Assembly: GCA_021324455.1 (NCBI GenBank) | Contig: JAJPJA010000013.1 | Coordinates: 62,001-126,000, forward strand | DNA: 64,000 bases | DNA from: Pseudomonadota bacterium | GTDB taxonomy: Bacteria > Desulfobacterota > Binatia > Binatales > Binataceae | Reading direction: 5' to 3' | Part shown: positions 1 to 64,000 of the stretch, one piece after another | Numbering within the stretch: the first letter of the stretch is position 1 | How the letters are laid out: each line of letters opens with the position of its first letter | Notes under the pieces: generated by a model | Seen by the model: only the letters and a program-made list of their open reading frames with translations | What the model was told of the DNA's origin: nothing | Database searches by the model: none | Made by a program: the position numbers and the translations under genes

Positions 1-528
1 TCCAATGGGCGCTTCATCTTCGGAATCGGCGTGGGCTGGCTCAAGGAGGAGTTCGAATACGTGGGGATGAACTGGGATGACCGCGCTCTGCGCAGCAACG
101 AGTACATGAAGCTGCTCACCGCGCTGTGGAGCGAGGAGCGGCCGGCCTTCAAGGGCAAAACGATTTCCGCCGAGGGCTTTTATTTCAACCCCAAGACCGT
201 CCAGCAGCCCCATCCGCCATTCATCATCGGCGGCCACGGCGAGGCCGCCTACAAGCGCGCGGCGCGCCTGGCCGACGGCTTTTACATCACGGCCCAGGAC
301 ATGGAGGACGCCCGCGCGCAAATCAAACGCCTGCGCGAGATCGAACGCCAGTTCGACCGCGCCAGGCCGCTGGAAATCACGATCGGCGTCGGTCCGGTCA
401 ACCTGGACACGGTCAGGCAACTCGAAGATCTGGGAGTGGCGCGGATGATGCCGGGCCGCGAGCTAATCAGCCGCGATTCGCTGGCCGCGATGCGCAATTT
501 CCACGATCGTGTGCTGAGCAAGCTGTGA
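1..528 (+). CDS. LLM-class flavin-dependent oxidoreductase, 3' part
   Basis: The reading frame is open from the first base, so the gene's 5' end lies outside the window. The visible 175 residues are the C-terminal half of a luciferase-like monooxygenase (bacterial luciferase/F420-dependent TIM barrel). Signs are the early GRFIFGIGVGWLKEE stretch, the PxTVQQPHPPFIIGG strand typical of F420/FMN LLM proteins, and a C-terminal helical section. The family oxidises or hydroxylates small organics with reduced flavin or F420; the substrate cannot be told. It closely resembles the minus-strand LLM protein at 17068-17922. A GC-rich hairpin follows the stop. Confidence 0.85.
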   Translation, partial: SNGRFIFGIGVGWLKEEFEYVGMNWDDRALRSNEYMKLLTALWSEERPAFKGKTISAEGFYFNPKTVQQPHPPFIIGGHGEAAYKRAARLADGFYITAQDMEDARAQIKRLREIERQFDRARPLEITIGVGPVNLDTVRQLEDLGVARMMPGRELISRDSLAAMRNFHDRVLSKL

Positions 529-545
529 TTGGCCGCATGGCGCCG

Positions 546-569
546 GGGCCGGCGAGGCCGGCCCGCTTT
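546..569 (+). terminator. Hairpin after the first LLM gene
   Basis: An 8-bp perfect stem (GGGCCGGC at 546-553 and GCCGGCCC at 557-564) with a GAG loop is followed by GCTTT. It lies 18 bases after the stop codon. The U-tract is weak, so termination is plausible but not certain. Confidence 0.45.
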
Positions 570-714
570 CATCTCGCGATGCTGGTAAATGGAATAAAAG
601 AAGCGCAACCGCCGAGGCGCTGGGCAACGGCCGGCTTTTCAGGCCGCCGGCGCATCGATGACATTTGCGCCGCGGACGTTATAATCCGGCAGCCATAGCC
701 GGAGGGTGATTTCA

Positions 715-1941
715 TTGAAAGTATCCGTCTTCACCGAACTTCAGATTCCGCGCCCATGGGAGCCGGGGATTGAGCTCAAGACCTTTCAGCAGGGGCTGGA
801 ACAGGTCGAACTGGCGGACAAGCTGGGCTTCCACGCCGCCTGGTGCGTCGAGCATCATTTTTTGGAGGAGTACGCGCATTGCTCGGCGCCGGAAGTCTTC
901 CTCGCCGCCTGCAGCGGACGCACCAAAAACATCCGTCTGGGACACGGCGTGATGCTGCTGCCGCCGGGCTTCAATCCCTCCGCCCGCTGCGCCGAACGGA
1001 TCGCGGCGCTGGACCTGGTCAGCAACGGCCGGGTCGAATTCGGCACCGGCGAATCGTCTTCGGAAATGGAACTGGGCGGCTTCAATGTGCCGCGCGCCGA
1101 AAAACGCGCCATGTGGCAGGAGGCGCTGGAAGCGATCTGCCGCATGATGGCGGAAGAGCCCTTCCAGGGACATGTCGGCAAATACCTCAACATGCCAGTG
1201 CGCAACGTGGTGCCCAAGCCGGTGCAGAAACCGCATCCGCCGCTGTGGGTGGCATGCTCCAAGCGCGAGACCATCCTGCTCGCCGCCAAACTCGGCCTCG
1301 GCGCCCTGACCTTCGCCTTCATCTCGCCCGAGGAATCGCACAAATGGGTGCACGACTACTATCAGACGCTGGAAAATGAATGCGAGCCGATCGGACTCGC
1401 GGTCAATCCGTCGATCGCGCTGACCACGATGATGATGTGCGGGCCCACGCGCGAGAAGGCGATCGAGATGGATCGCGACGGCAGCAATTTCTTCACCTAC
1501 GCGGTCGGCTATTACTATGTCTTCGGCGAGCATGAGCCGGGTAGGAGCAGCGTCTGGGAGTCCTACGAAAAGACCGTCCGCGGGACCGACAAGGTGATCA
1601 AGACCGGCTTCGGCGACACTTCCACCGGCCAGATCAGCCCCTGCGTGGGCAGTCCAAAGGAGATTCGCGAATTCCTGCGCATGTACGAGGAGCACGGCGT
1701 GGACCAGGTCCTGCTGCAGACCCAGGGCGGACGCAACAAGCACGAGGTTATCTGCGAATCGCTGGAGCGGTTCGCGCGCGAGGTGCTGCCCGAGTTCCAG
1801 GATCGCGACCAGCAGCTGTCGCGGCGCAAAGCCGAGCGGATGGCGCCGATCATCGAGCGCGCGATGAAACGCAAGCCGCCTTCCCGATACGCCAGACCGG
1901 CGGGGCCCACGGTGGTCAAGGCGGCCGGCGGACAGTTGTAG
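715..1941 (+). CDS. LLM-class flavin-dependent oxidoreductase (408 aa)
   Basis: Luciferase-like monooxygenase fold. The N-terminus MKVSVFTELQIPRPW, the CVEHHFLEEY segment, the GHGVMLLPPGFNPSARCAER stretch and the KPHPPLWVACS strand are typical of long-chain LLM flavoproteins. The start is set by a GGAGG at 701-705 placed 9 bases before TTG 715; a GTG at 706 touches the same GGAGG and is a poor start. The basic C-terminal tail (about residues 365-408) looks disordered. Substrate and flavin type are unknown. It probably shares a catabolic locus with the amidohydrolases downstream. Confidence 0.85.
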   Translation: MKVSVFTELQIPRPWEPGIELKTFQQGLEQVELADKLGFHAAWCVEHHFLEEYAHCSAPEVFLAACSGRTKNIRLGHGVMLLPPGFNPSARCAERIAALDLVSNGRVEFGTGESSSEMELGGFNVPRAEKRAMWQEALEAICRMMAEEPFQGHVGKYLNMPVRNVVPKPVQKPHPPLWVACSKRETILLAAKLGLGALTFAFISPEESHKWVHDYYQTLENECEPIGLAVNPSIALTTMMMCGPTREKAIEMDRDGSNFFTYAVGYYYVFGEHEPGRSSVWESYEKTVRGTDKVIKTGFGDTSTGQISPCVGSPKEIREFLRMYEEHGVDQVLLQTQGGRNKHEVICESLERFAREVLPEFQDRDQQLSRRKAERMAPIIERAMKRKPPSRYARPAGPTVVKAAGGQL

Positions 1942-1967
1942 GCACGGGTGATTTTTCCAATAATGGC

Positions 1968-2001
1968 CTGGTACGCGAAGCTGGCTTCAAGTACCAGCTT
2001 T
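1968..2001 (+). terminator. Candidate terminator hairpin
   Basis: CTGGTAC (1968-1974) pairs with GTACCAG (1991-1997). A nested GAAG/CTTC pair lies inside, and CTTT follows. It sits 27 bases after the LLM stop codon. The short U-run makes it a moderate candidate. Confidence 0.45.
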
Positions 2002-2086
2002 CAGTAAGTTGCCAAGTCAGTGAAATTCACGTCTTTGGGTGCGAGGCCAGCGATCAGGGGAACCGGCCGCGCCAGGAGGGTTGCAC

Positions 2087-3202
2087 ATGCAGTATAGAAT
2101 CGTATCGTCGGACGACCACGTCCAGGAACCGGGAGACCTCTGCGTCAAGCGCGCGCCCGCCAAACTGCGCGACCGCGTGCCCGTGCTCAAACGAACCGAC
2201 CAGGGTGATTGCTGGTTTATCGAGGGCAAGATGTTCGGCAACCTGGGCATGAGCGTCCAGGCCGGGCACAAGTTCGAAGAATACAAAGCCAACAAGGTGT
2301 TCTGGGAAGAGGCGCGCAAGGGCTGCTATGACCCGGTCGAGCGGCTCAAGGACATGGACATCGACGGCGTCGACGCGCAGACGCTGTATCCCAACCTGGG
2401 CATCGGGCCCCTGTTCCTGCTCGACGACTTCGAGCTGCAGTACGCCTGCCTGCGCGCCTACAACGACTTCCTGTCCGAGTTCTGCAGCACCGATCCCAAG
2501 CGCCTGGTCGGCATCGCGCTGATTCCCACGGACGACGTCAAGACCGGGGTCGAAGAGCTGCGCCGATGCGCCAAGCTGACCGGATTGCGCGGCGCGATGC
2601 TGCCGACGTATCCGCGCGGCGAGCCGCTCAACAGCAGCAGCTACGAACCGTTGTGGCAGGCGGCCGAGGAGCTGGGGATGCCGATGCACATCCATCTGCG
2701 CACCGGCGCGCGCAACGTCGCCGCCGGGCTGTTCGGCAATTCCGGAGAGCTGGTGGGCGAGAAGTGCGTGACGTTGAACATGGCGTCGCTGGCCAATTAC
2801 GAGGCGCTGTCGCGCATCGTTTTCGGCGGCGTCCTGGAACGGCATCCCACGCTGAAGTTCGTCTCGGTTGAAGGCAACATCGGATGGCTGGGCTACTGGA
2901 TCGAGAAGTCCGACCGCACCTACAAACGCCATCGGCACTGGACCCAGCTCAACCTGCCCAACCCGCCGAGCTTCTACTACTTCCGCCAGATCTACTCGAC
3001 CTTTATCGAGGACAAGATCGGCGTGCAGATCCGCAAGGCCATCGGCGTGGACAACATCATGTGGTCCTCCGACTATCCGCACACCGACACCACCTGGCCC
3101 GATTCTAAGAAGTACATCGAGGAGAGCCTGGCTGGAGTCCCGCAGGACGAGCGGCACAAGATCCTGGCCGGCAACGCGATGAAGCTGTACGGACTGAGCT
3201 GA
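2087..3202 (+). CDS. Amidohydrolase family protein (ACMSD-like), 371 aa
   Basis: Metal-dependent hydrolase or decarboxylase of the amidohydrolase_2 TIM-barrel family. Visible motifs are the N-terminal D9-x-H11 metal site in IVSSDDHVQEPGDL, the MHIHLRTGA strand with its metal histidines, FVSVEGNIGWLGYWIEK, and the C-terminal WSSDYPHTDTTWPDS segment carrying the catalytic aspartate. Upstream in-frame starts are unlikely because AGGAGG (2074-2079) is ideally placed before ATG 2087. The next gene is a paralogue. The family covers decarboxylases and C-C hydrolases of aromatic or polyketide-like acids; the substrate is not inferable. Confidence 0.88.
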   Translation: MQYRIVSSDDHVQEPGDLCVKRAPAKLRDRVPVLKRTDQGDCWFIEGKMFGNLGMSVQAGHKFEEYKANKVFWEEARKGCYDPVERLKDMDIDGVDAQTLYPNLGIGPLFLLDDFELQYACLRAYNDFLSEFCSTDPKRLVGIALIPTDDVKTGVEELRRCAKLTGLRGAMLPTYPRGEPLNSSSYEPLWQAAEELGMPMHIHLRTGARNVAAGLFGNSGELVGEKCVTLNMASLANYEALSRIVFGGVLERHPTLKFVSVEGNIGWLGYWIEKSDRTYKRHRHWTQLNLPNPPSFYYFRQIYSTFIEDKIGVQIRKAIGVDNIMWSSDYPHTDTTWPDSKKYIEESLAGVPQDERHKILAGNAMKLYGLS

Positions 3203-3226
3203 ATGGGATCGGCCTGAACTCAATAC

Positions 3227-3258
3227 GCGGGGCGGAACGCGCAGACGTTCCGCCCCGC
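3227..3258. terminator. Perfect 13-bp inverted repeat between amidohydrolase genes
   Basis: A 13-bp perfect stem (3227-3239 and 3246-3258) encloses a six-base CGCAGA loop, 24 bases after the first amidohydrolase stop. No T-run follows on either strand, so it may be an attenuator, an mRNA 3'-end stabiliser or a Rho-associated structure rather than a classic intrinsic terminator. Confidence 0.45.
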
Positions 3259-3353
3259 ACTGCTTATGGGCGCAGCGGATGCGTTGGATGGAGGCCTGGA
3301 CTGCGCTATAAGATGTCGTACTGAACCGCATCGTGGATTACGGAGGCTGATTT

Positions 3354-4484
3354 ATGACGACGATCGTTTCGGCGGATTCGCATGTTATGGAGCCGGGGGA
3401 TCTCTGGTTGCGGCGTCTGGACAAGAAATACCTGGACAAGGCGCCCCGGGTGGCTCCCACCGATAACGGCAGTCTGATGTTTCAGGCTCCGGGCGTGCGT
3501 CCCTTTCCGGTCGCGCTGGGCTTCGGCATCGGACTGAACGGACAGCAGCTCCATGACCATATCGCGAAGTTCAAAGGCTACGAGGAATCGGGCCGCCGCG
3601 GCGGATGGGATCCGGTCGAGCGCCTGAAGGATCAGGACGTGGACGGGGTCGGCGTCGAGGTGATGTACACCACATTAGGGATGCCGCTGTTCGGGCTGCC
3701 CGACCTGGAAATGCAATTGGCCTGCTTCCGCGTGTACAACGACTACGTCAGGGAATACTGCGCCGCCGCGCCCAAACGCCTGTATGGCGTCGCGCTCACC
3801 TCGCTGGTCGACATCGCCGAAGGGGTGAAGGAGCTCGAGCGATGCGCGGCGATGGGTTTCAAGGGCGTCCAGATCTGGGGTGTATCGCCCGCCGACAAGC
3901 CGTATTACCTTGAGGAATACAACCCCTTCTGGGCCGCCGCGCAGGAGCATGGGATGGCGATTTCGCTGCATGTCGCCACCGGCAAGAACCAGGCGCCCGC
4001 GCCGTCGGGCCCGGAAATGAAGCTGGGATCGGCGCAGCAGTTGATGACGCGGATGGACACCATTCACGGCATCCAGCGCACTCTGCTGGCCTTTATCTAC
4101 GGCGGCGTGCTGGATCGGTTCCCCGGGTTGAAGCTGGTTTCCGCCGAGCATGACGCCGGCTGGGTGGCCCATTTCGTTCATCGCATCGACCGGCAATACG
4201 AGAAATGGGCCGGCGCCAACGACAAGCATCTGAAGCTCAAGCCGTCGGATTACATGCGGCGCAACATCTATGTGACTTTCCAGGACGATCCGGTAGCCGG
4301 AATAACCTCGAAGTTTTACGGCGAGGACAACTTCATGTGGGGGTCCGATTTCCCTCACAGTGACGCCACCTGGCCGCATTCGCGCGAGGCGATCGATCGC
4401 AGCATGGAGGGCGTGCCCTACTACATCCGGCGCAAGATCTGCTCGCGCAACGCCGCCCGGCTGTACGGAATGGATTTGAACTGA
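3354..4484 (+). CDS. Amidohydrolase family protein (ACMSD-like), 376 aa
   Basis: Second member of the amidohydrolase_2 family and a diverged tandem paralogue of the preceding gene. It has the metal-site motif D8-x-H10 in IVSADSHVMEPGDLW, the shared GGWDPVERLKDQDVDGVG block, the ISLHVATG metal-histidine strand, VSAEHDAGWVAHFVHR, and GSDFPHSDATWPHS with the catalytic aspartate. A GGAGG lies about 8 bases upstream of ATG 3354. A strong terminator follows. Substrate unknown; pairing with LLM oxidoreductases suggests breakdown of an organic acid. Confidence 0.88.
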   Translation: MTTIVSADSHVMEPGDLWLRRLDKKYLDKAPRVAPTDNGSLMFQAPGVRPFPVALGFGIGLNGQQLHDHIAKFKGYEESGRRGGWDPVERLKDQDVDGVGVEVMYTTLGMPLFGLPDLEMQLACFRVYNDYVREYCAAAPKRLYGVALTSLVDIAEGVKELERCAAMGFKGVQIWGVSPADKPYYLEEYNPFWAAAQEHGMAISLHVATGKNQAPAPSGPEMKLGSAQQLMTRMDTIHGIQRTLLAFIYGGVLDRFPGLKLVSAEHDAGWVAHFVHRIDRQYEKWAGANDKHLKLKPSDYMRRNIYVTFQDDPVAGITSKFYGEDNFMWGSDFPHSDATWPHSREAIDRSMEGVPYYIRRKICSRNAARLYGMDLN

Positions 4485-4498
4485 TTTCCGCGTCCGGA

Positions 4499-4564
4499 AA
4501 AACCGGTGCGAAGACCGGCGCTGCCGATGGCGGCGCTGGTTTGCGTGCCGGTTCTTTTTTATTT
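4499..4564 (+). terminator. Rho-independent terminator
   Basis: A long imperfect stem runs from AACCGG at 4501 through a GGCGCTGCC/GGCGGCGCT inner helix back to CCGGTT, followed by CTTTTTTATTT. It closes the LLM/amidohydrolase block before the hem operon. Confidence 0.75.
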
Positions 4565-4676
4565 GCCGAAGCCAACATCGCCCGCGGCTACCGCGGTTTC
4601 GCCGCGCGCCGCTTATGACTTGTTCGCCGCCCGCTCGCTTTGAAAGCCAACGCTGTAATAAGATCCTGCCTTGCAC

Positions 4677-5363
4677 ATGGGCTTTATTCCGTTATTCCTT
4701 CAGGTCAAGGACCAGCCCTGCCTTGTGATCGGAGGCGGAGAGGTGGCGGCGCGCAAAGTCCATCCGCTGCTCGACGCCGGCGCGCGGGTCACCCTGATCA
4801 GCCCCAATGTCAGCGCCGAACTCGCGACTTTGGCTGAGGCGGGGCGGATTTCGTACAGTCAGCGTCCATACCGCCGCGGTGACATGGAAGGATACTGCCT
4901 GGTCTACGCCGCCACGGACGATCGCCAGTTGCAGCGCCTCCTGTTTAAGGAGGCCCGCGATCGCAATATCCTCATCAACGTGGCCGACGCACCTGAATTC
5001 TGCTCCTTTATCGTGCCCTCGGTGATCCGCCGCGGGCGCCTGCAGATCGCGATTTCAACCGAGGGTGCGAGCCCGGCGGCCGCGCGCATGCTGCGGCAGA
5101 AGATCGCCGGCTGGCTCGGCGATGAAATTGAAGTTTTTCTTGAACTTATGGCCGGGGCTCGCGCCTGGCTCAAAGTGCGCGAGCCGGATTCCGCGGCCCG
5201 CGCGCGCAAGCTCAATACGCTGGCGGCCGCCGGCTTGCCGGACGCGCTCCACCGCCGCGACCTCGCCCAGGTGGAGCGGATTCTCACCCGATGCCTGGGC
5301 GGCGGCGTCACCCTCGCCGACCTGAACCTGGAGGCGGCGATCATCCGCAATCCACAGCCATGA
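4677..5363 (+). CDS. Precorrin-2 dehydrogenase / sirohydrochlorin ferrochelatase (CysG N-terminal, MET8 type)
   Basis: Converts precorrin-2 to sirohydrochlorin with NAD+ and may insert iron to give siroheme. The N-terminal Rossmann motif VIGGGEVAARKV (about residues 17-28), the VYAATDD and NVADAPEFCSF(I)VPS segments and the STEGASPAAARMLRQKI block are family hallmarks. At 228 aa it is the stand-alone bifunctional form without the SUMT domain, which is encoded as cobA-hemD later in the operon. ATG 4677 is preferred over TTG 4671; no strong Shine-Dalgarno is visible. It overlaps the next gene by four bases (ATGA). Confidence 0.92.
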   Translation: MGFIPLFLQVKDQPCLVIGGGEVAARKVHPLLDAGARVTLISPNVSAELATLAEAGRISYSQRPYRRGDMEGYCLVYAATDDRQLQRLLFKEARDRNILINVADAPEFCSFIVPSVIRRGRLQIAISTEGASPAAARMLRQKIAGWLGDEIEVFLELMAGARAWLKVREPDSAARARKLNTLAAAGLPDALHRRDLAQVERILTRCLGGGVTLADLNLEAAIIRNPQP

Positions 5364-6172
5364 GCATCTGGCTGCTTCCCGCGCTGGTCTGCTACGCCGT
5401 CGCCTCGATCCTGTTCGCGGTCGATTTCAGCTCGCGCGTGCAGCGGGTCACCGGCTACGCGGTGAGTATGCTGGGAGCGGGCGCGGTGTTCCATGCCCTC
5501 GACATGGTGGCAAGGGGCATCCAGGCGGGGAACATTCCGGTGGCGAACTTCACCCAGGCGCTGTCGTTTCTGGCCTGGGTGACGGCGTTGGCCGGGCTCA
5601 TTCTGATGGTTCGCTTCCGCCTGGCGGTAATCGGCGCTCTGGTCGCACCGTCGGTGCTGATTTCGTTGGGCGCGTCCGAAGCGATGGCCGGCGGCACCGG
5701 CGCACTGCCCCGCGCCTTGCGCAGCGCATGGCTGCCCGTCCACGTGACGCTGGCCTTCGCCGGCGAAGCGCTGTTCGTGCTGGCCGCGGTGGTCAGTTTG
5801 GTGTACCTGTTCCAGGAATCGCGCCTCAAGGCGCATCGTCCGATGCACGGCGCGATGCCCAGCCTGGAGAAGCTCGACCGGATCAACTACCGCCTGCTGG
5901 GCTGGGGTTTTCTGCTGCTGACGCTGGCGATTATCAGCGGCGCGTTATGGGCGCAGAACACGTGGGGACGTTTCTGGTCGTGGGAGCCGCGCGAGTCGTG
6001 GTCGCTGATCACATGGCTGCTATACGCCGGACTGCTCGAATCGCGGTTGACGGTCGGATGGCGCGGGCGCCGCGCCGCCACCCTGACTATCGTGGTCTTC
6101 GCGGTGCTGGTCGGATCTTTCGTCGGCGTCAGCCTGCTGCATCCGGGCAAGCATGGGGGTAGCTTCGGCTGA
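5360..6172 (+). CDS. Cytochrome c assembly protein, CcsA/HemX family (270 aa)
   Basis: Polytopic inner-membrane protein of about eight segments. It carries the tryptophan-rich haem-handling motif WGRFWSWEPRESWSLITW near residue 205-222 and flanking histidines. The family includes CcsA/ResC (haem delivery to apocytochrome c) and HemX (modulator of HemA levels). Its position directly before hemA matches the HemX arrangement, so haem-pathway regulation or haem export is likely. The start is fixed by an ATGA overlap with the preceding stop. Confidence 0.88.
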   Translation: MSIWLLPALVCYAVASILFAVDFSSRVQRVTGYAVSMLGAGAVFHALDMVARGIQAGNIPVANFTQALSFLAWVTALAGLILMVRFRLAVIGALVAPSVLISLGASEAMAGGTGALPRALRSAWLPVHVTLAFAGEALFVLAAVVSLVYLFQESRLKAHRPMHGAMPSLEKLDRINYRLLGWGFLLLTLAIISGALWAQNTWGRFWSWEPRESWSLITWLLYAGLLESRLTVGWRGRRAATLTIVVFAVLVGSFVGVSLLHPGKHGGSFG

Positions 6173-6173
6173 A

Positions 6174-7511
6174 ATGGCGCAGGCGCTGCTCATTGTCGGG
6201 ATCAATCATCGTACCGCGCCGGTCGAAGTGCGCGAGCGGCTGGCGTTTCGCGATGAGGAAATGGCGCCGGCGCTGTCGCGGCTCAAGCTGGTGGCGCCGT
6301 CGGTGTCGGAGGCGGCGCTGATATCCACCTGCAATCGCGTCGAGATGATCGCCGTCGCCGAGCACAGCGAAGCGGCCGGAAATGAACTGATCGGATTTTT
6401 GGCGGCCGAGCGCCGCGTTGAGCCGCAACTTTTTGCGCCGGCAATTTATCGCTTGGAAGGACGCGAGGCGGTGCGGCATCTGTTTCGCGTCGGCACCAGT
6501 TTGGATTCGATGGTGGTGGGCGAGCCGCAGATTCTGGGGCAGCTCAAAGACGCTTACGTGCGTGCGGCCGAAGCCGGCACCGTCGGTATCGTGCTGCATC
6601 GCGCGTTCCATCGCGCCTTCTCCGCGGCCAAAAAGGTCCGCGAACGAACCCTGATCGGCCACGGCACGGTCTCGGTCAGTTCCGCCGCCATCAATTTGGC
6701 CAAACAGATCTTCGATTCATTCGAAAAGAAGACCGTGCTGCTGATGGGTGCGGGCGAGATGGCCGAGGCGACGGCGCGCCAACTGATGCGGCTGGGGGTC
6801 GAATCGCTGCTGATCACCAATCGCACCTTTGATCGCGCCGTGGCCATCGCTCGCGCGCTGGGCGGCACCGCGGTTCCATTTGACAGCTTCCGCCCGTATC
6901 TGAAAATCGCCGACGTGGTAATCGGATCGATGACCGCCAATCGTCCCATGCTGGCGCGCGAGGATATCGAAACTCTGCTGCCCGAGCGCAAGTACCGGCC
7001 CATGTTCCTGATCGACCTCGGCGTGCCGCGCAATTTCCACGCGGGCCTCAACCAGCTCGACAACGTCTACCTGTACGACATCGACGATTTTGCCGCGGTC
7101 ACCGACGACACCCGCGAGGAGCGCGAACGCGAGGCGCAAAAAGCCGAGGCCATCGTCGAGATCGAGCTGGAGACGTTCTGGCGCTGGCTGTCGGGACTGG
7201 AGCTGGTACCCGCGATCAAGGACATCCGCGCCAATATCGAACGGCTGCGCGAGGCCGAACTGCGGCGCCATCGCGCATGGCTGGCCGCGCTGCCCGAAGA
7301 TCAACGCTCGCACATCGAAGCCTTGAGCCGTGGTATCATCAATAAGATTCTTCATCAGATTCTCTCCGAATTGCGCCGCAACAACGGCGTGGTCGAGGGC
7401 ATCTACGCCGCCGACGTGGCGCGCCGGCTGCTGGGCGGCGAGCTCACCGCCGAAGAACTCAGGTCCGCCGCCGCGCGCATCCGCGCCGGCGATGACGAGC
7501 CGGAGGATTAA
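6174..7511 (+). CDS. hemA: Glutamyl-tRNA reductase
   Basis: NADPH-dependent reduction of glutamyl-tRNA(Glu) to glutamate-1-semialdehyde, the committed step of the C5 tetrapyrrole route. Visible features are GINHRTAPVEVRERLAF, the catalytic C53 in ISTCNRVE, VGEPQILGQLKDAY, the nucleotide-binding LLMGAGEMAEATARQL and the C-terminal dimerisation helices. ATG 6174 follows the ccsA-like stop by one base; an ATG 7 codons upstream at 6153 overlaps that gene and is less likely. Length (445 aa) is normal. Confidence 0.97.
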   Translation: MAQALLIVGINHRTAPVEVRERLAFRDEEMAPALSRLKLVAPSVSEAALISTCNRVEMIAVAEHSEAAGNELIGFLAAERRVEPQLFAPAIYRLEGREAVRHLFRVGTSLDSMVVGEPQILGQLKDAYVRAAEAGTVGIVLHRAFHRAFSAAKKVRERTLIGHGTVSVSSAAINLAKQIFDSFEKKTVLLMGAGEMAEATARQLMRLGVESLLITNRTFDRAVAIARALGGTAVPFDSFRPYLKIADVVIGSMTANRPMLAREDIETLLPERKYRPMFLIDLGVPRNFHAGLNQLDNVYLYDIDDFAAVTDDTREEREREAQKAEAIVEIELETFWRWLSGLELVPAIKDIRANIERLREAELRRHRAWLAALPEDQRSHIEALSRGIINKILHQILSELRRNNGVVEGIYAADVARRLLGGELTAEELRSAAARIRAGDDEPED

Positions 7512-7519
7512 ACTGCGTT

Positions 7520-8455
7520 ATGCCGCCGCGGCTTCGAATCGGTTCGCGTCCGAGCCGGCTCGCGATGGCTCAGACAGCGATCGTCAGGGCGCAGATCGAG
7601 CGCATTCTGCCCGGACTGCTGTGCGAGGTCGTCGCCATCCGAACCACCGGCGACCAGCTGACCACAGCCTCGCTGGCGGCGGTCGGCGGCAAAGGTCTGT
7701 TCGTGCGCGAACTGGAGCAGGCGCTGGCTGACGGCCGGGTCGATGTCGCGGTGCATTCGATGAAGGACATGCCGGCGCGGCTGGCCGCCGGCTTCAGGCT
7801 GATTGCCGTCCCCGCCAGGGAGGACACCGCCGACGTTGTGCTCACATCGGGTCCCGATTTGCACGATTTGCCGCGCGGCGCGCGCTTAGGTACGTCCTCG
7901 CTGCGCCGTCGTTTCCAGGCGCTGCGGCTGCGCGGCGATTTCAACGTATTGCCGCTGCGAGGCAATGTCGATACGCGGATCGCGAAGCTGCGCGCCGGCG
8001 AGTTCGACGCCATCATCCTGGCCGCGGCGGGATTGCTCCGGCTGGGCGTTTCGGACCTGCCGCCGATGCAGCGGCTGGCCGAAGATGAATTCGTTCCCGC
8101 GGGGGGGCAGGGAGCGTTGGCGATCGAGGCGGCGAATGGAGCGGTGGCGGGGTCGCAGGAAATCGAGCAGGCTATCGCCGCGCTGGAGCATCCGCCCTCC
8201 CGGCTCGAGGTTGGGGCCGAACGCGAGTTTCTAGCCGGGGTCGGCGCCTCCTGCGCGTCGCCGATCGGCGTAAGGGCGGTGGCGGCGGGAAGCCGGCTGA
8301 CGATTCGCGCCCTGCTGTTCAGTCTGGATGGCGCGCGGTCGATGGCGGACTGGCTCGATTTCGAATGCCGGAGCATGGCTGACGCCGAGCGTGCGGGGGT
8401 TGAACTGGCGCAGCGGATGCTGCGGCACGGCGCGTCTGAACTTATGGCCACGTGA
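7520..8455 (+). CDS. hemC: Hydroxymethylbilane synthase (porphobilinogen deaminase)
   Basis: Polymerises four porphobilinogens to hydroxymethylbilane. Motifs are RIGSRPSRLAMAQT at the N-terminus, AVHSMKDMPARL, the GTSSLRRRFQAL arginine cluster, VPAGGQGALAIE and C245 in GASCASPIGVRA, which attaches the dipyrromethane cofactor. Length 311 aa is typical. It starts 8 bases after hemA, so the two are co-transcribed. Confidence 0.97.
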   Translation: MPPRLRIGSRPSRLAMAQTAIVRAQIERILPGLLCEVVAIRTTGDQLTTASLAAVGGKGLFVRELEQALADGRVDVAVHSMKDMPARLAAGFRLIAVPAREDTADVVLTSGPDLHDLPRGARLGTSSLRRRFQALRLRGDFNVLPLRGNVDTRIAKLRAGEFDAIILAAAGLLRLGVSDLPPMQRLAEDEFVPAGGQGALAIEAANGAVAGSQEIEQAIAALEHPPSRLEVGAEREFLAGVGASCASPIGVRAVAAGSRLTIRALLFSLDGARSMADWLDFECRSMADAERAGVELAQRMLRHGASELMAT

Positions 8456-8550
8456 ATGGAACAACAAGGAGCGCAAGATTCTGATCCGTTCGCTCATTCT
8501 TTTATGAAAGTAGGGTTAGCAGAGCGCGCCCGCTCTCGCGGCCCAGCAAC

Positions 8551-10080
8551 ATGCCGCCAACAGGCAAAGTCTATCTGACCGGCGCCGGCCCGGGTGCGGT
8601 GGATCTCATCACCGTCCGCGCCGCCGATATCCTCGCCCGCGCCGGCGTCGTCATCTATGACCATCTGGTCAACGAAGCGCTGCTCAACCTTGCGCCGCCC
8701 ACGGCGCAGCTCATCTACGCCGGCAAGCGCGGCGGCGGCGAGCGCGCGCTGGACCAGGACGCCATCAACCGGCTGATGATCGAGCATGCCCGCGCCGGCC
8801 GCGACGTGGTGCGGCTCAAAGGCGGCGACCCGTTCATCTTCGGACGCGGCGGCGAAGAGGCGGCGGCGCTGGCGCAGGCACAAATCGATTTCGAGGTGAT
8901 CCCCGGCATTACTTCGGCGATCGCCGTGCCGGCTTATGCCGGAATCCCGCTGACGCATCGCGACTACGGCTCCTTCGTCGCCTTCGTCACCGGCCATGAG
9001 GATGAAGCGCGCGGCTCTACCGGTGTGCCGTGGAACGAACTGGCCCGCGCCGCGCGTCACCGCGGCACGCTGGTCCTGCTGATGGCAACGGCGCATCTCG
9101 ACAGTATCGCCGCGCGCCTGATCGCCGAAGGGATGGCGCCGGACACGCCCGCGGCCGCCATCGCGGAGGGCACGCTGGCGTCGCAGCGCACGGTCAGAGC
9201 GGCTTTGGCCACCATCGCGCAGGCGGCGATCGACGCGCGCATCACCGCACCCGCAATCATCGTGATCGGACACGCCGCTGGGCTGGATCAACTGGGATGG
9301 TTTGAGCGGCGCCCGCTGTTCGGCAGGCGCATCATCATCACCCGCGCGCGCGAGACCGCGGGTGCCTTCGCGCGCGCGCTGCGCGATCTGGGCGCCGACG
9401 CGATCGAGCTGCCGGCCATCGAAACCGCCGCGCCCGACAGCTACGCCGACTTGGATCGGGCAATCGCGCAACTGGGAACATATGACTGGCTCATCTTCAC
9501 CGCCGCGACCGGCGTGGACGCGATGATGGCGCGGCTCGCCGACCGCGGGCATGACGTGCGGGAGATGGCCGGCGCGAATATCGCCGCGATTGGACCGGCG
9601 ACTGCCGCCCGCCTGCGCCGCTACGGACTGCGCGCCGCCGCGGTTCCCAACGAATATCGCGCCGAAGCGATCGTCGATGCGATCGGAACCGATCGCATCC
9701 GCGGCGCGCGCATCCTGATCCCGCGCGCCCAGCTCGCACGCGAGGTGCTGATCGATATGCTGCACGAGGCGGGCGCGGCGGCGGTCGACGTCGCCGCCGC
9801 CTACCAGACCATCAGGCCGCGTTCGGCGGCGGTCGACGCGGTCAAGCGGATGCTGGCGCGCGGCGAAATCGATATCGTTGCGTTCACCAGTTCCAGCACG
9901 GTGGCTAACTTCTGCGCGATGGTCGGTGAAGACGCGGCGCGCGGACTCGCCGCCGCCGTAATCGGACCGATCACCGCCGCGACCGCCCGCGCGCACGGGT
10001 TGAACGTGGTGGTGCAGCCGAAGTCCTACACCGTCGACGCGCTGTGCGACGCGATTCGAAATCACTTCTCACGCTTCTGA
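8551..10080 (+). CDS. cobA-hemD: Uroporphyrinogen-III C-methyltransferase / uroporphyrinogen-III synthase fusion
   Basis: Bifunctional protein of 509 aa. Residues 1 to about 245 are SUMT (YLTGAGPGAVDLITVRA, VVRLKGGDPFIFGRGGEE, EVIPGITSAIAVPAYAGIPLTHR), which methylates uroporphyrinogen III toward precorrin-2. From about residue 257 (GRRIIITRARETAGAFARAL) to the end is HemD, which cyclises hydroxymethylbilane. The fusion is common in Firmicutes and delta-proteobacteria-like lineages. Together with the CysG-N protein at 4677 it supplies the siroheme branch; hemC directly upstream supplies its substrate. Confidence 0.96.
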   Translation: MPPTGKVYLTGAGPGAVDLITVRAADILARAGVVIYDHLVNEALLNLAPPTAQLIYAGKRGGGERALDQDAINRLMIEHARAGRDVVRLKGGDPFIFGRGGEEAAALAQAQIDFEVIPGITSAIAVPAYAGIPLTHRDYGSFVAFVTGHEDEARGSTGVPWNELARAARHRGTLVLLMATAHLDSIAARLIAEGMAPDTPAAAIAEGTLASQRTVRAALATIAQAAIDARITAPAIIVIGHAAGLDQLGWFERRPLFGRRIIITRARETAGAFARALRDLGADAIELPAIETAAPDSYADLDRAIAQLGTYDWLIFTAATGVDAMMARLADRGHDVREMAGANIAAIGPATAARLRRYGLRAAAVPNEYRAEAIVDAIGTDRIRGARILIPRAQLAREVLIDMLHEAGAAAVDVAAAYQTIRPRSAAVDAVKRMLARGEIDIVAFTSSSTVANFCAMVGEDAARGLAAAVIGPITAATARAHGLNVVVQPKSYTVDALCDAIRNHFSRF

Positions 10081-10086
10081 CGGCCT

Positions 10087-10107
10087 CCCGCTGCATTCGG
10101 GTTTTTT
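10087..10107 (+). terminator. Candidate terminator of the hem operon
   Basis: A short CCCG/CGGG stem (10087-10090 and 10098-10101) is followed immediately by six T. It starts 7 bases after the cobA-hemD stop. The stem is short, so confidence is moderate. Confidence 0.5.
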
Positions 10108-10238
10108 CCCAATCGGTTTTCTGCCCAGGGCAACGGGGGTTTCTGTCCGCCGCGGTTCAGTCTCGACCCGCGCTATGGCGGGCAATCGCGGGCGCGCCCC
10201 AGAGGACAAAATCTCCGGCGGGTAAGAAAGCGGCCGCC

Positions 10239-10880
10239 TCAGAGCACCATCGCGATGACGACGATCAGAGCGCCCAGCACTCCGGCGGCGATGCCCGCGT
10301 ACCAGAACCGCGGACCCTTGGTCAGCACCGCGATCGAGCACAGCACCAGCGCCAGTTCGGTGGCGAGTTCCGCCAGGTCCAGCCGTTCGGCGCGATGATG
10401 CGCCTGGATGCTGCTTCTGAGGGCCTGCGCCGATTTCGCCTCGGTATGCAAAGCCTGCGTCACCAGTTGCTCGGCGCTGGCTTTGAGTTGCGGGAGTTCG
10501 ACGCCCTCGTACTTGCGCACCTCGGCGCCCCATCGTTCCTGCAGCTCCAGGCTTTTGCTCTGCCCGGTCAGCGGCTCTTTTGACAACGCGTCAAGCAGGC
10601 CGAGAAACCCCTGGTATTCAGCGCTGCGGATGTTCTTGGCCTGGTAATAGGCCCATTGGTCGGAGGCGCGGGTATGGTAGATGTTGGCTTCCGTGCGCAG
10701 GCTGTTCGCCTCGACCTGCAACCGCAACGTTTCGCTGTCCGCGCGATGGCTCAGCAGGGTGATCACGGCGAGCACCGCGGCGATGATCACCATCGTCATC
10801 GCGACCTGCCGATCGAACGCGGTCAGCTTGCCCTCCTGCTCGCGCTCTTCGACGATTTTGGTCAGTTCTTCCGCTTCCAT
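10239..10880 (-). CDS. DUF4337-like membrane protein (213 aa)
   Basis: Cytoplasmic N-terminus (MEAEELTKIVEEREQEGK), one transmembrane segment (about residues 27-46), a long alpha-helical Gln/Ala-rich middle with coiled-coil character, and two C-terminal membrane segments. This layout matches the DUF4337 family, of unknown function. GTG/ATG candidates further upstream exist, but ATG 10880 follows an AGGCAGGGA and gives the expected N-terminus. Convergent with the hem operon and divergent from the hydrolase at 11072. Confidence 0.75.
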   Translation of the reverse strand: MEAEELTKIVEEREQEGKLTAFDRQVAMTMVIIAAVLAVITLLSHRADSETLRLQVEANSLRTEANIYHTRASDQWAYYQAKNIRSAEYQGFLGLLDALSKEPLTGQSKSLELQERWGAEVRKYEGVELPQLKASAEQLVTQALHTEAKSAQALRSSIQAHHRAERLDLAELATELALVLCSIAVLTKGPRFWYAGIAAGVLGALIVVIAMVL

Positions 10881-11071
10881 GTCCCTGCCTCTGCTGCGAT
10901 TGCGGCGCGACAGACAAATATCATTGCGGGCCATGCGCGGTACATCCGGGCGGCGCTTTCGCGCTCTTGTGTCTGCGCGGGGCTTGTCGTTTAATCGGGC
11001 CAGCTTGACCGCTCAGAGCCGCGTTCGCCGCGCCTGGGACGGGAATCGAATCAAAGCGCCAGGAGAATCTT

Positions 11072-11857
11072 TTGACGGCTGTTATAGAGGAAACGATCAA
11101 GGCTGCGGGCGCCGACTTGGCCGTGGTCAGAGGCGGCAGCGGCAAACCGCTGCTCATCCTGCACGACGAATTGGGCTACACCGGTTGGATGACCTGGAAC
11201 GAGGAGTTGGCGCTGGACCACACTCTGCTGATTCCGCTCCAGCCCGGTTTCAGCCAAACTCCCAGACTGACCTGGGTGCGCACTTACCGCGATCTGGCCG
11301 GTTATTATTCGCAGGTGGTGCGCGAGATGAAACTCGATCCGGTGGACGTGATCGGATTTTCCGCCGGCGGCTTTATCGCCGCCGAGATGATGGCGGCCGA
11401 TCCGAAAATCTTCGCTCACGCGGTGCTGGTCGCGCCGATGGGCGTCAAGCCCGAGCAGGGCGAGATTCTCGACATCTTTCCGCTCTCGATCCGCAACCAT
11501 CTGCGCGCCACCGTGGCCGACCCCGAAGGCACTCCCGAGTTCGGCAAAATCTACGGCGGTGAGCTGACGCCGGAGCAGTTCGAGGCGTTTGAAGACGCCC
11601 GCTCCGAAACCTCGCGCCTGGGATGGGAACCCTACATGCACAATCCCAGCCTGCCCCATCTGCTGCGCGGCAATAACACGCCCACGCTGCTGGTCTGGGG
11701 CAACCGGGATCGAGTCGTTCCGCGCGGATGTATCGAGGCGTATCGCAAGGTGCTGGGCAAAGCGCAGGTCGCAGAGATCGACGGCGCCGGGCATCGCCCG
11801 GAAATCGAACGGCCGCTGGACTTCGTCAAAATCGTCGGCAAGTTTCTGGCTTCCTGA
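11072..11857 (+). CDS. Alpha/beta hydrolase (261 aa)
   Basis: Alpha/beta-hydrolase fold with nucleophile elbow GFSAGG (Ser about residue 94), oxyanion-side LLILHDELGY, a strand-7 TLLVWGNRDRVVP containing the acid, and the terminal GAGHRPEIERP histidine. Probable esterase, C-C hydrolase or dienelactone-type hydrolase. The TTG start is chosen because AGGAG (11061-11065) lies 6 bases upstream. It reads into the LLM gene 22 bases downstream and is probably in one catabolic operon with it. Confidence 0.87.
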   Translation: MTAVIEETIKAAGADLAVVRGGSGKPLLILHDELGYTGWMTWNEELALDHTLLIPLQPGFSQTPRLTWVRTYRDLAGYYSQVVREMKLDPVDVIGFSAGGFIAAEMMAADPKIFAHAVLVAPMGVKPEQGEILDIFPLSIRNHLRATVADPEGTPEFGKIYGGELTPEQFEAFEDARSETSRLGWEPYMHNPSLPHLLRGNNTPTLLVWGNRDRVVPRGCIEAYRKVLGKAQVAEIDGAGHRPEIERPLDFVKIVGKFLAS

Positions 11858-11879
11858 ACGCCGGCACAGGAGAGATCTT

Positions 11880-13238
11880 ATGCTGATAGGCTACTTCACC
11901 GAACGTCCTTACCGATCCGTTCCCGAAGAGGAAGTATTCAAGAACAGATCCTTCTTCGGTCTCTCCAACAAGTTCTTCGACCCGGTAAAGGGCTCCGAGG
12001 ACTATCGCTATTACATCGAGGAGTACCGCTACGCCGAGGAACTGGGCTTCGACCTCGTCGCCCTCAACGAGCATCACGGCAATCCCTTCTGTCTGGGCAG
12101 CGTGATGAATGTCGAGGCCGCGGTGCTCGCGTACGCCACCCGGCGGGTGCGTATCGTGCTTATCGGCAATCCGCTGCCGGTCCTGAAGCATCCGCTGCGG
12201 ATGGCGGAAGAACTGGCCGAGATCGACCTCATCTCGCAAGGGCGGCTGGTTACCGGATGGGTGCGCGGCGCGGGCAGCGAGCAGTTCTTCAACAACGCCA
12301 ATCCGGCCTACAATCGCGAGCTGTTCAACGAGGCTCACGACTTCATCGTCCAGGCCTGGACCAAACCCGGCCCCTGGCGCTACGAGGGCGAGCATTTCCA
12401 CTATCGCCACGTCAATCCGTGGGCGCTGCCGTATCAGAAACCGCATCCGCCGATCTGGATCCCCGGAATCCTGAGCCCGGAAACTGTCAGGTGGTGCGCC
12501 GAGCATCGCTACCCCTACATCGGACTGGGCACCGAACTGGGCCCGACCTGCGATTTGTGGGACATCTACGCCGAAGAGGCGGCCAGGTACGGTTATCAGG
12601 CGGGCACCGAAAACTTCGGCTACCTGCTGCCAACCGTCGTCGGCGAGACCGACGAGCAGGCGCAGGAGGTCGCCAAAAACTTCATCTTCGGCGGCGGTCA
12701 GAACGCCTTCGCCCTGCCGGAGTACGCGATGCCGTCGGGGTATAACAGCAAGAGCGCCATCCGGATGCTGGCCAAGCAGCCTACCGGCACCTGGCTCGGC
12801 GTCAGCGGCGACAACCTGCAGCGGCTGTCCAAGGACGAAGCGCGCGGCGCCGCCGATTATACGGAGGTCAAAAAGAAGCTCGCGGCGGGCCTCGAGCGAA
12901 TCGAGGGCCGGCTGCAACTGATTGCCGGCAGCCCGAAGACCGTGCTGGAAAAGGTCAAGACCGTCCTGCGCGTGCTGCGTCCCGGCGTGTTCATCATGTT
13001 CAATGTCCAGGGCGCCGCCAGCAACGAGCAGCGCATGGGCAATATGCGTCTGTTCGCACAGGAAGTGATGCCGGGGCTGCGCGAGTACGGCAAGGAAATC
13101 GGCCTGCTCGACGCGTTCCAGAAAGCCCCCGGCTCGACTAAACTGGAAGCGGGCGCGAAGCGGGCCCCGGTAAACAATCGCGAGGTGCTTTACGATCTGG
13201 GGCTGTACAAGCGCCCCGAACAGCGCGCGCAGGCATAG
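11880..13238 (+). CDS. LLM-class flavin-dependent oxidoreductase (452 aa)
   Basis: Luciferase-like flavoprotein: MLIGYFTERPYRSVPEEEV, ALNEHHGNPFCLGSVMN, IVLIGNPLPVLKHPLRMAEE, GRLVTGWVRGAGSEQF and KPHPPIWIPGILS are visible. It belongs with the longer LLM subfamily that also contains the protein at 715-1941. AGGAGAG lies 7 bases before ATG 11880. Co-oriented with an upstream alpha/beta hydrolase and a downstream NTF2-like protein and P450, suggesting oxidative breakdown of a xenobiotic or natural product. Confidence 0.87.
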   Translation: MLIGYFTERPYRSVPEEEVFKNRSFFGLSNKFFDPVKGSEDYRYYIEEYRYAEELGFDLVALNEHHGNPFCLGSVMNVEAAVLAYATRRVRIVLIGNPLPVLKHPLRMAEELAEIDLISQGRLVTGWVRGAGSEQFFNNANPAYNRELFNEAHDFIVQAWTKPGPWRYEGEHFHYRHVNPWALPYQKPHPPIWIPGILSPETVRWCAEHRYPYIGLGTELGPTCDLWDIYAEEAARYGYQAGTENFGYLLPTVVGETDEQAQEVAKNFIFGGGQNAFALPEYAMPSGYNSKSAIRMLAKQPTGTWLGVSGDNLQRLSKDEARGAADYTEVKKKLAAGLERIEGRLQLIAGSPKTVLEKVKTVLRVLRPGVFIMFNVQGAASNEQRMGNMRLFAQEVMPGLREYGKEIGLLDAFQKAPGSTKLEAGAKRAPVNNREVLYDLGLYKRPEQRAQA

Positions 13239-13331
13239 ACCGGCGGAAGGGTACGCGTTCCCGCCATCGGCTTTGCCTCAATGGCGGGCGCGCCCTGTCG
13301 TCCCAACAGTCTCATCGGGAAGGAGACTCAA

Positions 13332-13883
13332 ATGCCCATAATCGATCCATACCGGACCTGGCTGACGCTGGCCGAACGGCTCAAGACCGAACCCAATCCG
13401 CTCCATCGCCGCCAACTGGAGCAGATCATCAAGCACATGAAGGGCGAGGCCGCGGGCGATATCGACGAGATCCTTACCACCGTTTCTCCCACGGCCAGCT
13501 ACGTCTCGTATGACGCTGTGGGCGGCCCGCGCATATACCAGGGCCACGAGGAGATCCGCCAGTTCTACAACCAGATGTTCGCCGCGGTGTCGGTAAACCT
13601 GGAGTTCTTTGTCGAGCGGCTGGTGGTGGACGATTATTGCGTCGTGACCGAGGGCGCGAACAAAAGTGCGATGAAGGGATCGGTGCTGACCGCGATGGGA
13701 ATCGAAGCCGATCCCGACGCCTTCTATCTGACCGAGGGCCGCACGCTGGTGGTATGGCCGTTCGACCGGGACCTGATGATCCTGGGCGAATACATCTATC
13801 AGGGGTTCGGCACCGCTCCGGCGGATGCGGCCCGGCGCAAGCTTCTTGCGGAAGAAATCGGCACTTACGAGCAGGCGGTTTAG
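13332..13883 (+). CDS. SnoaL/NTF2-like protein (183 aa)
   Basis: An alpha-plus-beta cone fold protein of the nuclear-transport-factor-2 superfamily, judged from the helical N-terminus and the GHEEIRQFYNQMFAAV followed by alternating strands. Members are isomerases, hydratases, or non-catalytic partners in catabolic clusters. AAGGAG (13319-13324) sets ATG 13332. It lies between the LLM gene and the P450 on the same strand. No catalytic residue assignment is possible. Confidence 0.72.
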   Translation: MPIIDPYRTWLTLAERLKTEPNPLHRRQLEQIIKHMKGEAAGDIDEILTTVSPTASYVSYDAVGGPRIYQGHEEIRQFYNQMFAAVSVNLEFFVERLVVDDYCVVTEGANKSAMKGSVLTAMGIEADPDAFYLTEGRTLVVWPFDRDLMILGEYIYQGFGTAPADAARRKLLAEEIGTYEQAV

Positions 13884-13904
13884 CGCGCGCCGCAAACAGG
13901 TCAA

Positions 13905-15122
13905 ATGAGCATCCAAACAATAGCGGCGCACAGCGTCGATCTCGATCTGAGATTCAAATTCGACTTCTCGGATCCCGCCGTATGCGCCGATCCATTTCCT
14001 TATTACCGGGCTCTGCTGGCTACCGGACCCGTGATGGTGCAGCGGCAGATTCCGTGGGCGGTGGTGTCGCGCTACGACGACGTGGTCAAAGTACTGCGCG
14101 ACCACCAGGGCTACTCCAGCGTCAATCCGCTCCTGCCCGGCACCGAAGTTTACGACGCGTTTCATGAAATTCCGGTGATGACGTTTTCCGACGAACCCGA
14201 CCATGCGCGGCTACGGCGGGTGGCGGCGCCCTCGCTGGCGGTGCGCCGGATGGAAAACATGGCGCCGGAGTTTGTCCACCTGGTCGACGAAATCCTGGAT
14301 GACTATTGGCAGGGCAGGCGCGAGGTCGACGCGGTGGCCTACCTGGCGCAGGAGGTCCCCATCCGCGCCTTCGGCTATTTGCTGGGGATTCCGAAATCCG
14401 AAAATGAAACCCTGCGCGCGCTCGGCGTCGGCAAGCCCAGAGAGGACGGCGCCTTCACCTTTTACGATCCCAATTTCATGCAGTCGCGCGCCGAGTTCAT
14501 CCACAAGCTGGTCCAGATGCGCAAGGGCGAGAGCGGCGGACAGGATTTGATCAGCCTGGCCATCGCGGCCCATCAGCGCGACGAAAAGATCAACGACCTG
14601 GAACTGTTCGGAATGGTGATGGTGCTGGTTACGGGCGGCATCGGCACCACCGCCGACCTGATCAGCGGGGCGCTGTACCAGATGCTGCGGCGGCCCGAAC
14701 TGTACCAGGAAATTCGCGCCGATCATTCGCTGGTGGCGCCGCTGCTGGAAGAAACGCTGCGCTACGACGGCCCCATCCACACCCTGTTCCGGGTCACGAC
14801 CAAAGAGGTGGAAGTGGGCGGACTCACAATCCCCGGGCGGACGCCGGTATGCGTAGTCAACGGCGCCGCCGATCGCGACCCGCGCAAGTTTCCCAATCCC
14901 GACCAATTCGACATCAGGCGCGACAATGGCGACCATCTGGGGTTCGGCGAGGGAATTCATTTCTGCGTCGGCGCGGCTCCGGCGCGGGTGGAAGCTCGCG
15001 TCGCGCTGCAAAGAGTGCTGGAACGTTTCCCGCGCATCCGCATCGCGGAGGGCTGGACTCCCAAATACAACGGCAACGCCTTCGGCCGCGGCCTCAAGAC
15101 CCTGCCGCTGATCCTGGAGTGA
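13905..15122 (+). CDS. Cytochrome P450 (405 aa)
   Basis: Soluble bacterial-type P450. The haem loop HLGFGEGIHFCVGAAPAR carries the axial ligand C354; the K-helix E283-T-L-R286 and the RDPRKFPNPDQFD segment are present. The I-helix oxygen-activation motif reads GGIGTT (residues 244-249): the usual acid before the Thr pair is glycine (G247), while T248-T249 are kept. Electron supply may come from the 3-Cys ferredoxin at 16291-16515. It starts 22 bases after the NTF2-like gene. Substrate unknown. Confidence 0.93.
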   Translation: MSIQTIAAHSVDLDLRFKFDFSDPAVCADPFPYYRALLATGPVMVQRQIPWAVVSRYDDVVKVLRDHQGYSSVNPLLPGTEVYDAFHEIPVMTFSDEPDHARLRRVAAPSLAVRRMENMAPEFVHLVDEILDDYWQGRREVDAVAYLAQEVPIRAFGYLLGIPKSENETLRALGVGKPREDGAFTFYDPNFMQSRAEFIHKLVQMRKGESGGQDLISLAIAAHQRDEKINDLELFGMVMVLVTGGIGTTADLISGALYQMLRRPELYQEIRADHSLVAPLLEETLRYDGPIHTLFRVTTKEVEVGGLTIPGRTPVCVVNGAADRDPRKFPNPDQFDIRRDNGDHLGFGEGIHFCVGAAPARVEARVALQRVLERFPRIRIAEGWTPKYNGNAFGRGLKTLPLILE

Positions 15123-15290
15123 CGCCCACTTAAGGAAGTCTTCCCTGAAAGGGAGGGCATTGCGCGGGCGTTTTCTTCGCTGCGGGCGCATCCATTCAAA
15201 AATTCGGCGGCCCGGGTTGTGGAAGTCGAGCCGATTACCGCTTTCACCTTGATGCTCGTACGCGGGTAAGATCGGGGCAGAGGGAGATCG

Positions 15291-16280
15291 ATGGCCAGGA
15301 CTATCATTATGGGCGACCCGCAATTTTTTTCGGTGCGCGGAGGCGCCAATCCTCACACCCGCAACGCCCTGGGCCTCAAGAAAAAAGTCGATCCGGAACT
15401 GGCGCGCCAACAGTGGCATGCGATGGCCCGCGCGCTGCTCGCGCATGGCGCCGAGGTTTTCGTGGTCGAAGCCCGGCGCGAATTGCCGGGCCTGGTCTAT
15501 CCCGCCAACGCCGGGTTTCTGTATCCGCTGGAAGGATGCGCCGCGGCCGCTAAAACCTTCCATCTCGCCAACCTGCTGCCGACCCGCGCGGCGGAGCGCG
15601 AAGTGTATCGGCCGTTTATCGAATCGCTGGGCTTCAAAACCAGCCCAATCAGGCATCGGTTCGAAGGCGAGGCGGATTTCTTTCCCGCCGGCCGCTTCAT
15701 GCTGTTTACCTACGGCAAGGTCGAACGCCAGCGTTTCGTGCCGGCTTTCGCACTACCGCCGTGGCGGCGCATCTATGGACTGCGTTCGGAGGCGGAAACC
15801 ATCGAGGAATTGCGCCCGATCGTGCCCGACCGTGAGATTGTAGCGCTGGAGTTGATCCTGGAAGCGCACTATCACGGCGACACGGTGCTGTGTTCGTTCG
15901 GCCCGCAGCGCGAATTTCTGCTCGCATACATGGACGGCCTGAGCCCGCCTTCGCGCGATCGCCTGCGCGACGCGTTCGGCGGCGGCCTGATCGAACTGAG
16001 CCCGGCCGACGCCGCCCTGTACGCGGCCAACTCGTTTCAGATCCGCAATGAGGGCCGGCATTACCTGTTCATGCCCGAGGGTATCAGCGCGCAACTGGAG
16101 GGCGCGGTGCGCGAGCGCGGCGTCGAACCGGTAAAGATCAACGTCAGCGAGTTCATGGCCAAGGGCGGCGGCTCGATCAAATGCATGATCCTCGACCTGG
16201 GCCCGGCCAGCGAGCAGCCGGTAAATGGCGATTCAGCCGCGTTTCGCGCCCGCCGCAGTTACAAGCGGCTGTTCGGCTGA
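15291..16280 (+). CDS. Dimethylarginine dimethylaminohydrolase / amidinotransferase-fold protein (329 aa)
   Basis: Guanidine-modifying enzyme superfamily (DDAH, arginine deiminase, amidinotransferase). Diagnostic segments are FEGEADFFPAGRF (acidic substrate site), the HYHGDTVLCSFG histidine region and the C-terminal GGGSIKCMILDLG with catalytic C298. Expected chemistry is hydrolysis of a guanidino group through a thiol-amidine intermediate. Some members act in ornithine or arginine metabolism; the exact substrate is not resolvable. Cytosolic. Preceded by a weak AGGGAGA. Ends 11 bases before the convergent ferredoxin gene. Confidence 0.85.
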   Translation: MARTIIMGDPQFFSVRGGANPHTRNALGLKKKVDPELARQQWHAMARALLAHGAEVFVVEARRELPGLVYPANAGFLYPLEGCAAAAKTFHLANLLPTRAAEREVYRPFIESLGFKTSPIRHRFEGEADFFPAGRFMLFTYGKVERQRFVPAFALPPWRRIYGLRSEAETIEELRPIVPDREIVALELILEAHYHGDTVLCSFGPQREFLLAYMDGLSPPSRDRLRDAFGGGLIELSPADAALYAANSFQIRNEGRHYLFMPEGISAQLEGAVRERGVEPVKINVSEFMAKGGGSIKCMILDLGPASEQPVNGDSAAFRARRSYKRLFG

Positions 16281-16290
16281 ATGGCGCAGC

Positions 16291-16515
16291 CTAAGGCCGG
16301 GGCGGCGGGAACAACTGCTGCCCGGCTTCGTCCACCACGGTAATCGCCTTGACCGGGCAGCTGCGCGCCGCCGACACGATCACGCGGTCGTCGGAGCCGG
16401 CGGCGTCGATCACTTCGGACTTGCCCTTGTCGTCGAACGCGAACACCTTGGGCGCGGTCTCCACACAATCGCCGCTGCCGATGCATTTGGCCTTGTTCAC
16501 TGTCACCTTGACCAT
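16291..16515 (-). CDS. 3-Cys ferredoxin, P450-partner type (74 aa)
   Basis: Small ferredoxin with C11-x5-C17 and C53 in RSCPVKAI, lacking a fourth cluster cysteine. This is the pattern of [3Fe-4S] ferredoxins that serve actinobacterial-type P450s. The start is the Met of MVKVTVNKAKCIGSGDC; GGAGA lies about 8 bases upstream. The likely partner is the P450 1.2 kb away. Longer frames upstream overlap the divergent acpS leader and are not credible. Confidence 0.9.
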   Translation of the reverse strand: MVKVTVNKAKCIGSGDCVETAPKVFAFDDKGKSEVIDAAGSDDRVIVSAARSCPVKAITVVDEAGQQLFPPPRP

Positions 16516-16614
16516 TAAAAAAATCTCCGGCTTCCTTTTGGGTCGGTGGCTGATATCATGCGGCAGACCGGCGCGAGGAGCAAACGGCGGCGCCGGGCGC
16601 TCGTTGTTGCGCAG

Positions 16615-17004
16615 ATGATAATCGGCACCGGTATCGACCTGATCGAGGTCGAACGCGTCAGGCAGGCGCTGGAGCGTGCGAAAACCGGCGCGCGTTTCCG
16701 CGCGCGCGTCTTCACTCCGGCCGAAATCGCCTACTGCGAATCGCGCGGACGCGTACGCTATCAAAGCTACGCCGGACGCTTCGCCGCCAAAGAGGCGGCG
16801 ATGAAGGCGCTGGGCACTGGATGGAACCGCCATGTCGGATGGCGCGATATCGAGGTGCTGAGAACGCGCGGACGCCCGCCCACTATCAAGCTATGGGGCA
16901 AGGCGGCGGAGTTTGCCGCGCGGCGCGGCGTAGCGGGCTTTCAGTTGAGCATCAGCCACAGCGCGCAGCACGCCATCGCGCACGTAATCGCGGAGAGCGG
17001 ATAG
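16615..17004 (+). CDS. acpS: Holo-[acyl-carrier-protein] synthase
   Basis: Transfers 4'-phosphopantetheine from CoA to apo-ACP. MIIGTGIDLIEVERVRQ supplies the Mg-binding Asp, RFAAKEAAMKALG the conserved Glu/Lys helix, and SISHSAQHAIAHVIAE the C-terminal core. Length 129 aa is standard. ATG 16615 gives the canonical N-terminus; the ORF could extend 23 codons upstream, but that extension is basic and family-atypical. Divergent from the ferredoxin gene. Confidence 0.95.
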   Translation: MIIGTGIDLIEVERVRQALERAKTGARFRARVFTPAEIAYCESRGRVRYQSYAGRFAAKEAAMKALGTGWNRHVGWRDIEVLRTRGRPPTIKLWGKAAEFAARRGVAGFQLSISHSAQHAIAHVIAESG

Positions 17005-17067
17005 CCGCCGCACGCCGTCTCCTTGCGGTTCGCACGGGATTGCAAAGGCCCGCCCTTCTTTCAGGAA

Positions 17068-17922
17068 TCAAGGGTGAAATGCCGCCATCAGGCGCTCCCG
17101 GTAGCGCCTCAAATACTCAAACGGATCGCGCACCCCGAACCATCCCGCGTCTATCATCCGATCCAGGCCGAGCGCTTCCAATTCGCGCACCTCTTCGACG
17201 CCGGTGTTCGCTGCGAGCAGCAGCGACCGTTCAAGCCTCTGCCGCCGTCCCGACTGGCGTTCGAATTCCGTCAACCGCGCGAGCAGACGGCGCGCTTGAT
17301 CCATGGTGGTCGCGATTCCGAACCATCCATCGCCCATCCGCACGGCCCGCTTGAGCGACGCGTCGGTGTTGCCGCCCAGAACGAACGGCGGATGCGGCTG
17401 CTGCACGGGCTGCGGATAGAAGCTGAAGCCCTGGGTCGTGACGGTGCGCCCCGCGAACGACGCCGCCGGCTTGCTCCAGCATTCGGTCATCAGCTCCAGG
17501 TATTCGCCCATGCGCCGGCCCCGGTCCTCGAAGTTGCTACCCATCAGCTCGAATTCGTCCGACATCCATCCCATGCCGACGCCGAAAATGAAGCGCCCGC
17601 GGCTCAGTGCGTCCAGGGTGGCGACCGCTTTCGCGGTGGTGAACGGATTGCGCAGCGGCAGCAGGTAAACGCCGGTGGCAAGGCGGAGCCGGGTGGTGAG
17701 CGCGGCGGCGTACGACAACAGGACAAACGGATCGGAAAACGGGTAGTCGGCCGGCAACTGATAGCGGCCGTCGGACGAGTATGGATAATGGGCCTTGTGA
17801 TCGCCGCGCAGCGCGATGTGGTCGCCCAGCCATACCGACTCAAAGCCCAGTTGCTCGATCGCACGCAGCAGCGCGGCGAGATCCAGTCCCGGAAGTTGAG
17901 CTATAAAGGTGCCGAATTTCAT
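17068..17922 (-). CDS. LLM-class F420-dependent oxidoreductase (284 aa)
   Basis: Short LLM/F420 TIM-barrel protein. MKFGTFIAQLPG, GFESVWLGDHIALRG, LATGVYLLPLRNP, GRFIFGVGMGWMSDEFELMG and PVQQPHPPFVLGGN are typical of the Rv-type F420-dependent subfamily. It closely resembles the truncated gene at 1-528. The start is the ATG at 17922; the open frame continues to 18411, but that part overlaps the GNAT gene. Convergent with acpS. Confidence 0.88.
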   Translation of the reverse strand: MKFGTFIAQLPGLDLAALLRAIEQLGFESVWLGDHIALRGDHKAHYPYSSDGRYQLPADYPFSDPFVLLSYAAALTTRLRLATGVYLLPLRNPFTTAKAVATLDALSRGRFIFGVGMGWMSDEFELMGSNFEDRGRRMGEYLELMTECWSKPAASFAGRTVTTQGFSFYPQPVQQPHPPFVLGGNTDASLKRAVRMGDGWFGIATTMDQARRLLARLTEFERQSGRRQRLERSLLLAANTGVEEVRELEALGLDRMIDAGWFGVRDPFEYLRRYRERLMAAFHP

Positions 17923-17976
17923 GCCCACGGTTGTAGCATCACGCACGCGCGAAGACACGGGTGAGGATTGCGGCCG

Positions 17977-18489
17977 ATGATTAATGCCGGTGCGCTGCTG
18001 ATACGGCCCTGGCGCCGCTCCGATGTTGCGGCCCTGGTGCGCCACGCCAATAACCGGAAAATCTGGCTCAACCTGCGCGACCGCTTTCCGCATCCTTATA
18101 CGGCGGCCGACGCGCAGGCGTGGTTGGAGCTGCGGGCAAAAGATAGGGGCGATCCGCATAACTTTGCGATCGAATTTGACCGCCAGGCAATCGGAGCAAT
18201 CGGACTTGAATTGCTCACCGACGTCCATCGAATGACGGCGGAGATTGGCTATTGGATCGGCGAATCGATGTGGGGCCGCGGCTTCGCCACGCTTGCGCTG
18301 AAAGCGGTCACAGAATATGCGTTCCGGACATTTCCGCTGCGCCGGCTCCAGGCCACGGTGTTCGAATGGAATCCGGCCTCCGCACGAGTGCTGGAAAAGG
18401 CAGGCTATCAACTGGAGGGCCGGCTGCGCAATTACGTGTTCAAGGACAGCCGTGTGGGCGGCGCCCTGATGTACGCGAAAATAAAGTAG
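17977..18489 (+). CDS. GNAT N-acetyltransferase, RimJ/RimL type (170 aa)
   Basis: Acetyl-CoA-dependent acyltransferase. It shows LLIRPWRRSDVAALVRHAN at the N-terminus, the acetyl-CoA loop ESMWGRGFATLALKAV and the NPASARVLEKAGYQLEG signature. GTGAGGA (17961-17967) sets ATG 17977 rather than the upstream TTG. The substrate may be a ribosomal protein N-terminus or a small amine; not resolvable. Confidence 0.87.
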   Translation: MINAGALLIRPWRRSDVAALVRHANNRKIWLNLRDRFPHPYTAADAQAWLELRAKDRGDPHNFAIEFDRQAIGAIGLELLTDVHRMTAEIGYWIGESMWGRGFATLALKAVTEYAFRTFPLRRLQATVFEWNPASARVLEKAGYQLEGRLRNYVFKDSRVGGALMYAKIK

Positions 18490-18709
18490 GACCGCACCCC
18501 GGGCCGCGGTCTACACGCGAGCGCGTTGGCGCCGGCGTTTCAGGCGAACGCGGAGCAGCGGCCGCCGCGGAGTCCCGCCCGATCCATATCAAATATCCCG
18601 CGACCGGCCCCGCCCCTCGCACTTTGCGAGCGCGCGAGCATCCCGCTTGCGGCTTTCGCACACGATCACACGGCTTTAACACTGCGGAAACATTCGAAGG
18701 CTACGGTCC

Positions 18710-18745
18710 TTGCATAGATAATACGTCTCCATATATATGGAACCA
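18710..18745 (+). promoter_or_regulatory. Candidate promoter and ArsR operator of the arsenic operon
   Basis: CCATATATATGG (18729-18740) is a perfect 12-bp palindrome 4 bases before the ArsR-ArsC start codon, a likely ArsR-family operator. TTGCAT (18710-18715) and TATATA (18732-18737) are spaced 16 bases as -35/-10 boxes. With that -10, transcription would begin at or next to the ATG, and no Shine-Dalgarno is present, so the mRNA may be leaderless. Inference from sequence only. Confidence 0.45.
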
Positions 18746-19575
18746 TGACTAAGGCAGACATTATAGCGGCGTTGTCCGCGCTGGCGCAGGAGACCCGGCT
18801 GGACATTGTGCGGATGTTGGTGGAGCGCGGCCCGGCCGGCCTGCCGGCCGGAGAAATCGGCGACCGGCTGAGGTTGCCTTCTCCCACTTTGGCCTTTCAC
18901 CTCAATCAGCTCAGGCACGCGGCCCTGGTCAGCTCGCGCCGGCAGAGCAGGCTGATCATCTACAGCGCCAGATTCCGCACGATGAGCAGCCTCATCGAAT
19001 ATCTCAGGCGCAACTGCTGCACCGCGGCGCCGGCGCGCGGCGCGCCCGACGGCGCAGGCGCGACCGCCGAGCCGGGGCACAGGCTTAACGTGCTGTTCCT
19101 GTGCACGCACAACTCGGCGCGCAGCATCATGGCGGAGTGCGCGATGAACCGATGGGGCGGCGGGAGATTTCGCGCCTTCAGCGCCGGCAGCAAACCGCGC
19201 GGCGCGGTCCATCCGATCACGCTGCAGGTGCTCAAGGAGTTGGAATACGAAACCGCCGGACTCAAGAGCAAGGACTGGAATGAATTTGCGCGGCCTGACA
19301 GCCCGCCCCTCGATTTCGTCTTCACCCTCTGCGACCGCGCCGCCCAGGAGCCATGCCCAACGTGGCCGGGCCAACCGATCAGAGCCCATTGGGCGGTTCG
19401 GGATCCGGTCGCGGTCAGAGGCGCCTTCGCCGCCAGGCGGCGGGCATTCCTCAACGCCTGCAGCAATTTAGAGCAGCGGATTCGGATTTTCACCGCGCTT
19501 CCGGTCGAAACCCTGGAACGCTTCGCTTTGGAACGCTTTGTTGCGGAGATTGGGAAGTTGAACCTTGCGGCCTGA
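18745..19575 (+). CDS. ArsR regulator - ArsC arsenate reductase fusion (276 aa)
   Basis: Residues 1-92 form an ArsR/SmtB winged helix ([16 protein letters not shown], recognition segment [17 protein letters not shown]) ending in vicinal C91-C92, a plausible As(III) site. After a Gly/Ala/Pro linker, residues about 113-276 are a low-molecular-weight-phosphatase-type arsenate reductase with P-loop LFLC120THNSARS and the relay cysteines C196 and C204 in [16 protein letters not shown]. One chain could thus reduce As(V), sense As(III) and release its own operator. First gene of the arsenic island, 29 bases before GAPDH. Confidence 0.9.
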
Positions 19576-19604
19576 CGGCCTCTTGGGCGCATGAAGGAAA
19601 GCAG

Positions 19605-20651
19605 ATGCTCGTTCGGGTGGGAATCAATGGATTTGGCCGCATGGGACGGCTGGCGATGCGCGCCGCCTTCGGCATGCGGGAAATCAAAATCGTTCATATC
19701 AACGAGCTGAAGGGCGGCCCTGAAACCTCCGCGCACCTGCTGGAATTCGACAGCGTCCACGGCCGCTGGAGAATGCCGATAGCGGCGGACCCGCTGGGAC
19801 TGACGGTTGCAGGCGAGCGCATCGGCTACAGCAATCTCGCAACTCCGGGCGAGGTGCGGTGGGACCGGGCCGGCGTCGAGCTTGTCCTCGAATGCTCCGG
19901 CAGATTCCTTACGGCTGAAGCCCTTAAGCCGTATTTTGAACGGGGCGTTCGCAAAGTTGTGGTCGCGGCGCCCGTCAAACAGGGCGCGCTCAACGTGGTG
20001 ATGGGCGTCAACGACCATTTGTACGACCCGGCACTGCACCACATCGTCACCGCGGCCTCATGCACCACCAACTGCCTCGCACCGGTGGTCAAAGTGGTGC
20101 ATGAAAAACTGGGCATCCGGCACGGCGTCATCACCACGATTCATGACGTGACCAACACGCAGACGGTGGTGGATTTGGCGCACAAGGATCTGCGCCGCGC
20201 CCGCTCCGCGCTGATGTCGTTGGTGCCGACGACCACCGGTTCCGCCGCTGCCATCGGCCTCATCTACCCCGAGCTTAAGGGCAGGCTTAACGGAATGGCG
20301 GTCCGCGTTCCGCTGCTGAACGCTTCGCTGACCGATTGCGTGTTCGAGGTGGCGCGGCCGACGAGCGCCGCGGAGGTCAACCAATATTTGCGTGCCGCGG
20401 CTGAGGGGGAGCTGTCCGGCGTGCTGGGCTTCGAGGAGCGTCCGCTGGTCTCGGTTGACTTCCTCAACGACCCGCGCTCCTCCATCGTTGACGGCCCTTC
20501 CAGCATGGTCGTGGATGGCACGCAGGTCAAAGTGGCCGCCTGGTACGACAACGAATGGGGCTACGTCAACCGGCTGGTCGAACTGGCCGGCAAGGTCGCC
20601 GCCAGCTTGTCCCCGGCGGGGCGCGCAGCGGCCGGCGGTACCGGGCAATGA
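19605..20651 (+). CDS. ArsJ-associated glyceraldehyde-3-phosphate dehydrogenase (348 aa)
   Basis: Type [24 protein letters not shown] nucleotide fold, catalytic C153 in [21 protein letters not shown] and [11 protein letters not shown]. Adjacent to arsJ, it is expected to use arsenate in place of phosphate and produce unstable 1-arseno-3-phosphoglycerate for export, as known for ArsJ operons; this is an assignment from context. GAAGGAAA precedes ATG 19605. It ends in an ATGA overlap with arsJ, so translation is coupled. Confidence 0.93.
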
Positions 20652-21895
20652 CGACCGGCGTGCGCAATTACGCCCTGGTCACCGGGGCCTATTGGGGATT
20701 CACGCTGACCGACGGCGCCCTGCGGATGCTGGTGCTGCTGCATTTCGATCGGCTCGGATACAGCGCGGTCGAGATCGCCTTTTTGTTTCTGTTTTACGAA
20801 TTCTTCGGCGTCGTCACCAACCTGCTGGGTGGCTGGATTGCGGCCCGTTCCGGATTGAAGGCGACCCTGTACGGCGGCTTGCTGCTCCAAATCGCGGCGC
20901 TGATCATGCTCGCCTTCCTTCAGCCGGCCTGGACTCGAATGACCTCGGTCGCTTACGTGATGAGCGCGCAGGCCCTGTCGGGCATCGCCAAAGACCTGAC
21001 CAAGATGAGCGCCAAGAGCGCGATCAAAGTCGTGGTTGCGCAGGGCGAGGAAGGAGCGCTGTTCAAGTGGGTGGCCCGGCTGACCGGTTCAAAGAACGCA
21101 TTGAAGGGTGCGGGTTTCTTCATGGGCGCCGCTCTGCTGACGGCGCTGGGCTTTGTCGGCGCGCTGGCGGCCATGGCGGCCGGCCTGTTGATGGTGCTGC
21201 CGGGAACCGTAGTGGCGCTGCCGGCGGGCATGGGGAAAGCCAAATCGAAAGTCAAATTTACGGCTCTGTTTTCAAAAAGCTCGGCGGTGAACTGGCTGTC
21301 CGCGGCGCGCCTGTTTCTGTTCTGCGCGCGCGACGTGTGGTTCGTGGTGGGTTTGCCGGTGTTTTTGGCTTCGGCGCTTGGCTGGTCCTTCATGCAGGTG
21401 GGAGCGTTCGTCGCCGCGTGGTTCATCGGCTACGGCATGATTCAGGCGATCGTGCCGGAAATTCTGCGTCAATCCGGAGCGCGCGCGGGAGTCACGGGAG
21501 ACACCGCGCGCCTGTGGGCCTTTATCCTGATGGTCATTCCGGCCGCGCTGGCGGCCGCACTTGAACTGCGCGCCAGACCGTCGCCCGCGCTCATGATCGG
21601 TCTGGGCCTTTTCATGATCGTCTTCGCGATCAACTCCGCGGTCCACTCCTACCTGATTCTGGCTTACTCCGAAGACGACCAGGTGGCGACCAACGTCGGC
21701 TTTTATTACATGGCGAATGCCGGCGGCAGGCTTCTCGGCACTCTTTTGTCGGGTGTGGTCTTCGAATTGTACGGCTTTGTCGGCTGCCTGCTGGCGTCAG
21801 CTCTGATGGTGCTGGCCGCGAGCCTCCTGTCGTTCAATCTTCCGCGCGGTCGCGCAGTCCCGCTGACGGTGAAATTGACCGAGGCCGAGGCGTAA
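20648..21895 (+). CDS. arsJ: Organoarsenical efflux MFS transporter ArsJ (415 aa)
   Basis: Major-facilitator protein with about 12 hydrophobic segments. The N-terminus [21 protein letters not shown], the [19 protein letters not shown] loop and [18 protein letters not shown] are strongly ArsJ-like. It exports 1-arseno-3-phosphoglycerate made by the neighbouring GAPDH, giving arsenate resistance without reduction. The start overlaps the GAPDH stop (ATGA). Inner membrane. Confidence 0.93.
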
Positions 21896-21938
21896 CCCGG
21901 TCCTGACTGAGGGCCGCGCTGTCAACGGAGAAAACCCC

Positions 21939-23105
21939 GTGAAGAGCAAAGCCGGGTTGATATCGGGTGCCATGCTGTTTCTTGTCGCTCTGGGCGCCGT
22001 GCCGCCGCGTACGGCCACAGCGCAGGCGGATCGGCTGGTGATCAGCGGCGGCGGCTCGACCTTCGCCTATCCCATGTACAGGAAATGGATCGAGGAATAC
22101 GAGAAAGACCATCCCGCGGTGCATCTCACCTACGTGTCGAACGGTTCGGGCGCCGGCATCCACGATATCATGATGGGCACCGTCGATTACGCCGGCACCG
22201 ACGGTCCCCTGACGAAGACCCAGATGCTCGATTTCACCGCTCATCGCAACTGCGACGTGCTGCACTTTCCGCTGGCGATCGGAGCGGACGTGCCGATCTA
22301 CAACTTACCCGGGATAACCCGCGAGCTTAACTTCACCGCGCAGGCGCTGGCCGGCATCTTCCTGGGGAGCATCACGAAATGGAACGATCCGGAGATCGCC
22401 CAAGCCAATCCGCGCGCAGCGCTTCCCGACCATGAAATCGCCGCGGTTCATCGCCGGGACGGAAGCGGAACCACCTATGTGTGGACCGACTATCTATCCA
22501 AGGTCAGCTCAGACTGGCGCCAGCGCGCGGGGGCGGGAATCTCCGTCAGCTGGCCGGTCGGAGTCGCGGCCAAGGGCAATGAAGGCGTGGTCCAGGCGGT
22601 GGCGCGCATTCCCTATTCCATCGGTTACGTGGAGCTGACCTATGCGGTTGGCAAACGACTGCTCTATGGAACGGTAGCCAACCGCTCCGGCCGGTTCATC
22701 AAGGCCAATCTGGCAGGCCTTACGACGGCGGCCGCGGGTATCGCGGACCAGATGCCCGCGGACTTCAGGGTTTCGATTACCGACGCGCCAGGCCAGGATG
22801 CCTATCCGATCTCGAGCTTTACCTGGATGCTGGTTCCTTCGGTTATCACGGATTCGGCCAGGCGCGCCGCGATCATAGAGTTTCTGCAGTGGGGCCTTAC
22901 CAAAGGTCAGGACTATCTCGAACCCCTGTCCTATGCGCGGCTGCCGGGGGCGGTAATCGCCCGCGAACAAAAAGCCCTGGACGAAATCAAGCTGTCCAGT
23001 CAGGCGGATCAGCCCCGGACCGACGCTCTGGTTATGGAAATCCTTCCTTCGCGGATGGTTCAAGCGCAATGCCCATCAGGCCAAAGGAGCGGACGGCGAT
23101 TATGA
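21939..23105 (+). CDS. PstS-like phosphate/arsenate substrate-binding protein (388 aa)
   Basis: Periplasmic PBP-II protein of the PstS family. It has a signal peptide (about residues 1-28, hydrophobic AMLFLVALGAVPP, probable cut after TATAQA), the anion loops GGGSTFAYPMYRKW, VSNGSGAGIHDIMMGTVDYAGTDGPL and RRDGSGTTYVW. A GTG start is set by GGAG 8 bases upstream. No pstC, pstA or pstB gene is nearby, so it may serve a distant Pst transporter or act as an oxyanion scavenger. The last 15 residues are unusually basic and polar. Confidence 0.88.
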   Translation: MKSKAGLISGAMLFLVALGAVPPRTATAQADRLVISGGGSTFAYPMYRKWIEEYEKDHPAVHLTYVSNGSGAGIHDIMMGTVDYAGTDGPLTKTQMLDFTAHRNCDVLHFPLAIGADVPIYNLPGITRELNFTAQALAGIFLGSITKWNDPEIAQANPRAALPDHEIAAVHRRDGSGTTYVWTDYLSKVSSDWRQRAGAGISVSWPVGVAAKGNEGVVQAVARIPYSIGYVELTYAVGKRLLYGTVANRSGRFIKANLAGLTTAAAGIADQMPADFRVSITDAPGQDAYPISSFTWMLVPSVITDSARRAAIIEFLQWGLTKGQDYLEPLSYARLPGAVIAREQKALDEIKLSSQADQPRTDALVMEILPSRMVQAQCPSGQRSGRRL

Positions 23106-23293
23106 AAAAACGCGCCGACGTCAGCCACGAAGACTGGGAGCTCTGCCGCCGCTACGTTGATGAGATGAAGCGCAAGGGACTCTCAGCGCACGAGCCCTGG
23201 GAGCATGAGCTGGAAGCCTGGATGGCGCATCCCGACCGCTACCCCAGAAGGTCGACCCTCGCCAAGCTCCGTATCCGTTCGGGCAAGGCATAA
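23102..23293 (+). CDS. Small uncharacterised protein of the arsenic operon (63 aa)
   Basis: A highly charged, probably cytosolic helical protein beginning MKKRADVSHEDWELCRRYV and rich in Arg, Glu, His and Trp (HEPWEHELEAWMAHP). The ATG overlaps the PstS stop as ATGA, indicating translational coupling. It has two-helix character and one cysteine, with no recognised domain. Being inside the arsenic operon it may have a metalloid-linked role, which is inference. Confidence 0.65.
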   Translation: MKKRADVSHEDWELCRRYVDEMKRKGLSAHEPWEHELEAWMAHPDRYPRRSTLAKLRIRSGKA

Positions 23294-23387
23294 GTTGCCA
23301 ACCCCGCGCCGCCGCGGCGCCTTCCGCCGATCTGAAAAATCCAATTCGCAAACCGGTCAGGTCGACCCATCTTGATCCGGATTATAT

Positions 23388-23403
23388 TTCTATGTTACTA
23401 GAA
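23388..23403 (+). promoter_or_regulatory. Candidate operator of the second ArsR gene
   Basis: TTCTA (23388-23392) and TAGAA (23399-23403) form a perfect inverted repeat with a 6-base spacer, 8 bases before ATG 23412 in an AT-rich stretch. The sequence differs from the CCATATATATGG site at 18729, so the two ArsR proteins probably do not share an operator. Confidence 0.4.
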
Positions 23404-23411
23404 TTATCGTA

Positions 23412-23849
23412 ATGAAGCGGCGCATCGAACAGCTCAGCGCGCTGGGACAGGAGGAGCGCCTCGCGATCTTCCGCTTGCTGGTGCGCGCCGGACCGCAGGG
23501 TAACTGCGTCGACCAAATCAAGCGCCGGCTCAAAACCCCGGGCTCCACGCTCTCCCACCACCTGGATACGCTGACGCGCTCGGGCCTGCTCAGCGCGCGC
23601 CGCGCGGGCCGCTTCATCCACTATGCGGTGAACTGGCGCGAGGCCGCCAATCTGATTCGATTTCTCACTGAAGACTGCTGCGCCGAGATGCACGCCAGGT
23701 TCTCGCCCGACCCGCAGACCGGCGCCGGCGTGGGGAATCCGTGCTGTTCACAGGCGGCCAAACGCCCGAGGCGGACACGTCGGGCTGCCGCGGCATCTGA
23801 AAAAGCCGAGGCACGGACCAGTTCGGAAAACGGCAACAGGAGGCCATGA
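23412..23849 (+). CDS. ArsR-family metalloregulator (145 aa)
   Basis: Winged-helix regulator: LGQEERLAIFRLLVRAGPQ, recognition segment TPGSTLSHHLDTLTRSGLL, beta-wing RRAGRFIHYAV. C89-C90 (TEDCCAEMH) and C32 could form an As(III) or methyl-As(III) site; a further CC pair lies in the basic C-terminal tail. It overlaps or abuts arsI downstream, so it likely controls the arsI unit. No strong Shine-Dalgarno precedes ATG 23412. Confidence 0.88.
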   Translation: MKRRIEQLSALGQEERLAIFRLLVRAGPQGNCVDQIKRRLKTPGSTLSHHLDTLTRSGLLSARRAGRFIHYAVNWREAANLIRFLTEDCCAEMHARFSPDPQTGAGVGNPCCSQAAKRPRRTRRAAAASEKAEARTSSENGNRRP

Positions 23850-23851
23850 TA

Positions 23852-24313
23852 ATGAATCGATTCCACGTTCATGTTCGCGTCGCCGACCTCGATGCGTCGG
23901 TGCGTTTCTATTCCAACCTCTTTGGGGAGCCGCCGGCGGTGCTCAAACCGGACTATGCGAAGTGGATGCTGGACGACCCGCGGGTCAATTTCGCGATCAG
24001 TTCCGGAGCGCAAACTCCCGCCATCGATCATCTGGGTTTTCAGGTGGACTCGGATGAACAACTGGCGGCGGTCGCGCAGCGGCTGACCGCGGCTGGAGAA
24101 CCGGTCGTGGAACAGGAAAACGCCGCGTGCTGCTACGCCCGCGGCAACAAGCGCTGGGTCAGCGACCCCAGCGGGATTCCATGGGAGACCTTTCACACGC
24201 TGGGCGCAAGCACCGTATACGGCTCTGACATTGTGGTTGTGAAAGAGCGGCAGCCGGCGCAGGCGTGCTGCGCGCCGGCCGCGGGCGGCTGCTGCGCCCA
24301 GTCCAAATCGTAG
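23852..24313 (+). CDS. arsI: ArsI-type C-As lyase, VOC family (153 aa)
   Basis: Vicinal-oxygen-chelate dioxygenase expected to cleave the C-As bond of trivalent methyl or aromatic arsenicals. Fe(II) ligands are visible as H5 (or H7) in RFHVHVRV, H60 in DHLGFQV and E112 in WETFHT. The substrate-binding C93-C94 pair lies in NAACCYARGNKRW, and the C-terminus is a Cys-rich tail (ACCAPAAGGCC). The start at 23852 is chosen because AGGAGG (23838-23843) is 8 bases away; ATG 23846 would be only 2 bases away. Overlap of reading units with arsR implies co-transcription. Confidence 0.9.
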   Translation: MNRFHVHVRVADLDASVRFYSNLFGEPPAVLKPDYAKWMLDDPRVNFAISSGAQTPAIDHLGFQVDSDEQLAAVAQRLTAAGEPVVEQENAACCYARGNKRWVSDPSGIPWETFHTLGASTVYGSDIVVVKERQPAQACCAPAAGGCCAQSKS

Positions 24314-24328
24314 CGGGGAAAAGACTCG

Positions 24329-24865
24329 CTAGCGGTCCGAGGCCGGGACAGCGGCTGGCCCGCCGGGGGGGTTGGAGGGCTGGCCGACTTCGGTTGCCGC
24401 CGACGCGGGAGCTTCGGTTTCGATCGAAATGATCAGGGTACCGCGTTCGTAGCGGGGACCGCCGACCATGAAAATCCCGTGGTTCATGATTTTCAGGTCG
24501 GTTGTCATCATCGGTTCCTCGCCCTGAAACAGCATCACCTCCATCCTGATCATCTCGCCGTCCATGCCGATCGGCTCGATATGCAGGATACGGCCGCCGG
24601 GCAGCGCGAAAGTCGCCGTCTGGCCGAATCCAGTGCGGACCTCCTCATGCCGCACCAGGCGGTAGGTGCTGTAATTGAACAGGCGCATGAGGCGATGCTT
24701 GAGCCAGGCAAGCTGCCTGTCGCATCCCTGATTGGTATCCGCGGCCAGCACCGAATCGATCTTTACTTCGACCTGCTCTTTGGATTTCTGCGCGGCCACC
24801 GCCGCCACCGCGATCAGCAGCAGCAGAATGGCGACACCGGAACGTTTACGCAATCTGTCAGTCAT
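24329..24865 (-). CDS. Exported protein linked to sigma/anti-sigma pair (178 aa)
   Basis: N-terminal signal peptide (MTDRLRKRSGVAILLLLIAV, cut near AVAAQ), then a helical segment and a beta-rich domain (TATFALPGGRILHIEPI, RGTLIISIETEA). The C-terminal tail is Pro/Ala/Ser-rich and probably disordered. Function unknown; similar exported proteins often follow ECF sigma/anti-sigma genes. The ATG overlaps the anti-sigma stop (ATGACTGA), indicating coupling in the polA-sigma-anti-sigma transcript. Confidence 0.7.
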   Translation of the reverse strand: MTDRLRKRSGVAILLLLIAVAAVAAQKSKEQVEVKIDSVLAADTNQGCDRQLAWLKHRLMRLFNYSTYRLVRHEEVRTGFGQTATFALPGGRILHIEPIGMDGEMIRMEVMLFQGEEPMMTTDLKIMNHGIFMVGGPRYERGTLIISIETEAPASAATEVGQPSNPPGGPAAVPASDR

Positions 24866-25490
24866 TGCCTGAAGCGTCATCGCCAAGCCAGATCACGGTG
24901 GTTTTGTAATCGGGCTCGCTCCACATGGCCACCGAGGGATGCCTTGACTCCAGCCGCGAGATGAAGGTCTCACTGTTGAAGGGCGCCGCCTGGGCAGCCG
25001 CAGCCGGTGCGGCGGCGGCCGTGTTTTGTGCCTGATCTGGAATTTGGATTGAGGTTGAATTGCGGTTGAGACTGCGCGCGGCCGCGTCCGCGCCGCCGGA
25101 TTGCCGATGACCCAGCCATGGGATACCGCCGACCACCTGCGGCTGCTGCCACAACACCAGGGCCAGGCTTGCCATCGCGGCGGCGGCGCCGGTCACCGAT
25201 ATCGCCGCGATCCATCGCTCGCGCATCCGCTCGCGCCAGTCGAAGAAGCGCTCGCGCAGCGAAGGACGGCGGCGGGGAATCGCGTTGAGCACGCTTTCGG
25301 CGAAACCCTCCAGCGACGGCATCGCGACCGCGCTGCGCAGGTGATGCCCGAGCAGGACGTAATCGAGCAGGGTCTCTTTGCAGCCGCCGCAGTTATCCAG
25401 ATGATGGGTGACCTGCTCGGATTCCAGAGCGGTGAGTTCGCCGTCGGTATAGGCGCTGAGCAGAGGTTCGATTTCGCTGCAATGAGCCAC
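24858..25490 (-). CDS. Anti-sigma factor with zinc-finger domain (210 aa)
   Basis: Membrane-anchored anti-sigma factor. The N-terminal zinc-binding anti-sigma fold contains HHLDNCGGCKE (H-x3-C-x2-C) at about residues 29-39 and an upstream His/Cys. A single transmembrane segment (WIAAISVTGAAAAMASLALV) lies near residue 93-115, then an Ala/Gln-rich periplasmic linker. The start is GTG 25490, two bases after the sigma-factor stop. It should hold the adjacent sigma factor inactive. Confidence 0.88.
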   Translation of the reverse strand: MAHCSEIEPLLSAYTDGELTALESEQVTHHLDNCGGCKETLLDYVLLGHHLRSAVAMPSLEGFAESVLNAIPRRRPSLRERFFDWRERMRERWIAAISVTGAAAAMASLALVLWQQPQVVGGIPWLGHRQSGGADAAARSLNRNSTSIQIPDQAQNTAAAAPAAAAQAAPFNSETFISRLESRHPSVAMWSEPDYKTTVIWLGDDASGND

Positions 25491-25492
25491 GG

Positions 25493-26071
25493 TCAGGCCT
25501 CTTCGAGGTCCTTGAGAAGAGTGCGCAAATGGCTGCGCGCGTAGTGCAGCCGGCTCATTACGGTGCCTTTTGGGCAACTGAGGATGGCGCTGATTTCCTC
25601 GTAGCTGAGACCCTCCATCTCGCGTAAAAGTATCACTTGGCGATGCTCTGGCGTCAACTCTTTCAAGGCTTGCCTCACCTTTTGACTGAGTTCGCCGCGC
25701 GCCGCGGCGCGGAAGGAATCGCCCTGTGCCGAGGGTATGCGGTCCAACTCCTTTTCAGCCTCTTCACCATGCGCGATCGAATGCCTGCTTTCCCGCCGGC
25801 GCCAGTCAATCGCGAGATTGGACGCGATCCGGTAAAGCCAGGTCGAGAAACTGGAGCGCCCTTCAAAGCTGCGCAGATTCTGATACGCGCGGATGAAAGT
25901 CTCCTGGGCCAGCTCAACCGCGTCGTCGGGATTATGGACCAAAGCCCTGGCCACTCCCGCGACCCGCTGCTGATAGCGCTGGATCAGAGCTCCAAACGCC
26001 TCGCGATCGCCGCGCCTGGCCCGGTTGACCAGTTCGCGCTCGTCGTCCTCAGGTCTGCCGGCGCTTCTCAA
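25493..26071 (-). CDS. ECF-type RNA polymerase sigma factor (192 aa)
   Basis: Sigma-70 family group IV. Region 2 is visible as RRGDREAFGALIQRYQQRV and SSFSTWLYRIASNLAIDWRRR; region 4 as LKELTPEHRQVILLREMEGLSYEEIS with helix-turn-helix CPKGTVMSRLHYAR. Only a TTG start is available in frame; no Shine-Dalgarno is obvious. It lies 42 bases after polA on the same strand and is followed by its anti-sigma factor. The target regulon is unknown. Confidence 0.92.
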   Translation of the reverse strand: MRSAGRPEDDERELVNRARRGDREAFGALIQRYQQRVAGVARALVHNPDDAVELAQETFIRAYQNLRSFEGRSSFSTWLYRIASNLAIDWRRRESRHSIAHGEEAEKELDRIPSAQGDSFRAAARGELSQKVRQALKELTPEHRQVILLREMEGLSYEEISAILSCPKGTVMSRLHYARSHLRTLLKDLEEA

Positions 26072-26113
26072 TGTTTGTAGACGAGGGCGGGGATCGCAAA
26101 ATTCATCCCTGAG

Positions 26114-28681
26114 TCAAGATAGTTCCGCCCAGTTAGGACCGGACTTCAGGTCGACCCGCAGCGCAACGCGCAGCGCGGCCACTTGTTCCATCTGTTCGCG
26201 GATAGCGGCCGCCGCTTGCGGCAGGCTGGCCGCCCGCACCTCGAACAGCAGTTCATCATGCACCTGCAGCAGCATCCTTACCGCACTGTCGCGCGCAAAC
26301 AAGCGGTGCAGCCGCACCATCGCCACCTTTATCAAATCCGCCGCCGTCCCCTGAATCGGCGTGTTGATTGCTATGCGTTCGGCCTGCGCGCGCGCGCCGC
26401 CCTGGGGCGACGCCAACTCGGGCAGATAGCGCCGGCGTCCCAGCAGCGTGGTGACGTAGCCGCGTTCGCGCGCCTGCCGCAGGCATTCTTCAAGGTACGC
26501 GCTGACCCCGGGCAGACGTTTGAAATAACGCTCGATGTATTGCGACGCCTCATTGAGCGCAATCCCCAACTCCCCGGCCAAACGCTGCGGACCCATACCA
26601 TAGATGATGCCGAAGTTGATCACCTTGGCCAGCCGGCGCGCGTCGGGATCCGACGCCCCCGCGCCCAGCACCTCGGCCGCGGTGCGCTGATGGATATCCT
26701 CGCCCCGGGCAAACGCGTCAAGCAGGATGGGGTCGGCCGACAGATGGGCCAAAACGCGCAGCTCGATTTGCGAATAATCGGCCGACAGCAACACGTACCC
26801 CGGGTCGGCCACGAAGGCGCGGCGAATCCTCCGTCCCTCCGGCGTACGCGCCGGAATATTCTGCAAGTTCGGGTCGGTCGAACTCAGCCGTCCGGTCGCG
26901 GTCAGCGCCTGATGGAATGAGGTATGCAAGCGCCCGGTCGCGCGATTGACCGTGGCCGACAGCCCGTCGACGTAAGTTGATTTCAGCTTGGCGATAGTGC
27001 GGTATTCCAGCAGTTTGCGCGGCAGTTCATGCGCCTCGGCCAGCCTGGTCAGGACATCGACGTCGGTGGAATATCCGCTCTTGGTCTTCTTCAGTCCCCG
27101 GGTCGGGAGCTTGAGTTCGGTGAACAGGATTTCGCGCAGCTGATTGGGCGAATTGAGGTTGAATCGGCGCCCCGCCAATTGCCAGCATTCCGCCTCCAGC
27201 CGGTTCAGTTGTTCCCCGAATTCCACTCCCATCGCGGCCAGCGCCGCCGAATCGATGCGGATGCCGGTCGCTTCCATGGCGTAAAGCACCGACGCCAAAG
27301 GCAGCTCGACCTCCTCGAACAGCTGGTCCAACCCGTCCTGCCTGAGCCGCGGCACCATCGCCTCGCGCAGCGCGGCCACCACTTCCGGCTCGGAGCCGAC
27401 CACTGCTCCGCCCAACGGCGCCAGATGCTCGTGGAACAGGTCCTCCAGTGCGGGTTCCGGCCGGCCGGGATTGATCAGGAAACCGGCCAGCATGGTGTCG
27501 AAATCGACGCCGCCAAGACTTACGCCATAGCGCTGCAGGGCCGCGGTATGCGCCTTGAGGTCGTGGCAGGCGCGGGGCGGCGTTGAAGCTTCAAGCAATG
27601 GTTTAAGTTCAGGAACCAGCTTGTCGGCGAACCGATAAACCGGCTCCAGCCCCTCGGCCTTGACTTTCAAATCCGGGCCGGGGCTGGTGCGGTTGAGATG
27701 CAGGGACAGGCGCGGGGCGGCGTTGAGGCGGCGCACCACCTGATCGAGCTCCGCGCCGCCGACGTCGGTGGTCTGGGCGGCGGAAAGCGGCAGCCGGGAG
27801 GCGGTCGGCGCCAGTTCCTGCATGATCGAATTGAATTCCAGCTCGCGCAGCAGTTCGGCCGTGGCCTTCTCGTCGATTCCGTGGAATTCGAGGTCATTAA
27901 GGTCGACCTTAAGCGGCGCGTCGGTGTCGATCCGGACCAGCTTGCGCGCCAGTTCGATGTCGGCGCGATGCTGCGCGATGGCCGCGGCCAGCTTTTTGGC
28001 CCCGCGCAGGTCGCTGGCCGCGAGGTCGTCAAGATGCGCCAGCAGATTATCGACCGTGCCGAATCGTTGGATCAGGGCCGAGGCGGTCTTCTCGCCGACC
28101 CCGGGCACGCCTTTGACGTTATCGATCGCGTCGCCCATCAGCGCCATCAGGTCGACCACTGAGCCGGGCTCGACGCCCAGCTTTTCGCGCACCTCGCGCG
28201 CGCCGATATGCTTGTCGCGCATCGTATCCCACAGCGTGATGCGCGGGCCGACCAGTTGCATGAAATCCTTGTCGGCGGTGACGATCACGCAATCGACGCG
28301 GTCGCGGGCGGCGCGCACGGCCAGGGTTCCAATCACGTCGTCGGCTTCGTAGCCTTCCAGCATCAACTTTTTGATGCGAAACGCGTCGACCGCCCGATGG
28401 ATATAGGGAATCTGCACCACCACGTCGTTGGGCGGCGAGACGCGGTTGGCCTTGTAGGATTCGAACAGGTCGTCGCGAAAGGTGCGCTTGGGCGAATCGA
28501 ACACGATTGCGAGGCGGCGCGGATGCGCGTCCTTGAGCAGCTTGAGCAGCATGCGGAGGAAGCCGAACACCGCGTTGGTGGGCAGTCCGCGCGAGTTATT
28601 GAGCTGCGGCAGCGCGTAGAAGGCGCGGAATATATATCCTGATCCGTCCACCAGGTACAGGGTCGAACCCGCGTCGCTCAT
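26114..28681 (-). CDS. polA: DNA polymerase I (855 aa)
   Basis: Repair and Okazaki-fragment polymerase. The 5' nuclease domain covers residues 1 to about 290 (YLVDGSGYIFRAFYALP, IVTADKDFMQLV, GDAIDNVKGVPGVGEKTA). The middle domain keeps the 3'-5' exonuclease fold, but the first motif reads RLSLHLNRTS instead of a DxE signature, so proofreading is probably lost. The polymerase core has DYSQIELRVLAHLS, the O-helix RRLAKVINFGIIYGMG and LLQVHDELLFEV. Family-normal length. First gene of the polA-sigma-anti-sigma-exported protein series. Confidence 0.97.
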   Translation of the reverse strand: MSDAGSTLYLVDGSGYIFRAFYALPQLNNSRGLPTNAVFGFLRMLLKLLKDAHPRRLAIVFDSPKRTFRDDLFESYKANRVSPPNDVVVQIPYIHRAVDAFRIKKLMLEGYEADDVIGTLAVRAARDRVDCVIVTADKDFMQLVGPRITLWDTMRDKHIGAREVREKLGVEPGSVVDLMALMGDAIDNVKGVPGVGEKTASALIQRFGTVDNLLAHLDDLAASDLRGAKKLAAAIAQHRADIELARKLVRIDTDAPLKVDLNDLEFHGIDEKATAELLRELEFNSIMQELAPTASRLPLSAAQTTDVGGAELDQVVRRLNAAPRLSLHLNRTSPGPDLKVKAEGLEPVYRFADKLVPELKPLLEASTPPRACHDLKAHTAALQRYGVSLGGVDFDTMLAGFLINPGRPEPALEDLFHEHLAPLGGAVVGSEPEVVAALREAMVPRLRQDGLDQLFEEVELPLASVLYAMEATGIRIDSAALAAMGVEFGEQLNRLEAECWQLAGRRFNLNSPNQLREILFTELKLPTRGLKKTKSGYSTDVDVLTRLAEAHELPRKLLEYRTIAKLKSTYVDGLSATVNRATGRLHTSFHQALTATGRLSSTDPNLQNIPARTPEGRRIRRAFVADPGYVLLSADYSQIELRVLAHLSADPILLDAFARGEDIHQRTAAEVLGAGASDPDARRLAKVINFGIIYGMGPQRLAGELGIALNEASQYIERYFKRLPGVSAYLEECLRQARERGYVTTLLGRRRYLPELASPQGGARAQAERIAINTPIQGTAADLIKVAMVRLHRLFARDSAVRMLLQVHDELLFEVRAASLPQAAAAIREQMEQVAALRVALRVDLKSGPNWAELS

Positions 28682-28848
28682 GCTGCGAGGCTAACAGAAC
28701 GAAATCGTAGGAGGCCAGACGGGCGCGTCAGGGTATATTGACAGCCCGAGCCTGCGTGGCTACTGACATGATTTGAGGTTTGCTGAATAGGCGAGCCGGT
28801 TTTTCGTCAAATTTTCTGACGGCGGAGGCCGCCGCGGAGCTACAGCGG

Positions 28849-29625
28849 ATGATCGAGGTCAAGAACCTCACCAAGATGTACGGCAACTTTGTTGCCGTCA
28901 ATAATGTTTCCTTCAAGGCGCAAAAGGGACAAATTTTGGGCTTTTTGGGACCCAACGGCGCCGGCAAAACCACCACGATGCGCATCATCTCCGGCTACAT
29001 GCCGGCCACTTCCGGCACCGTACTGGTTGACGATCTGGATATTTTCACGCAGTCGCTCGAGGCCCGGCGCAGAATCGGCTATCTGCCGGAAAATCCCCCG
29101 CTTTACAACGAGATGCGGGTTGAGGCCTATCTGCGTTTCGCCGGACGTTTGCGCGGATTGGCGCGCGGCGAGCTCGAACCCGCGCTGGAACACGTGATCG
29201 ACGTCTGCGGGCTCAAGGAGGTCAGCTCGCGCATCTGCGGCCAGCTCTCCAAGGGATACCGCCAGCGCGTCGGCCTGGCCGGCGCCATCATCCACGATCC
29301 GCAGGTGCTGATTCTCGACGAGCCGACGATCGGTCTGGATCCGCGCCAGATTCGCGACATCCGCGCGCTCATCCGCGAGCTGGGCGGCCAGCGCACCATC
29401 GTGCTTTCGACCCACATCCTGCCCGAAGTTTCACAGATTTGCGACAAGGTCGTAATCATCAACGAAGGCCACGTGGTGCTGGAGGAAGCGCTGGATGCGC
29501 TGCCGGCCGGCACCTCGCTCGAAGACGTGTTCCTGAGCGCGATTGCGCGCGAGCGCGGGCATGAGGATATCGAGGCGGAGCAGGAACTCGAGGAAGTTTC
29601 GGCGGGTCGGAGTTCGGCACAATGA
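28849..29625 (+). CDS. ABC transporter ATP-binding protein, GldA-like (258 aa)
   Basis: ATPase subunit: Walker A GPNGAGKTT (residues 34-42), Q-loop region LPENPPLYNEM, signature QLSKGYRQRVGLA, Walker B VLILDEPTIGLD and switch histidine in STHILPEV. The acidic C-terminus (EDIEAEQELEEV) is extra. GGAG 28836-28839 sets ATG 28849, not the upstream in-frame start. Operon with a GldF-type permease, a GldG-type auxiliary protein and a DUF4340 protein; ATGA overlap with the permease. Confidence 0.92.
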   Translation: MIEVKNLTKMYGNFVAVNNVSFKAQKGQILGFLGPNGAGKTTTMRIISGYMPATSGTVLVDDLDIFTQSLEARRRIGYLPENPPLYNEMRVEAYLRFAGRLRGLARGELEPALEHVIDVCGLKEVSSRICGQLSKGYRQRVGLAGAIIHDPQVLILDEPTIGLDPRQIRDIRALIRELGGQRTIVLSTHILPEVSQICDKVVIINEGHVVLEEALDALPAGTSLEDVFLSAIARERGHEDIEAEQELEEVSAGRSSAQ

Positions 29626-30395
29626 GGAATGCGCTGGTGATTGCCGGCCGCGAGATTGCGGCCTATTTCGTTCAACCCATCGCCTACGTGGTGATGACCG
29701 TGTTTCTGCTTTTGGGCGGATGGTTTTTCTTCGCCCTGCTGCGCCGTTTCGATCTGGTGCAGCAGATGTATTTGGCGATGCAGAATCCGGCGGCGCTGCA
29801 GCGGATGAATCTCAACCAGATGGTGATCGAGCCGCTGCTGCATAACATGGCGATCGTGCTGGTGATCCTGGTGCCGGCGATTACGATGCGCTCCTTCGCC
29901 GAGGAAAAACGCGCCGGCACTTACGAACTGCTGCTCACCGCGCCGGTGCGCACCGGTGAAGTGGTGGCCGGCAAATTCATCGCCGCCGCGGTGCTGATCC
30001 TGGTGATGGTCGCGCTGGCCAGCATCTTCCCCCTGATTCTGGTCCTGTTCGGCAATCCCGAAATCGGGGTGATGGCGTCGGGTTATTTGGGCCTGGCGTT
30101 TCTGGGGCTGGCCTTCGTCGCGGTGGGTCTGTTTACCAGTTCGGTGACGCAGAACCAGATTATCGCCGCGATCAGCTGCTTCGGCGCCCTGCTGCTGCTG
30201 TACGTGATCTCATGGCCGGCGGAAACCGGCGGCGGATCGTTCTCGCAGCTGCTGCGCTATCTGTCCCTGCCCGAGCATTTCGCCACCATGGTGCGGGGGC
30301 TCATCTCCACCAAGGACATTATCTATTTCCTCAGCGTAATCGCCGTGGCCCTGTTTCTGACGCAGCGGTCCGTCGAATCCGTGCGCTGGCGTTAG
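29622..30395 (+). CDS. ABC-2 type permease, GldF-like (257 aa)
   Basis: Integral membrane protein with about six transmembrane segments, including AYFVQPIAYVVMTVFLLLGG at the N-terminus. The cytoplasmic ITMRSFAEEKRAGTYELLLTAP segment is the ABC-2 permease signature. It partners the ATPase before it, with ATGA coupling. GldF-type transporters work in gliding in Bacteroidetes, but most homologues elsewhere have no defined substrate. Confidence 0.9.
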   Translation: MRNALVIAGREIAAYFVQPIAYVVMTVFLLLGGWFFFALLRRFDLVQQMYLAMQNPAALQRMNLNQMVIEPLLHNMAIVLVILVPAITMRSFAEEKRAGTYELLLTAPVRTGEVVAGKFIAAAVLILVMVALASIFPLILVLFGNPEIGVMASGYLGLAFLGLAFVAVGLFTSSVTQNQIIAAISCFGALLLLYVISWPAETGGGSFSQLLRYLSLPEHFATMVRGLISTKDIIYFLSVIAVALFLTQRSVESVRWR

Positions 30396-30412
30396 AGGGT
30401 TAAGGGGAAAAG

Positions 30413-31987
30413 ATGGCTAAGAGTTCGGCGCAGGCCGGAATCATCGGGCTGATTCTGCTCATCTTCGGGACCATCGATTACTTCATCGCTTCGGGTTTCC
30501 GCTTTTTCGTCTTCGTCAATCTGGCCGCGGGCATCTTTGCGCTGGTGCTGTGGGCAACCACTTCCAGCCGCGAGTCGCTGGGCGCGGCGCTGGGCAGCCG
30601 CACCACGCGCTACGGCGCCAACGCGGTGATCTACTCGCTGGCCTTCATCGCCCTGCTGGTCGCGATCAATTATTTGGCCGACAAGCATGACCATCGCTTC
30701 GATACCACCCAGGAGAAGGTGTTCAGCCTCTCCAGCCAGTCGATGAACGTGGTCAGGAACCTGAACAAGCCGCTGAAGTTCTACGGCTTCTTCCAGGGCG
30801 GCCAGGACCAGAAGGCCAAGGACCTCTACGAGGCTTACGCCTACGCCTCACCCAAGGTCAGCTACCAAATGGTTGATCCGGACAAGCATCCGGAGTTGGC
30901 CGAACGCTACAAGGTGTCAGTGATGGGAACCACGCGGGTGCAGTACGGCGACAATCCCGCCGACGGCACCAACGTCACTGAACTGAGCGAAGAGAATCTC
31001 ACCAACGCAATCATCAAGGTCAGCAAGGGGACCCGCAAGGTGGTCGATTTTCTGGACGGCGAGGGGGAAGGCGACCCCAACGATTCCAAATCGGCCAACG
31101 GCTTCGCGTCGCTCAAGCAGGCGCTCGAAGGCGAGGGCTACACCGTACGCAAGTTGTTTTTGGCGTCGAAGCCCGAAGTTCCCGCCGATACCAATCTGGT
31201 AATCGTCGCGGGGCCGACGCGCGAAATCTCAAGCCACGTGATCGACGCGCTGACCGCGTATCTCAAACGCGGCGGCCATCTGATGGTCACGCTGCGGCCC
31301 GCGATGCCCGGCTCGCCCGACCCCGAAGCGGGCTTGATCAAAATGCTGGGCGGATGGGGCCTTAAGGTGGGCGACGACGTGATCGTGGACCAGGTCCTGC
31401 GCCTGTTCGCGGGCCCCGCTTTGGGGCTTAACCCGGTGGTTACCAGCTACGGCACCCATCCAATCACCAACGGCTTCACTCAGCGCACGGTGTTCCCGAT
31501 GACTCGGTCGGTGGAACCCGAAAGCCCGCTCAAGCCGGGCCTGTCGGTGGTCGAACTGGCCAAGACCAGTGAAACCTCGTGGGCGGAGACCGATCTGGTC
31601 GGAATCTTCCAGCAGCAGAAGGCCTCTTTCGACGCGGGCAAGGATCAGAAAGGACCGGTGGCGGTGGCGGACGCGGTGGACGCCGACCTTAAGACGCTGG
31701 GCTTCGGCAAGGAAGGGGAAAGCGCCCGCCTGGTGGTGATCGGCAGCACCGACTTCGCCTCCAACCAGTACTTCAATCAGTTCTTCAACCGCGACTTTAC
31801 GGTCAACAGCGTCGATTGGCTGGCAGGCGAGGAGAAGTCGATCTCGATTCGTCCGCGCACGCTGCATTCGTCGAGTTTCCGGCTGACGGTGGATCAGTTC
31901 AGTTTGGTATTTGCGCTCTCGGTGCTGATGCTGCCGGAATTGCTGCTGATCCTGGGCGTCGCGGTGTGGTGGGAGCGGCGCACGTGA
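30413..31987 (+). CDS. GldG-like ABC auxiliary protein (524 aa)
   Basis: Two N-terminal transmembrane helices (about residues 8-45 and 65-85), a large extracytoplasmic domain including the FDTTQEKVFSLSSQS segment typical of the ABC_transp_aux/GldG family, and one C-terminal transmembrane segment ending WWERRT. It follows the permease by 18 bases with GGGGAAAAG as ribosome site. It likely forms the extracytoplasmic part of the transporter. Confidence 0.88.
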   Translation: MAKSSAQAGIIGLILLIFGTIDYFIASGFRFFVFVNLAAGIFALVLWATTSSRESLGAALGSRTTRYGANAVIYSLAFIALLVAINYLADKHDHRFDTTQEKVFSLSSQSMNVVRNLNKPLKFYGFFQGGQDQKAKDLYEAYAYASPKVSYQMVDPDKHPELAERYKVSVMGTTRVQYGDNPADGTNVTELSEENLTNAIIKVSKGTRKVVDFLDGEGEGDPNDSKSANGFASLKQALEGEGYTVRKLFLASKPEVPADTNLVIVAGPTREISSHVIDALTAYLKRGGHLMVTLRPAMPGSPDPEAGLIKMLGGWGLKVGDDVIVDQVLRLFAGPALGLNPVVTSYGTHPITNGFTQRTVFPMTRSVEPESPLKPGLSVVELAKTSETSWAETDLVGIFQQQKASFDAGKDQKGPVAVADAVDADLKTLGFGKEGESARLVVIGSTDFASNQYFNQFFNRDFTVNSVDWLAGEEKSISIRPRTLHSSSFRLTVDQFSLVFALSVLMLPELLLILGVAVWWERRT

Positions 31988-32051
31988 GCCCGGATTGCGG
32001 CCGGAGCTTCAAGACTGAAACCCAGCTCAGGATACTCGGACGTCGGGGAAT

Positions 32052-33461
32052 ATGCAGTTTCGCAATACGATAATCGTATTGGTGTTGTTGTTAATCGTCG
32101 GAGGATACATCTACTTTTTCCAGGCCGGCAAACCGGAAGAGCAGACGCAAAAACTCTTCAACCTCAAGGCCGACGATATAACCGGGCTGGTGCTCAAATA
32201 CCCCGATCAGGAGATCGAAGTTAACCGCACCGGCGGCGGCTGGAGGCTGGTCAAGCCAATCAACACCGAGGCCGACGCCGCCGCGATCAGCACTCTGACC
32301 CACGAGATCGCCGACGCCGGCATCAAGCGCACCGTCGACGACCATCCGGCGAGCCTGGCTCCGTTCGGTCTGGACAAACCCGGCGTTACCGTCGTGGTCA
32401 GCACCAAAGACAAAACGCTTCCCGGCGTGGAGGTCGGCAAGAACGCCCCGATTGGCTATTCGGTCTATATCAAGAAGACCGACAGCCCGGCGGTGTTGTT
32501 GACTTCGGGCGGTTTCGGTCCCGGCACCAAACGCACTGTCAGCGACCTGCGCGACCATACCCTGATGAGCTTCAAACCGGACGAGGTGAGCAAGCTCGTT
32601 ATCAAGCAGGATGACGGCGAGCCGGTCGAATTGGACAAGCAACAGGGCGTGTGGAAGATCGTCAACCCGGCGAAATACAAGGCCGACGCGGAAAGGATCA
32701 GTACACTGCTGAGTTCGTTATCCAACGCGCGCATCGACGACTTCACCAGCGACAAACCGGCCAACCTGGCCCAATACGGACTGGACAAGCCTTCGCTCCA
32801 GGTCTCGGTATTCAGCGGACCCGCGCAGGCGCGTCAGTCGCTGGAATTCGGCAAAAAAGAAAGCGGCGCGAACAAGGACGATTACTACGTGCGGCGCGGC
32901 GAGAAACCCAACGTCTATACCGTGCACAACTATGTATTCGTCGACGCCGATAAGGGGCTGAACGATCTGCGCGATCGCACCGTGCTGGCATTCGATTCCG
33001 ACCAGGTGGAAGGGGTGAAGGTCACAGGCGGCGGCAAATCCTTTACCGTTGCGCGCGGCGCCGGCGGCAAATGGACCGAGACCGACGGCACCAGGTCGCC
33101 GGCCGATCCGGTCAAAGTCAGGCAGTTCATCGATCGCTTCCACGACCTTAAAGCCGAAACCATCGCGCAGGATTCCAGCGCCAACCTGGAAAAGTTCGGG
33201 CTTAACTCGCCCAACGAAGAGGTGACGTTCCAGGGCAAGGGCGGCAGGATACTGGGCACCGTGAAGCTGGCCAGAATCGAGCGCCGCAACGAGAACGACA
33301 AGAGCGCTCCCGCCCGGGTCGATTACTATGCGCTTTCCAGCACCGGCCCCACGGTGTACAGGATTTTCGAGTACGACTATACCGACCTGATCAAGACGCC
33401 GGAGGAGCTGGCGGCGCCCAAACCAACCGCCGCGCCGTCAGCCCGACCGACGTCGAAGTAA
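32052..33461 (+). CDS. DUF4340 domain protein (469 aa)
   Basis: An N-terminal membrane anchor (NTIIVLVLLLIVGGYIYFF) is followed by repeated DUF4340-type units, each with a WRLVKP/WKIVNP motif and a LDKPGVTVVV or LDKPSLQVSV strand. Three such units can be seen (about residues 30-150, 165-300, 320-450). Function unknown; it repeatedly accompanies GldA/F/G-like genes. It closes the operon; the tail is Pro/Ala-rich. Two hairpins lie in the convergent gap downstream. Confidence 0.85.
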   Translation: MQFRNTIIVLVLLLIVGGYIYFFQAGKPEEQTQKLFNLKADDITGLVLKYPDQEIEVNRTGGGWRLVKPINTEADAAAISTLTHEIADAGIKRTVDDHPASLAPFGLDKPGVTVVVSTKDKTLPGVEVGKNAPIGYSVYIKKTDSPAVLLTSGGFGPGTKRTVSDLRDHTLMSFKPDEVSKLVIKQDDGEPVELDKQQGVWKIVNPAKYKADAERISTLLSSLSNARIDDFTSDKPANLAQYGLDKPSLQVSVFSGPAQARQSLEFGKKESGANKDDYYVRRGEKPNVYTVHNYVFVDADKGLNDLRDRTVLAFDSDQVEGVKVTGGGKSFTVARGAGGKWTETDGTRSPADPVKVRQFIDRFHDLKAETIAQDSSANLEKFGLNSPNEEVTFQGKGGRILGTVKLARIERRNENDKSAPARVDYYALSSTGPTVYRIFEYDYTDLIKTPEELAAPKPTAAPSARPTSK

Positions 33462-33562
33462 ACTTCCGCGCCCCGTCCTGATGGCTTTCCAGGCGGTGAC
33501 CCGGGCTCACGCATTTTGATCGGGCCGAATCGGGACGTGAGTCCGCGGGCGTCAAAGGTGGT

Positions 33563-33611
33563 GCGAGCCGAAAGAAGGCTCGCGCGTCGATGACAGGCGC
33601 GGGCGCCTGTC
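33563..33611. terminator. Tandem hairpins between convergent genes
   Basis: GCGAGCC/GGCTCGC (33563-33569 and 33577-33583, loop GAAAGAA) and GACAGGCGC/GCGCCTGTC (33592-33600 and 33603-33611) lie between the DUF4340 gene and the convergent SDR gene. Neither has a long T-run, so this may be a bidirectional terminator of modest strength. Confidence 0.4.
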
Positions 33612-33646
33612 CCGTTCTATTATGGGTTTCTTGCCGCGATATATAC

Positions 33647-34411
33647 CTATTTGGGCGGCATCCGCAGCGCGCCGTCGAGCCGGATGGTCTCGCCGTTGAG
33701 CATCGGATTCTCGACGATGTGCCGCGCCAGCATGGCGTACTCCGAGGGCTTGCCCAGCCGCGGCGGAAACGGGATGTTCGCCTCCAGCGCCTTGCGCACC
33801 GGTTCGGGCAGCGTCGCCAGCATCGGGGTTTCAAACGTGCCCGGCGCAATGGTGCAGACGCGTACGCCGACCGACGCCAAATCGCGCGCGATCGGCAGCG
33901 TCATCGCCATCACGCCGCCCTTGGACGCGGCGTAGGCCGCCTGTCCGATCTGTCCCTCAAAGGCCGCCACCGACGCGGTGTTAATCACCACGCCGCGCTC
34001 GCCCTCCTGATTGGGCTGATTCTTTGCCATCTCCGCCGCCGCCAGCCGGGTGACATTGAAGGTCCCGATCAGATTGACTTCGACGATCCGGGTAAAGCGC
34101 CGCAGCGAAGCGGGTCCTTCGCGGGTCAGGATACGTTCGGCGGTGGCGATACCGGCGCAGTTGATCAGCACGTGAAGGGCACCGAATTTTTGCCTGGCCG
34201 CCGCGATTGCTTCGAGCACCTGCGCTTCGGAGGTGACGTCGGCAGGGGCGAAGATCGCCTTGTTCAGGGATTTGCCGACTTCAACGCCGGGTGAAGCGGG
34301 CAGATCGACAATGACAACGGCGGCGCCATGGCGGGCGAATTCCGCCGCACTGGCCGCACCCAAACCCGACCCGCCGCCGGTGATCATCACCACCGCGTCT
34401 TTGAGTTCCAT
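33647..34411 (-). CDS. SDR-family 3-hydroxyacyl-CoA dehydrogenase type II-like (254 aa)
   Basis: Short-chain dehydrogenase: NAD site MITGGGSGLGAASA, DLPASPG after strand 2 (Asp favours NAD+), NCAGIA, catalytic Ser in NTASVAAFEGQ and YAASKGG. The LTREGPASLRRFTRIVEVNL and TPMLATLPEPVRKAL segments resemble HSD17B10/3-hydroxyacyl-CoA dehydrogenase type II. Probably acts in fatty or branched acyl-CoA oxidation. Divergent from the SDR at 34615. Confidence 0.87.
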   Translation of the reverse strand: MELKDAVVMITGGGSGLGAASAAEFARHGAAVVIVDLPASPGVEVGKSLNKAIFAPADVTSEAQVLEAIAAARQKFGALHVLINCAGIATAERILTREGPASLRRFTRIVEVNLIGTFNVTRLAAAEMAKNQPNQEGERGVVINTASVAAFEGQIGQAAYAASKGGVMAMTLPIARDLASVGVRVCTIAPGTFETPMLATLPEPVRKALEANIPFPPRLGKPSEYAMLARHIVENPMLNGETIRLDGALRMPPK

Positions 34412-34614
34412 CGTCCCATCTCCTTCCGTACCGGCGCGGGCCGGGCGCGACTAGTCGGCCAGAGCCTGACGTGCAAGACATACGATGGCGCCCTGACCCG
34501 ATCAAGCAGGCACCGGCGCGCCCGGAAACGCCGCGCGCGATATGCGGTTGCCACAGGCCCGGCTTTGATCCACAACATGGAACTGATGGCGTTGGTACAG
34601 GGTAAAGGAAGTCA

Positions 34615-35376
34615 ATGGCTGAATTGCTGACCGGCAGGATTGCACTGGTAACCGGAGGCGCTTCCGGAATCGGACGCGCGGCCGCTTTGGCGCTGGCACG
34701 CGAGGGAGCCAAAGTGGCGGTCGCCGACATGGCGGCCGACGGCGGCAACAGTACTGCCGAGACCATTTTGCGCGCGGGCGGCGAAGCCGTATTTCTCCAG
34801 GCCGACGTCTCGCGCGCGGACGAGGTCGATGGTCTGATTGCCGCGGTGGTGGATCGCTTCGGACGCCTGGATTGCGCCTTCAACAACGCCGGCGTCGAAC
34901 AGCCGATGCAAAACCTTGCCGAGACCACGCTCGAGCAATGGAGCCGCATCATCGCCGTCGATCTGACCGGCGTATGGCTATGCATGAAGTACGAGATTGC
35001 GCGGATGCTTCAGCAGGGCGGCGGCAGCATCGTCAACACTTCGTCGATCATGGGAATCGTGGCCACGCCGGGAATGGCCGCTTACAACGCCGCCAAGGGC
35101 GGCGTCGCGCAGCTCACCCGCAGCGGGGCACTGGAATACGCCAAGGCAGGAATCCGCGTCAACGCGGTAGCGCCCGGATTTATTCTCACCCCGATGGTGG
35201 AACGCAGCCTCCCGTTCGGCAGCCGCCGGCGCCAGGCGGCGGAGGCGGTGCAGCCGATGGGCCGGATGGGTCAGCCGGAGGAAATCGCCGAAGCGGTAGT
35301 GTGGCTGCTCTCCGACGCGGCTTCGTTCGTAACCGGACTGGTGATGCCGGTGGACGGCGCATGGACCGCGCGATAA
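34615..35376 (+). CDS. SDR-family oxidoreductase (253 aa)
   Basis: Classical SDR: VTGGASGIGRAAA, VADMAADGG after strand 2, NNAGV, NTSSIMG and catalytic YNAAKGG, with the APGFILTPMVERS loop. NAD(H) dependence is likely from the Asp at the end of strand 2. Substrate unknown. AAAGGAAG lies 6 bases before the ATG. No operon partner on the same strand within 200 bases. Confidence 0.87.
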   Translation: MAELLTGRIALVTGGASGIGRAAALALAREGAKVAVADMAADGGNSTAETILRAGGEAVFLQADVSRADEVDGLIAAVVDRFGRLDCAFNNAGVEQPMQNLAETTLEQWSRIIAVDLTGVWLCMKYEIARMLQQGGGSIVNTSSIMGIVATPGMAAYNAAKGGVAQLTRSGALEYAKAGIRVNAVAPGFILTPMVERSLPFGSRRRQAAEAVQPMGRMGQPEEIAEAVVWLLSDAASFVTGLVMPVDGAWTAR

Positions 35377-35588
35377 ATGTGGCGCGCCGGCCAAAACATA
35401 TCGGTCAGTTGGCTTTGGCGTTGATATTTCCACTATCGCGGGGCACACTTTAATTAATCAAACGTACAACACTGGGTGCGGTTTTGAGCCGCAACGCGTG
35501 GCAACTTGCCTGCGCTGCTCCATACGCCTAGCCTTACAGGCTGAGGCGGGCGGCAGGTGTTTCGGGTTCCGACGAAGCGGCATTGGTT

Positions 35589-36956
35589 ATGGCTGAGAAG
35601 CGAATCCTCATTGCTGAAGATGACCGTCCCACCCGCGAGAGCTGGTCTGAGCTGCTGAGCTCCTGGGGCTACAAAGTTGAAGTGACCGAAGACGGCGAGC
35701 AGGCGCTGGAAGCCGCTTTGGCTCATCGTCCGCAGATCGTTCTGGCTGACCTTAAGATGGCGCGCAAGGACGGCCTCACCCTGATGCGCGAAATCCGCGA
35801 GGCCGGACTGGACCTCGCCATCGTGATGATCTCCGGCGAGGGCGACATCCCCGACGCCGTCTCCGCGATGAAGCTGGGCGCCTACGAGTACCTGCGCAAG
35901 CCGATCGACCCGGCCCATCTGAAGACCCTGCTGGCCAACATTATCGACCACCTCAGCGTGCGCGAGGAGAACGACCGCCTGCGCCGCCGCCTGCTGGGCG
36001 AGGGTGAATTGGGTCCGATGCTGGGGCGCTCGCTGCCGATGCGCAAGGTGCTGACGCTGATCGACCAGATCGCCCCTACCGATGCATCGGCGATCATCAC
36101 GGGCGAAAGCGGAACCGGCAAGGAGATGGTGGCCAAGACCATCCACGCGCTGTCCAAGCGCAGCCAGGGCCCGTACATCGCGGTCAACTGCGCGGCGATT
36201 CCCGAAACCCTGATGGAGAGCGAGCTGTTCGGCCATGAACGCGGCGCCTTTACCGGGGCGGACCGGCGCCGCGACGGCTATTTCGAACTGGCCGAGGGCG
36301 GCACGCTGCTGCTGGACGAAATCAGCGAGATGCGGGTTGACCTGCAGGCCAAGCTGCTCCGCGTGCTGGAGGAGCGCAAGCTGCGGCGGGTGGGCGGCAG
36401 CGTCGAATTGCCGCTCAACGTGCGGGTGCTGGCGGCGTCCAACCGCCCGCTGGACCGGGCCATGCGCGAAGGCCGCCTGCGCGAGGATCTCTACTACCGC
36501 CTTAACGTGTTTTCGATCGATCTGCCGCCGCTGCGCGAACGTCCCGACGACATCGCGCTGCTGGTCGACGCCTTTATCCGCCAGTTTGCCGCCCAGACCG
36601 GCAAGCCGATTCAGGCCGCGGATCACGAATGCCTGCAGGCGCTGAAGTCTCATCCATGGCCCGGCAACGTGCGCCAGCTGCGCAATGTGATCGAGCGCGC
36701 GGTAATCGTCGGCCGTCCCCCGCTGCTCACGCTGGGCGACCTGCCGGCGGAGATCAAACCGGGACAGGGCGACGGCAGTATGCAGGTGCGGCTGGGTTCG
36801 ACGCTGGACGACGTCGAACGCGAGCTGATCGTCAAGACCATCGAATTCACCGGCGGCAACAAGACTCGCGCCGCCGAGGTTCTGGGCGTAAGCTTGAAAA
36901 CACTCTACAATCGCCTTGAGCGCTATGAACGAAAGGAACCGGTGGAATCCGAGTGA
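35589..36956 (+). CDS. NtrC-family sigma-54 response regulator (455 aa)
   Basis: Receiver domain with acidic pair E10-D11-D12 and phospho-acceptor D54 (IVLADLKM). The AAA+ domain has Walker A GESGTGKE, the sigma-54 loop GAFTGA (FGHERGAFTGADRR) and Walker B GGTLLLDEI. The C-terminal Fis-type helix-turn-helix is GNKTRAAEVLGVSLKTLYNRL. It activates sigma-54 promoters on phosphorylation by the kinase 21 bases downstream. ATG 35589 is preferred over TTG 35583. Confidence 0.95.
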   Translation: MAEKRILIAEDDRPTRESWSELLSSWGYKVEVTEDGEQALEAALAHRPQIVLADLKMARKDGLTLMREIREAGLDLAIVMISGEGDIPDAVSAMKLGAYEYLRKPIDPAHLKTLLANIIDHLSVREENDRLRRRLLGEGELGPMLGRSLPMRKVLTLIDQIAPTDASAIITGESGTGKEMVAKTIHALSKRSQGPYIAVNCAAIPETLMESELFGHERGAFTGADRRRDGYFELAEGGTLLLDEISEMRVDLQAKLLRVLEERKLRRVGGSVELPLNVRVLAASNRPLDRAMREGRLREDLYYRLNVFSIDLPPLRERPDDIALLVDAFIRQFAAQTGKPIQAADHECLQALKSHPWPGNVRQLRNVIERAVIVGRPPLLTLGDLPAEIKPGQGDGSMQVRLGSTLDDVERELIVKTIEFTGGNKTRAAEVLGVSLKTLYNRLERYERKEPVESE

Positions 36957-36977
36957 TTCGCCGGGCCGCGCCTGAGC

Positions 36978-38810
36978 GTGGGGCTGCGCGCCAAACTACC
37001 CTTCACTTTCCTGGCGCTGCTGACCGCCGCCATCGTGGCGGTCAGTGGCATCTATTTGGATCGGATGCTGCGGCAGATGGCGCATGGCCTGATTACCTCC
37101 TCCGATCGCTGCAGCAAGGAAGTTTTTGAGCAGGTACGAGTCGCATTGAGCAACGCCGGCGGGGCGGAACCGGCCGCGGTGCTGCACAACGACAACGCGC
37201 TCAACACCGCAATCCGGTCCTCGGTCGCTTTCAGTGAATATGTGATCTATCTGCGCGTCACCTCGATCGACGGCCGCGATCTGGCCACCTCCGATTCGGG
37301 CCCTGACGCTTCTCCCGCCGCGCAGCGGATGGTGCGGCCGATTGCCGACCTGGAGAAGCTCGCTTCATCGCACTGGCCGCTGGGGCTGGTGCGCGCCCTG
37401 TGGAGCGACCAGATTTACGAATCCAGCCGTTCGATCGAGATCAACGGCAAGCCCTTTGGCTTCATCAAAGTCGGGGTTTCCACCGGACTGATCGCAAGCC
37501 AGGTGCATCAGATTACCGAGACGGTGGGAATCATCGCATTGATCGCGGTGATTCTGACCACCCTCGCCGCCTTCGCCATGAGCAACCTGATCCTGCGTCC
37601 GGTGCTCGCCGTCACCAGCAGCATGGAACAACTGGCCGCGGGCAACTCAGAGGTCAATCTCAACGTCGGCGGCAGTGACGAATTCAGCAGGCTGGCCGAT
37701 CGTTTCAATGTGCTTTCGCGCCGGATCCGGGCCGAACGCAACCGCTGGGAAAGCGAGCGCGGCGGCATCTTCAACGCCCTGCGTTCCATCCAGGACCTGG
37801 TGATGCTGGTCGACAGCGACGGTACCCTGCTGTTCGCCAATCAGGAAGCCCAGGATGTGCTGGGGCTGTCGGGGAGCGGAATCAGCGAAGGCAAGCCGCT
37901 GCGGATGCTGCTGGGCGCGGACCATCCGCTGATGCAGCTGATCGGTCCGGCGTTGTCGGCGGGGACCGAGGTCCGGGACGTGGCGTTTGAAATCGGCGAT
38001 CGGCTGGACCGGCGCCGCTTCCTGGTCTCGGCGCTGTCCCTGGGTCAGGGGCGGGAGAGCGCGGGGCTTCTGGTCATCATGCGCGATCTTGAACAGGTGC
38101 GCGAACTGGAAACGGTGGTGGACCAGTCCAGCCGGTTGGCGCGGATGGGCAGCCTGCTGTCCGGGGTCGCCCACCAGATTCGCACCCCGCTCAACGTGAT
38201 GACACTGCAGCTGGAGCTGCTGCGGCAGGATATCGAAGGGGGACGCGACGCCGACTCGCGCATCAACCGTGTCACCCAGGAGATCGCGCGCCTGGCCAAG
38301 GCGATCGACGCCCTGATGCGGTTCATGCGGCCGGAGCAGCTCAAATACGAACAACTTTCGCTCAACGATTTGCTGCGCGAAATTGGCGGCCAGATCACCC
38401 GAGCCGGTGTCCGCATCGACTATCAGCTCGACTCCTCTCTCCCATTCATCAGGGCCGACCGCGACCTTTTGAGCGAAGCTTTGCGCAACATGATCAATAA
38501 CGGGGTCGAAGCCATGCCGCAGGGCGGTGTGCTGGCGCTGAGCACTCGCCAGACCGACGCCGACAGCGTCGAGGTCGCCATCAAGGACAGCGGCGTGGGC
38601 ATCAGCCAGGAGAACCTGGAGCGGATCTACAATCTATATTTCACCACCAAGCAAGGTGGATCGGGATTGGGCCTGTCGCTGGCGCTGCGCGCGATCGACC
38701 TGCATGGCGGCTCGGTCGCGGTCGATTCCAAGGTGGGCGGCGGGACCACGTTCAAAATCCAACTCCCGGCGCGACCCTCGGGCGAAAGCGCGCCGGCGCA
38801 ATTGAGCTGA
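36978..38810 (+). CDS. Sensor histidine kinase (610 aa)
   Basis: Membrane kinase: TM1 (about residues 7-26), periplasmic sensor region, TM2 (about 180-205, ALIAVILTTLAAFAMSNL), HAMP, PAS domain (LVMLVDSDGTLLFANQEAQ), HisKA with H399 in GVAHQIRTPLNVM, and HATPase with NMINNGVEA, KDSGVGIS and GGSGLGLSLA. GTG start; no strong Shine-Dalgarno. Cognate partner of the preceding NtrC-type regulator. The ligand is unknown; the periplasmic region suggests an external signal. Confidence 0.93.
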   Translation: MGLRAKLPFTFLALLTAAIVAVSGIYLDRMLRQMAHGLITSSDRCSKEVFEQVRVALSNAGGAEPAAVLHNDNALNTAIRSSVAFSEYVIYLRVTSIDGRDLATSDSGPDASPAAQRMVRPIADLEKLASSHWPLGLVRALWSDQIYESSRSIEINGKPFGFIKVGVSTGLIASQVHQITETVGIIALIAVILTTLAAFAMSNLILRPVLAVTSSMEQLAAGNSEVNLNVGGSDEFSRLADRFNVLSRRIRAERNRWESERGGIFNALRSIQDLVMLVDSDGTLLFANQEAQDVLGLSGSGISEGKPLRMLLGADHPLMQLIGPALSAGTEVRDVAFEIGDRLDRRRFLVSALSLGQGRESAGLLVIMRDLEQVRELETVVDQSSRLARMGSLLSGVAHQIRTPLNVMTLQLELLRQDIEGGRDADSRINRVTQEIARLAKAIDALMRFMRPEQLKYEQLSLNDLLREIGGQITRAGVRIDYQLDSSLPFIRADRDLLSEALRNMINNGVEAMPQGGVLALSTRQTDADSVEVAIKDSGVGISQENLERIYNLYFTTKQGGSGLGLSLALRAIDLHGGSVAVDSKVGGGTTFKIQLPARPSGESAPAQLS

Positions 38811-38834
38811 TCGGGGCGCCGGGCGCGGCCCGCG

Positions 38835-39329
38835 TCAGGTCAACGAGAATGCTTCCGGTTCGGGCGGGGCGATAGCGCGGCGCCGCGTGGAGATGCGGTT
38901 GCGTGAAGCCATCCCGCGCCGCGGTTTGCCGCGCCATACGCGGATTTCACGCATGGCCGGTTCGGCCAGCGCGCGTCCGCTCTCCAAAGCTTTGGCCAGC
39001 GCGTCGGGATCGATACCCAGGGTCTCGCACAGGTTGCGGTAGGCGAAAACCCCATTGCGGCTGTGAGAATGCATCCACAGCTTGACTTCTTCGAACAGCA
39101 GGCGGCCTTTGCGGCTGCGGGCGTTGCGATACTTGTAATAACAGGCAACCGCGTCGGCCAGCACCGCGAAAGCCAAGCGGTATTCGCCGTCCTGCCAGCG
39201 GCGGCGGCCGACGATGTCGTAATATTGGGCGGGAAGAACCGCGTCTCCCCTGAAATTTGCCGGCAACAAACCCTCAAGGCGGGTTCCTGACTCCGGCTCC
39301 GATACCACCTGACGGCCCGATGTGGACAT
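38835..39329 (-). CDS. Conserved hypothetical protein near the two-component pair (164 aa)
   Basis: Soluble protein without signal peptide. A helical core (QYYDIVGRRRWQDGEYRLAF, ADAVACYYKYRN, GRLLFEEVKLWMHS, FAYRNLCETLGIDPDALAKAL) is followed by a basic tail (RGKPRRGMASRNRISTRRR). No recognised domain. GAGAGGGG lies 7 bases before ATG 39329, so a longer N-terminus is unnecessary. Convergent with the histidine kinase gene. Possible role in signalling or nucleic-acid binding is only a guess from the basic tail. Confidence 0.65.
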   Translation of the reverse strand: MSTSGRQVVSEPESGTRLEGLLPANFRGDAVLPAQYYDIVGRRRWQDGEYRLAFAVLADAVACYYKYRNARSRKGRLLFEEVKLWMHSHSRNGVFAYRNLCETLGIDPDALAKALESGRALAEPAMREIRVWRGKPRRGMASRNRISTRRRAIAPPEPEAFSLT

Positions 39330-39895
39330 TGATACGCCCCTCTCGCCGGTCGCTGGAATTCTTCTTGTTCGTGAAACCAGCAACACAAAAGAGAGAATAA
39401 GACGCGGCTGCCGGTCACCGACGCCTCAGCAGGAAGCAAATGTCGGACCATAGGCTATTTCCAACGAATCCTGAGCAAAGATCGGTCAACAGACAACCGC
39501 CCCCGCGTGTAAGATGTAGATATTACAAGCTTCGCGATGAACCGCCATTCCATCCGAATTCCGGTATTTGCCTGAAAGACATTGAGTAATTCTGCGTAAG
39601 CTCAGACTCTGCTGACAGTTGAGGCCGAACCCATGCAAGTTTTACAAACCGGATCATGGAGGAAATATTATCCGAGAGATGTTGTCTATAAGCTGGCAAA
39701 GTTAAGTTGAGATTGAAGATTATGCCTATTCTTCGAAAAAAAGGTCTACAAACGCAGATCGGCTGAGGTCGGTTGATAGCCCGCGATATCGCCTCGGTTG
39801 CCCAATCGGTCCCCATCTCTGCTATCGTGTGGCGGCCTCGTATTCGGAACGGTCGCCTTGCGGCGCTACTCAAAAACCGGGGAGGATGACGGCCT
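39330..39895. other. 566-base intergenic region, AT-richer than flanks
   Basis: Divergent intergenic stretch between the hypothetical gene and the isochorismatase-like gene. About 39480-39780 is clearly lower in GC than the rest of the window. Only short ORFs without recognisable products occur. GGGGAGG at 39879-39885 serves the downstream gene. Nothing else could be identified. Confidence 0.6.
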
Positions 39896-40543
39896 ATGCC
39901 TATCGACCTGAGGGAATTTGCTCAACCCCAGACCACCGCCCTGCTGGCGATAGAAGTCCAGCAGGGAGTTATCGGGGAATATACCCCTGCGCCGCTGTCC
40001 GCTCTGCGCGACGCCGCCGCCTCGCGGGGTTTGGTTGCACAGCTCTCAAAGCTGCTCAAAGCCGCACGAAAAGCCGGCGTACATGTATTTCATTGCCCCG
40101 CCGGCGCGCGTCCCGACGGTCTTGGCTCGATGATGAATACGCGGCTGGCGCAGGCATTGAAAAAGAGCGGACGGCGGGGAATGGTGGTGGGGTCGCCGGA
40201 ATCGGCCAACTTGCCGGGCCTGGAACCTGAGCAGGGGGATTTCGTGATCTGGCGCACCCACGGGATGACCGCCTTCCACGACAGCAGCCTCGACAGCATC
40301 TGCCGCAACATGGGCATCCGCACCATCATACCGACCGGGGTCTCAATCAATGTGGCCATAACCGGTGCTACGATCGAAGCGGTAAACCGTGCTTATCGCG
40401 TTGTAATTCCGACCGATTGCGTGGTCGGATTTCCCCCTGAATACGGTGACATGGTGCTCAAACATGCCCTGGTCGGGCTGGCGGTTCTGAGCACGGCGCC
40501 TGAACTGGCGGCCGCATGGGGAGTGGACTGGAGCGCGCTCTGA
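39896..40543 (+). CDS. Isochorismatase-fold protein lacking the catalytic triad (215 aa)
   Basis: Cysteine-hydrolase fold: ALLAIEVQQGVIGEYTPAPL, FHCPAG, GDFVIWRTHGMTAFHDSSLD, IIPTGVSINVAITGATIEAVNRAYRVVIPTDC. All three usual catalytic residues look replaced: the Asp after strand 1 by E20, the Lys by R120 or a neighbour, and the nucleophile Cys of TGVSTNxCV by A154. It may be a non-catalytic or repurposed member. The following SDR starts directly after its stop (TGAGTG), so the two are translationally coupled. Confidence 0.82.
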   Translation: MPIDLREFAQPQTTALLAIEVQQGVIGEYTPAPLSALRDAAASRGLVAQLSKLLKAARKAGVHVFHCPAGARPDGLGSMMNTRLAQALKKSGRRGMVVGSPESANLPGLEPEQGDFVIWRTHGMTAFHDSSLDSICRNMGIRTIIPTGVSINVAITGATIEAVNRAYRVVIPTDCVVGFPPEYGDMVLKHALVGLAVLSTAPELAAAWGVDWSAL

Positions 40544-41314
40544 GTGGCCGCTGCCCTGATCACCGGTGCGTCCAGCGGAATCGGGGAGCAGTTCGCTTAC
40601 GCCCTGGCGCGCCAGGGATACGGGCTGGCGTTGACGGCCCGGCGTGAGGATCGGCTCAAAAAAGTGGCGGATGAGGCGCGGCGTTTGGGCGCCCCCGATG
40701 TTCGCGTCTTTCCCGCCGATCTGAGCCGCAGGCCGGCGCCGGACCAGCTATGCCGCGCGATTACCTCCTCAGGCCTGCAAATCGAACTGCTGGTGAATAA
40801 TGCCGGCTTCGGCACACGGGGAGAATTTCAACGCCTGCCGCTGGCGCGGGAACTGGAACAGATCGACCTTAACATCACCGCGCTGGTGGCGCTGACGAGA
40901 TTGTTTCTGCCGGAAATGATCGCGGCGGGCCGCGGCAGCATAATCAACGTCGCCTCCACCGCCGGCTTCCAGGCGGTCCCGTACATGGCCACCTACGGCG
41001 CCAGCAAAGCTTTTGTCGTCAGCTTCTCGATCGCGCTGCATTATGAACTGGCGGGAACGGGAGTGAATGTGATGGCGTTGTGTCCGGGCGCCACCCGCAC
41101 GGAGTTTCAGGCGGTTGCGCACAACGGCGACACCCTGCCCGCATTCATTTATATGGACGCGGAGACGGTAGTGGCGCAGGCGCTGCGGGCGGCGCGCAAA
41201 AACCGCGCGATCTCGATCAATGGCCGACTCAACGCCGTCATGACCGAGGTACAACGGCTGGTTCCGCGCCGCCTGGCGGCCAGGGTGGCGGGAAGAATCT
41301 ACCGGCCGCAGTGA
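40544..41314 (+). CDS. SDR-family oxidoreductase, DltE-like (256 aa)
   Basis: SDR with ALITGASSGIGEQFA, TARREDRL after strand 2 (Arg favours NADP), NNAGFGTRGEF, NVASTAGFQAVPYM and catalytic YGASKAFV. C-terminal substrate loop GATRTEFQAVA. It belongs with the DltE/YqjQ-like group. GTG start immediately follows the stop of the isochorismatase-like gene. Substrate unknown; cytosolic. Confidence 0.87.
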   Translation: MAAALITGASSGIGEQFAYALARQGYGLALTARREDRLKKVADEARRLGAPDVRVFPADLSRRPAPDQLCRAITSSGLQIELLVNNAGFGTRGEFQRLPLARELEQIDLNITALVALTRLFLPEMIAAGRGSIINVASTAGFQAVPYMATYGASKAFVVSFSIALHYELAGTGVNVMALCPGATRTEFQAVAHNGDTLPAFIYMDAETVVAQALRAARKNRAISINGRLNAVMTEVQRLVPRRLAARVAGRIYRPQ

Positions 41315-41317
41315 GTG

Positions 41318-42352
41318 TCAATGCCGGCTCGGACGATCCGACGGCGTCACCTGCAGGGTCAGCTTCTCCGTGCCCCTGATCACGATGACGTTCGCGGCAG
41401 TACCCGGCTGGACTTCGGACAGCGCCCGCTGCAGGTCCTCGATTCCGGCGATCGGGCGTCCTTCCCACGCTACGATCAGGTCCTGTTCGCGCAAACCGGC
41501 CTTTTCCGCCGGGCTGCCCGGCTCGACCGCGGCCACCAACAGCGCCGCTTCGGGTCCCAGGCGATGAAAGCGCACCAGCCGCCGCGGCATCACGATATTC
41601 TGCCCGGCAAGGCCGATATAGCCGCGGGTGATCCTGCCGTCGCGCAAAAGGCGGCCGGCGATATAACGCGCGGTGTTGGCCGCAATCGCAAAGCATAGCC
41701 CCTGAGCCGGCAGAATGGTGGCGGTATTGACGCCAATCACCTCACCCCGGCTGTTGACCAGCGGTCCCCCCGAATTGCCGGGATTGAGCGCGGCGTCGGT
41801 CTGAATTACGTCGTCAATCAAACGTCCCGAGACTGACCGCAACGACCGTCCCAGCGCGCTTACCACTCCCGCTGTAACCGTGTAGTCGAACCCGTACGGA
41901 CTGCCGATCGCGATCGCTATCTGGCCCACCCGCACGGCGCGCGAATCGCCCAGCGCCGCCGCCGCCAAACCGGCGGCTCCGATACGAATCACGGCAAGGT
42001 CGGTGTCGGGATCCGAACCAATCAGGTCGGCTTCGAAGTAACGTCCATCGAGCAGGGTAACGACGATTTTGGACGCTCCATGCACGACATGGCTGTTGGT
42101 CAGGATGAAGCCGTCGGGGGTGAACAGAAAGCCCGATCCCCCGCCTGCCGGACGCCTCGGATCGGGTTGGCGGGCGTGATGCACCCGGACGTTGACCACC
42201 GCCGGGCTGACCTTTTCGGCCGCCCCCGAAACCGCGGATGAATACGCGTCCAGAAGCTGGGAGTCCGCGTTTCCAGCGGGATTTCTGCCGGCCTCGGCAG
42301 CCGCGCCGAAATCCGCTTTGTCATCGAGAAGACGGAGCGTTCTGGGTTTCAT
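41318..42352 (-). CDS. HtrA/DegP-like serine protease with PDZ domain (344 aa)
   Basis: Trypsin-like fold with triad H88 (ILTNSHVV), D118 (DTDLAVI) and S194 (NPGNSGGPL), then one PDZ domain (about residues 240-335, EPGSPAEKAGLREQDLI). No clear signal peptide or membrane segment is seen at the N-terminus, which is unusual for HtrA proteins and suggests cytoplasmic action or a missed export signal. Ends 3 bases from the convergent SDR. Confidence 0.9.
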   Translation of the reverse strand: MKPRTLRLLDDKADFGAAAEAGRNPAGNADSQLLDAYSSAVSGAAEKVSPAVVNVRVHHARQPDPRRPAGGGSGFLFTPDGFILTNSHVVHGASKIVVTLLDGRYFEADLIGSDPDTDLAVIRIGAAGLAAAALGDSRAVRVGQIAIAIGSPYGFDYTVTAGVVSALGRSLRSVSGRLIDDVIQTDAALNPGNSGGPLVNSRGEVIGVNTATILPAQGLCFAIAANTARYIAGRLLRDGRITRGYIGLAGQNIVMPRRLVRFHRLGPEAALLVAAVEPGSPAEKAGLREQDLIVAWEGRPIAGIEDLQRALSEVQPGTAANVIVIRGTEKLTLQVTPSDRPSRH

Positions 42353-42400
42353 GATCGAAACATAACCACGACGAGACGCTCCGTCTCGCCCCCTGACGAA

Positions 42401-42802
42401 TCAGAATGTCGTGGGACCCCGTCTAGCGGCCAGCGGTGTCAGGCTCTCCTGCCGTCCTTCGGGGTCAACCAGTTCCAGCGAGGCCTGGATCACGCAGCTG
42501 ACGTCGGAGTCCGAGCCGACTCCCACCTCCCCATAGACCAGAACTCTTTCCTTACCCAGGCTTTTGACCTCTTTGGAGGTCAGAGAATAGGTGGTCGAAC
42601 CGCCCGGATCGATGATCACTTCGGTGGATTTGATGAGGTTGCTTTGACCATCGAAAAACAACAGGGTTATGTCGCAGGTGGGTGCCGAGCTCAATGCCGG
42701 CGCCGAAGCCGATACTACGGGCAGGGCCAGCACGTTGAGATAGGCGGTCTGATTGTTGGTCAGTCCGAACAGCAGCGAAAAAAAGGTTGCGATAAAGCTC
42801 AT
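42401..42802 (-). CDS. Predicted exported protein of unknown function (133 aa)
   Basis: Hydrophobic N-terminus (MSFIATFFSLLFGLTNNQTA) resembling a signal or anchor, then a small beta-rich domain with two cysteines (PTCDITLLFFDGQ and SDVSCVIQASL), possibly disulfide-bonded. AAGGAGAG about 10 bases before ATG 42802 supports this start over 42847. No known domain. Upstream of the HtrA-like gene on the same strand. Confidence 0.65.
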   Translation of the reverse strand: MSFIATFFSLLFGLTNNQTAYLNVLALPVVSASAPALSSAPTCDITLLFFDGQSNLIKSTEVIIDPGGSTTYSLTSKEVKSLGKERVLVYGEVGVGSDSDVSCVIQASLELVDPEGRQESLTPLAARRGPTTF

Positions 42803-42891
42803 GCACAAAACTCTCCTTTCAGTTTGTGTCTCACAAATAAACAACAAGCTGTTAGCTTTTGCAAATCAGAACTCGATTTCCGGTTGAGTTG

Positions 42892-43422
42892 ATGAAGACG
42901 ATTGGTTTTTACTCCAAGTGGACAACTTCGGCAGGCTTCGGGCGCATGGCGCAGCCGCGAAGGACGCGTCGCGCTGCGGCACCCTGGCTGCGCATTGGAT
43001 CCCCTGCCGCCTGCGGCCTGATGGCGGCGCTGTGCCTGATGCTGGCCGGCTCCGGCTGCTCAACCCGGCAGTCCAATCCACCGGCACCCGCGGTCGCGGC
43101 GAATCCTGAGGTGGCGCGCATCCTGGAGGTTTCCTGCTACCATTGCCACTCCGATGAAGGAACCGCGGTATGGTATGCGAAGCTGCAGCCCTCGCGATGG
43201 TTCGGGGATTCGGCCCTGGCGGCGCTTAACTTCTCCGACTGGCCCGGATACGACGCCGACCGCCGCAGCGACGCAATCCGGCAGGTCGCCGCGGCGGTGG
43301 AATCCGGCACCATGCCGCCGCATGGCTATTTGCTGTTTCATCCGCAGGCGAGACTAAACGGGGCGCAAAAAGCCGCGATCCAGAGCTGGGCCGCCGGAAA
43401 GCGCGCGCGCTCCGCCCATTGA
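42892..43422 (+). CDS. Haem-binding-domain lipoprotein with CxxCH (176 aa)
   Basis: Basic N-terminus, hydrophobic segment and lipobox-like LAGSGC (C56), then a haem-binding domain with C82-Y-H-C85-H86 in SCYHCHSDEGTAVWY and a second half QVAAAVESGTMPPHGYLLFHP. This matches the Haem_bd family of small periplasmic c-type haem proteins. The start may instead be ATG 42946. Periplasmic, probably membrane-anchored; electron-transfer or redox-sensing role. Confidence 0.78.
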   Translation: MKTIGFYSKWTTSAGFGRMAQPRRTRRAAAPWLRIGSPAACGLMAALCLMLAGSGCSTRQSNPPAPAVAANPEVARILEVSCYHCHSDEGTAVWYAKLQPSRWFGDSALAALNFSDWPGYDADRRSDAIRQVAAAVESGTMPPHGYLLFHPQARLNGAQKAAIQSWAAGKRARSAH

Positions 43423-43436
43423 AACGGGGGCGCCGC

Positions 43437-43820
43437 CTATCGATAGCAGACCAATTCCAGCAGATTGCCGTCGGGATCGAGGAAATACATGCAGTCGTGA
43501 TCGCCCCAATCGATAATCGGGGCGCATTCGACGCCGGCCGCGGTCAACTCCGCCCGGGCTTGCGCGAAATCGTGGCGGGCGGCCTTGAACGCATGATGGG
43601 CCTTGCCCAGCGGATGCCCAATCAGGGCGCCGCGTTCAGCCGCCGATAGCGGCGGCCGCCGCACGCCGAACAGCGCCAGGTTCTGCCCGCCGCATTCCAT
43701 CAGCACCTGATCGCCCAGGCGCGCCACCACCACGAAGCCCAGCACCGTGGTGTAGAAATGCTCGGCGCGCTTGAGATCGTTCACTTCCAGTCCGTAATGG
43801 TCCAGGCGTTCGAGTTTCAT
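43437..43820 (-). CDS. VOC/glyoxalase-family protein (127 aa)
   Basis: Paired beta-alpha-beta VOC module: RLDHYGLEVNDLKRAEHFYTTVLGF, then HHAFKAARHDF and a metal-site MYFLDPDGNLLELVCYR. H7, H82-range and E122-range residues can bind metal, as in glyoxalase I or fosfomycin-resistance-like proteins. AGGAG 8 bases before ATG 43820. Substrate unknown. It does not carry the Cys pair of ArsI. Confidence 0.85.
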   Translation of the reverse strand: MKLERLDHYGLEVNDLKRAEHFYTTVLGFVVVARLGDQVLMECGGQNLALFGVRRPPLSAAERGALIGHPLGKAHHAFKAARHDFAQARAELTAAGVECAPIIDWGDHDCMYFLDPDGNLLELVCYR

Positions 43821-43845
43821 CGGCGCAACTCCTGTTGCCTGACAA

Positions 43846-45060
43846 TCAATCCAGCCGCGCAAGCAAGGCGCCGGTCAGGTATTCGCCCTCGATATGCCCC
43901 AGCATCACCGGATGATCCGGCGCGGCGCCAAGCCGCGACAGGGTCCGCAGATGCCGCCCCGCTCTGACCTGCGCAGTGCGCAGCGCCGCGAAAAAATCCT
44001 CGCCGCGGAAATGCTGCGAGCAGCTGAACGTCATCAGCATCCCGCCCGGCGCCATCGCGCGCATCGCCAGTTGATTCAGCTCAACATACAGCCGCTGAGC
44101 GCGCAGCGCGTCCTTGCGGCTGCGCGCAAGGGGCGGCGGGTCGAGCACGATCAGATCGAACCGGTCGGCGGATTTGGCCATAAAACGCCCGGCGTCCTCG
44201 CACACCAGATCGATCCTGGCGGTGCCCATCGCGTTGAGTTCCAGGTTGCGGCGCGCCCACTGCAAAGCCGGCGCCGAGGTATCGACCGCGATGACCTCGC
44301 CGGCGCCGCCGGCAATCGCGGCCAGGCTGAATCCTCCCGCGTAGCAATACGCGTCCAACACCCGCGCGCCGCGCGCCAAACCGCCCGCGATGCGCCGATT
44401 TTCCCGTTGATCGAGGAAGTAACCGGTCTTCTGTCCGCGTCCGGGAGCCACCGCAATCCGCAACCCGTTTTCAAGCGCGATCACCTCATCGACCGGCTCG
44501 CCCGACACCACTCCCGCCCGGTCGGCGAGTCCCTCTTCCCTTCTGACGGCGCCGGCGCTGCGCTCGATAATCGCGCGCGGCGCCAGCGCGCGGCGCAATC
44601 CACTCAACACATGGTTGCGCATCCGATCCATCCCGGCGGTCAGAAACTGCACCACCAGCACGCCGGCGTAGCGATCCACCACCAGCCCCGACAAACCGTC
44701 GCCGTCGCCATTGATCAGGCGATAGCAGTTGGAGCCGGCGCCGACGGCTCGCTCGCGCAGCCTGACGGCGGCGGCGATGCGCGCGTCGATAATCGTGGCC
44801 AGGTCGGTCTGCGCACCAAAGGAGAGCATCCGCACCGCGATAGTGGTCGCCGGATGATAGTATCCCGCGCCCAGCAATTCCTGCTGATAGTCGCGTACTT
44901 CGACCGCGGCGCCCGGCTCCAGTTGCGGCGGTTCGACACGTTCGATGGCCTGCGAAAATATCCAGGGATTCTTGCCGCGCACCGGCCCCTCGCGGCCTTT
45001 CTTGAGAACCACGCGCGGAAGCGCCGCCGGTGTTTCGTGCGCCGCCGACACCATAGTCAT
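43846..45060 (-). CDS. Class I SAM-dependent rRNA methyltransferase, RlmI-like (404 aa)
   Basis: N-terminal PUA domain ([23 protein letters not shown]), then an RlmI/RlmK-type domain with motif [16 protein letters not shown], acidic motif II AVDTS, and catalytic [10 protein letters not shown]; the FSCSQH segment follows. Expected to make m5C in 23S rRNA (C1962 in E. coli), from family knowledge. The start overlaps the moaC stop (ATGA), so the two are coupled. Confidence 0.9.
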
Positions 45061-45632
45061 TCGCCGCGCGTGCGCCAGACCCTCTCGCCCGCACGCTGGT
45101 AATCGCCGCTGCGCCCGCCCTGCTTGCTGACCAGCCGCACCGCGTCGATCACCATTGCGCGGTCGATCGCCTTGGCCATGTCATAAATCGCCAGGCCGGC
45201 GGCGCTGACCGCGACCAGCGCCTCCATCTCGACTCCGGTACGCCATGACGTGACGGCGCGCGCCTGGATTTCGATCAGTCCCTGGCGCTGGTTGGGATGG
45301 AAATCGACTTCGACCACTTCCAGCGGAATCTGATGGCACAGCGGGATCAGCTCATGGGTTCGCTTGGCCGCCATGATACCGGCGAGGCGTGCGGCGGCCA
45401 GCGCCTGTCCCTTCTTGAGCCGCCCCGCGACGATTGCGGCGACCGTGGCCGGCGCCATGCGCACGGCGCCGCGCGCCACCGCCTCGCGCCGGGTCACGTC
45501 CTTGCCGCCGACATCGACCATGCGGATGCGGCCGCGGGCGTCCAGATGGGTCAGGGCGGCACCCTGCCCGGCTGTTTTGCGCCCTTCAATTGCGCGTAAA
45601 TTCCGCCGTATCGTACTTCTGTTGTGCGCCAT
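45057..45632 (-). CDS. moaC: Cyclic pyranopterin monophosphate synthase
   Basis: Second step of molybdenum-cofactor synthesis (converts 3',8-cH2GTP to cPMP). Signature blocks are [33 protein letters not shown] and [22 protein letters not shown] 45632 gives about 28 extra N-terminal residues compared with typical MoaC; no closer ATG/GTG/TTG lies before the conserved block. Divergent from trxB with about 80 bases between. No other moa gene is in the window. Confidence 0.93.
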
Positions 45633-45711
45633 CGCGACCGTCCGCGGGGTATTTCGAGATCGAATGCATCGGCATAATATCCGAAGCTGCTGACACGGTA
45701 GAATCCATATC

Positions 45712-46659
45712 ATGGCACAGGGAACGCATCGCGTCGTAATTCTTGGCTCCGGCCCGGCCGGTTTGACCGCGGCCTTGTACACCGCCCGCGCCAACCTTCA
45801 ACCCTTGCTGATTGAGGGGCCGCAACCGGGCGGCCAGTTGACCATCACCACCGAGGTCGAGAACTACCCGGGCTTCGAACACGGGATCCAGGGGCCCGAG
45901 ATGATGGACGTGCTCCATCGCCAGGCCGGACGCTTCGGCACCAGCTTCATGGTCGGCGAGGTGAACCAAGTCAACCTGCGGCGGCATCCGTTCGAACTGA
46001 CCGTGGACGGCGAGGCGCTCGGCGCGCAGGCCCTGATTATCGCCACCGGCGCGTCGGCCAAGCTGCTGGGACTGGAATCGGAAAAGCGGCTGATGGGCTA
46101 CGGGGTCAGCGCCTGCGCCACCTGCGACGGCTTTTTCTTCAAGGACAAGGAAGCCTTGGTGGTGGGCGGGGGCGACACCGCGATGGAGGAGGCGACGTTC
46201 CTGACCAAGTTCTGCTCCAGAGTCACCGTGGTGCATCGGCGCGACCAGCTCCGCGCGTCCAAGATCATGCAGGATCGGGCGCGCAAGAATCCGAAGATCG
46301 GGTTTATCTGGGACAGCGTCATCGAGGAGATCTACGGCCAGCCCGACAAAACCGGCGTCACCGGCGCGCGGCTGCGCAATCTGAAGACCGGCGCCGCTGC
46401 CGACGTCCGCACCGACGCCGTGTTCATGGCGATCGGACATCAGCCCAATACCGCTCTTTTTGCCGGTCAGTTGGCGATGGACGAAGTCGGCTATCTGGTC
46501 GTAAAGCCGGGCTCCACTTACACCAGCGTGGACGGCGTGTTTGCCGCCGGCGACGTTGCCGACCGGGTCTACCGGCAGGCGGTCACCGCGGCCGGCACCG
46601 GATGCATGGCGGCGATCGACGCCGAGCGATGGCTCGAAGCGCAGGGCGCGGAAGCCTGA
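45712..46659 (+). CDS. trxB: Thioredoxin-disulfide reductase
   Basis: FAD/NADPH enzyme: [20 protein letters not shown] (FAD), redox pair C135-A-T-C138 in [26 protein letters not shown] (NADPH) and [21 protein letters not shown]. 315 aa, normal for low-Mr TrxB. It would also supply electrons to a thioredoxin-dependent ArsC domain such as that at 18745, though the link is inference. Confidence 0.96.
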
Positions 46660-46700
46660 ACGGGCCGCGTGGGCGCGCAATCTATCGCGATGGCGCTTTC

Positions 46701-47213
46701 ATGCTGACGACCGAGCTGCTGGTTTTCTTTCATGTTCTGGCGCTGGCGGCTTTCTTCGGCGTGCAATTCGCGATGCTGTACATGCTGCTGCCGGCGGCGG
46801 CCCGCGCGCCCGACGAAGCCGCCCGCCGCGCCATCCTGATCCAGGGCTTCCGCTTCTACAATCCGTTTACGCTGGCGATGCTCGGGGTGCTGGTAATCAC
46901 GGGCGCGATGCGTCTGACGGACCTCAAGGCGGCAATGGGTTTCAACTACTTCGCCCGCATCGGCAGTCTGCTCGCGATCAAGCTGGGACTGGTTTTTGTG
47001 CTGGTGTTCATCCAGACCTACGTGACCTTCGGATTGGCCTTCCGCATCGGACGGCAGGAAGAGGTGGCAGCGCATGGCGACGGGCCGGCGTTTACGGTCG
47101 AAAAGATCGACCGCATGCTGGGTCGTATCCGCTCGATGACCTGGGTGACAATAATCCTGACCGCCGCGATTGTGTGGGAGTCGCTGAAGATGGCGCGCCT
47201 GATCGGCGGCTGA
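46701..47213 (+). CDS. Predicted four-TM membrane protein, CopD/DUF2269-like (170 aa)
   Basis: About four transmembrane helices (MLTTELLVFFHVLALAAFFG; FTLAMLGVLVITGAMRL; LLAIKLGLVFVLVFIQTYVT; MTWVTIILTAAIVWESLK) with short polar loops, similar to CopD/DUF2269-type proteins. ATG 46701 lies 41 bases after trxB; upstream in-frame starts overlap trxB and are less credible. Function unknown. Confidence 0.65.
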   Translation: MLTTELLVFFHVLALAAFFGVQFAMLYMLLPAAARAPDEAARRAILIQGFRFYNPFTLAMLGVLVITGAMRLTDLKAAMGFNYFARIGSLLAIKLGLVFVLVFIQTYVTFGLAFRIGRQEEVAAHGDGPAFTVEKIDRMLGRIRSMTWVTIILTAAIVWESLKMARLIGG

Positions 47214-47665
47214 CGCGCCGCCCGGCGGCCCCCGCGCCGGCGGATACTGTCGCGGTCAAAGCGTGTGCAGCGGGTGAAACGGGCGTTTGGGCCGCACTGC
47301 TGCACAAGCTCTGCTCAGACCAGAAATAATCGTTTCGCGCCGTTTCTTCCGCTGATGCGCGGTCCGCCGCAATGACGCTCTTAAGCGGCTCAAGATTCGG
47401 CAGCTTCCGCTTGCCCCACTGGGATTCCCGCTCCGCAGACTCCGCTTCGGAATGACGGTTAGAAACCGGGGACCGCGGTAAATGTATAAAGTCCGGGCAC
47501 AGGCGTGAGTTACTGCAGTGCTCGCTGCATTCGGATAAGCTTCTATAGGCTGAGCGCATGTACGAGCGGCCAGACTAGTCATCACCCGTGCCGGGTTTGT
47601 CTAATCGCCCCGTTCCGGTTCTGTTAGAATATCAGTTGATGCCCTTATAACGGCATCGGAGGCGC
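47214..47665. other. 452-base intergenic region
   Basis: Between the CopD-like gene and the BrkB-family gene. It holds a repeat-like inverted element at 47421-47458 and a GC-rich hairpin-prone stretch near 47500-47540. The AT-rich end (47625-47655) is likely the promoter of the BrkB-family gene, whose GGAGG lies at 47658-47662. No coding region is supported. Confidence 0.6.
47421..47458. repeat. Possible dispersed intergenic repeat
   Basis: GGGATTCCCGCTCCG followed by CTCCGCTTCGGAATGACGG has an ATTCC/GGAAT inverted pair and the look of the dispersed GATTCCCGC...GGAATGAC intergenic repeats found in several proteobacterial-type genomes. Only one copy is in this window, so repeat status is inference. 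Confidence 0.35.
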
Positions 47666-48940
47666 ATGGACTTGCCCTACAACATGTCCGAGTATCGCAG
47701 TCATGCGACCGGCACGCTGCGCCGGCTCGCCCGTCCCGATCTTGTGGCGCTGAGGTTCGGCGCGGTCCTGCGGCTGGCGATAGTCAATTTCATCAACAAC
47801 AATGATCTGCTGTGGGCGTCGGCGCTGACCTATACCGTAACGCTGGCGATTGTGCCGATTCTCGCGCTGGTGTTTTCGGTGCTCAAGGGACTGGGCGGGA
47901 CGGAGCGGCTGCAGCCGTTAATCGAGCGATATCTGGCTTTGGGCAGCCAGACGGCGGCCGCCAATCTGATGCAGATGGTGGGGAACGTGAACGCGGCCAC
48001 GCTCGGGTCATTGGGCGGCGCGGCGCTGCTGCTCACCGTCATTTCGACTTTGGGCACCATCGAAAGCGCGTTCAATTCGATCTGGCAGGTGCCGGCGGGC
48101 CGCTCCTATCTGCGCAAGTTTACCGACTACCTGAGCGTGGTATTCACGATTCCGCTGCTGGTGGTGGCGGCGGCGACGCTGACCGCCTCCTTCAGCCGTT
48201 ACACGTCGCATACGGTCACTCTGCTGCTGCCCTCTCTGATCCTGTGGATCGGCTTCTTTTTCCTGTTCATCTTCTTCCCCTACACGCGGGTGCAATGGCG
48301 GGCGGCGGCGCTGGGGTCGTTCGTCACGGCGGTGATGTTCCAGTTCGCCCAATGGGCCTACATCAATTTCTGGGTCGGGATGGGCAGCTACAAGGCGATC
48401 TATGGCGCGTTGGCGGTTATTCCCGTCCTGCTGCTGTGGATCTACGTGGGATGGATCATCGTGCTGTTCGGAGTGGAGATTTGCTTCGCCGCGCAGCGCG
48501 GGACGACGCGTCACGAAGTTCTGCCGCGCTCGCTGGATTTCGCGCGTTATGCGGTGCTGCTCAGCCTGCTGCGCCTGGCCGAACGGCTCAATAACCGGCG
48601 CCAAATGGTTACGCTGGAGAGCCTGGCGGCTGAGCTTGAGGTGCCGAGCTCGGAAATTGCTCCGCTGATCGACCGGATGAAAAAGATCGGGCTCGTGATC
48701 GAATCCGCCGCCGATCATCACTCGCCTTCGGGGCTGTTTCTGGCGCTGGACCCGGGCGCAGTCAAACTCGGCGAGACGCTGCGAAAAATGGAGCTGGAGT
48801 CGTGGGGGGACCAGCGCATTGCCGGTTTGCTGGCCCGCCTGCGCGATATCGAGTCGCGGCATCTGGACTCGATCAGCCTGCGCGACCTGCAGCAGAGCGA
48901 CAAGCTTCTGGCGGGCGCCGATGAAGCGCGGCCGGAGTGA
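47666..48940 (+). CDS. YihY/BrkB-family membrane protein (424 aa)
   Basis: Inner-membrane protein with about six hydrophobic segments: SALTYTVTLAIVPILALVFS, AALLLTVISTLGTIE, ESAFNSIWQ, VVFTIPLLVVAAATL, WIGFFFLFIFFPYTRV and VIPVLLLWIYVGWIIVLFGVE. The C-terminal quarter looks like a winged-helix domain (QMVTLESLAAELEVPSSEIAPLIDRM), a known addition in part of this family. Function is not settled for the family. GGAGG 3 bases before the ATG; ATG 47684 is an alternative. Confidence 0.88.
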   Translation: MDLPYNMSEYRSHATGTLRRLARPDLVALRFGAVLRLAIVNFINNNDLLWASALTYTVTLAIVPILALVFSVLKGLGGTERLQPLIERYLALGSQTAAANLMQMVGNVNAATLGSLGGAALLLTVISTLGTIESAFNSIWQVPAGRSYLRKFTDYLSVVFTIPLLVVAAATLTASFSRYTSHTVTLLLPSLILWIGFFFLFIFFPYTRVQWRAAALGSFVTAVMFQFAQWAYINFWVGMGSYKAIYGALAVIPVLLLWIYVGWIIVLFGVEICFAAQRGTTRHEVLPRSLDFARYAVLLSLLRLAERLNNRRQMVTLESLAAELEVPSSEIAPLIDRMKKIGLVIESAADHHSPSGLFLALDPGAVKLGETLRKMELESWGDQRIAGLLARLRDIESRHLDSISLRDLQQSDKLLAGADEARPE

Positions 48941-48950
48941 AACACGCCAG

Positions 48951-49130
48951 TCAGGCTGCGAGCAGCATCGGCTGGTCGGTTTTGATCACCGCCGGACGTA
49001 TCCGTATCACGATGCCGCCCTTTGGGGGCCGCGGTGAGATGGGAGTGCGCCGCCATCGGTGCCTTTCTTCCCACAGCTTGGGAATCACCCAGCAATTCAC
49101 CGCACAAAAACCCGCCAGTACAAGATGCAT
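48951..49130 (-). CDS. Small predicted protein, possible single-TM peptide (59 aa)
   Basis: Hydrophobic N-terminus MHLVLAGFCAVNCWVIPKLW, then a basic segment (EERHRWRRTPISPRPPKGG) and IVIRIRPAVIKTDQP. AAGGAG lies 7 bases before the ATG, a good ribosome site. Convergent with the BrkB-family gene. No known domain. Independent support beyond the ribosome site and membrane-like start is lacking. Confidence 0.5.
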   Translation of the reverse strand: MHLVLAGFCAVNCWVIPKLWEERHRWRRTPISPRPPKGGIVIRIRPAVIKTDQPMLLAA

Positions 49131-49650
49131 ATGGCAACTCCTTGCCGGCTGGAGCGCCGCCTGAGCCGGCAACGGTTAAAGAAAGCAAATTCCGATCCAG
49201 ATAAATCCGCTGTGGTTACGTCGAGCCCCGGATGTCTGTGCGCGGCAAAAGGCGAATCCCGGCCGAAAAGCGATCAATCAACTGCGTATTTTTAAGCCAT
49301 ATTGACCAGCGTGATGGCGGTCATGATGACCATGGGACACTCATACGGCGCTGGTTCCGGCGGGCCCCCCGCACTTTCCATCATACTATCAACTCGATTG
49401 CTCCGGCAAGTTGACCCACCCGCGCGGCCTTTTTCGCAGGAACAGGATTCACAAGGAATTAACGTACTTGCTATCGATCCGGATGGGATTTATACGAGTG
49501 CGACTGGTGCATTAGTGCCGGCAAATGGAACAGTGCTGGCGATCGATCGCTGCTGCGCACGATGCGCGGCGCATTGAGCGCGCCCGGGCATGCGCAGTAT
49601 GCAGTCGAAATAGGCCTGCTTGATGCGCCGGTACGCAAGCCGGCGTTAAG
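49131..49650. other. 520-base intergenic region
   Basis: Between the small ORF and the sulfotransferase gene. It is less GC-rich than its surroundings, with only short ORFs that show no conserved features. No RNA gene, repeat or clear promoter could be recognised. Confidence 0.6.
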
Positions 49651-50820
49651 CTACAGGCGGTACCGTTCTATGTAGCCGGCATACTTGCGGCGGATCTGCT
49701 CCGCGGTCAAGCCATATTGCTCCGGCGTATATTTATGAAACCCAGGACGGGTATGCGCATGCGCGTCCAGCCAGGCCCGCATCCGCCGCTCCGTCGCCTC
49801 ATCCAGTGTCAGGCCGAACCGGCGGTAAATCGCGTGCAGGGTGCCGATTGAGTCGTCCACAAGATCGCGGAAATATACATCCATAAAGCGCTCGGGATAC
49901 CGGTCGCGAATTTTCAGCGCCCGATCGATCCCGATGCGCCACAAGTCAAACTCGCGCCGCCCGCACGCTCGCGCGTCGGCTTTTGGACCCAGAATCGCCC
50001 GCCGCCCAATCATGATCAGGCTGCACACCGAAGGCAGCACCGCCACGGGATTGCGATGAGTAAATATAATATTCGCGTCGGGGAACACCTCGAGCAGCGA
50101 ATCCAGGTAGAGCAGGTGGGATATGTTGCGCAGCAGCCAGCGTTTGTCGGGCTGGTTTAATCCGATCAGTTTCAGATTGTCGCGATGGCGATAGTAGTTC
50201 GGCGTCTCATCCTGCGCCATCCACCATTCATCATAAGTCGGCGTGGCAAGGCTTGCGCCGAAGGTGTTGTGCACGAACCGCTGCAGCATCATGTAAAGGC
50301 ATTCGTCCGGTTCGTCCGCGGCCACATCATGAATCAGCCGCGCCATCGGGTTCTCGCGGTCGGCGGCTTCCAGCGCGGCGACGGTATTGCGGTAAAGCGG
50401 GTGGTGGTGCCATTGATCGCGCGGCGGGCGCACCATCGGGTTGGGCGCTATCCAGTATTCAAGGCCCTGGAACTGCGGATCCAGCGACATCAGCTTCTGC
50501 AACGTGGTGGTGCCGGTGCGGGGCAGACCGACGATCACCAGCGGGGCGCGGATTTCGTTGCGCAGGTATTGCGGATGTTCCGCCCATCCTTTTTGCGAAT
50601 AGAGCCGGCCGCTGAGCGCGCGCAGCACGGTGGCATACACCCGCTCGCGCCCAACCTCACTGAGTTGCAGGTCGCGGTCGATGGCTTGGAGCAGAACCCG
50701 CAGGCCGGTCAGGTAATCGCTGTCGCCGAAGTCCTGGAACCCGACCTGCGCGGCCGCCGCCTGATGCAGCATTTCTTCGGCGTCGGCAAACTTTGCGGGC
50801 AGCGCTTGTGTTGTGGCCAT
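49651..50820 (-). CDS. Sulfotransferase family protein (389 aa)
   Basis: PAPS-dependent sulfotransferase fold: 5'-phosphosulfate loop IVGLPRTGTTTLQKLMSLDP, the 3'-phosphate-binding NIIFTHRNPVAVLPS segment, and long helical inserts typical of the bacterial Sulfotransfer_3-like family. ATG 50820 is preferred, with GGAG 7 bases upstream; an ATG at 50832 and a longer frame exist. Substrate unknown; may modify a lipid or natural product. Divergent from the flavin monooxygenase. Confidence 0.85.
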   Translation of the reverse strand: MATTQALPAKFADAEEMLHQAAAAQVGFQDFGDSDYLTGLRVLLQAIDRDLQLSEVGRERVYATVLRALSGRLYSQKGWAEHPQYLRNEIRAPLVIVGLPRTGTTTLQKLMSLDPQFQGLEYWIAPNPMVRPPRDQWHHHPLYRNTVAALEAADRENPMARLIHDVAADEPDECLYMMLQRFVHNTFGASLATPTYDEWWMAQDETPNYYRHRDNLKLIGLNQPDKRWLLRNISHLLYLDSLLEVFPDANIIFTHRNPVAVLPSVCSLIMIGRRAILGPKADARACGRREFDLWRIGIDRALKIRDRYPERFMDVYFRDLVDDSIGTLHAIYRRFGLTLDEATERRMRAWLDAHAHTRPGFHKYTPEQYGLTAEQIRRKYAGYIERYRL

Positions 50821-51012
50821 CGCGGTCTCCATCGCCGGGAAGTTTCTCGCCCGGACGCTCGCGGCTCCAGATTCACAACAAAGCCGCGCGGTTTGCAAAT
50901 GAATGGGCTCGATCGCGAGCGGGCATTTGCCATCCGGTACAGGGCATTGAGATAATCGCGTGCGCAACGCCGCAGGCAGCCGCCCGCGTCAAACACGAGC
51001 GCCGGACATTTT

Positions 51013-52188
51013 ATGCCAACACCGATTACTCCAGCTCCATCGACCGCCGACCAGGTCTTCGCCGCCGTCCGCTCGATGGCGCCCATGATCGCCGAGTCCC
51101 GCGAGCGAATCGAAACCGACCGCCGGCTCCCGCCGGAAATCGTCCAGGCCATGATGCAGGCCGGCGTCTTCCGGATGGCGGTCCCGCGCGAGTACGGCGG
51201 CGGGGAATTCGACCCGATGACCCAGGTGCGCGTGGTCGAGGAGCTGTCGCGGATGGAAGGGTCCGTCGGATGGCTGGCGATGATCGGAGCGGCGGGCGGT
51301 CCGATGGCGGCGTTTCTCGACCCCGAGGTCGCGCGCCGCCTGTTCGGGCAGGTTAACAGCGTCTTTGCCGGACAGATCCGCCCGCCCCAACATGCGGAAG
51401 TCGTGGAGGGCGGGTTCCGCGTCACCGGCAGATACCGCTTCGCCAGCGGATGCCAGCATGCGTCGATGATGACTTGCGGATGCGTGTTGTTTGAAAACGG
51501 CAAGCCGCTCCTGCGTGAAGACGGGCAGCAAAAAGGGCGGGTGATGCTGATCCCGGCCGCCAAAGTAAAAATTATCGACGTCTGGGATACCACCGGAATG
51601 CGCGGGACCGGCAGCAATGACTTCGTCGTCGACGACGTCTTTGTACCGCTCGAAGAAAGCGTCAGCGTGCTGGAGCGGCCGCGAGTGCCTGGCCCTTTGT
51701 ACCGGTTCGCGCCGATTTACCTGGTCTGCCACGCCGGTGTGCCGCTGGGTATCGCGCGCGGCGCCCTGGATTGCGTGTTGGAGCTATGCGGACGCAAGGA
51801 GCTGATGCCGAGCCGCCAGCTTTTGCGCGACGACACTCAGACCCAGGAAACCGTCGCCTGGGCAGAGGCATCGATCGGGGCCGCGCGCGGCTACGTCTAC
51901 CAGACGCTCGAAGACTTGTGGGAAACGCTGTGCAAAGGCGATCGCGTATCGGTGCGTCAGCGCGCCCATTATCGAATGATGATGATCCATTCGCATCAGA
52001 CGGCCAAACAGGTGCTGTCGGTGCTGTACGATCTCGCCGCCACCAGCGCGATCTTTCGCAGCAATCCGCTGGAGCGCTTCATGCGTGACATCATGACCGC
52101 CTGCCAGCATCGCGTGATTCATCCGCGGATGTACCGGCCGGCGGGGCGGATGCTGCTGGGGCTGGATCCGGACGAGCCGTTCTTTTAA
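51013..52188 (+). CDS. Acyl-CoA dehydrogenase-fold flavin monooxygenase, class D-like (391 aa)
   Basis: Three-domain ACAD fold: VFRMAVPREYGGGEFDP, VTGRYRFASGCQHASMM, TGMRGTGSNDFVVDDVFVP. The last block is a signature of DszC/HsaA-type two-component monooxygenases rather than true acyl-CoA dehydrogenases. A flavin reductase partner is not adjacent. Likely hydroxylates a phenolic or sulfur compound, given family knowledge; substrate uncertain. Confidence 0.88.
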   Translation: MPTPITPAPSTADQVFAAVRSMAPMIAESRERIETDRRLPPEIVQAMMQAGVFRMAVPREYGGGEFDPMTQVRVVEELSRMEGSVGWLAMIGAAGGPMAAFLDPEVARRLFGQVNSVFAGQIRPPQHAEVVEGGFRVTGRYRFASGCQHASMMTCGCVLFENGKPLLREDGQQKGRVMLIPAAKVKIIDVWDTTGMRGTGSNDFVVDDVFVPLEESVSVLERPRVPGPLYRFAPIYLVCHAGVPLGIARGALDCVLELCGRKELMPSRQLLRDDTQTQETVAWAEASIGAARGYVYQTLEDLWETLCKGDRVSVRQRAHYRMMMIHSHQTAKQVLSVLYDLAATSAIFRSNPLERFMRDIMTACQHRVIHPRMYRPAGRMLLGLDPDEPFF

Positions 52189-52332
52189 GCCGCAATCGGG
52201 TGCGGCAACAAGCGCGCGGCTTGAAAAACCGCCGCGGGTCAGTGGCAGCATGCAATCGCCGGGTCTGGCTCCCCAACCAGCGGGTAGCGGCGGCCGCGAA
52301 GGCCCCGGAGCACAGTGAAATCGTATTGCGGG

Positions 52333-52758
52333 TTACTTCAAGCCGACCAGATAAAGCGCCAGCGCCACGAACAGCATCACCGCGGCGGTCGTGAACCATC
52401 GCCCGCGCCGGCTCTCGTCGACCGCGGGCGGCGGCGCTTGCGGCTCGGCGATTTTTTCCAGCGGCGCGATCGCGCGCAGGAAGCGGGCCGAAAGCGGGGC
52501 GGCGTCCAGACCCAGAAAGTCCGCATAGCTGCGCACGAACGGCAACAAATAAAGTTCGTCGGCGATCGCCCCGTAATCGTTCGCCTCCAGCATCGTAAGG
52601 TATCGGACGGGAATGCGGATCCGCTGCGAGACTTCGCGGATCGTCATCTGGCGTGCTTCGCGCTGCGAGCGCAAAATCGCGCCGACGCTGAGAGGGCTTT
52701 GGAGGTCGGCGCCTTGCCTGCCGCTGTCGTGCTGGGGCTCCATACAGTTGGATAGCAT
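52333..52758 (-). CDS. RodZ-like helix-turn-helix membrane protein (141 aa)
   Basis: N-terminal HTH of the RodZ/HTH_25 type (VGAILRSQREARQMTIREV, RIPVRYLTMLEANDYGAI, LPFVRSYADFLGLD), a short Pro-rich linker, and one C-terminal transmembrane segment (WFTTAAVMLFVALALYLVG) ending two residues before the stop. The periplasmic domain of full RodZ is absent. Start could also be ATG 52743. Possible role in cell shape or as a membrane-tethered regulator. Confidence 0.82.
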   Translation of the reverse strand: MLSNCMEPQHDSGRQGADLQSPLSVGAILRSQREARQMTIREVSQRIRIPVRYLTMLEANDYGAIADELYLLPFVRSYADFLGLDAAPLSARFLRAIAPLEKIAEPQAPPPAVDESRRGRWFTTAAVMLFVALALYLVGLK

Positions 52759-52936
52759 CTGCTCACACCAGGTTCAGCGTAACGCGTACGCATCGCCAGA
52801 GCTGTTGTTTTTGGTCAGAAATTAAGGCGCCAAAAGGCTGGAAGGATTGCGTCCTGCCCATTTCCTCCACCGCCGCACCCGCTCTAACCACCTTGAAGAA
52901 CATATGCCACAAAACCGGAAAAATGTCCAAAGATCG

Positions 52937-54679
52937 CTACTTTAAATATGGCCGATCGATTGCCGGCCGGTTCTCCTGATTGGTAATCGCCAGCTTTTTG
53001 CCCTCGGTGCCGATTCGCCGGGGCGCCGGATCGAAGGTCTTCGCCATCCGATCGTAATCGCGCCGGTTGATGACCAGGATCAAACACTTGCCCGAACTCC
53101 AGCGCGCGCGCAGTTCGTCGTCGTCGGCGATAAAGCTGGCCGCCGCCTCGGGACTCCAGGACCATGGCGCCAACTCGCCGCGGTAACTTACCAACGCCTC
53201 GCGCCATCCGGTATAAAACGGAAGCGCCTGCACGTGATGCCGGTAAGAGGCCATCGTGCAGCCCGGCCGCAACTGGCGGCTGATCGCGGCGGCCAGGTTG
53301 CGATAAGAGTTCAGAGGCGCCGCGTTTTCCCGCGCCTTGACCATCGCCGCAAGCGCGACAGCCATACCCAGCGCCAGCGCTCCGGCCGCGGCAACCGCAC
53401 CCGCCCGCTTGCGCCACAGGGTGAAGGCCGCCATCGCGCCCAACGCCATCGCGCCGGTCCCCACCATCAGATCACGGCGCAGCTTCGGAATGATATGCAA
53501 TTCCCTGATTCGCGGCGCCGCGGCGATTGCGGCGGCCACCACCAGGACATCGGCCGCCGCGATTGCGGCCACGATCAGCGTGACAATGCGCCGGTCGCCT
53601 CGCCCCATCCGCTCCAATCCATAGCCTGCCATGATCGCCAGCGCCGGAATTCCCGGGAGAATGTAGGAGCCCAACTTGGATCGGGGGATGGAGAAGAAGA
53701 CCAGCACCACCGTGAACCAGATCAGCGCGAAACGCAGACCGCGCCGCGTTGTGGCGCGGTCCGCTTGCCCGGCGTCATCCGGCCCGGTAGCGGAGATTTC
53801 GGTGGGAGCGCGCAACAGATCCCGAATCGCAAGCGGCACAAAACAAATCCACGGCCACATCCCCACCGATACCACCACCACGAAGAAATAGGGACCCCAC
53901 TGATGCTCGGTGCTGACGGCATAGCGCTGCAGATGCTCATGGACGAAGAAGAAGCTCAGGAAACCCGGATTGCGCCATGAAACGGCGGCGAACCATGGCA
54001 GGTTGACGGCGGCGACGATCAGGGCGCATCCGAGCCACGGCACCTGCATCAGTTCGCGGCCGCGCCGTTCCACCAACATGAACAACAGCGCCGCCGCGCC
54101 GGCGATCACCAGGGCGACCGGCCCCTTGGTCAGCGTACCCAACGCTGCGAACAGCGCCGCCAGATAGAGCCATCCGCGGCCCTCGCCCAGAGCCGGTCTG
54201 CGCGCGGCGGCATAGAAGCTCGCCAGCGACGCGGTTATGAACATCGCCAGCATCGGGTCCAGGGTGAGAAACCGGCTGAAGCCGAAGAACAGCGGGCTCA
54301 AGCCAAGGCATACGGCGGCGCCGGCGCCGGCCGCGGCACCGAACATGGATTCGGCCAAGACCTGCGTGAGCGCGATTTGCACGATGCTGGCGAGCGCGAT
54401 CGGCAAACGGACCGCGGTCTCGCTGGGGCCGAGAAGGCGAATTGCGGCGGCCACGGTCCAGTAAACCAGCGGCGGCTTTTCGAAGTAGCGCACCCAGTCG
54501 TCGTGCGGGGTGACGTAATCTCCGCTGACCAGCATCTCGCGCGCGATTTCCGCATAGCGTCCCTCGTCGGGTTCCCACAACGCCGCCGACCCCAGCCGCG
54601 GAAGATAGAGCAGGCAGGCTATCGTGACGCACGCCGCCACCCGCGCCCATCGAGTATCCCACCAGCTCACGATGACCAA
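52937..54679 (-). CDS. Glycosyltransferase family 39, ArnT-like (580 aa)
   Basis: Multi-pass membrane protein with about twelve hydrophobic segments. The first periplasmic loop has the catalytic acidic motif WEPDEGRYAEIAREML and FEKPPLVYWTVAAAIRL, as in ArnT/PMT-type lipid-linked sugar transferases. Expected to move a sugar from a polyprenyl donor to lipid A or protein; the acceptor is unknown. Next to a RodZ-like gene on the same strand. Confidence 0.9.
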   Translation of the reverse strand: MVIVSWWDTRWARVAACVTIACLLYLPRLGSAALWEPDEGRYAEIAREMLVSGDYVTPHDDWVRYFEKPPLVYWTVAAAIRLLGPSETAVRLPIALASIVQIALTQVLAESMFGAAAGAGAAVCLGLSPLFFGFSRFLTLDPMLAMFITASLASFYAAARRPALGEGRGWLYLAALFAALGTLTKGPVALVIAGAAALLFMLVERRGRELMQVPWLGCALIVAAVNLPWFAAVSWRNPGFLSFFFVHEHLQRYAVSTEHQWGPYFFVVVVSVGMWPWICFVPLAIRDLLRAPTEISATGPDDAGQADRATTRRGLRFALIWFTVVLVFFSIPRSKLGSYILPGIPALAIMAGYGLERMGRGDRRIVTLIVAAIAAADVLVVAAAIAAAPRIRELHIIPKLRRDLMVGTGAMALGAMAAFTLWRKRAGAVAAAGALALGMAVALAAMVKARENAAPLNSYRNLAAAISRQLRPGCTMASYRHHVQALPFYTGWREALVSYRGELAPWSWSPEAAASFIADDDELRARWSSGKCLILVINRRDYDRMAKTFDPAPRRIGTEGKKLAITNQENRPAIDRPYLK

Positions 54680-54786
54680 GTTTCCAGCCCCCGTGCGGGG
54701 TAGTCAATCGCGGCTCCGCCCCGTCAGGTTATAATGCCGGTGCAGGAGGGAGAGAGCTGGTTGAGCTGTAAACGGACGATCCGCAA

Positions 54787-55002
54787 ATGAAGGAAATCGA
54801 GGCCAAACAAAAACTCGCTCACCTGCTCGACCTGGTGGAAACCGGTGAGGAGATAATTAAAGCGCGCCGGGGCAAACCGGTCGCGCGGCTGATTTCCGTT
54901 GCCCGCGCGATTTCCCGGGCGACCGCGACAAGGCACGCGCCGCCGGACGAACCATCGAAAAGGAGCCAGGGGACGACATTGGGCGGCTTCAAGGATCTTT
55001 AA
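54787..55002 (+). CDS. Type II antitoxin, Phd/YefM family (71 aa)
   Basis: N-terminal DNA-binding domain MKEIEAKQKLAHLLDLVETGEEIIKARRGKPVARLIS matches Phd/YefM/VapB-type antitoxins; the C-terminal 33 residues are polar and likely toxin-binding. A stop codon lies in frame just upstream, fixing ATG 54787. The partner PIN toxin 25 bases downstream is truncated after 27 codons, so this may be an orphan antitoxin. DNA-binding autoregulator by family. Confidence 0.82.
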   Translation: MKEIEAKQKLAHLLDLVETGEEIIKARRGKPVARLISVARAISRATATRHAPPDEPSKRSQGTTLGGFKDL

Positions 55003-55026
55003 GGATACGATCAATGAAGGGCGGCC

Positions 55027-55110
55027 GTGAGCCTCGTCCTGGATAGCTCAGCAGACTCGAATTGGTATTTCGCCGCGGACGGGCTTGGAATAGCGCTGGC
55101 CGGCGAATAG
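55027..55110 (+). pseudogene. Truncated PIN-domain (VapC-type) toxin remnant
   Basis: A GTG start gives VSLVLDSSADSNWYFAADG and stops at TAG 55108 after 27 codons. The N-terminal LVLDSSA metal-site strand is the hallmark of VapC PIN nucleases, which are normally about 130 residues. Its place right behind a Phd/YefM antitoxin supports a decayed toxin. The remainder of the domain is not found before the next gene. Confidence 0.7.
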
Positions 55111-55116
55111 CGCGTT

Positions 55117-56007
55117 TCAGCGATCCATCCCCGCGTCGTCCAGCACGCCCAGCGCAAGTGCGGACCAGTCCATATCCGCGCGTCCATGCGCCAGCCCGGC
55201 GACCATCCGATCGCGCAGCAGCGCCGCCGCCGGTGACGGCACGCGCGCCTCGCCCGCCGTTTTTATCACCAGTTCCACATCCTTCAGCCCTAACGACAGC
55301 TTGAAGCCGGCTGGGGTATGCCGTTTGGCGGCGACCATCTCGCCGTAGCGCTGATAGATTGGACAGGCAAAGAGCGTATTGCCCAGCATGTCGGCGAGTG
55401 TGCGCCGCTCGATACCGTTGCGCTCGGCAATCGCAAAGGCCTCCGCCATCGCTTCCATCGCCGCCGCAATCAGAAAGTTGCCGGCCAGCTTGACGACGTT
55501 GGCGGCGCCAACTTCTTCGCCGTAATCGTAAATCGCGCGGCCGATAATTTCCTGCAGCGCACGCGCTCTATGCTTCGCCGCCGCCGGCCCCGAAGTACAG
55601 ATCACCAACTGGCGCGCGGCCGCATTGTCGGGCCTTCCGAACACCGGCGAAGCGACATAGAGGCTGCCGCGCTCGCGATGGTATTGGGCCAGCCGCCGGG
55701 CGGTGGACGGCGCAATCGTGCTCATCGAAAGATGGATTCCGCCGGGCGCCAGCCGCGCCGCGAGCCCATCCTCGCCGCCGACCATGCTCTCCACCGCGCC
55801 GTCGTCGGACAGCATCGTCAGGACGATGCCGCCCGGTGCGGCAGCCTGGGCGGGGCTCGCGGCCCGCGCGGCGCCCTTTTCGACCAGCGGCTGCGCCTTG
55901 GCGGCGGTGCGATTGAACACCTTGAGCTTCACGCCCGCCGCAACCAGGTTCTGCGCCATCGGCAGGCCCATCGCGCCGAGACCAATAAAACCGGCTTCCA
56001 AATTCAT
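55117..56007 (-). CDS. NAD(P)-dependent beta-hydroxyacid dehydrogenase, HIBADH-like (296 aa)
   Basis: Rossmann start GFIGLGAMGLPMAQNL, substrate region SMSTIAPSTARRLAQ and catalytic Lys in ANVVKLAGNFLIAAAMEAM, plus the C-terminal all-helical domain. Oxidises 3-hydroxyisobutyrate, tartronate semialdehyde or a similar 3-hydroxyacid. Ends 6 bases from the pseudogene on the other strand. On the same strand as the NTF2-like gene upstream. Confidence 0.9.
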   Translation of the reverse strand: MNLEAGFIGLGAMGLPMAQNLVAAGVKLKVFNRTAAKAQPLVEKGAARAASPAQAAAPGGIVLTMLSDDGAVESMVGGEDGLAARLAPGGIHLSMSTIAPSTARRLAQYHRERGSLYVASPVFGRPDNAAARQLVICTSGPAAAKHRARALQEIIGRAIYDYGEEVGAANVVKLAGNFLIAAAMEAMAEAFAIAERNGIERRTLADMLGNTLFACPIYQRYGEMVAAKRHTPAGFKLSLGLKDVELVIKTAGEARVPSPAAALLRDRMVAGLAHGRADMDWSALALGVLDDAGMDR

Positions 56008-56101
56008 GGTTGGTTCCTCTGATTGGCAGGGATAAGCGATCAGGATGCGGCGCGATCCCGGGGGGAGTAAAGCGGATTATCTGAAGAGCGGAGGCGGGAA
56101 A

Positions 56102-56503
56102 TCAGGAACCGAACACTTCGTGGGCGTGATGGAAATCGCAATATTCCTTGCCCGCCTGGATTTTTCCGTCCCTGATGATGAACAGAAAGTGATACAGGTT
56201 CTGGTAAACCTTGCCGTTCTTCAGTTTGGCGTAGCCCTCGGCCTCGACCGCGACGCGGTCGCCTTCGGCGGTCATGCCGGTGACGTTCAAGCGGATCGGC
56301 CCGTCGAAGCGCGCGCTGTTCTGCCCGATCATCTTGACCAGATCGGCTTTGGTTCTGGTCCCGCCCATCGGCCCGCGGGCCATCACGGTCCAGGTGGCGG
56401 ATTCGGCGAAATGATCGAAGGCGCGCGGGTCCGAGGCTGACCTTCTTTCGAAATAGGAGAGCGCGATTTGTTTGTTTTCTTCGGTGCTCATGGCGCCAAC
56501 CAT
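56102..56503 (-). CDS. SnoaL/NTF2-like protein (133 aa)
   Basis: Ketosteroid-isomerase-like cone fold: a helical start (ENKQIALSYFERRSASD), then WTVMARGPMGGTRTK and strand pairs ending in FHHAHEVFGS. AAAGG lies before ATG 56503; ATG 56491 is an alternative start. Family members are hydratases, isomerases or scaffolds. Upstream of the HIBADH-like gene in the same direction, so a shared small-molecule role is possible. Confidence 0.75.
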   Translation of the reverse strand: MVGAMSTEENKQIALSYFERRSASDPRAFDHFAESATWTVMARGPMGGTRTKADLVKMIGQNSARFDGPIRLNVTGMTAEGDRVAVEAEGYAKLKNGKVYQNLYHFLFIIRDGKIQAGKEYCDFHHAHEVFGS

Positions 56504-56612
56504 ATTCCGCCTTTGGCGGCTGCGGCAAGCCGCGCGCAGCGGCGTTTCACCGCGGCTGCGGGCGCGGTAAACTTGCGCAATACGCGCGACCTCTTGCGGA
56601 GTTTCCCAGCCG

Positions 56613-59048
<2,436 letters not shown>

Positions 59049-59119
59049 CCCAACCGCGACATCGCCCATCGGCTTATCGCCCAGCCCCTGCCTGCCGTTG
59101 CGCGATGCCCGGGGCGAAA

Positions 59120-60616
59120 TCACGGCTGTGCTTGTGCGGGAACCGCGCCGATGGCGTAAGACAGCGAGGCGGCGGAAATCAACGCCTCCGCCTTGCTTTG
59201 AATCAGCGCGTAGCGCGCGCCGGCCAAATCGCGTTCGGAGGAAAGCAGATCGAGGATCGAGGCCAGTCCATGCTGATACGAACGCAGGTTGGAGTCGTAG
59301 GCGGATTGCGACGCTTTAAGCAGCGCCGCGGCGTAGTCGTATTTCCGCAGCGCCGTCGCGAAGGTGTAATACGCGCTCCATACTTCGCCGACCAGGTCGA
59401 GTTCCTTGCCCCTCAATTCGTCGCGCGCGGCCTCGCTTTGCGCCTGCGCCTGGCGGATCGCATTGAGCCGGTCAAACCCGGTGAAAAGGTCCCACTTGAG
59501 CGTCACCAGGGCCGCATATTCCGGCACGCCGGAGGTAAGATTCGGCGTCGGCGGATTGGACAGGGTGTAGTTGAATCCGTAAAAGCCGTAATACGCGGAA
59601 GTATCCAGGGTGGGGTACAGCGACGCGTGCGCGGCCTCGATCCGGGCCCGGGAGGCGCGCAGCTGCGCCACCTTGGCGGCCAGATCCGGACGCTGCCGCA
59701 GCGCCACGCGGATTAATTCCTCCACGTCCTGTCCCAACGCCTTGGGAAGCGGCTGTCCCTGCAGCGATTCGATGCGCGGGGCGGCGTTGGCCTCCACGCC
59801 GATAGCGATCGCCAGCCGCGCCTGCGCGTCGCTCACCGCCAGCCGCGCGCTCTGCAGTTCGTATTGCGCCTGCGCCTCGCGCTGCTCGGACAGCAGAACC
59901 TGCGGCCTGGTCGCGAGCCCAACCTCAAGGCGTTTGCGCGCGGCGGCGCGGTCCGCCTGCGCCATTTTCAGAATCACTTCGGCGGAGCTGACGTCGGCCG
60001 CGGCGGCGTCAAGCGTGTAGTAGGCGCGCTCCACATTGAAGACGACTTCCTGCACCTTGTGATTGAAGAGAAAGTTGGCGGCCAGCAGCTCCTCCTGCGC
60101 GGAGCGCAGGGCGGCGGCGCGGCGGCCGAAATCGAGCAGGAGATAGTTCACCGACAGCAGGCTGCGGCTCTGCCAGCTTCGTTGGGTTCCCCAATGCTTC
60201 GGTACGAGGTCCGCGATTTTGCGATAGCCGCTCTCGCTTTGGACATCCGCCAGCGGGTAATAGGGAGCGTCCGCGCGGCCCATCGCAGCCGCGGCCGCGC
60301 GCGCCTGGTTCCAGGTGCGGCGCGTCTGCGGATTGCGGCGCAGCGCGGTTTCGACCAGTTCCGCCAGACTGTATCGCTTTGCGGGGTCGAAGCCGGGGGG
60401 CGCGGCCAGCGGCCCCAGCTCCTCGCTCAGGTCGAAGCTGACCTGGTTTTGCGGCCGCGCCGGCCATTCCCGCGCCGCCGAAAGCGGGGCGTAATCGTCG
60501 GGTTCGATCTCCGGCCGGCGTTCCAGTGCGGCGCATCCGCACACCAGCGCCGCCGCGATAAACAGCGCCGCCAGTGCGCGCGGTTTGGCGCTCATGGCGT
60601 TGCGGGTTGAATTCAT
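59120..60616 (-). CDS. TolC-family outer membrane efflux protein (498 aa)
   Basis: Lipoprotein-type N-terminus (FIAAALVCGCAALE, lipobox Cys about residue 29), then two OEP/TolC repeats of long heptad-rich helices with VSDAQARLAIAIG and LDLLSSERDLAGARYAL. It forms an outer-membrane exit duct. Divergent from the FUSC-type transporter gene about 30 bases away, with which it likely makes an efflux system. No MFP (adaptor) gene is adjacent. Start may lie at 60595 or 60625. Confidence 0.9.
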   Translation of the reverse strand: MNSTRNAMSAKPRALAALFIAAALVCGCAALERRPEIEPDDYAPLSAAREWPARPQNQVSFDLSEELGPLAAPPGFDPAKRYSLAELVETALRRNPQTRRTWNQARAAAAAMGRADAPYYPLADVQSESGYRKIADLVPKHWGTQRSWQSRSLLSVNYLLLDFGRRAAALRSAQEELLAANFLFNHKVQEVVFNVERAYYTLDAAAADVSSAEVILKMAQADRAAARKRLEVGLATRPQVLLSEQREAQAQYELQSARLAVSDAQARLAIAIGVEANAAPRIESLQGQPLPKALGQDVEELIRVALRQRPDLAAKVAQLRASRARIEAAHASLYPTLDTSAYYGFYGFNYTLSNPPTPNLTSGVPEYAALVTLKWDLFTGFDRLNAIRQAQAQSEAARDELRGKELDLVGEVWSAYYTFATALRKYDYAAALLKASQSAYDSNLRSYQHGLASILDLLSSERDLAGARYALIQSKAEALISAASLSYAIGAVPAQAQP

Positions 60617-60646
60617 AAGCGGCATACGAAACTCTGAGGAGGCAAT

Positions 60647-62872
60647 TTGCATAGGATTTGGCTTGCACCGCGCATCCGGGTTTTCGAAAATAGTGCGGCC
60701 TTCTCTGGCGGGCAGGCAAGTAAGACGCCGCTGCTCTCGGAACTGGTCTTGAACAGATCTCCCCCCGTTATCGCCGACTCCAAGGAATTCGCGCATGGCG
60801 GTCTGACCGGCTTCGAGCCGCTTAAGGTCGTACGCGGGTTGTGGGCCGAAATGGGCTCGACGCCCCAGCGTTGGCGCCGCGCCGCCCGCATCGCGGCCAT
60901 CACCGCAATCGGAGCCGGAGCCACCGCCGCGCTGCAGATTTCCAACGCGTTGGGCCTCACCCTCCTGTTCAATATGGCGGCGCCGGAGATGGCGCTCGGC
61001 CTCGGCGCCGCCGCCCGCTTCCTGATCGGCGCCGCCCTCTGTCAGGCGTTGGGCATGGCGCTGGCGGGCGCGATGGCTGACTCGCCGCTGCCGCATCTGA
61101 CGATCTTCGTCGCGCTCTCGCTGGCAAGCGGATATCTGATCTACGGCGATTCCCGTTTGGGACGCCTGTGGGTCTGGGTGCAGGTGCCGGTGCTCACCGC
61201 CTTTTACCTGGTGCTGTTCGATCCCGATGGCTTCGGCTGGAACGACGCGCAGGCGTTTGCCGGCATCGCGCTGGCCGTCGGCATCCTGTACGCCGTCAAT
61301 ACCCTGCTATGGCCCAGGCCGGCGGCGAAGGTGCTGGCACAGTCGCTGGCGGAAACTATCGAGCGGTCGCGCCGCCGCCTGAAACTCCTGATCGACATCT
61401 GGCGCGGCGAGGGGTTGAGTCCGCGCGATGACCGTCCGATCGCCTCAAAGCTCGGCTACCACCTGACGTTGCTCGGACCCGCGGCACATCACAGCCGCGG
61501 CGTCGAGGTTCCGGGATTGCTGCTGTCCGCTGTGATGGTTGCCGAGCGGGTCCACAACGAGATCGATCGCATCGCCGCCTTGACGGCCGAGCTTCCCGCG
61601 GACGCAATCGATCCGGAGTTGGAGCAGGAGGTAATAAAGGCCGGCGCCGTGCTGGACGCCATGCTGAAGCGTTATGCCGCCGCGCTCACGCATGACGGTG
61701 CCGCCGCCGGCGTAGAGCAAGAGGACCGCCGTGCGGCGCCCCGACCGCGTCATGGCGACGAGATGCTGCTGCGGCTCGACAAGCTTCGCACCCTGCTTGA
61801 GACCGAGCCCGCCGAACTGCCCCATCCCCGCCGCGGTGGCGCTGCGGATGGCGGCTCGGACGCGGCGCAGGGCCGGACCTGCGCGCCGCGGCTCAACCGC
61901 TTCTTGCTGCGCTACACCGTGCGGCATACGGTCGCGCTGGCGCTGGCGTTTGTCTGCGGGCTGATGGTCAACAACGCCGCGATGCATGCGGCGTTGTGGC
62001 TGTTGATGATCGGCGGTCCGCCCAGCCATGGCGCGACGGCGCGCAAATTCACCGTCCGCGCGATCGGAGCGGCGGCGGCGATGGCGATGACGGCGGTGGG
62101 CACGATCCTGCTCGCACCCAACGGCACCACCATCTTTTCCTACATGGCGGCGGTTTTCGCCGGCTGTCTGATCATGGCCTACATCGGCCAGGGAGGCGGT
62201 TTGCTGTCCTACCTGTCGATCGGGGGCACGGCATTTGTGATCGCGTTCAGCGGTCCGGGACCCCGCAACGACGCCTTCGCGTCGATCTGGACCATCTGGG
62301 GCATCAGCTTCGGGATGCTGCTGCGGGCAGCGGTATCGATGGTGTGGCGCGAATGGCCGCGGCGGACGCTGGTCGAGGAATTCCAGCCGCCGCTCCAGGC
62401 CCTGCTGATGCTGGTCTCGGCGGCGCATCGCCGCGATTTCAGCGCCGCGCAGATCGAGGCTGCCGGGATGGCGCTGATTGGGGGTGTGCGCGAGATGCTG
62501 GCGGTGGCCAACGACGCCCAACTGGAGGGGCGCGGCGCCGGTATCGACGCCGCCAACCTGGTCGATACCCTCGACACGCTGCGCCGAATCGGCTTCATCC
62601 TGAGCAACGAGGCGTCGCTTCCGGCAAGCTTCGCGCAGGCGGCCGCCGACCAATCATTATATGCCGCGCTCCACGCGCGTTTCGCCGACTGGCTGGAATC
62701 GCTGCGCGTTCAAGAGGCGGACGGCGTGCCCAGCCTGGCGCCCCTGCGCGAGATGGTAATGAACTGCGCCGCGCCCGATCTGAGCCCATGGGAGTTGGAT
62801 GCCCGCCATGCGCGCCTGCTCGCCGCGGTCCGAGCTCTGGAAGGCCAACTGTGCACCGTGTCGGTACACTGA
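60647..62872 (+). CDS. FUSC-family aromatic-acid efflux-type membrane protein (741 aa)
   Basis: Two hydrophobic blocks with about six and four to six transmembrane segments flank cytoplasmic domains, as in AaeB/FUSC proteins. The core TPQRWRRAARIAAITAIGAGATAAL and the second RYTVRHTVALALAFVCGLMV segment match the family. TTG 60647 has AGGAGG 4 bases upstream; TTG 60749 is an alternative and would leave more room for the divergent promoter. Inner membrane; exports organic acids by family inference. Confidence 0.82.
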   Translation: MHRIWLAPRIRVFENSAAFSGGQASKTPLLSELVLNRSPPVIADSKEFAHGGLTGFEPLKVVRGLWAEMGSTPQRWRRAARIAAITAIGAGATAALQISNALGLTLLFNMAAPEMALGLGAAARFLIGAALCQALGMALAGAMADSPLPHLTIFVALSLASGYLIYGDSRLGRLWVWVQVPVLTAFYLVLFDPDGFGWNDAQAFAGIALAVGILYAVNTLLWPRPAAKVLAQSLAETIERSRRRLKLLIDIWRGEGLSPRDDRPIASKLGYHLTLLGPAAHHSRGVEVPGLLLSAVMVAERVHNEIDRIAALTAELPADAIDPELEQEVIKAGAVLDAMLKRYAAALTHDGAAAGVEQEDRRAAPRPRHGDEMLLRLDKLRTLLETEPAELPHPRRGGAADGGSDAAQGRTCAPRLNRFLLRYTVRHTVALALAFVCGLMVNNAAMHAALWLLMIGGPPSHGATARKFTVRAIGAAAAMAMTAVGTILLAPNGTTIFSYMAAVFAGCLIMAYIGQGGGLLSYLSIGGTAFVIAFSGPGPRNDAFASIWTIWGISFGMLLRAAVSMVWREWPRRTLVEEFQPPLQALLMLVSAAHRRDFSAAQIEAAGMALIGGVREMLAVANDAQLEGRGAGIDAANLVDTLDTLRRIGFILSNEASLPASFAQAAADQSLYAALHARFADWLESLRVQEADGVPSLAPLREMVMNCAAPDLSPWELDARHARLLAAVRALEGQLCTVSVH

Positions 62873-62943
62873 GATCGCCCGATTGCGCGAAGCTTCGGCT
62901 GGCGGACAACTGAATCAATGCGGCGGGGAGCCAACCGCCACGC

Positions 62944-63741
62944 TCACGGTTGGGCGGTGCGGTTGAGCAGACTTACGAACTGCTCCAACTCGGGACGATT
63001 CAGGTCAGATACCGCCCAGTAGCTCATCCCGGACCGGTTCCAGTGAATTACGTTATAGCCGCGGCGCGTGGCGGTAAATTCGGAGGCCGGCGCGTCATCG
63101 CTGGGCCATACGAAGAGGTTGATGTAGTGGCGGCGGCGGCGGTAAACCAGCGCCGCTACCACGCGGTTGTCGACCACATCGACCCGTCCGCCGCTAAGGG
63201 CGAAGCCACTAGCCGCGAGATCCCTGACCGGCGGCGAGAAATCAATCTTGCCGTTGAACCAGGGCTTGACCGTGTGCTGGTCGGTTGAAGGCACGTCCGC
63301 CAGATGGTTCAGGATGAGGGAGCGCATGTGGCTTTGAATCACGTCGTGCAGAATCTCATTGCGCCCCACCGGATTGAAGCGGACCGCGATGGCGGCGCTG
63401 AGGACTACCGCGAAGAAGGCCGAGGCCGCCAAAGCCACACTGCGCCATGCGTGCGCTTGTCGCGGCCTGGGAGTCGGCGGCAAAGCCGCGCATGCCGGGA
63501 TCGGTGCCTGCGCCGCCAGCGCCATCGCCAGGCGCTGGCGCAGCCTGTCGGGCGCTTTGTGATACAAATCGGAGGCGCCGATTGCGCCGCTGAGCGCGCG
63601 CTGGGCGCGACAGGCTTCGCTGCACGCCGCGCAGATCTTCAGATGGCTTTCGATCACCAGCGCTTCAGCCGCGCTGAGCTGGCCGTCGGCGTATGCCTGG
63701 ACCATCTGGGGCCGGCAGCTATCGTTTACGCTCATAGACAT
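62944..63741 (-). CDS. Anti-sigma factor, zf-HC2 type (265 aa)
   Basis: N-terminal zinc-binding fold with ESHLKICAACSEACRAQRA (H-x3-C-x2-C) and one transmembrane segment (SVALAASAFFAVVLSAAIAV, about residues 104-123). The large C-terminal periplasmic domain (residues about 130-265) contains WNRSGMSYWAVSDL and is typical of longer transmembrane anti-sigma proteins. It overlaps the sigma-factor 3' end by 23 bases. GGAGG precedes ATG 63741. Confidence 0.88.
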   Translation of the reverse strand: MSMSVNDSCRPQMVQAYADGQLSAAEALVIESHLKICAACSEACRAQRALSGAIGASDLYHKAPDRLRQRLAMALAAQAPIPACAALPPTPRPRQAHAWRSVALAASAFFAVVLSAAIAVRFNPVGRNEILHDVIQSHMRSLILNHLADVPSTDQHTVKPWFNGKIDFSPPVRDLAASGFALSGGRVDVVDNRVVAALVYRRRRHYINLFVWPSDDAPASEFTATRRGYNVIHWNRSGMSYWAVSDLNRPELEQFVSLLNRTAQP

Positions 63742-64000
63742 CCCTGGATTGTCCTCCGGCGATTGCCTCCGTCAGTTTGCGGCGTGCGCGCGCCAGCCGC
63801 GACATCACGGTGCCCACCGGAATCTCCAGCGCTGCGGCAATTTCCTGGTAGGACATTTCTTCCATCTCGCGCAGGATTACCGCCTCGCGATATTCCCTGG
63901 GCAGACGCTCGATCGCGTCGCTCAAAACGCGCCGGTCCGCGTTGAGAATCGCGGCGTGGCTGGGGTCGTCCTGGAGACTGGCGGGAATCGAATCGTCATT
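63719..64000 (-). CDS. ECF sigma factor, 3' part
   Basis: The frame is open to the window edge, so its 5' portion lies beyond. The visible 93 residues cover the linker and region 4: LPREYREAVILREMEEMSYQEIAAALEIPVGTVMSRLARARRKL, a sigma-70 region 4 helix-turn-helix. It is the partner of the overlapping anti-sigma gene. Similar in layout to the sigma/anti-sigma pair at 24858-26071. Confidence 0.9.
   Translation of the reverse strand, partial: NDDSIPASLQDDPSHAAILNADRRVLSDAIERLPREYREAVILREMEEMSYQEIAAALEIPVGTVMSRLARARRKLTEAIAGGQSRDVYERKR

Follow-up and report, generated by a model that had tools for sequence, protein, structure and literature searches.

The question raised by this locus is how an operon that clears arsenate without reducing it can be made to respond to arsenate. 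The characterised As(III)-responsive ArsR repressors answer to arsenite, and the GAPDH-ArsJ system detoxifies arsenate unreduced. Because gapdh-arsJ works in this way while ArsR normally senses only arsenite, such an operon would have to bring along a converter or a receptor. In V. cholerae, which has no reductase-based arsenate resistance, As(V) induces the gapdh-arsJ operon and ArsR represses it; the authors of that study suggested that ArsR senses As(V) and stated the sensing of arsenate by this operon as an open question (PMC9601151). In this work, an ArsR-ArsC fusion at the head of a gapdh-arsJ operon was analysed in the window, which is the whole 64 kb stretch of DNA from a genome of the Binataceae family (G000).

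The fusion gene (18745..19575, forward strand) is a single uninterrupted frame of 276 codons, and its 276-aa product begins with an ArsR winged helix and continues through a short linker into an ArsC of the LMW-phosphatase type. The Pfam domains HTH_20/HTH_5 (ArsR) and LMWPc were located at residues 13-64 and 116-247, respectively, all exceeding the curated cut-offs. The ArsR half (residues 1-92; 18745..19020, forward strand) was delimited by HTH_20/HTH_5 and by alignment to AfArsR of Acidithiobacillus ferrooxidans (PDB 6j05), which was also its best solved match (E 4e-18). The protein scored 56.3 bits with NF033788 (cut-off 55), 43.4 with PF12840 (27) and 23.1 with PF01022 (22), which places its winged helix among the ArsR/SmtB regulators. 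The linker (19021..19080, forward strand; about residues 93-112) is rich in Ala, Gly and Pro and has no cysteine. The ArsC half (19081..19572, forward strand; PF01451, 47.2 bits) carries the P-loop CTHNSARS, and its best solved matches were 8p5n, the nearest in the PDB and named a 'low molecular weight phosphatase family protein', and the ArsC structures of B. subtilis and pI258. No single chain spanning both the ArsR and ArsC domains was found among the solved structures searched. In the AlphaFold2 model (pTM 0.64), the pLDDT of the ArsC half was mostly >87 and that of residues 85-108 was <50. The model puts C91 where the last ArsR helix ends, the wing and the linker were poorly modelled, and the interdomain geometry was left loose; no interdomain contact was taken from this model. 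The first-pass annotation had described one polypeptide composed of ArsR and ArsC, which is borne out by the single frame and the Pfam domains. The five cysteines that it had numbered are all in place on the forward strand, with C91 (19015-19017) and C92 (19018-19020) in the ArsR half and C120 (19102-19104), C196 (19330-19332) and C204 (19354-19356) in the ArsC half. In most relatives the two genes are separate or overlap, which would favour an assembly error or a frameshift joining two overlapping genes. Such an artefact is practically ruled out because three genomes of other species in the family (G413, G420, and G424) carry an equal one-frame fusion with 60-71% identity, which makes four independent genomes, and comparable fusions occur in complete plasmids.

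The ArsC half has the P-loop cysteine and the two distal relay cysteines of the thioredoxin-type ArsC (pI258 class), with C120 opening the CxxNSARS P-loop. C120, C196, and C204 were invariant across 53 aligned ArsC domains, and C120, R126, S127, C196, C204, and D220 were invariant in all the aligned fusions (22/22). The CxxNSAR P-loop, the two distal cysteines, and the HWxxxDP motif are shared with the ArsC of pI258 and B. subtilis (PDB 1jl3, 1jf8). On the other hand, the window domain is fused behind ArsR, its P-loop glycine is changed to His, and its TIGR02691 score is far lower, 51.9 bits against the equivalog cut-off of 174.3, so that PF01451 alone was exceeded. All four family fusions have His, Arg or Asn in place of the P-loop glycine (residue 122; window 19108-19110), which is kept in 46 of the 49 other ArsC domains aligned. 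In an independent fusion from Martelella, this residue is Arg.

The As(III) site of the ArsR half is less complete. The As(III) ligands of AfArsR are C95, C96, and C102 (PMC4287715). C91 and C92 of the window protein fall in the NCC motif of AfArsR and align with C95 and C96, whereas C102 is absent and an ArsC is appended. The As(III) cysteine pair read by the first-pass annotation is therefore present, but it forms an incomplete site, with the third AfArsR-type cysteine missing. Among the unfused ArsR relatives, the CC pair was found in 39/39 and the third cysteine in 36/39 within the stretch examined, and one further third cysteine may fall outside the trimmed stretch. The third cysteine is absent from all four family fusions; three of them, including the window protein, have two site cysteines (the other two read NCCAERPLKTA and NCCAGQADKPG), and the fusion of G424 has only one (NCRGRN). 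In the tally of 23 ArsR-ArsC fusions, the site is complete in 12, has two cysteines in four (the Martelella fusion has two) and one cysteine in two. No site cysteine is left in the fusions of Tistrella, Paracoccus MC1862, Neotabrizicola, Pseudosulfitobacter, and Rhodobacter capsulatus, and in the first four of these the entire ArsR half is cysteine-free. Six changes between a complete and an incomplete site are needed on the tree when the fused and split proteins are taken together. Unlike the cysteines of the As(III) site, those of ArsC were retained in every fusion checked.

A putative ArsR operator, CTCCATATATATGGAA (18727..18742), begins 18 bp before the ATG of the fusion. By sequence alone this palindrome is not significant, with one match in the window against 1.18 expected. 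In the genome-wide regulon scan the pattern was not enriched either (30 matches and 26 in the reversed control), and therefore its fixed position alone counts. At exactly -18 to -3, TTC-N10-GAA gave a mean of 5.0 of 6 matches when the starts of 34 arsR genes, both fused and split, were compared, and at most other offsets the same starts scored about 1-2.5 of 6. The putative operator overlaps a tentative -10 element (TATATA, 18732-18737), and a tentative -35 element (TTGCAT) is located at 18710-18715; the window promoter was not called by a consensus promoter scan. In many split relatives, the palindrome contains a TATA that is preceded, at a distance of about 17 bases, by TTGAC-like boxes. Judging from this arrangement, the transcript may be leaderless and the operator may lie on the -10 element. 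Perfect palindromes at -18 were also found before cysteine-less fusions, namely TTCCTGTATTCAGGAA in R. capsulatus and TTCCTAGATATAGGAA in Paracoccus, and because they are kept at this position, the cysteine-less fusions probably still bind DNA and have the appearance of repressors. A second operator-like palindrome, TTCTATGTTACTAGAA (23388..23403), precedes arsR2 and was matched in the palindrome scan of G000. The palindromes of G424 lie further upstream of the fusion, at 474 and 499 in L082, where three of the TTCC-N8-GGAA type were observed (L082:303-514) instead of one abutting the ATG.

The gene order in the window is arsRC-gapdh-arsJ-pstS-arsR2-arsI/cadI, with the fusion at the head and all genes on the forward strand. 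The ArsJ-associated GAPDH (19605..20651; NF033735, 548 bits, cut-off 450) and the MFS exporter ArsJ (20648..21895; NF033734, 568 bits, cut-off 400) are adjacent, with an ATGA overlap, and both scores identify a GAPDH-ArsJ operon. They are followed by the phosphate-binding protein PstS (21939..23105; TIGR00975, 350 bits), a second, unfused ArsR (ArsR2, 23412..23849; NF033788, 60 bits), and a VOC metalloenzyme of the ArsI/CadI family (23846..24313; NF041414, 130 bits, cut-off 116). The arsR-gapdh-arsJ order and arsenate as the substrate are common to the systems of P. aeruginosa DK2 and the V. cholerae var operon (PMC9601151), whereas the window regulator has its own ArsC, a varH-type phosphatase is missing from the cluster, and pstS is added. 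No Acr3 relative is encoded within the 64 kb window. The genome has one acr3, located on a 4.5 kb contig behind a separate arsR without an intervening arsC, and the fusion is the only LMW-type ArsC candidate in the genome apart from one 30-bit match. A second ArsR-PstS pair was observed on contig C144 (L098:6995-8494), away from the arsJ cluster; its ArsR ends KCGLEIGGADC and has no NCC motif.

One-frame fusions were found in 4 of the 41 genomes of the Binataceae family, ArsJ was found in exactly these four genomes, and all four fusions are directly upstream of gapdh-arsJ. The Fisher test for fusion and ArsJ gave a p of 1e-5, which treats related genomes as independent, while the four fusions represent one clade; the association is therefore argued from the separate origins of the fusion and not from this p. 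In the other matching genomes of the family, arsR and arsC are two genes that often overlap or have only a few bases between them, and acr3 is usually close by; in G416, a TAA separates the two halves. In the trees of either half, the four family fusions form one clade among the local split genes and the Rhodobacterales fusions form another. Because these clades are separate, the trees indicate at least two origins of the ArsJ-linked fusion, one in the Binataceae family and one in Rhodobacterales. Twenty-four plasmid arsJ loci, picked by hand and with Rhodobacterales over-represented, were inspected, and ArsR-ArsC was directly upstream of gapdh in 15 of them; the remainder comprised a divergent locus in Bosea, a reversed order in Pseudoalteromonas, and seven other arrangements. 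The coupling of the fusion to ArsJ is frequent and neither exclusive nor universal. It is not exclusive because the fusions of Shinella, Paracoccus sanguinis, and Martelella lie beside arsenite pumps without ArsJ. It is not universal because gapdh-arsJ stands without an ArsR or ArsC relative in its vicinity in three genomes that are more distantly related within the phylum. For V. cholerae, a fusion of the VC1068 type was considered as well; it finds no support in the nearest relative examined, Photobacterium GJ3, where an unfused ArsR frame of 141 codons precedes gapdh.

Other combinations of these domains and genes were observed as well. A reversed ArsC-ArsR fusion (L108:2654-3415; LMWPc 3-126, HTH_5 151-196) on a megaplasmid of Pseudoalteromonas shioyasakiensis heads an arsR-acr3-phosphatase-gapdh-arsJ cluster, and similar matches, each in a single piece, were obtained in Pseudomonas luteola and Vibrio campbellii. 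In G413, a frame of 319 codons about 1 kb before acr3 (L081:14197-15153) contains an LMW-type ArsC followed by a glyoxalase/VOC domain and is apparently an ArsC-ArsI fusion. On a plasmid of Martelella mediterranea (L155:2148-5295), a two-cysteine fusion is directly behind pstB-phoU and the gene of a winged-helix response regulator and adjoins an arsenic transporter gene, which represents another link between a fusion and phosphate genes.

ArsR-ArsC fusions as such are already known, and ArsRC2 of Microbacterium A33 is reported to be a negative regulator of its operon. The fusions were noted in a review, which suggested an advantage in sensing or detoxification if they are functional (PMC6205960), and they form two clusters in Actinobacteria, C4 and C7 (PMC6514093). 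The fusions of Leptospirillum ferriphilum, Microbacterium, Sinorhizobium, and Rhodococcus hold the same two domains in one chain (PMC6205960; PMC6514093), but the window fusion differs in its position directly upstream of gapdh-arsJ and in its incomplete As(III) site. No report of an ArsR-ArsC fusion coupled to gapdh-arsJ or of an eroded As(III) site was found in the open-access literature searched, and both features look new.

We hypothesize, with a probability of about one half, that the fusion is an autoregulatory repressor of arsRC-gapdh-arsJ in which the fused arsenate reductase gives the arsenate input. In the pI258 class, the last step of the relay forms a disulfide, accompanied by a large local rearrangement, and thioredoxin resets it. 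In the fusion, the ArsR half would bind the palindrome beside its own start codon, and arsenate would enter the P-loop of the ArsC half (C120/R126) and drive the C120-C196-C204 relay. Repression would be lifted by a change in the ArsC half, caused either by bound arsenate or by the C196-C204 disulfide with a conformational change, and/or by As(III) set free next to the ArsR half. Thioredoxin would then reset the switch. The fusion, the order of the genes, the association with ArsJ, the conserved ArsC active site, the eroded As(III) site, and the conserved operator-like site are observations, and DNA binding, catalysis, allostery, and thioredoxin coupling are what we infer for the fusion. The AfArsR variant C102S, which is left with two cysteines, shows essentially no response to inorganic arsenic (PMC4287715). 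Because of this loss, and because some fusions are without any site, the ArsC half is favoured as the input. There are also points against an input through ArsC. The P-loop glycine is lost in all four family fusions, several fusions accompany arsenite pumps and not ArsJ, and regulation may actually come from the unfused ArsR2 of the cluster. Moreover, the V. cholerae operon is inducible by As(V) and the ArsR before gapdh in Photobacterium is unfused, so a fusion is not required.

The self-contained arsenate sensor proposed by the first-pass annotation remains plausible, being backed by the coupling to gapdh-arsJ, the repeated origin, and the operator-like site abutting the gene. The route that it had proposed is a hand-off of the product, in which the ArsC half makes As(III), C91/C92 bind it, and the operator is released; the third sulfur would be supplied by the ArsC half or by the other subunit. 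C91/C92 are kept in 3/4 family fusions and the linker is short and, as modelled, apparently flexible. The whole triad in 12/23 fusions likewise speaks for it and against the input through ArsC, as these proteins may work by hand-off ancestrally or in general. However, the capture of As(III) by C91/C92 is weakened by the missing third ligand in 4/4 family fusions, by the single cysteine of G424, and by the five Rhodobacterales/Tistrella fusions that have none while the ArsC cysteines are always kept. The two-cysteine AfArsR mutant, which hardly responds to inorganic arsenic (PMC4287715), also argues against it, and for the window protein we consider the hand-off unlikely.

The same C102S mutant still responds to MAs(III) and aromatic arsenicals (PMC4287715), and the cluster contains a gene of the ArsI/CadI family. 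The ArsR half could thus sense a two-coordinate trivalent organoarsenical, e.g., MAs(III), through C91/C92, with the ArsC half as a tethered enzyme. This is improbable, since the genes directly downstream of the fusion deal with inorganic arsenate and a site of this kind is not available to the relatives that have a single cysteine or none. It is also improbable that the two domains act independently, so that the fusion merely secures co-expression, the ArsC half detoxifies arsenate for an Acr3 encoded elsewhere, and the operon is governed by ArsR2 or by ordinary As(III) control. Such a role would agree with the near-absence of other LMW-type ArsC candidates in the genome, with its arsR-acr3 pair lacking an arsC between, and with the acr3 divergent from the fusion in G420. 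On the other hand, it leaves unexplained the repeated fusion in ArsJ operons and the loss of As(III) cysteines with the operator-like site retained.

Under the favoured input through the ArsC half, the fused ArsC would solve the arsenate-sensing problem, as it either makes arsenite at the repressor or is the receptor itself. A cysteine-less fusion, e.g., that of the laboratory species R. capsulatus, responding to As(V) would mean that the fused ArsC is the receptor. Such a protein would also serve as a natural biosensor, built in one piece, that distinguishes arsenate from arsenite. We tentatively consider that the ArsC domain itself, through its occupancy or the C196-C204 disulfide, may control the winged helix as the arsenate receptor. 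It would mean that these fusions are the first As(V)-responsive ArsR repressors without an As(III) site, and that the disappearance of the As(III) cysteines from several lineages may be the record of a switch of the sensing domain.
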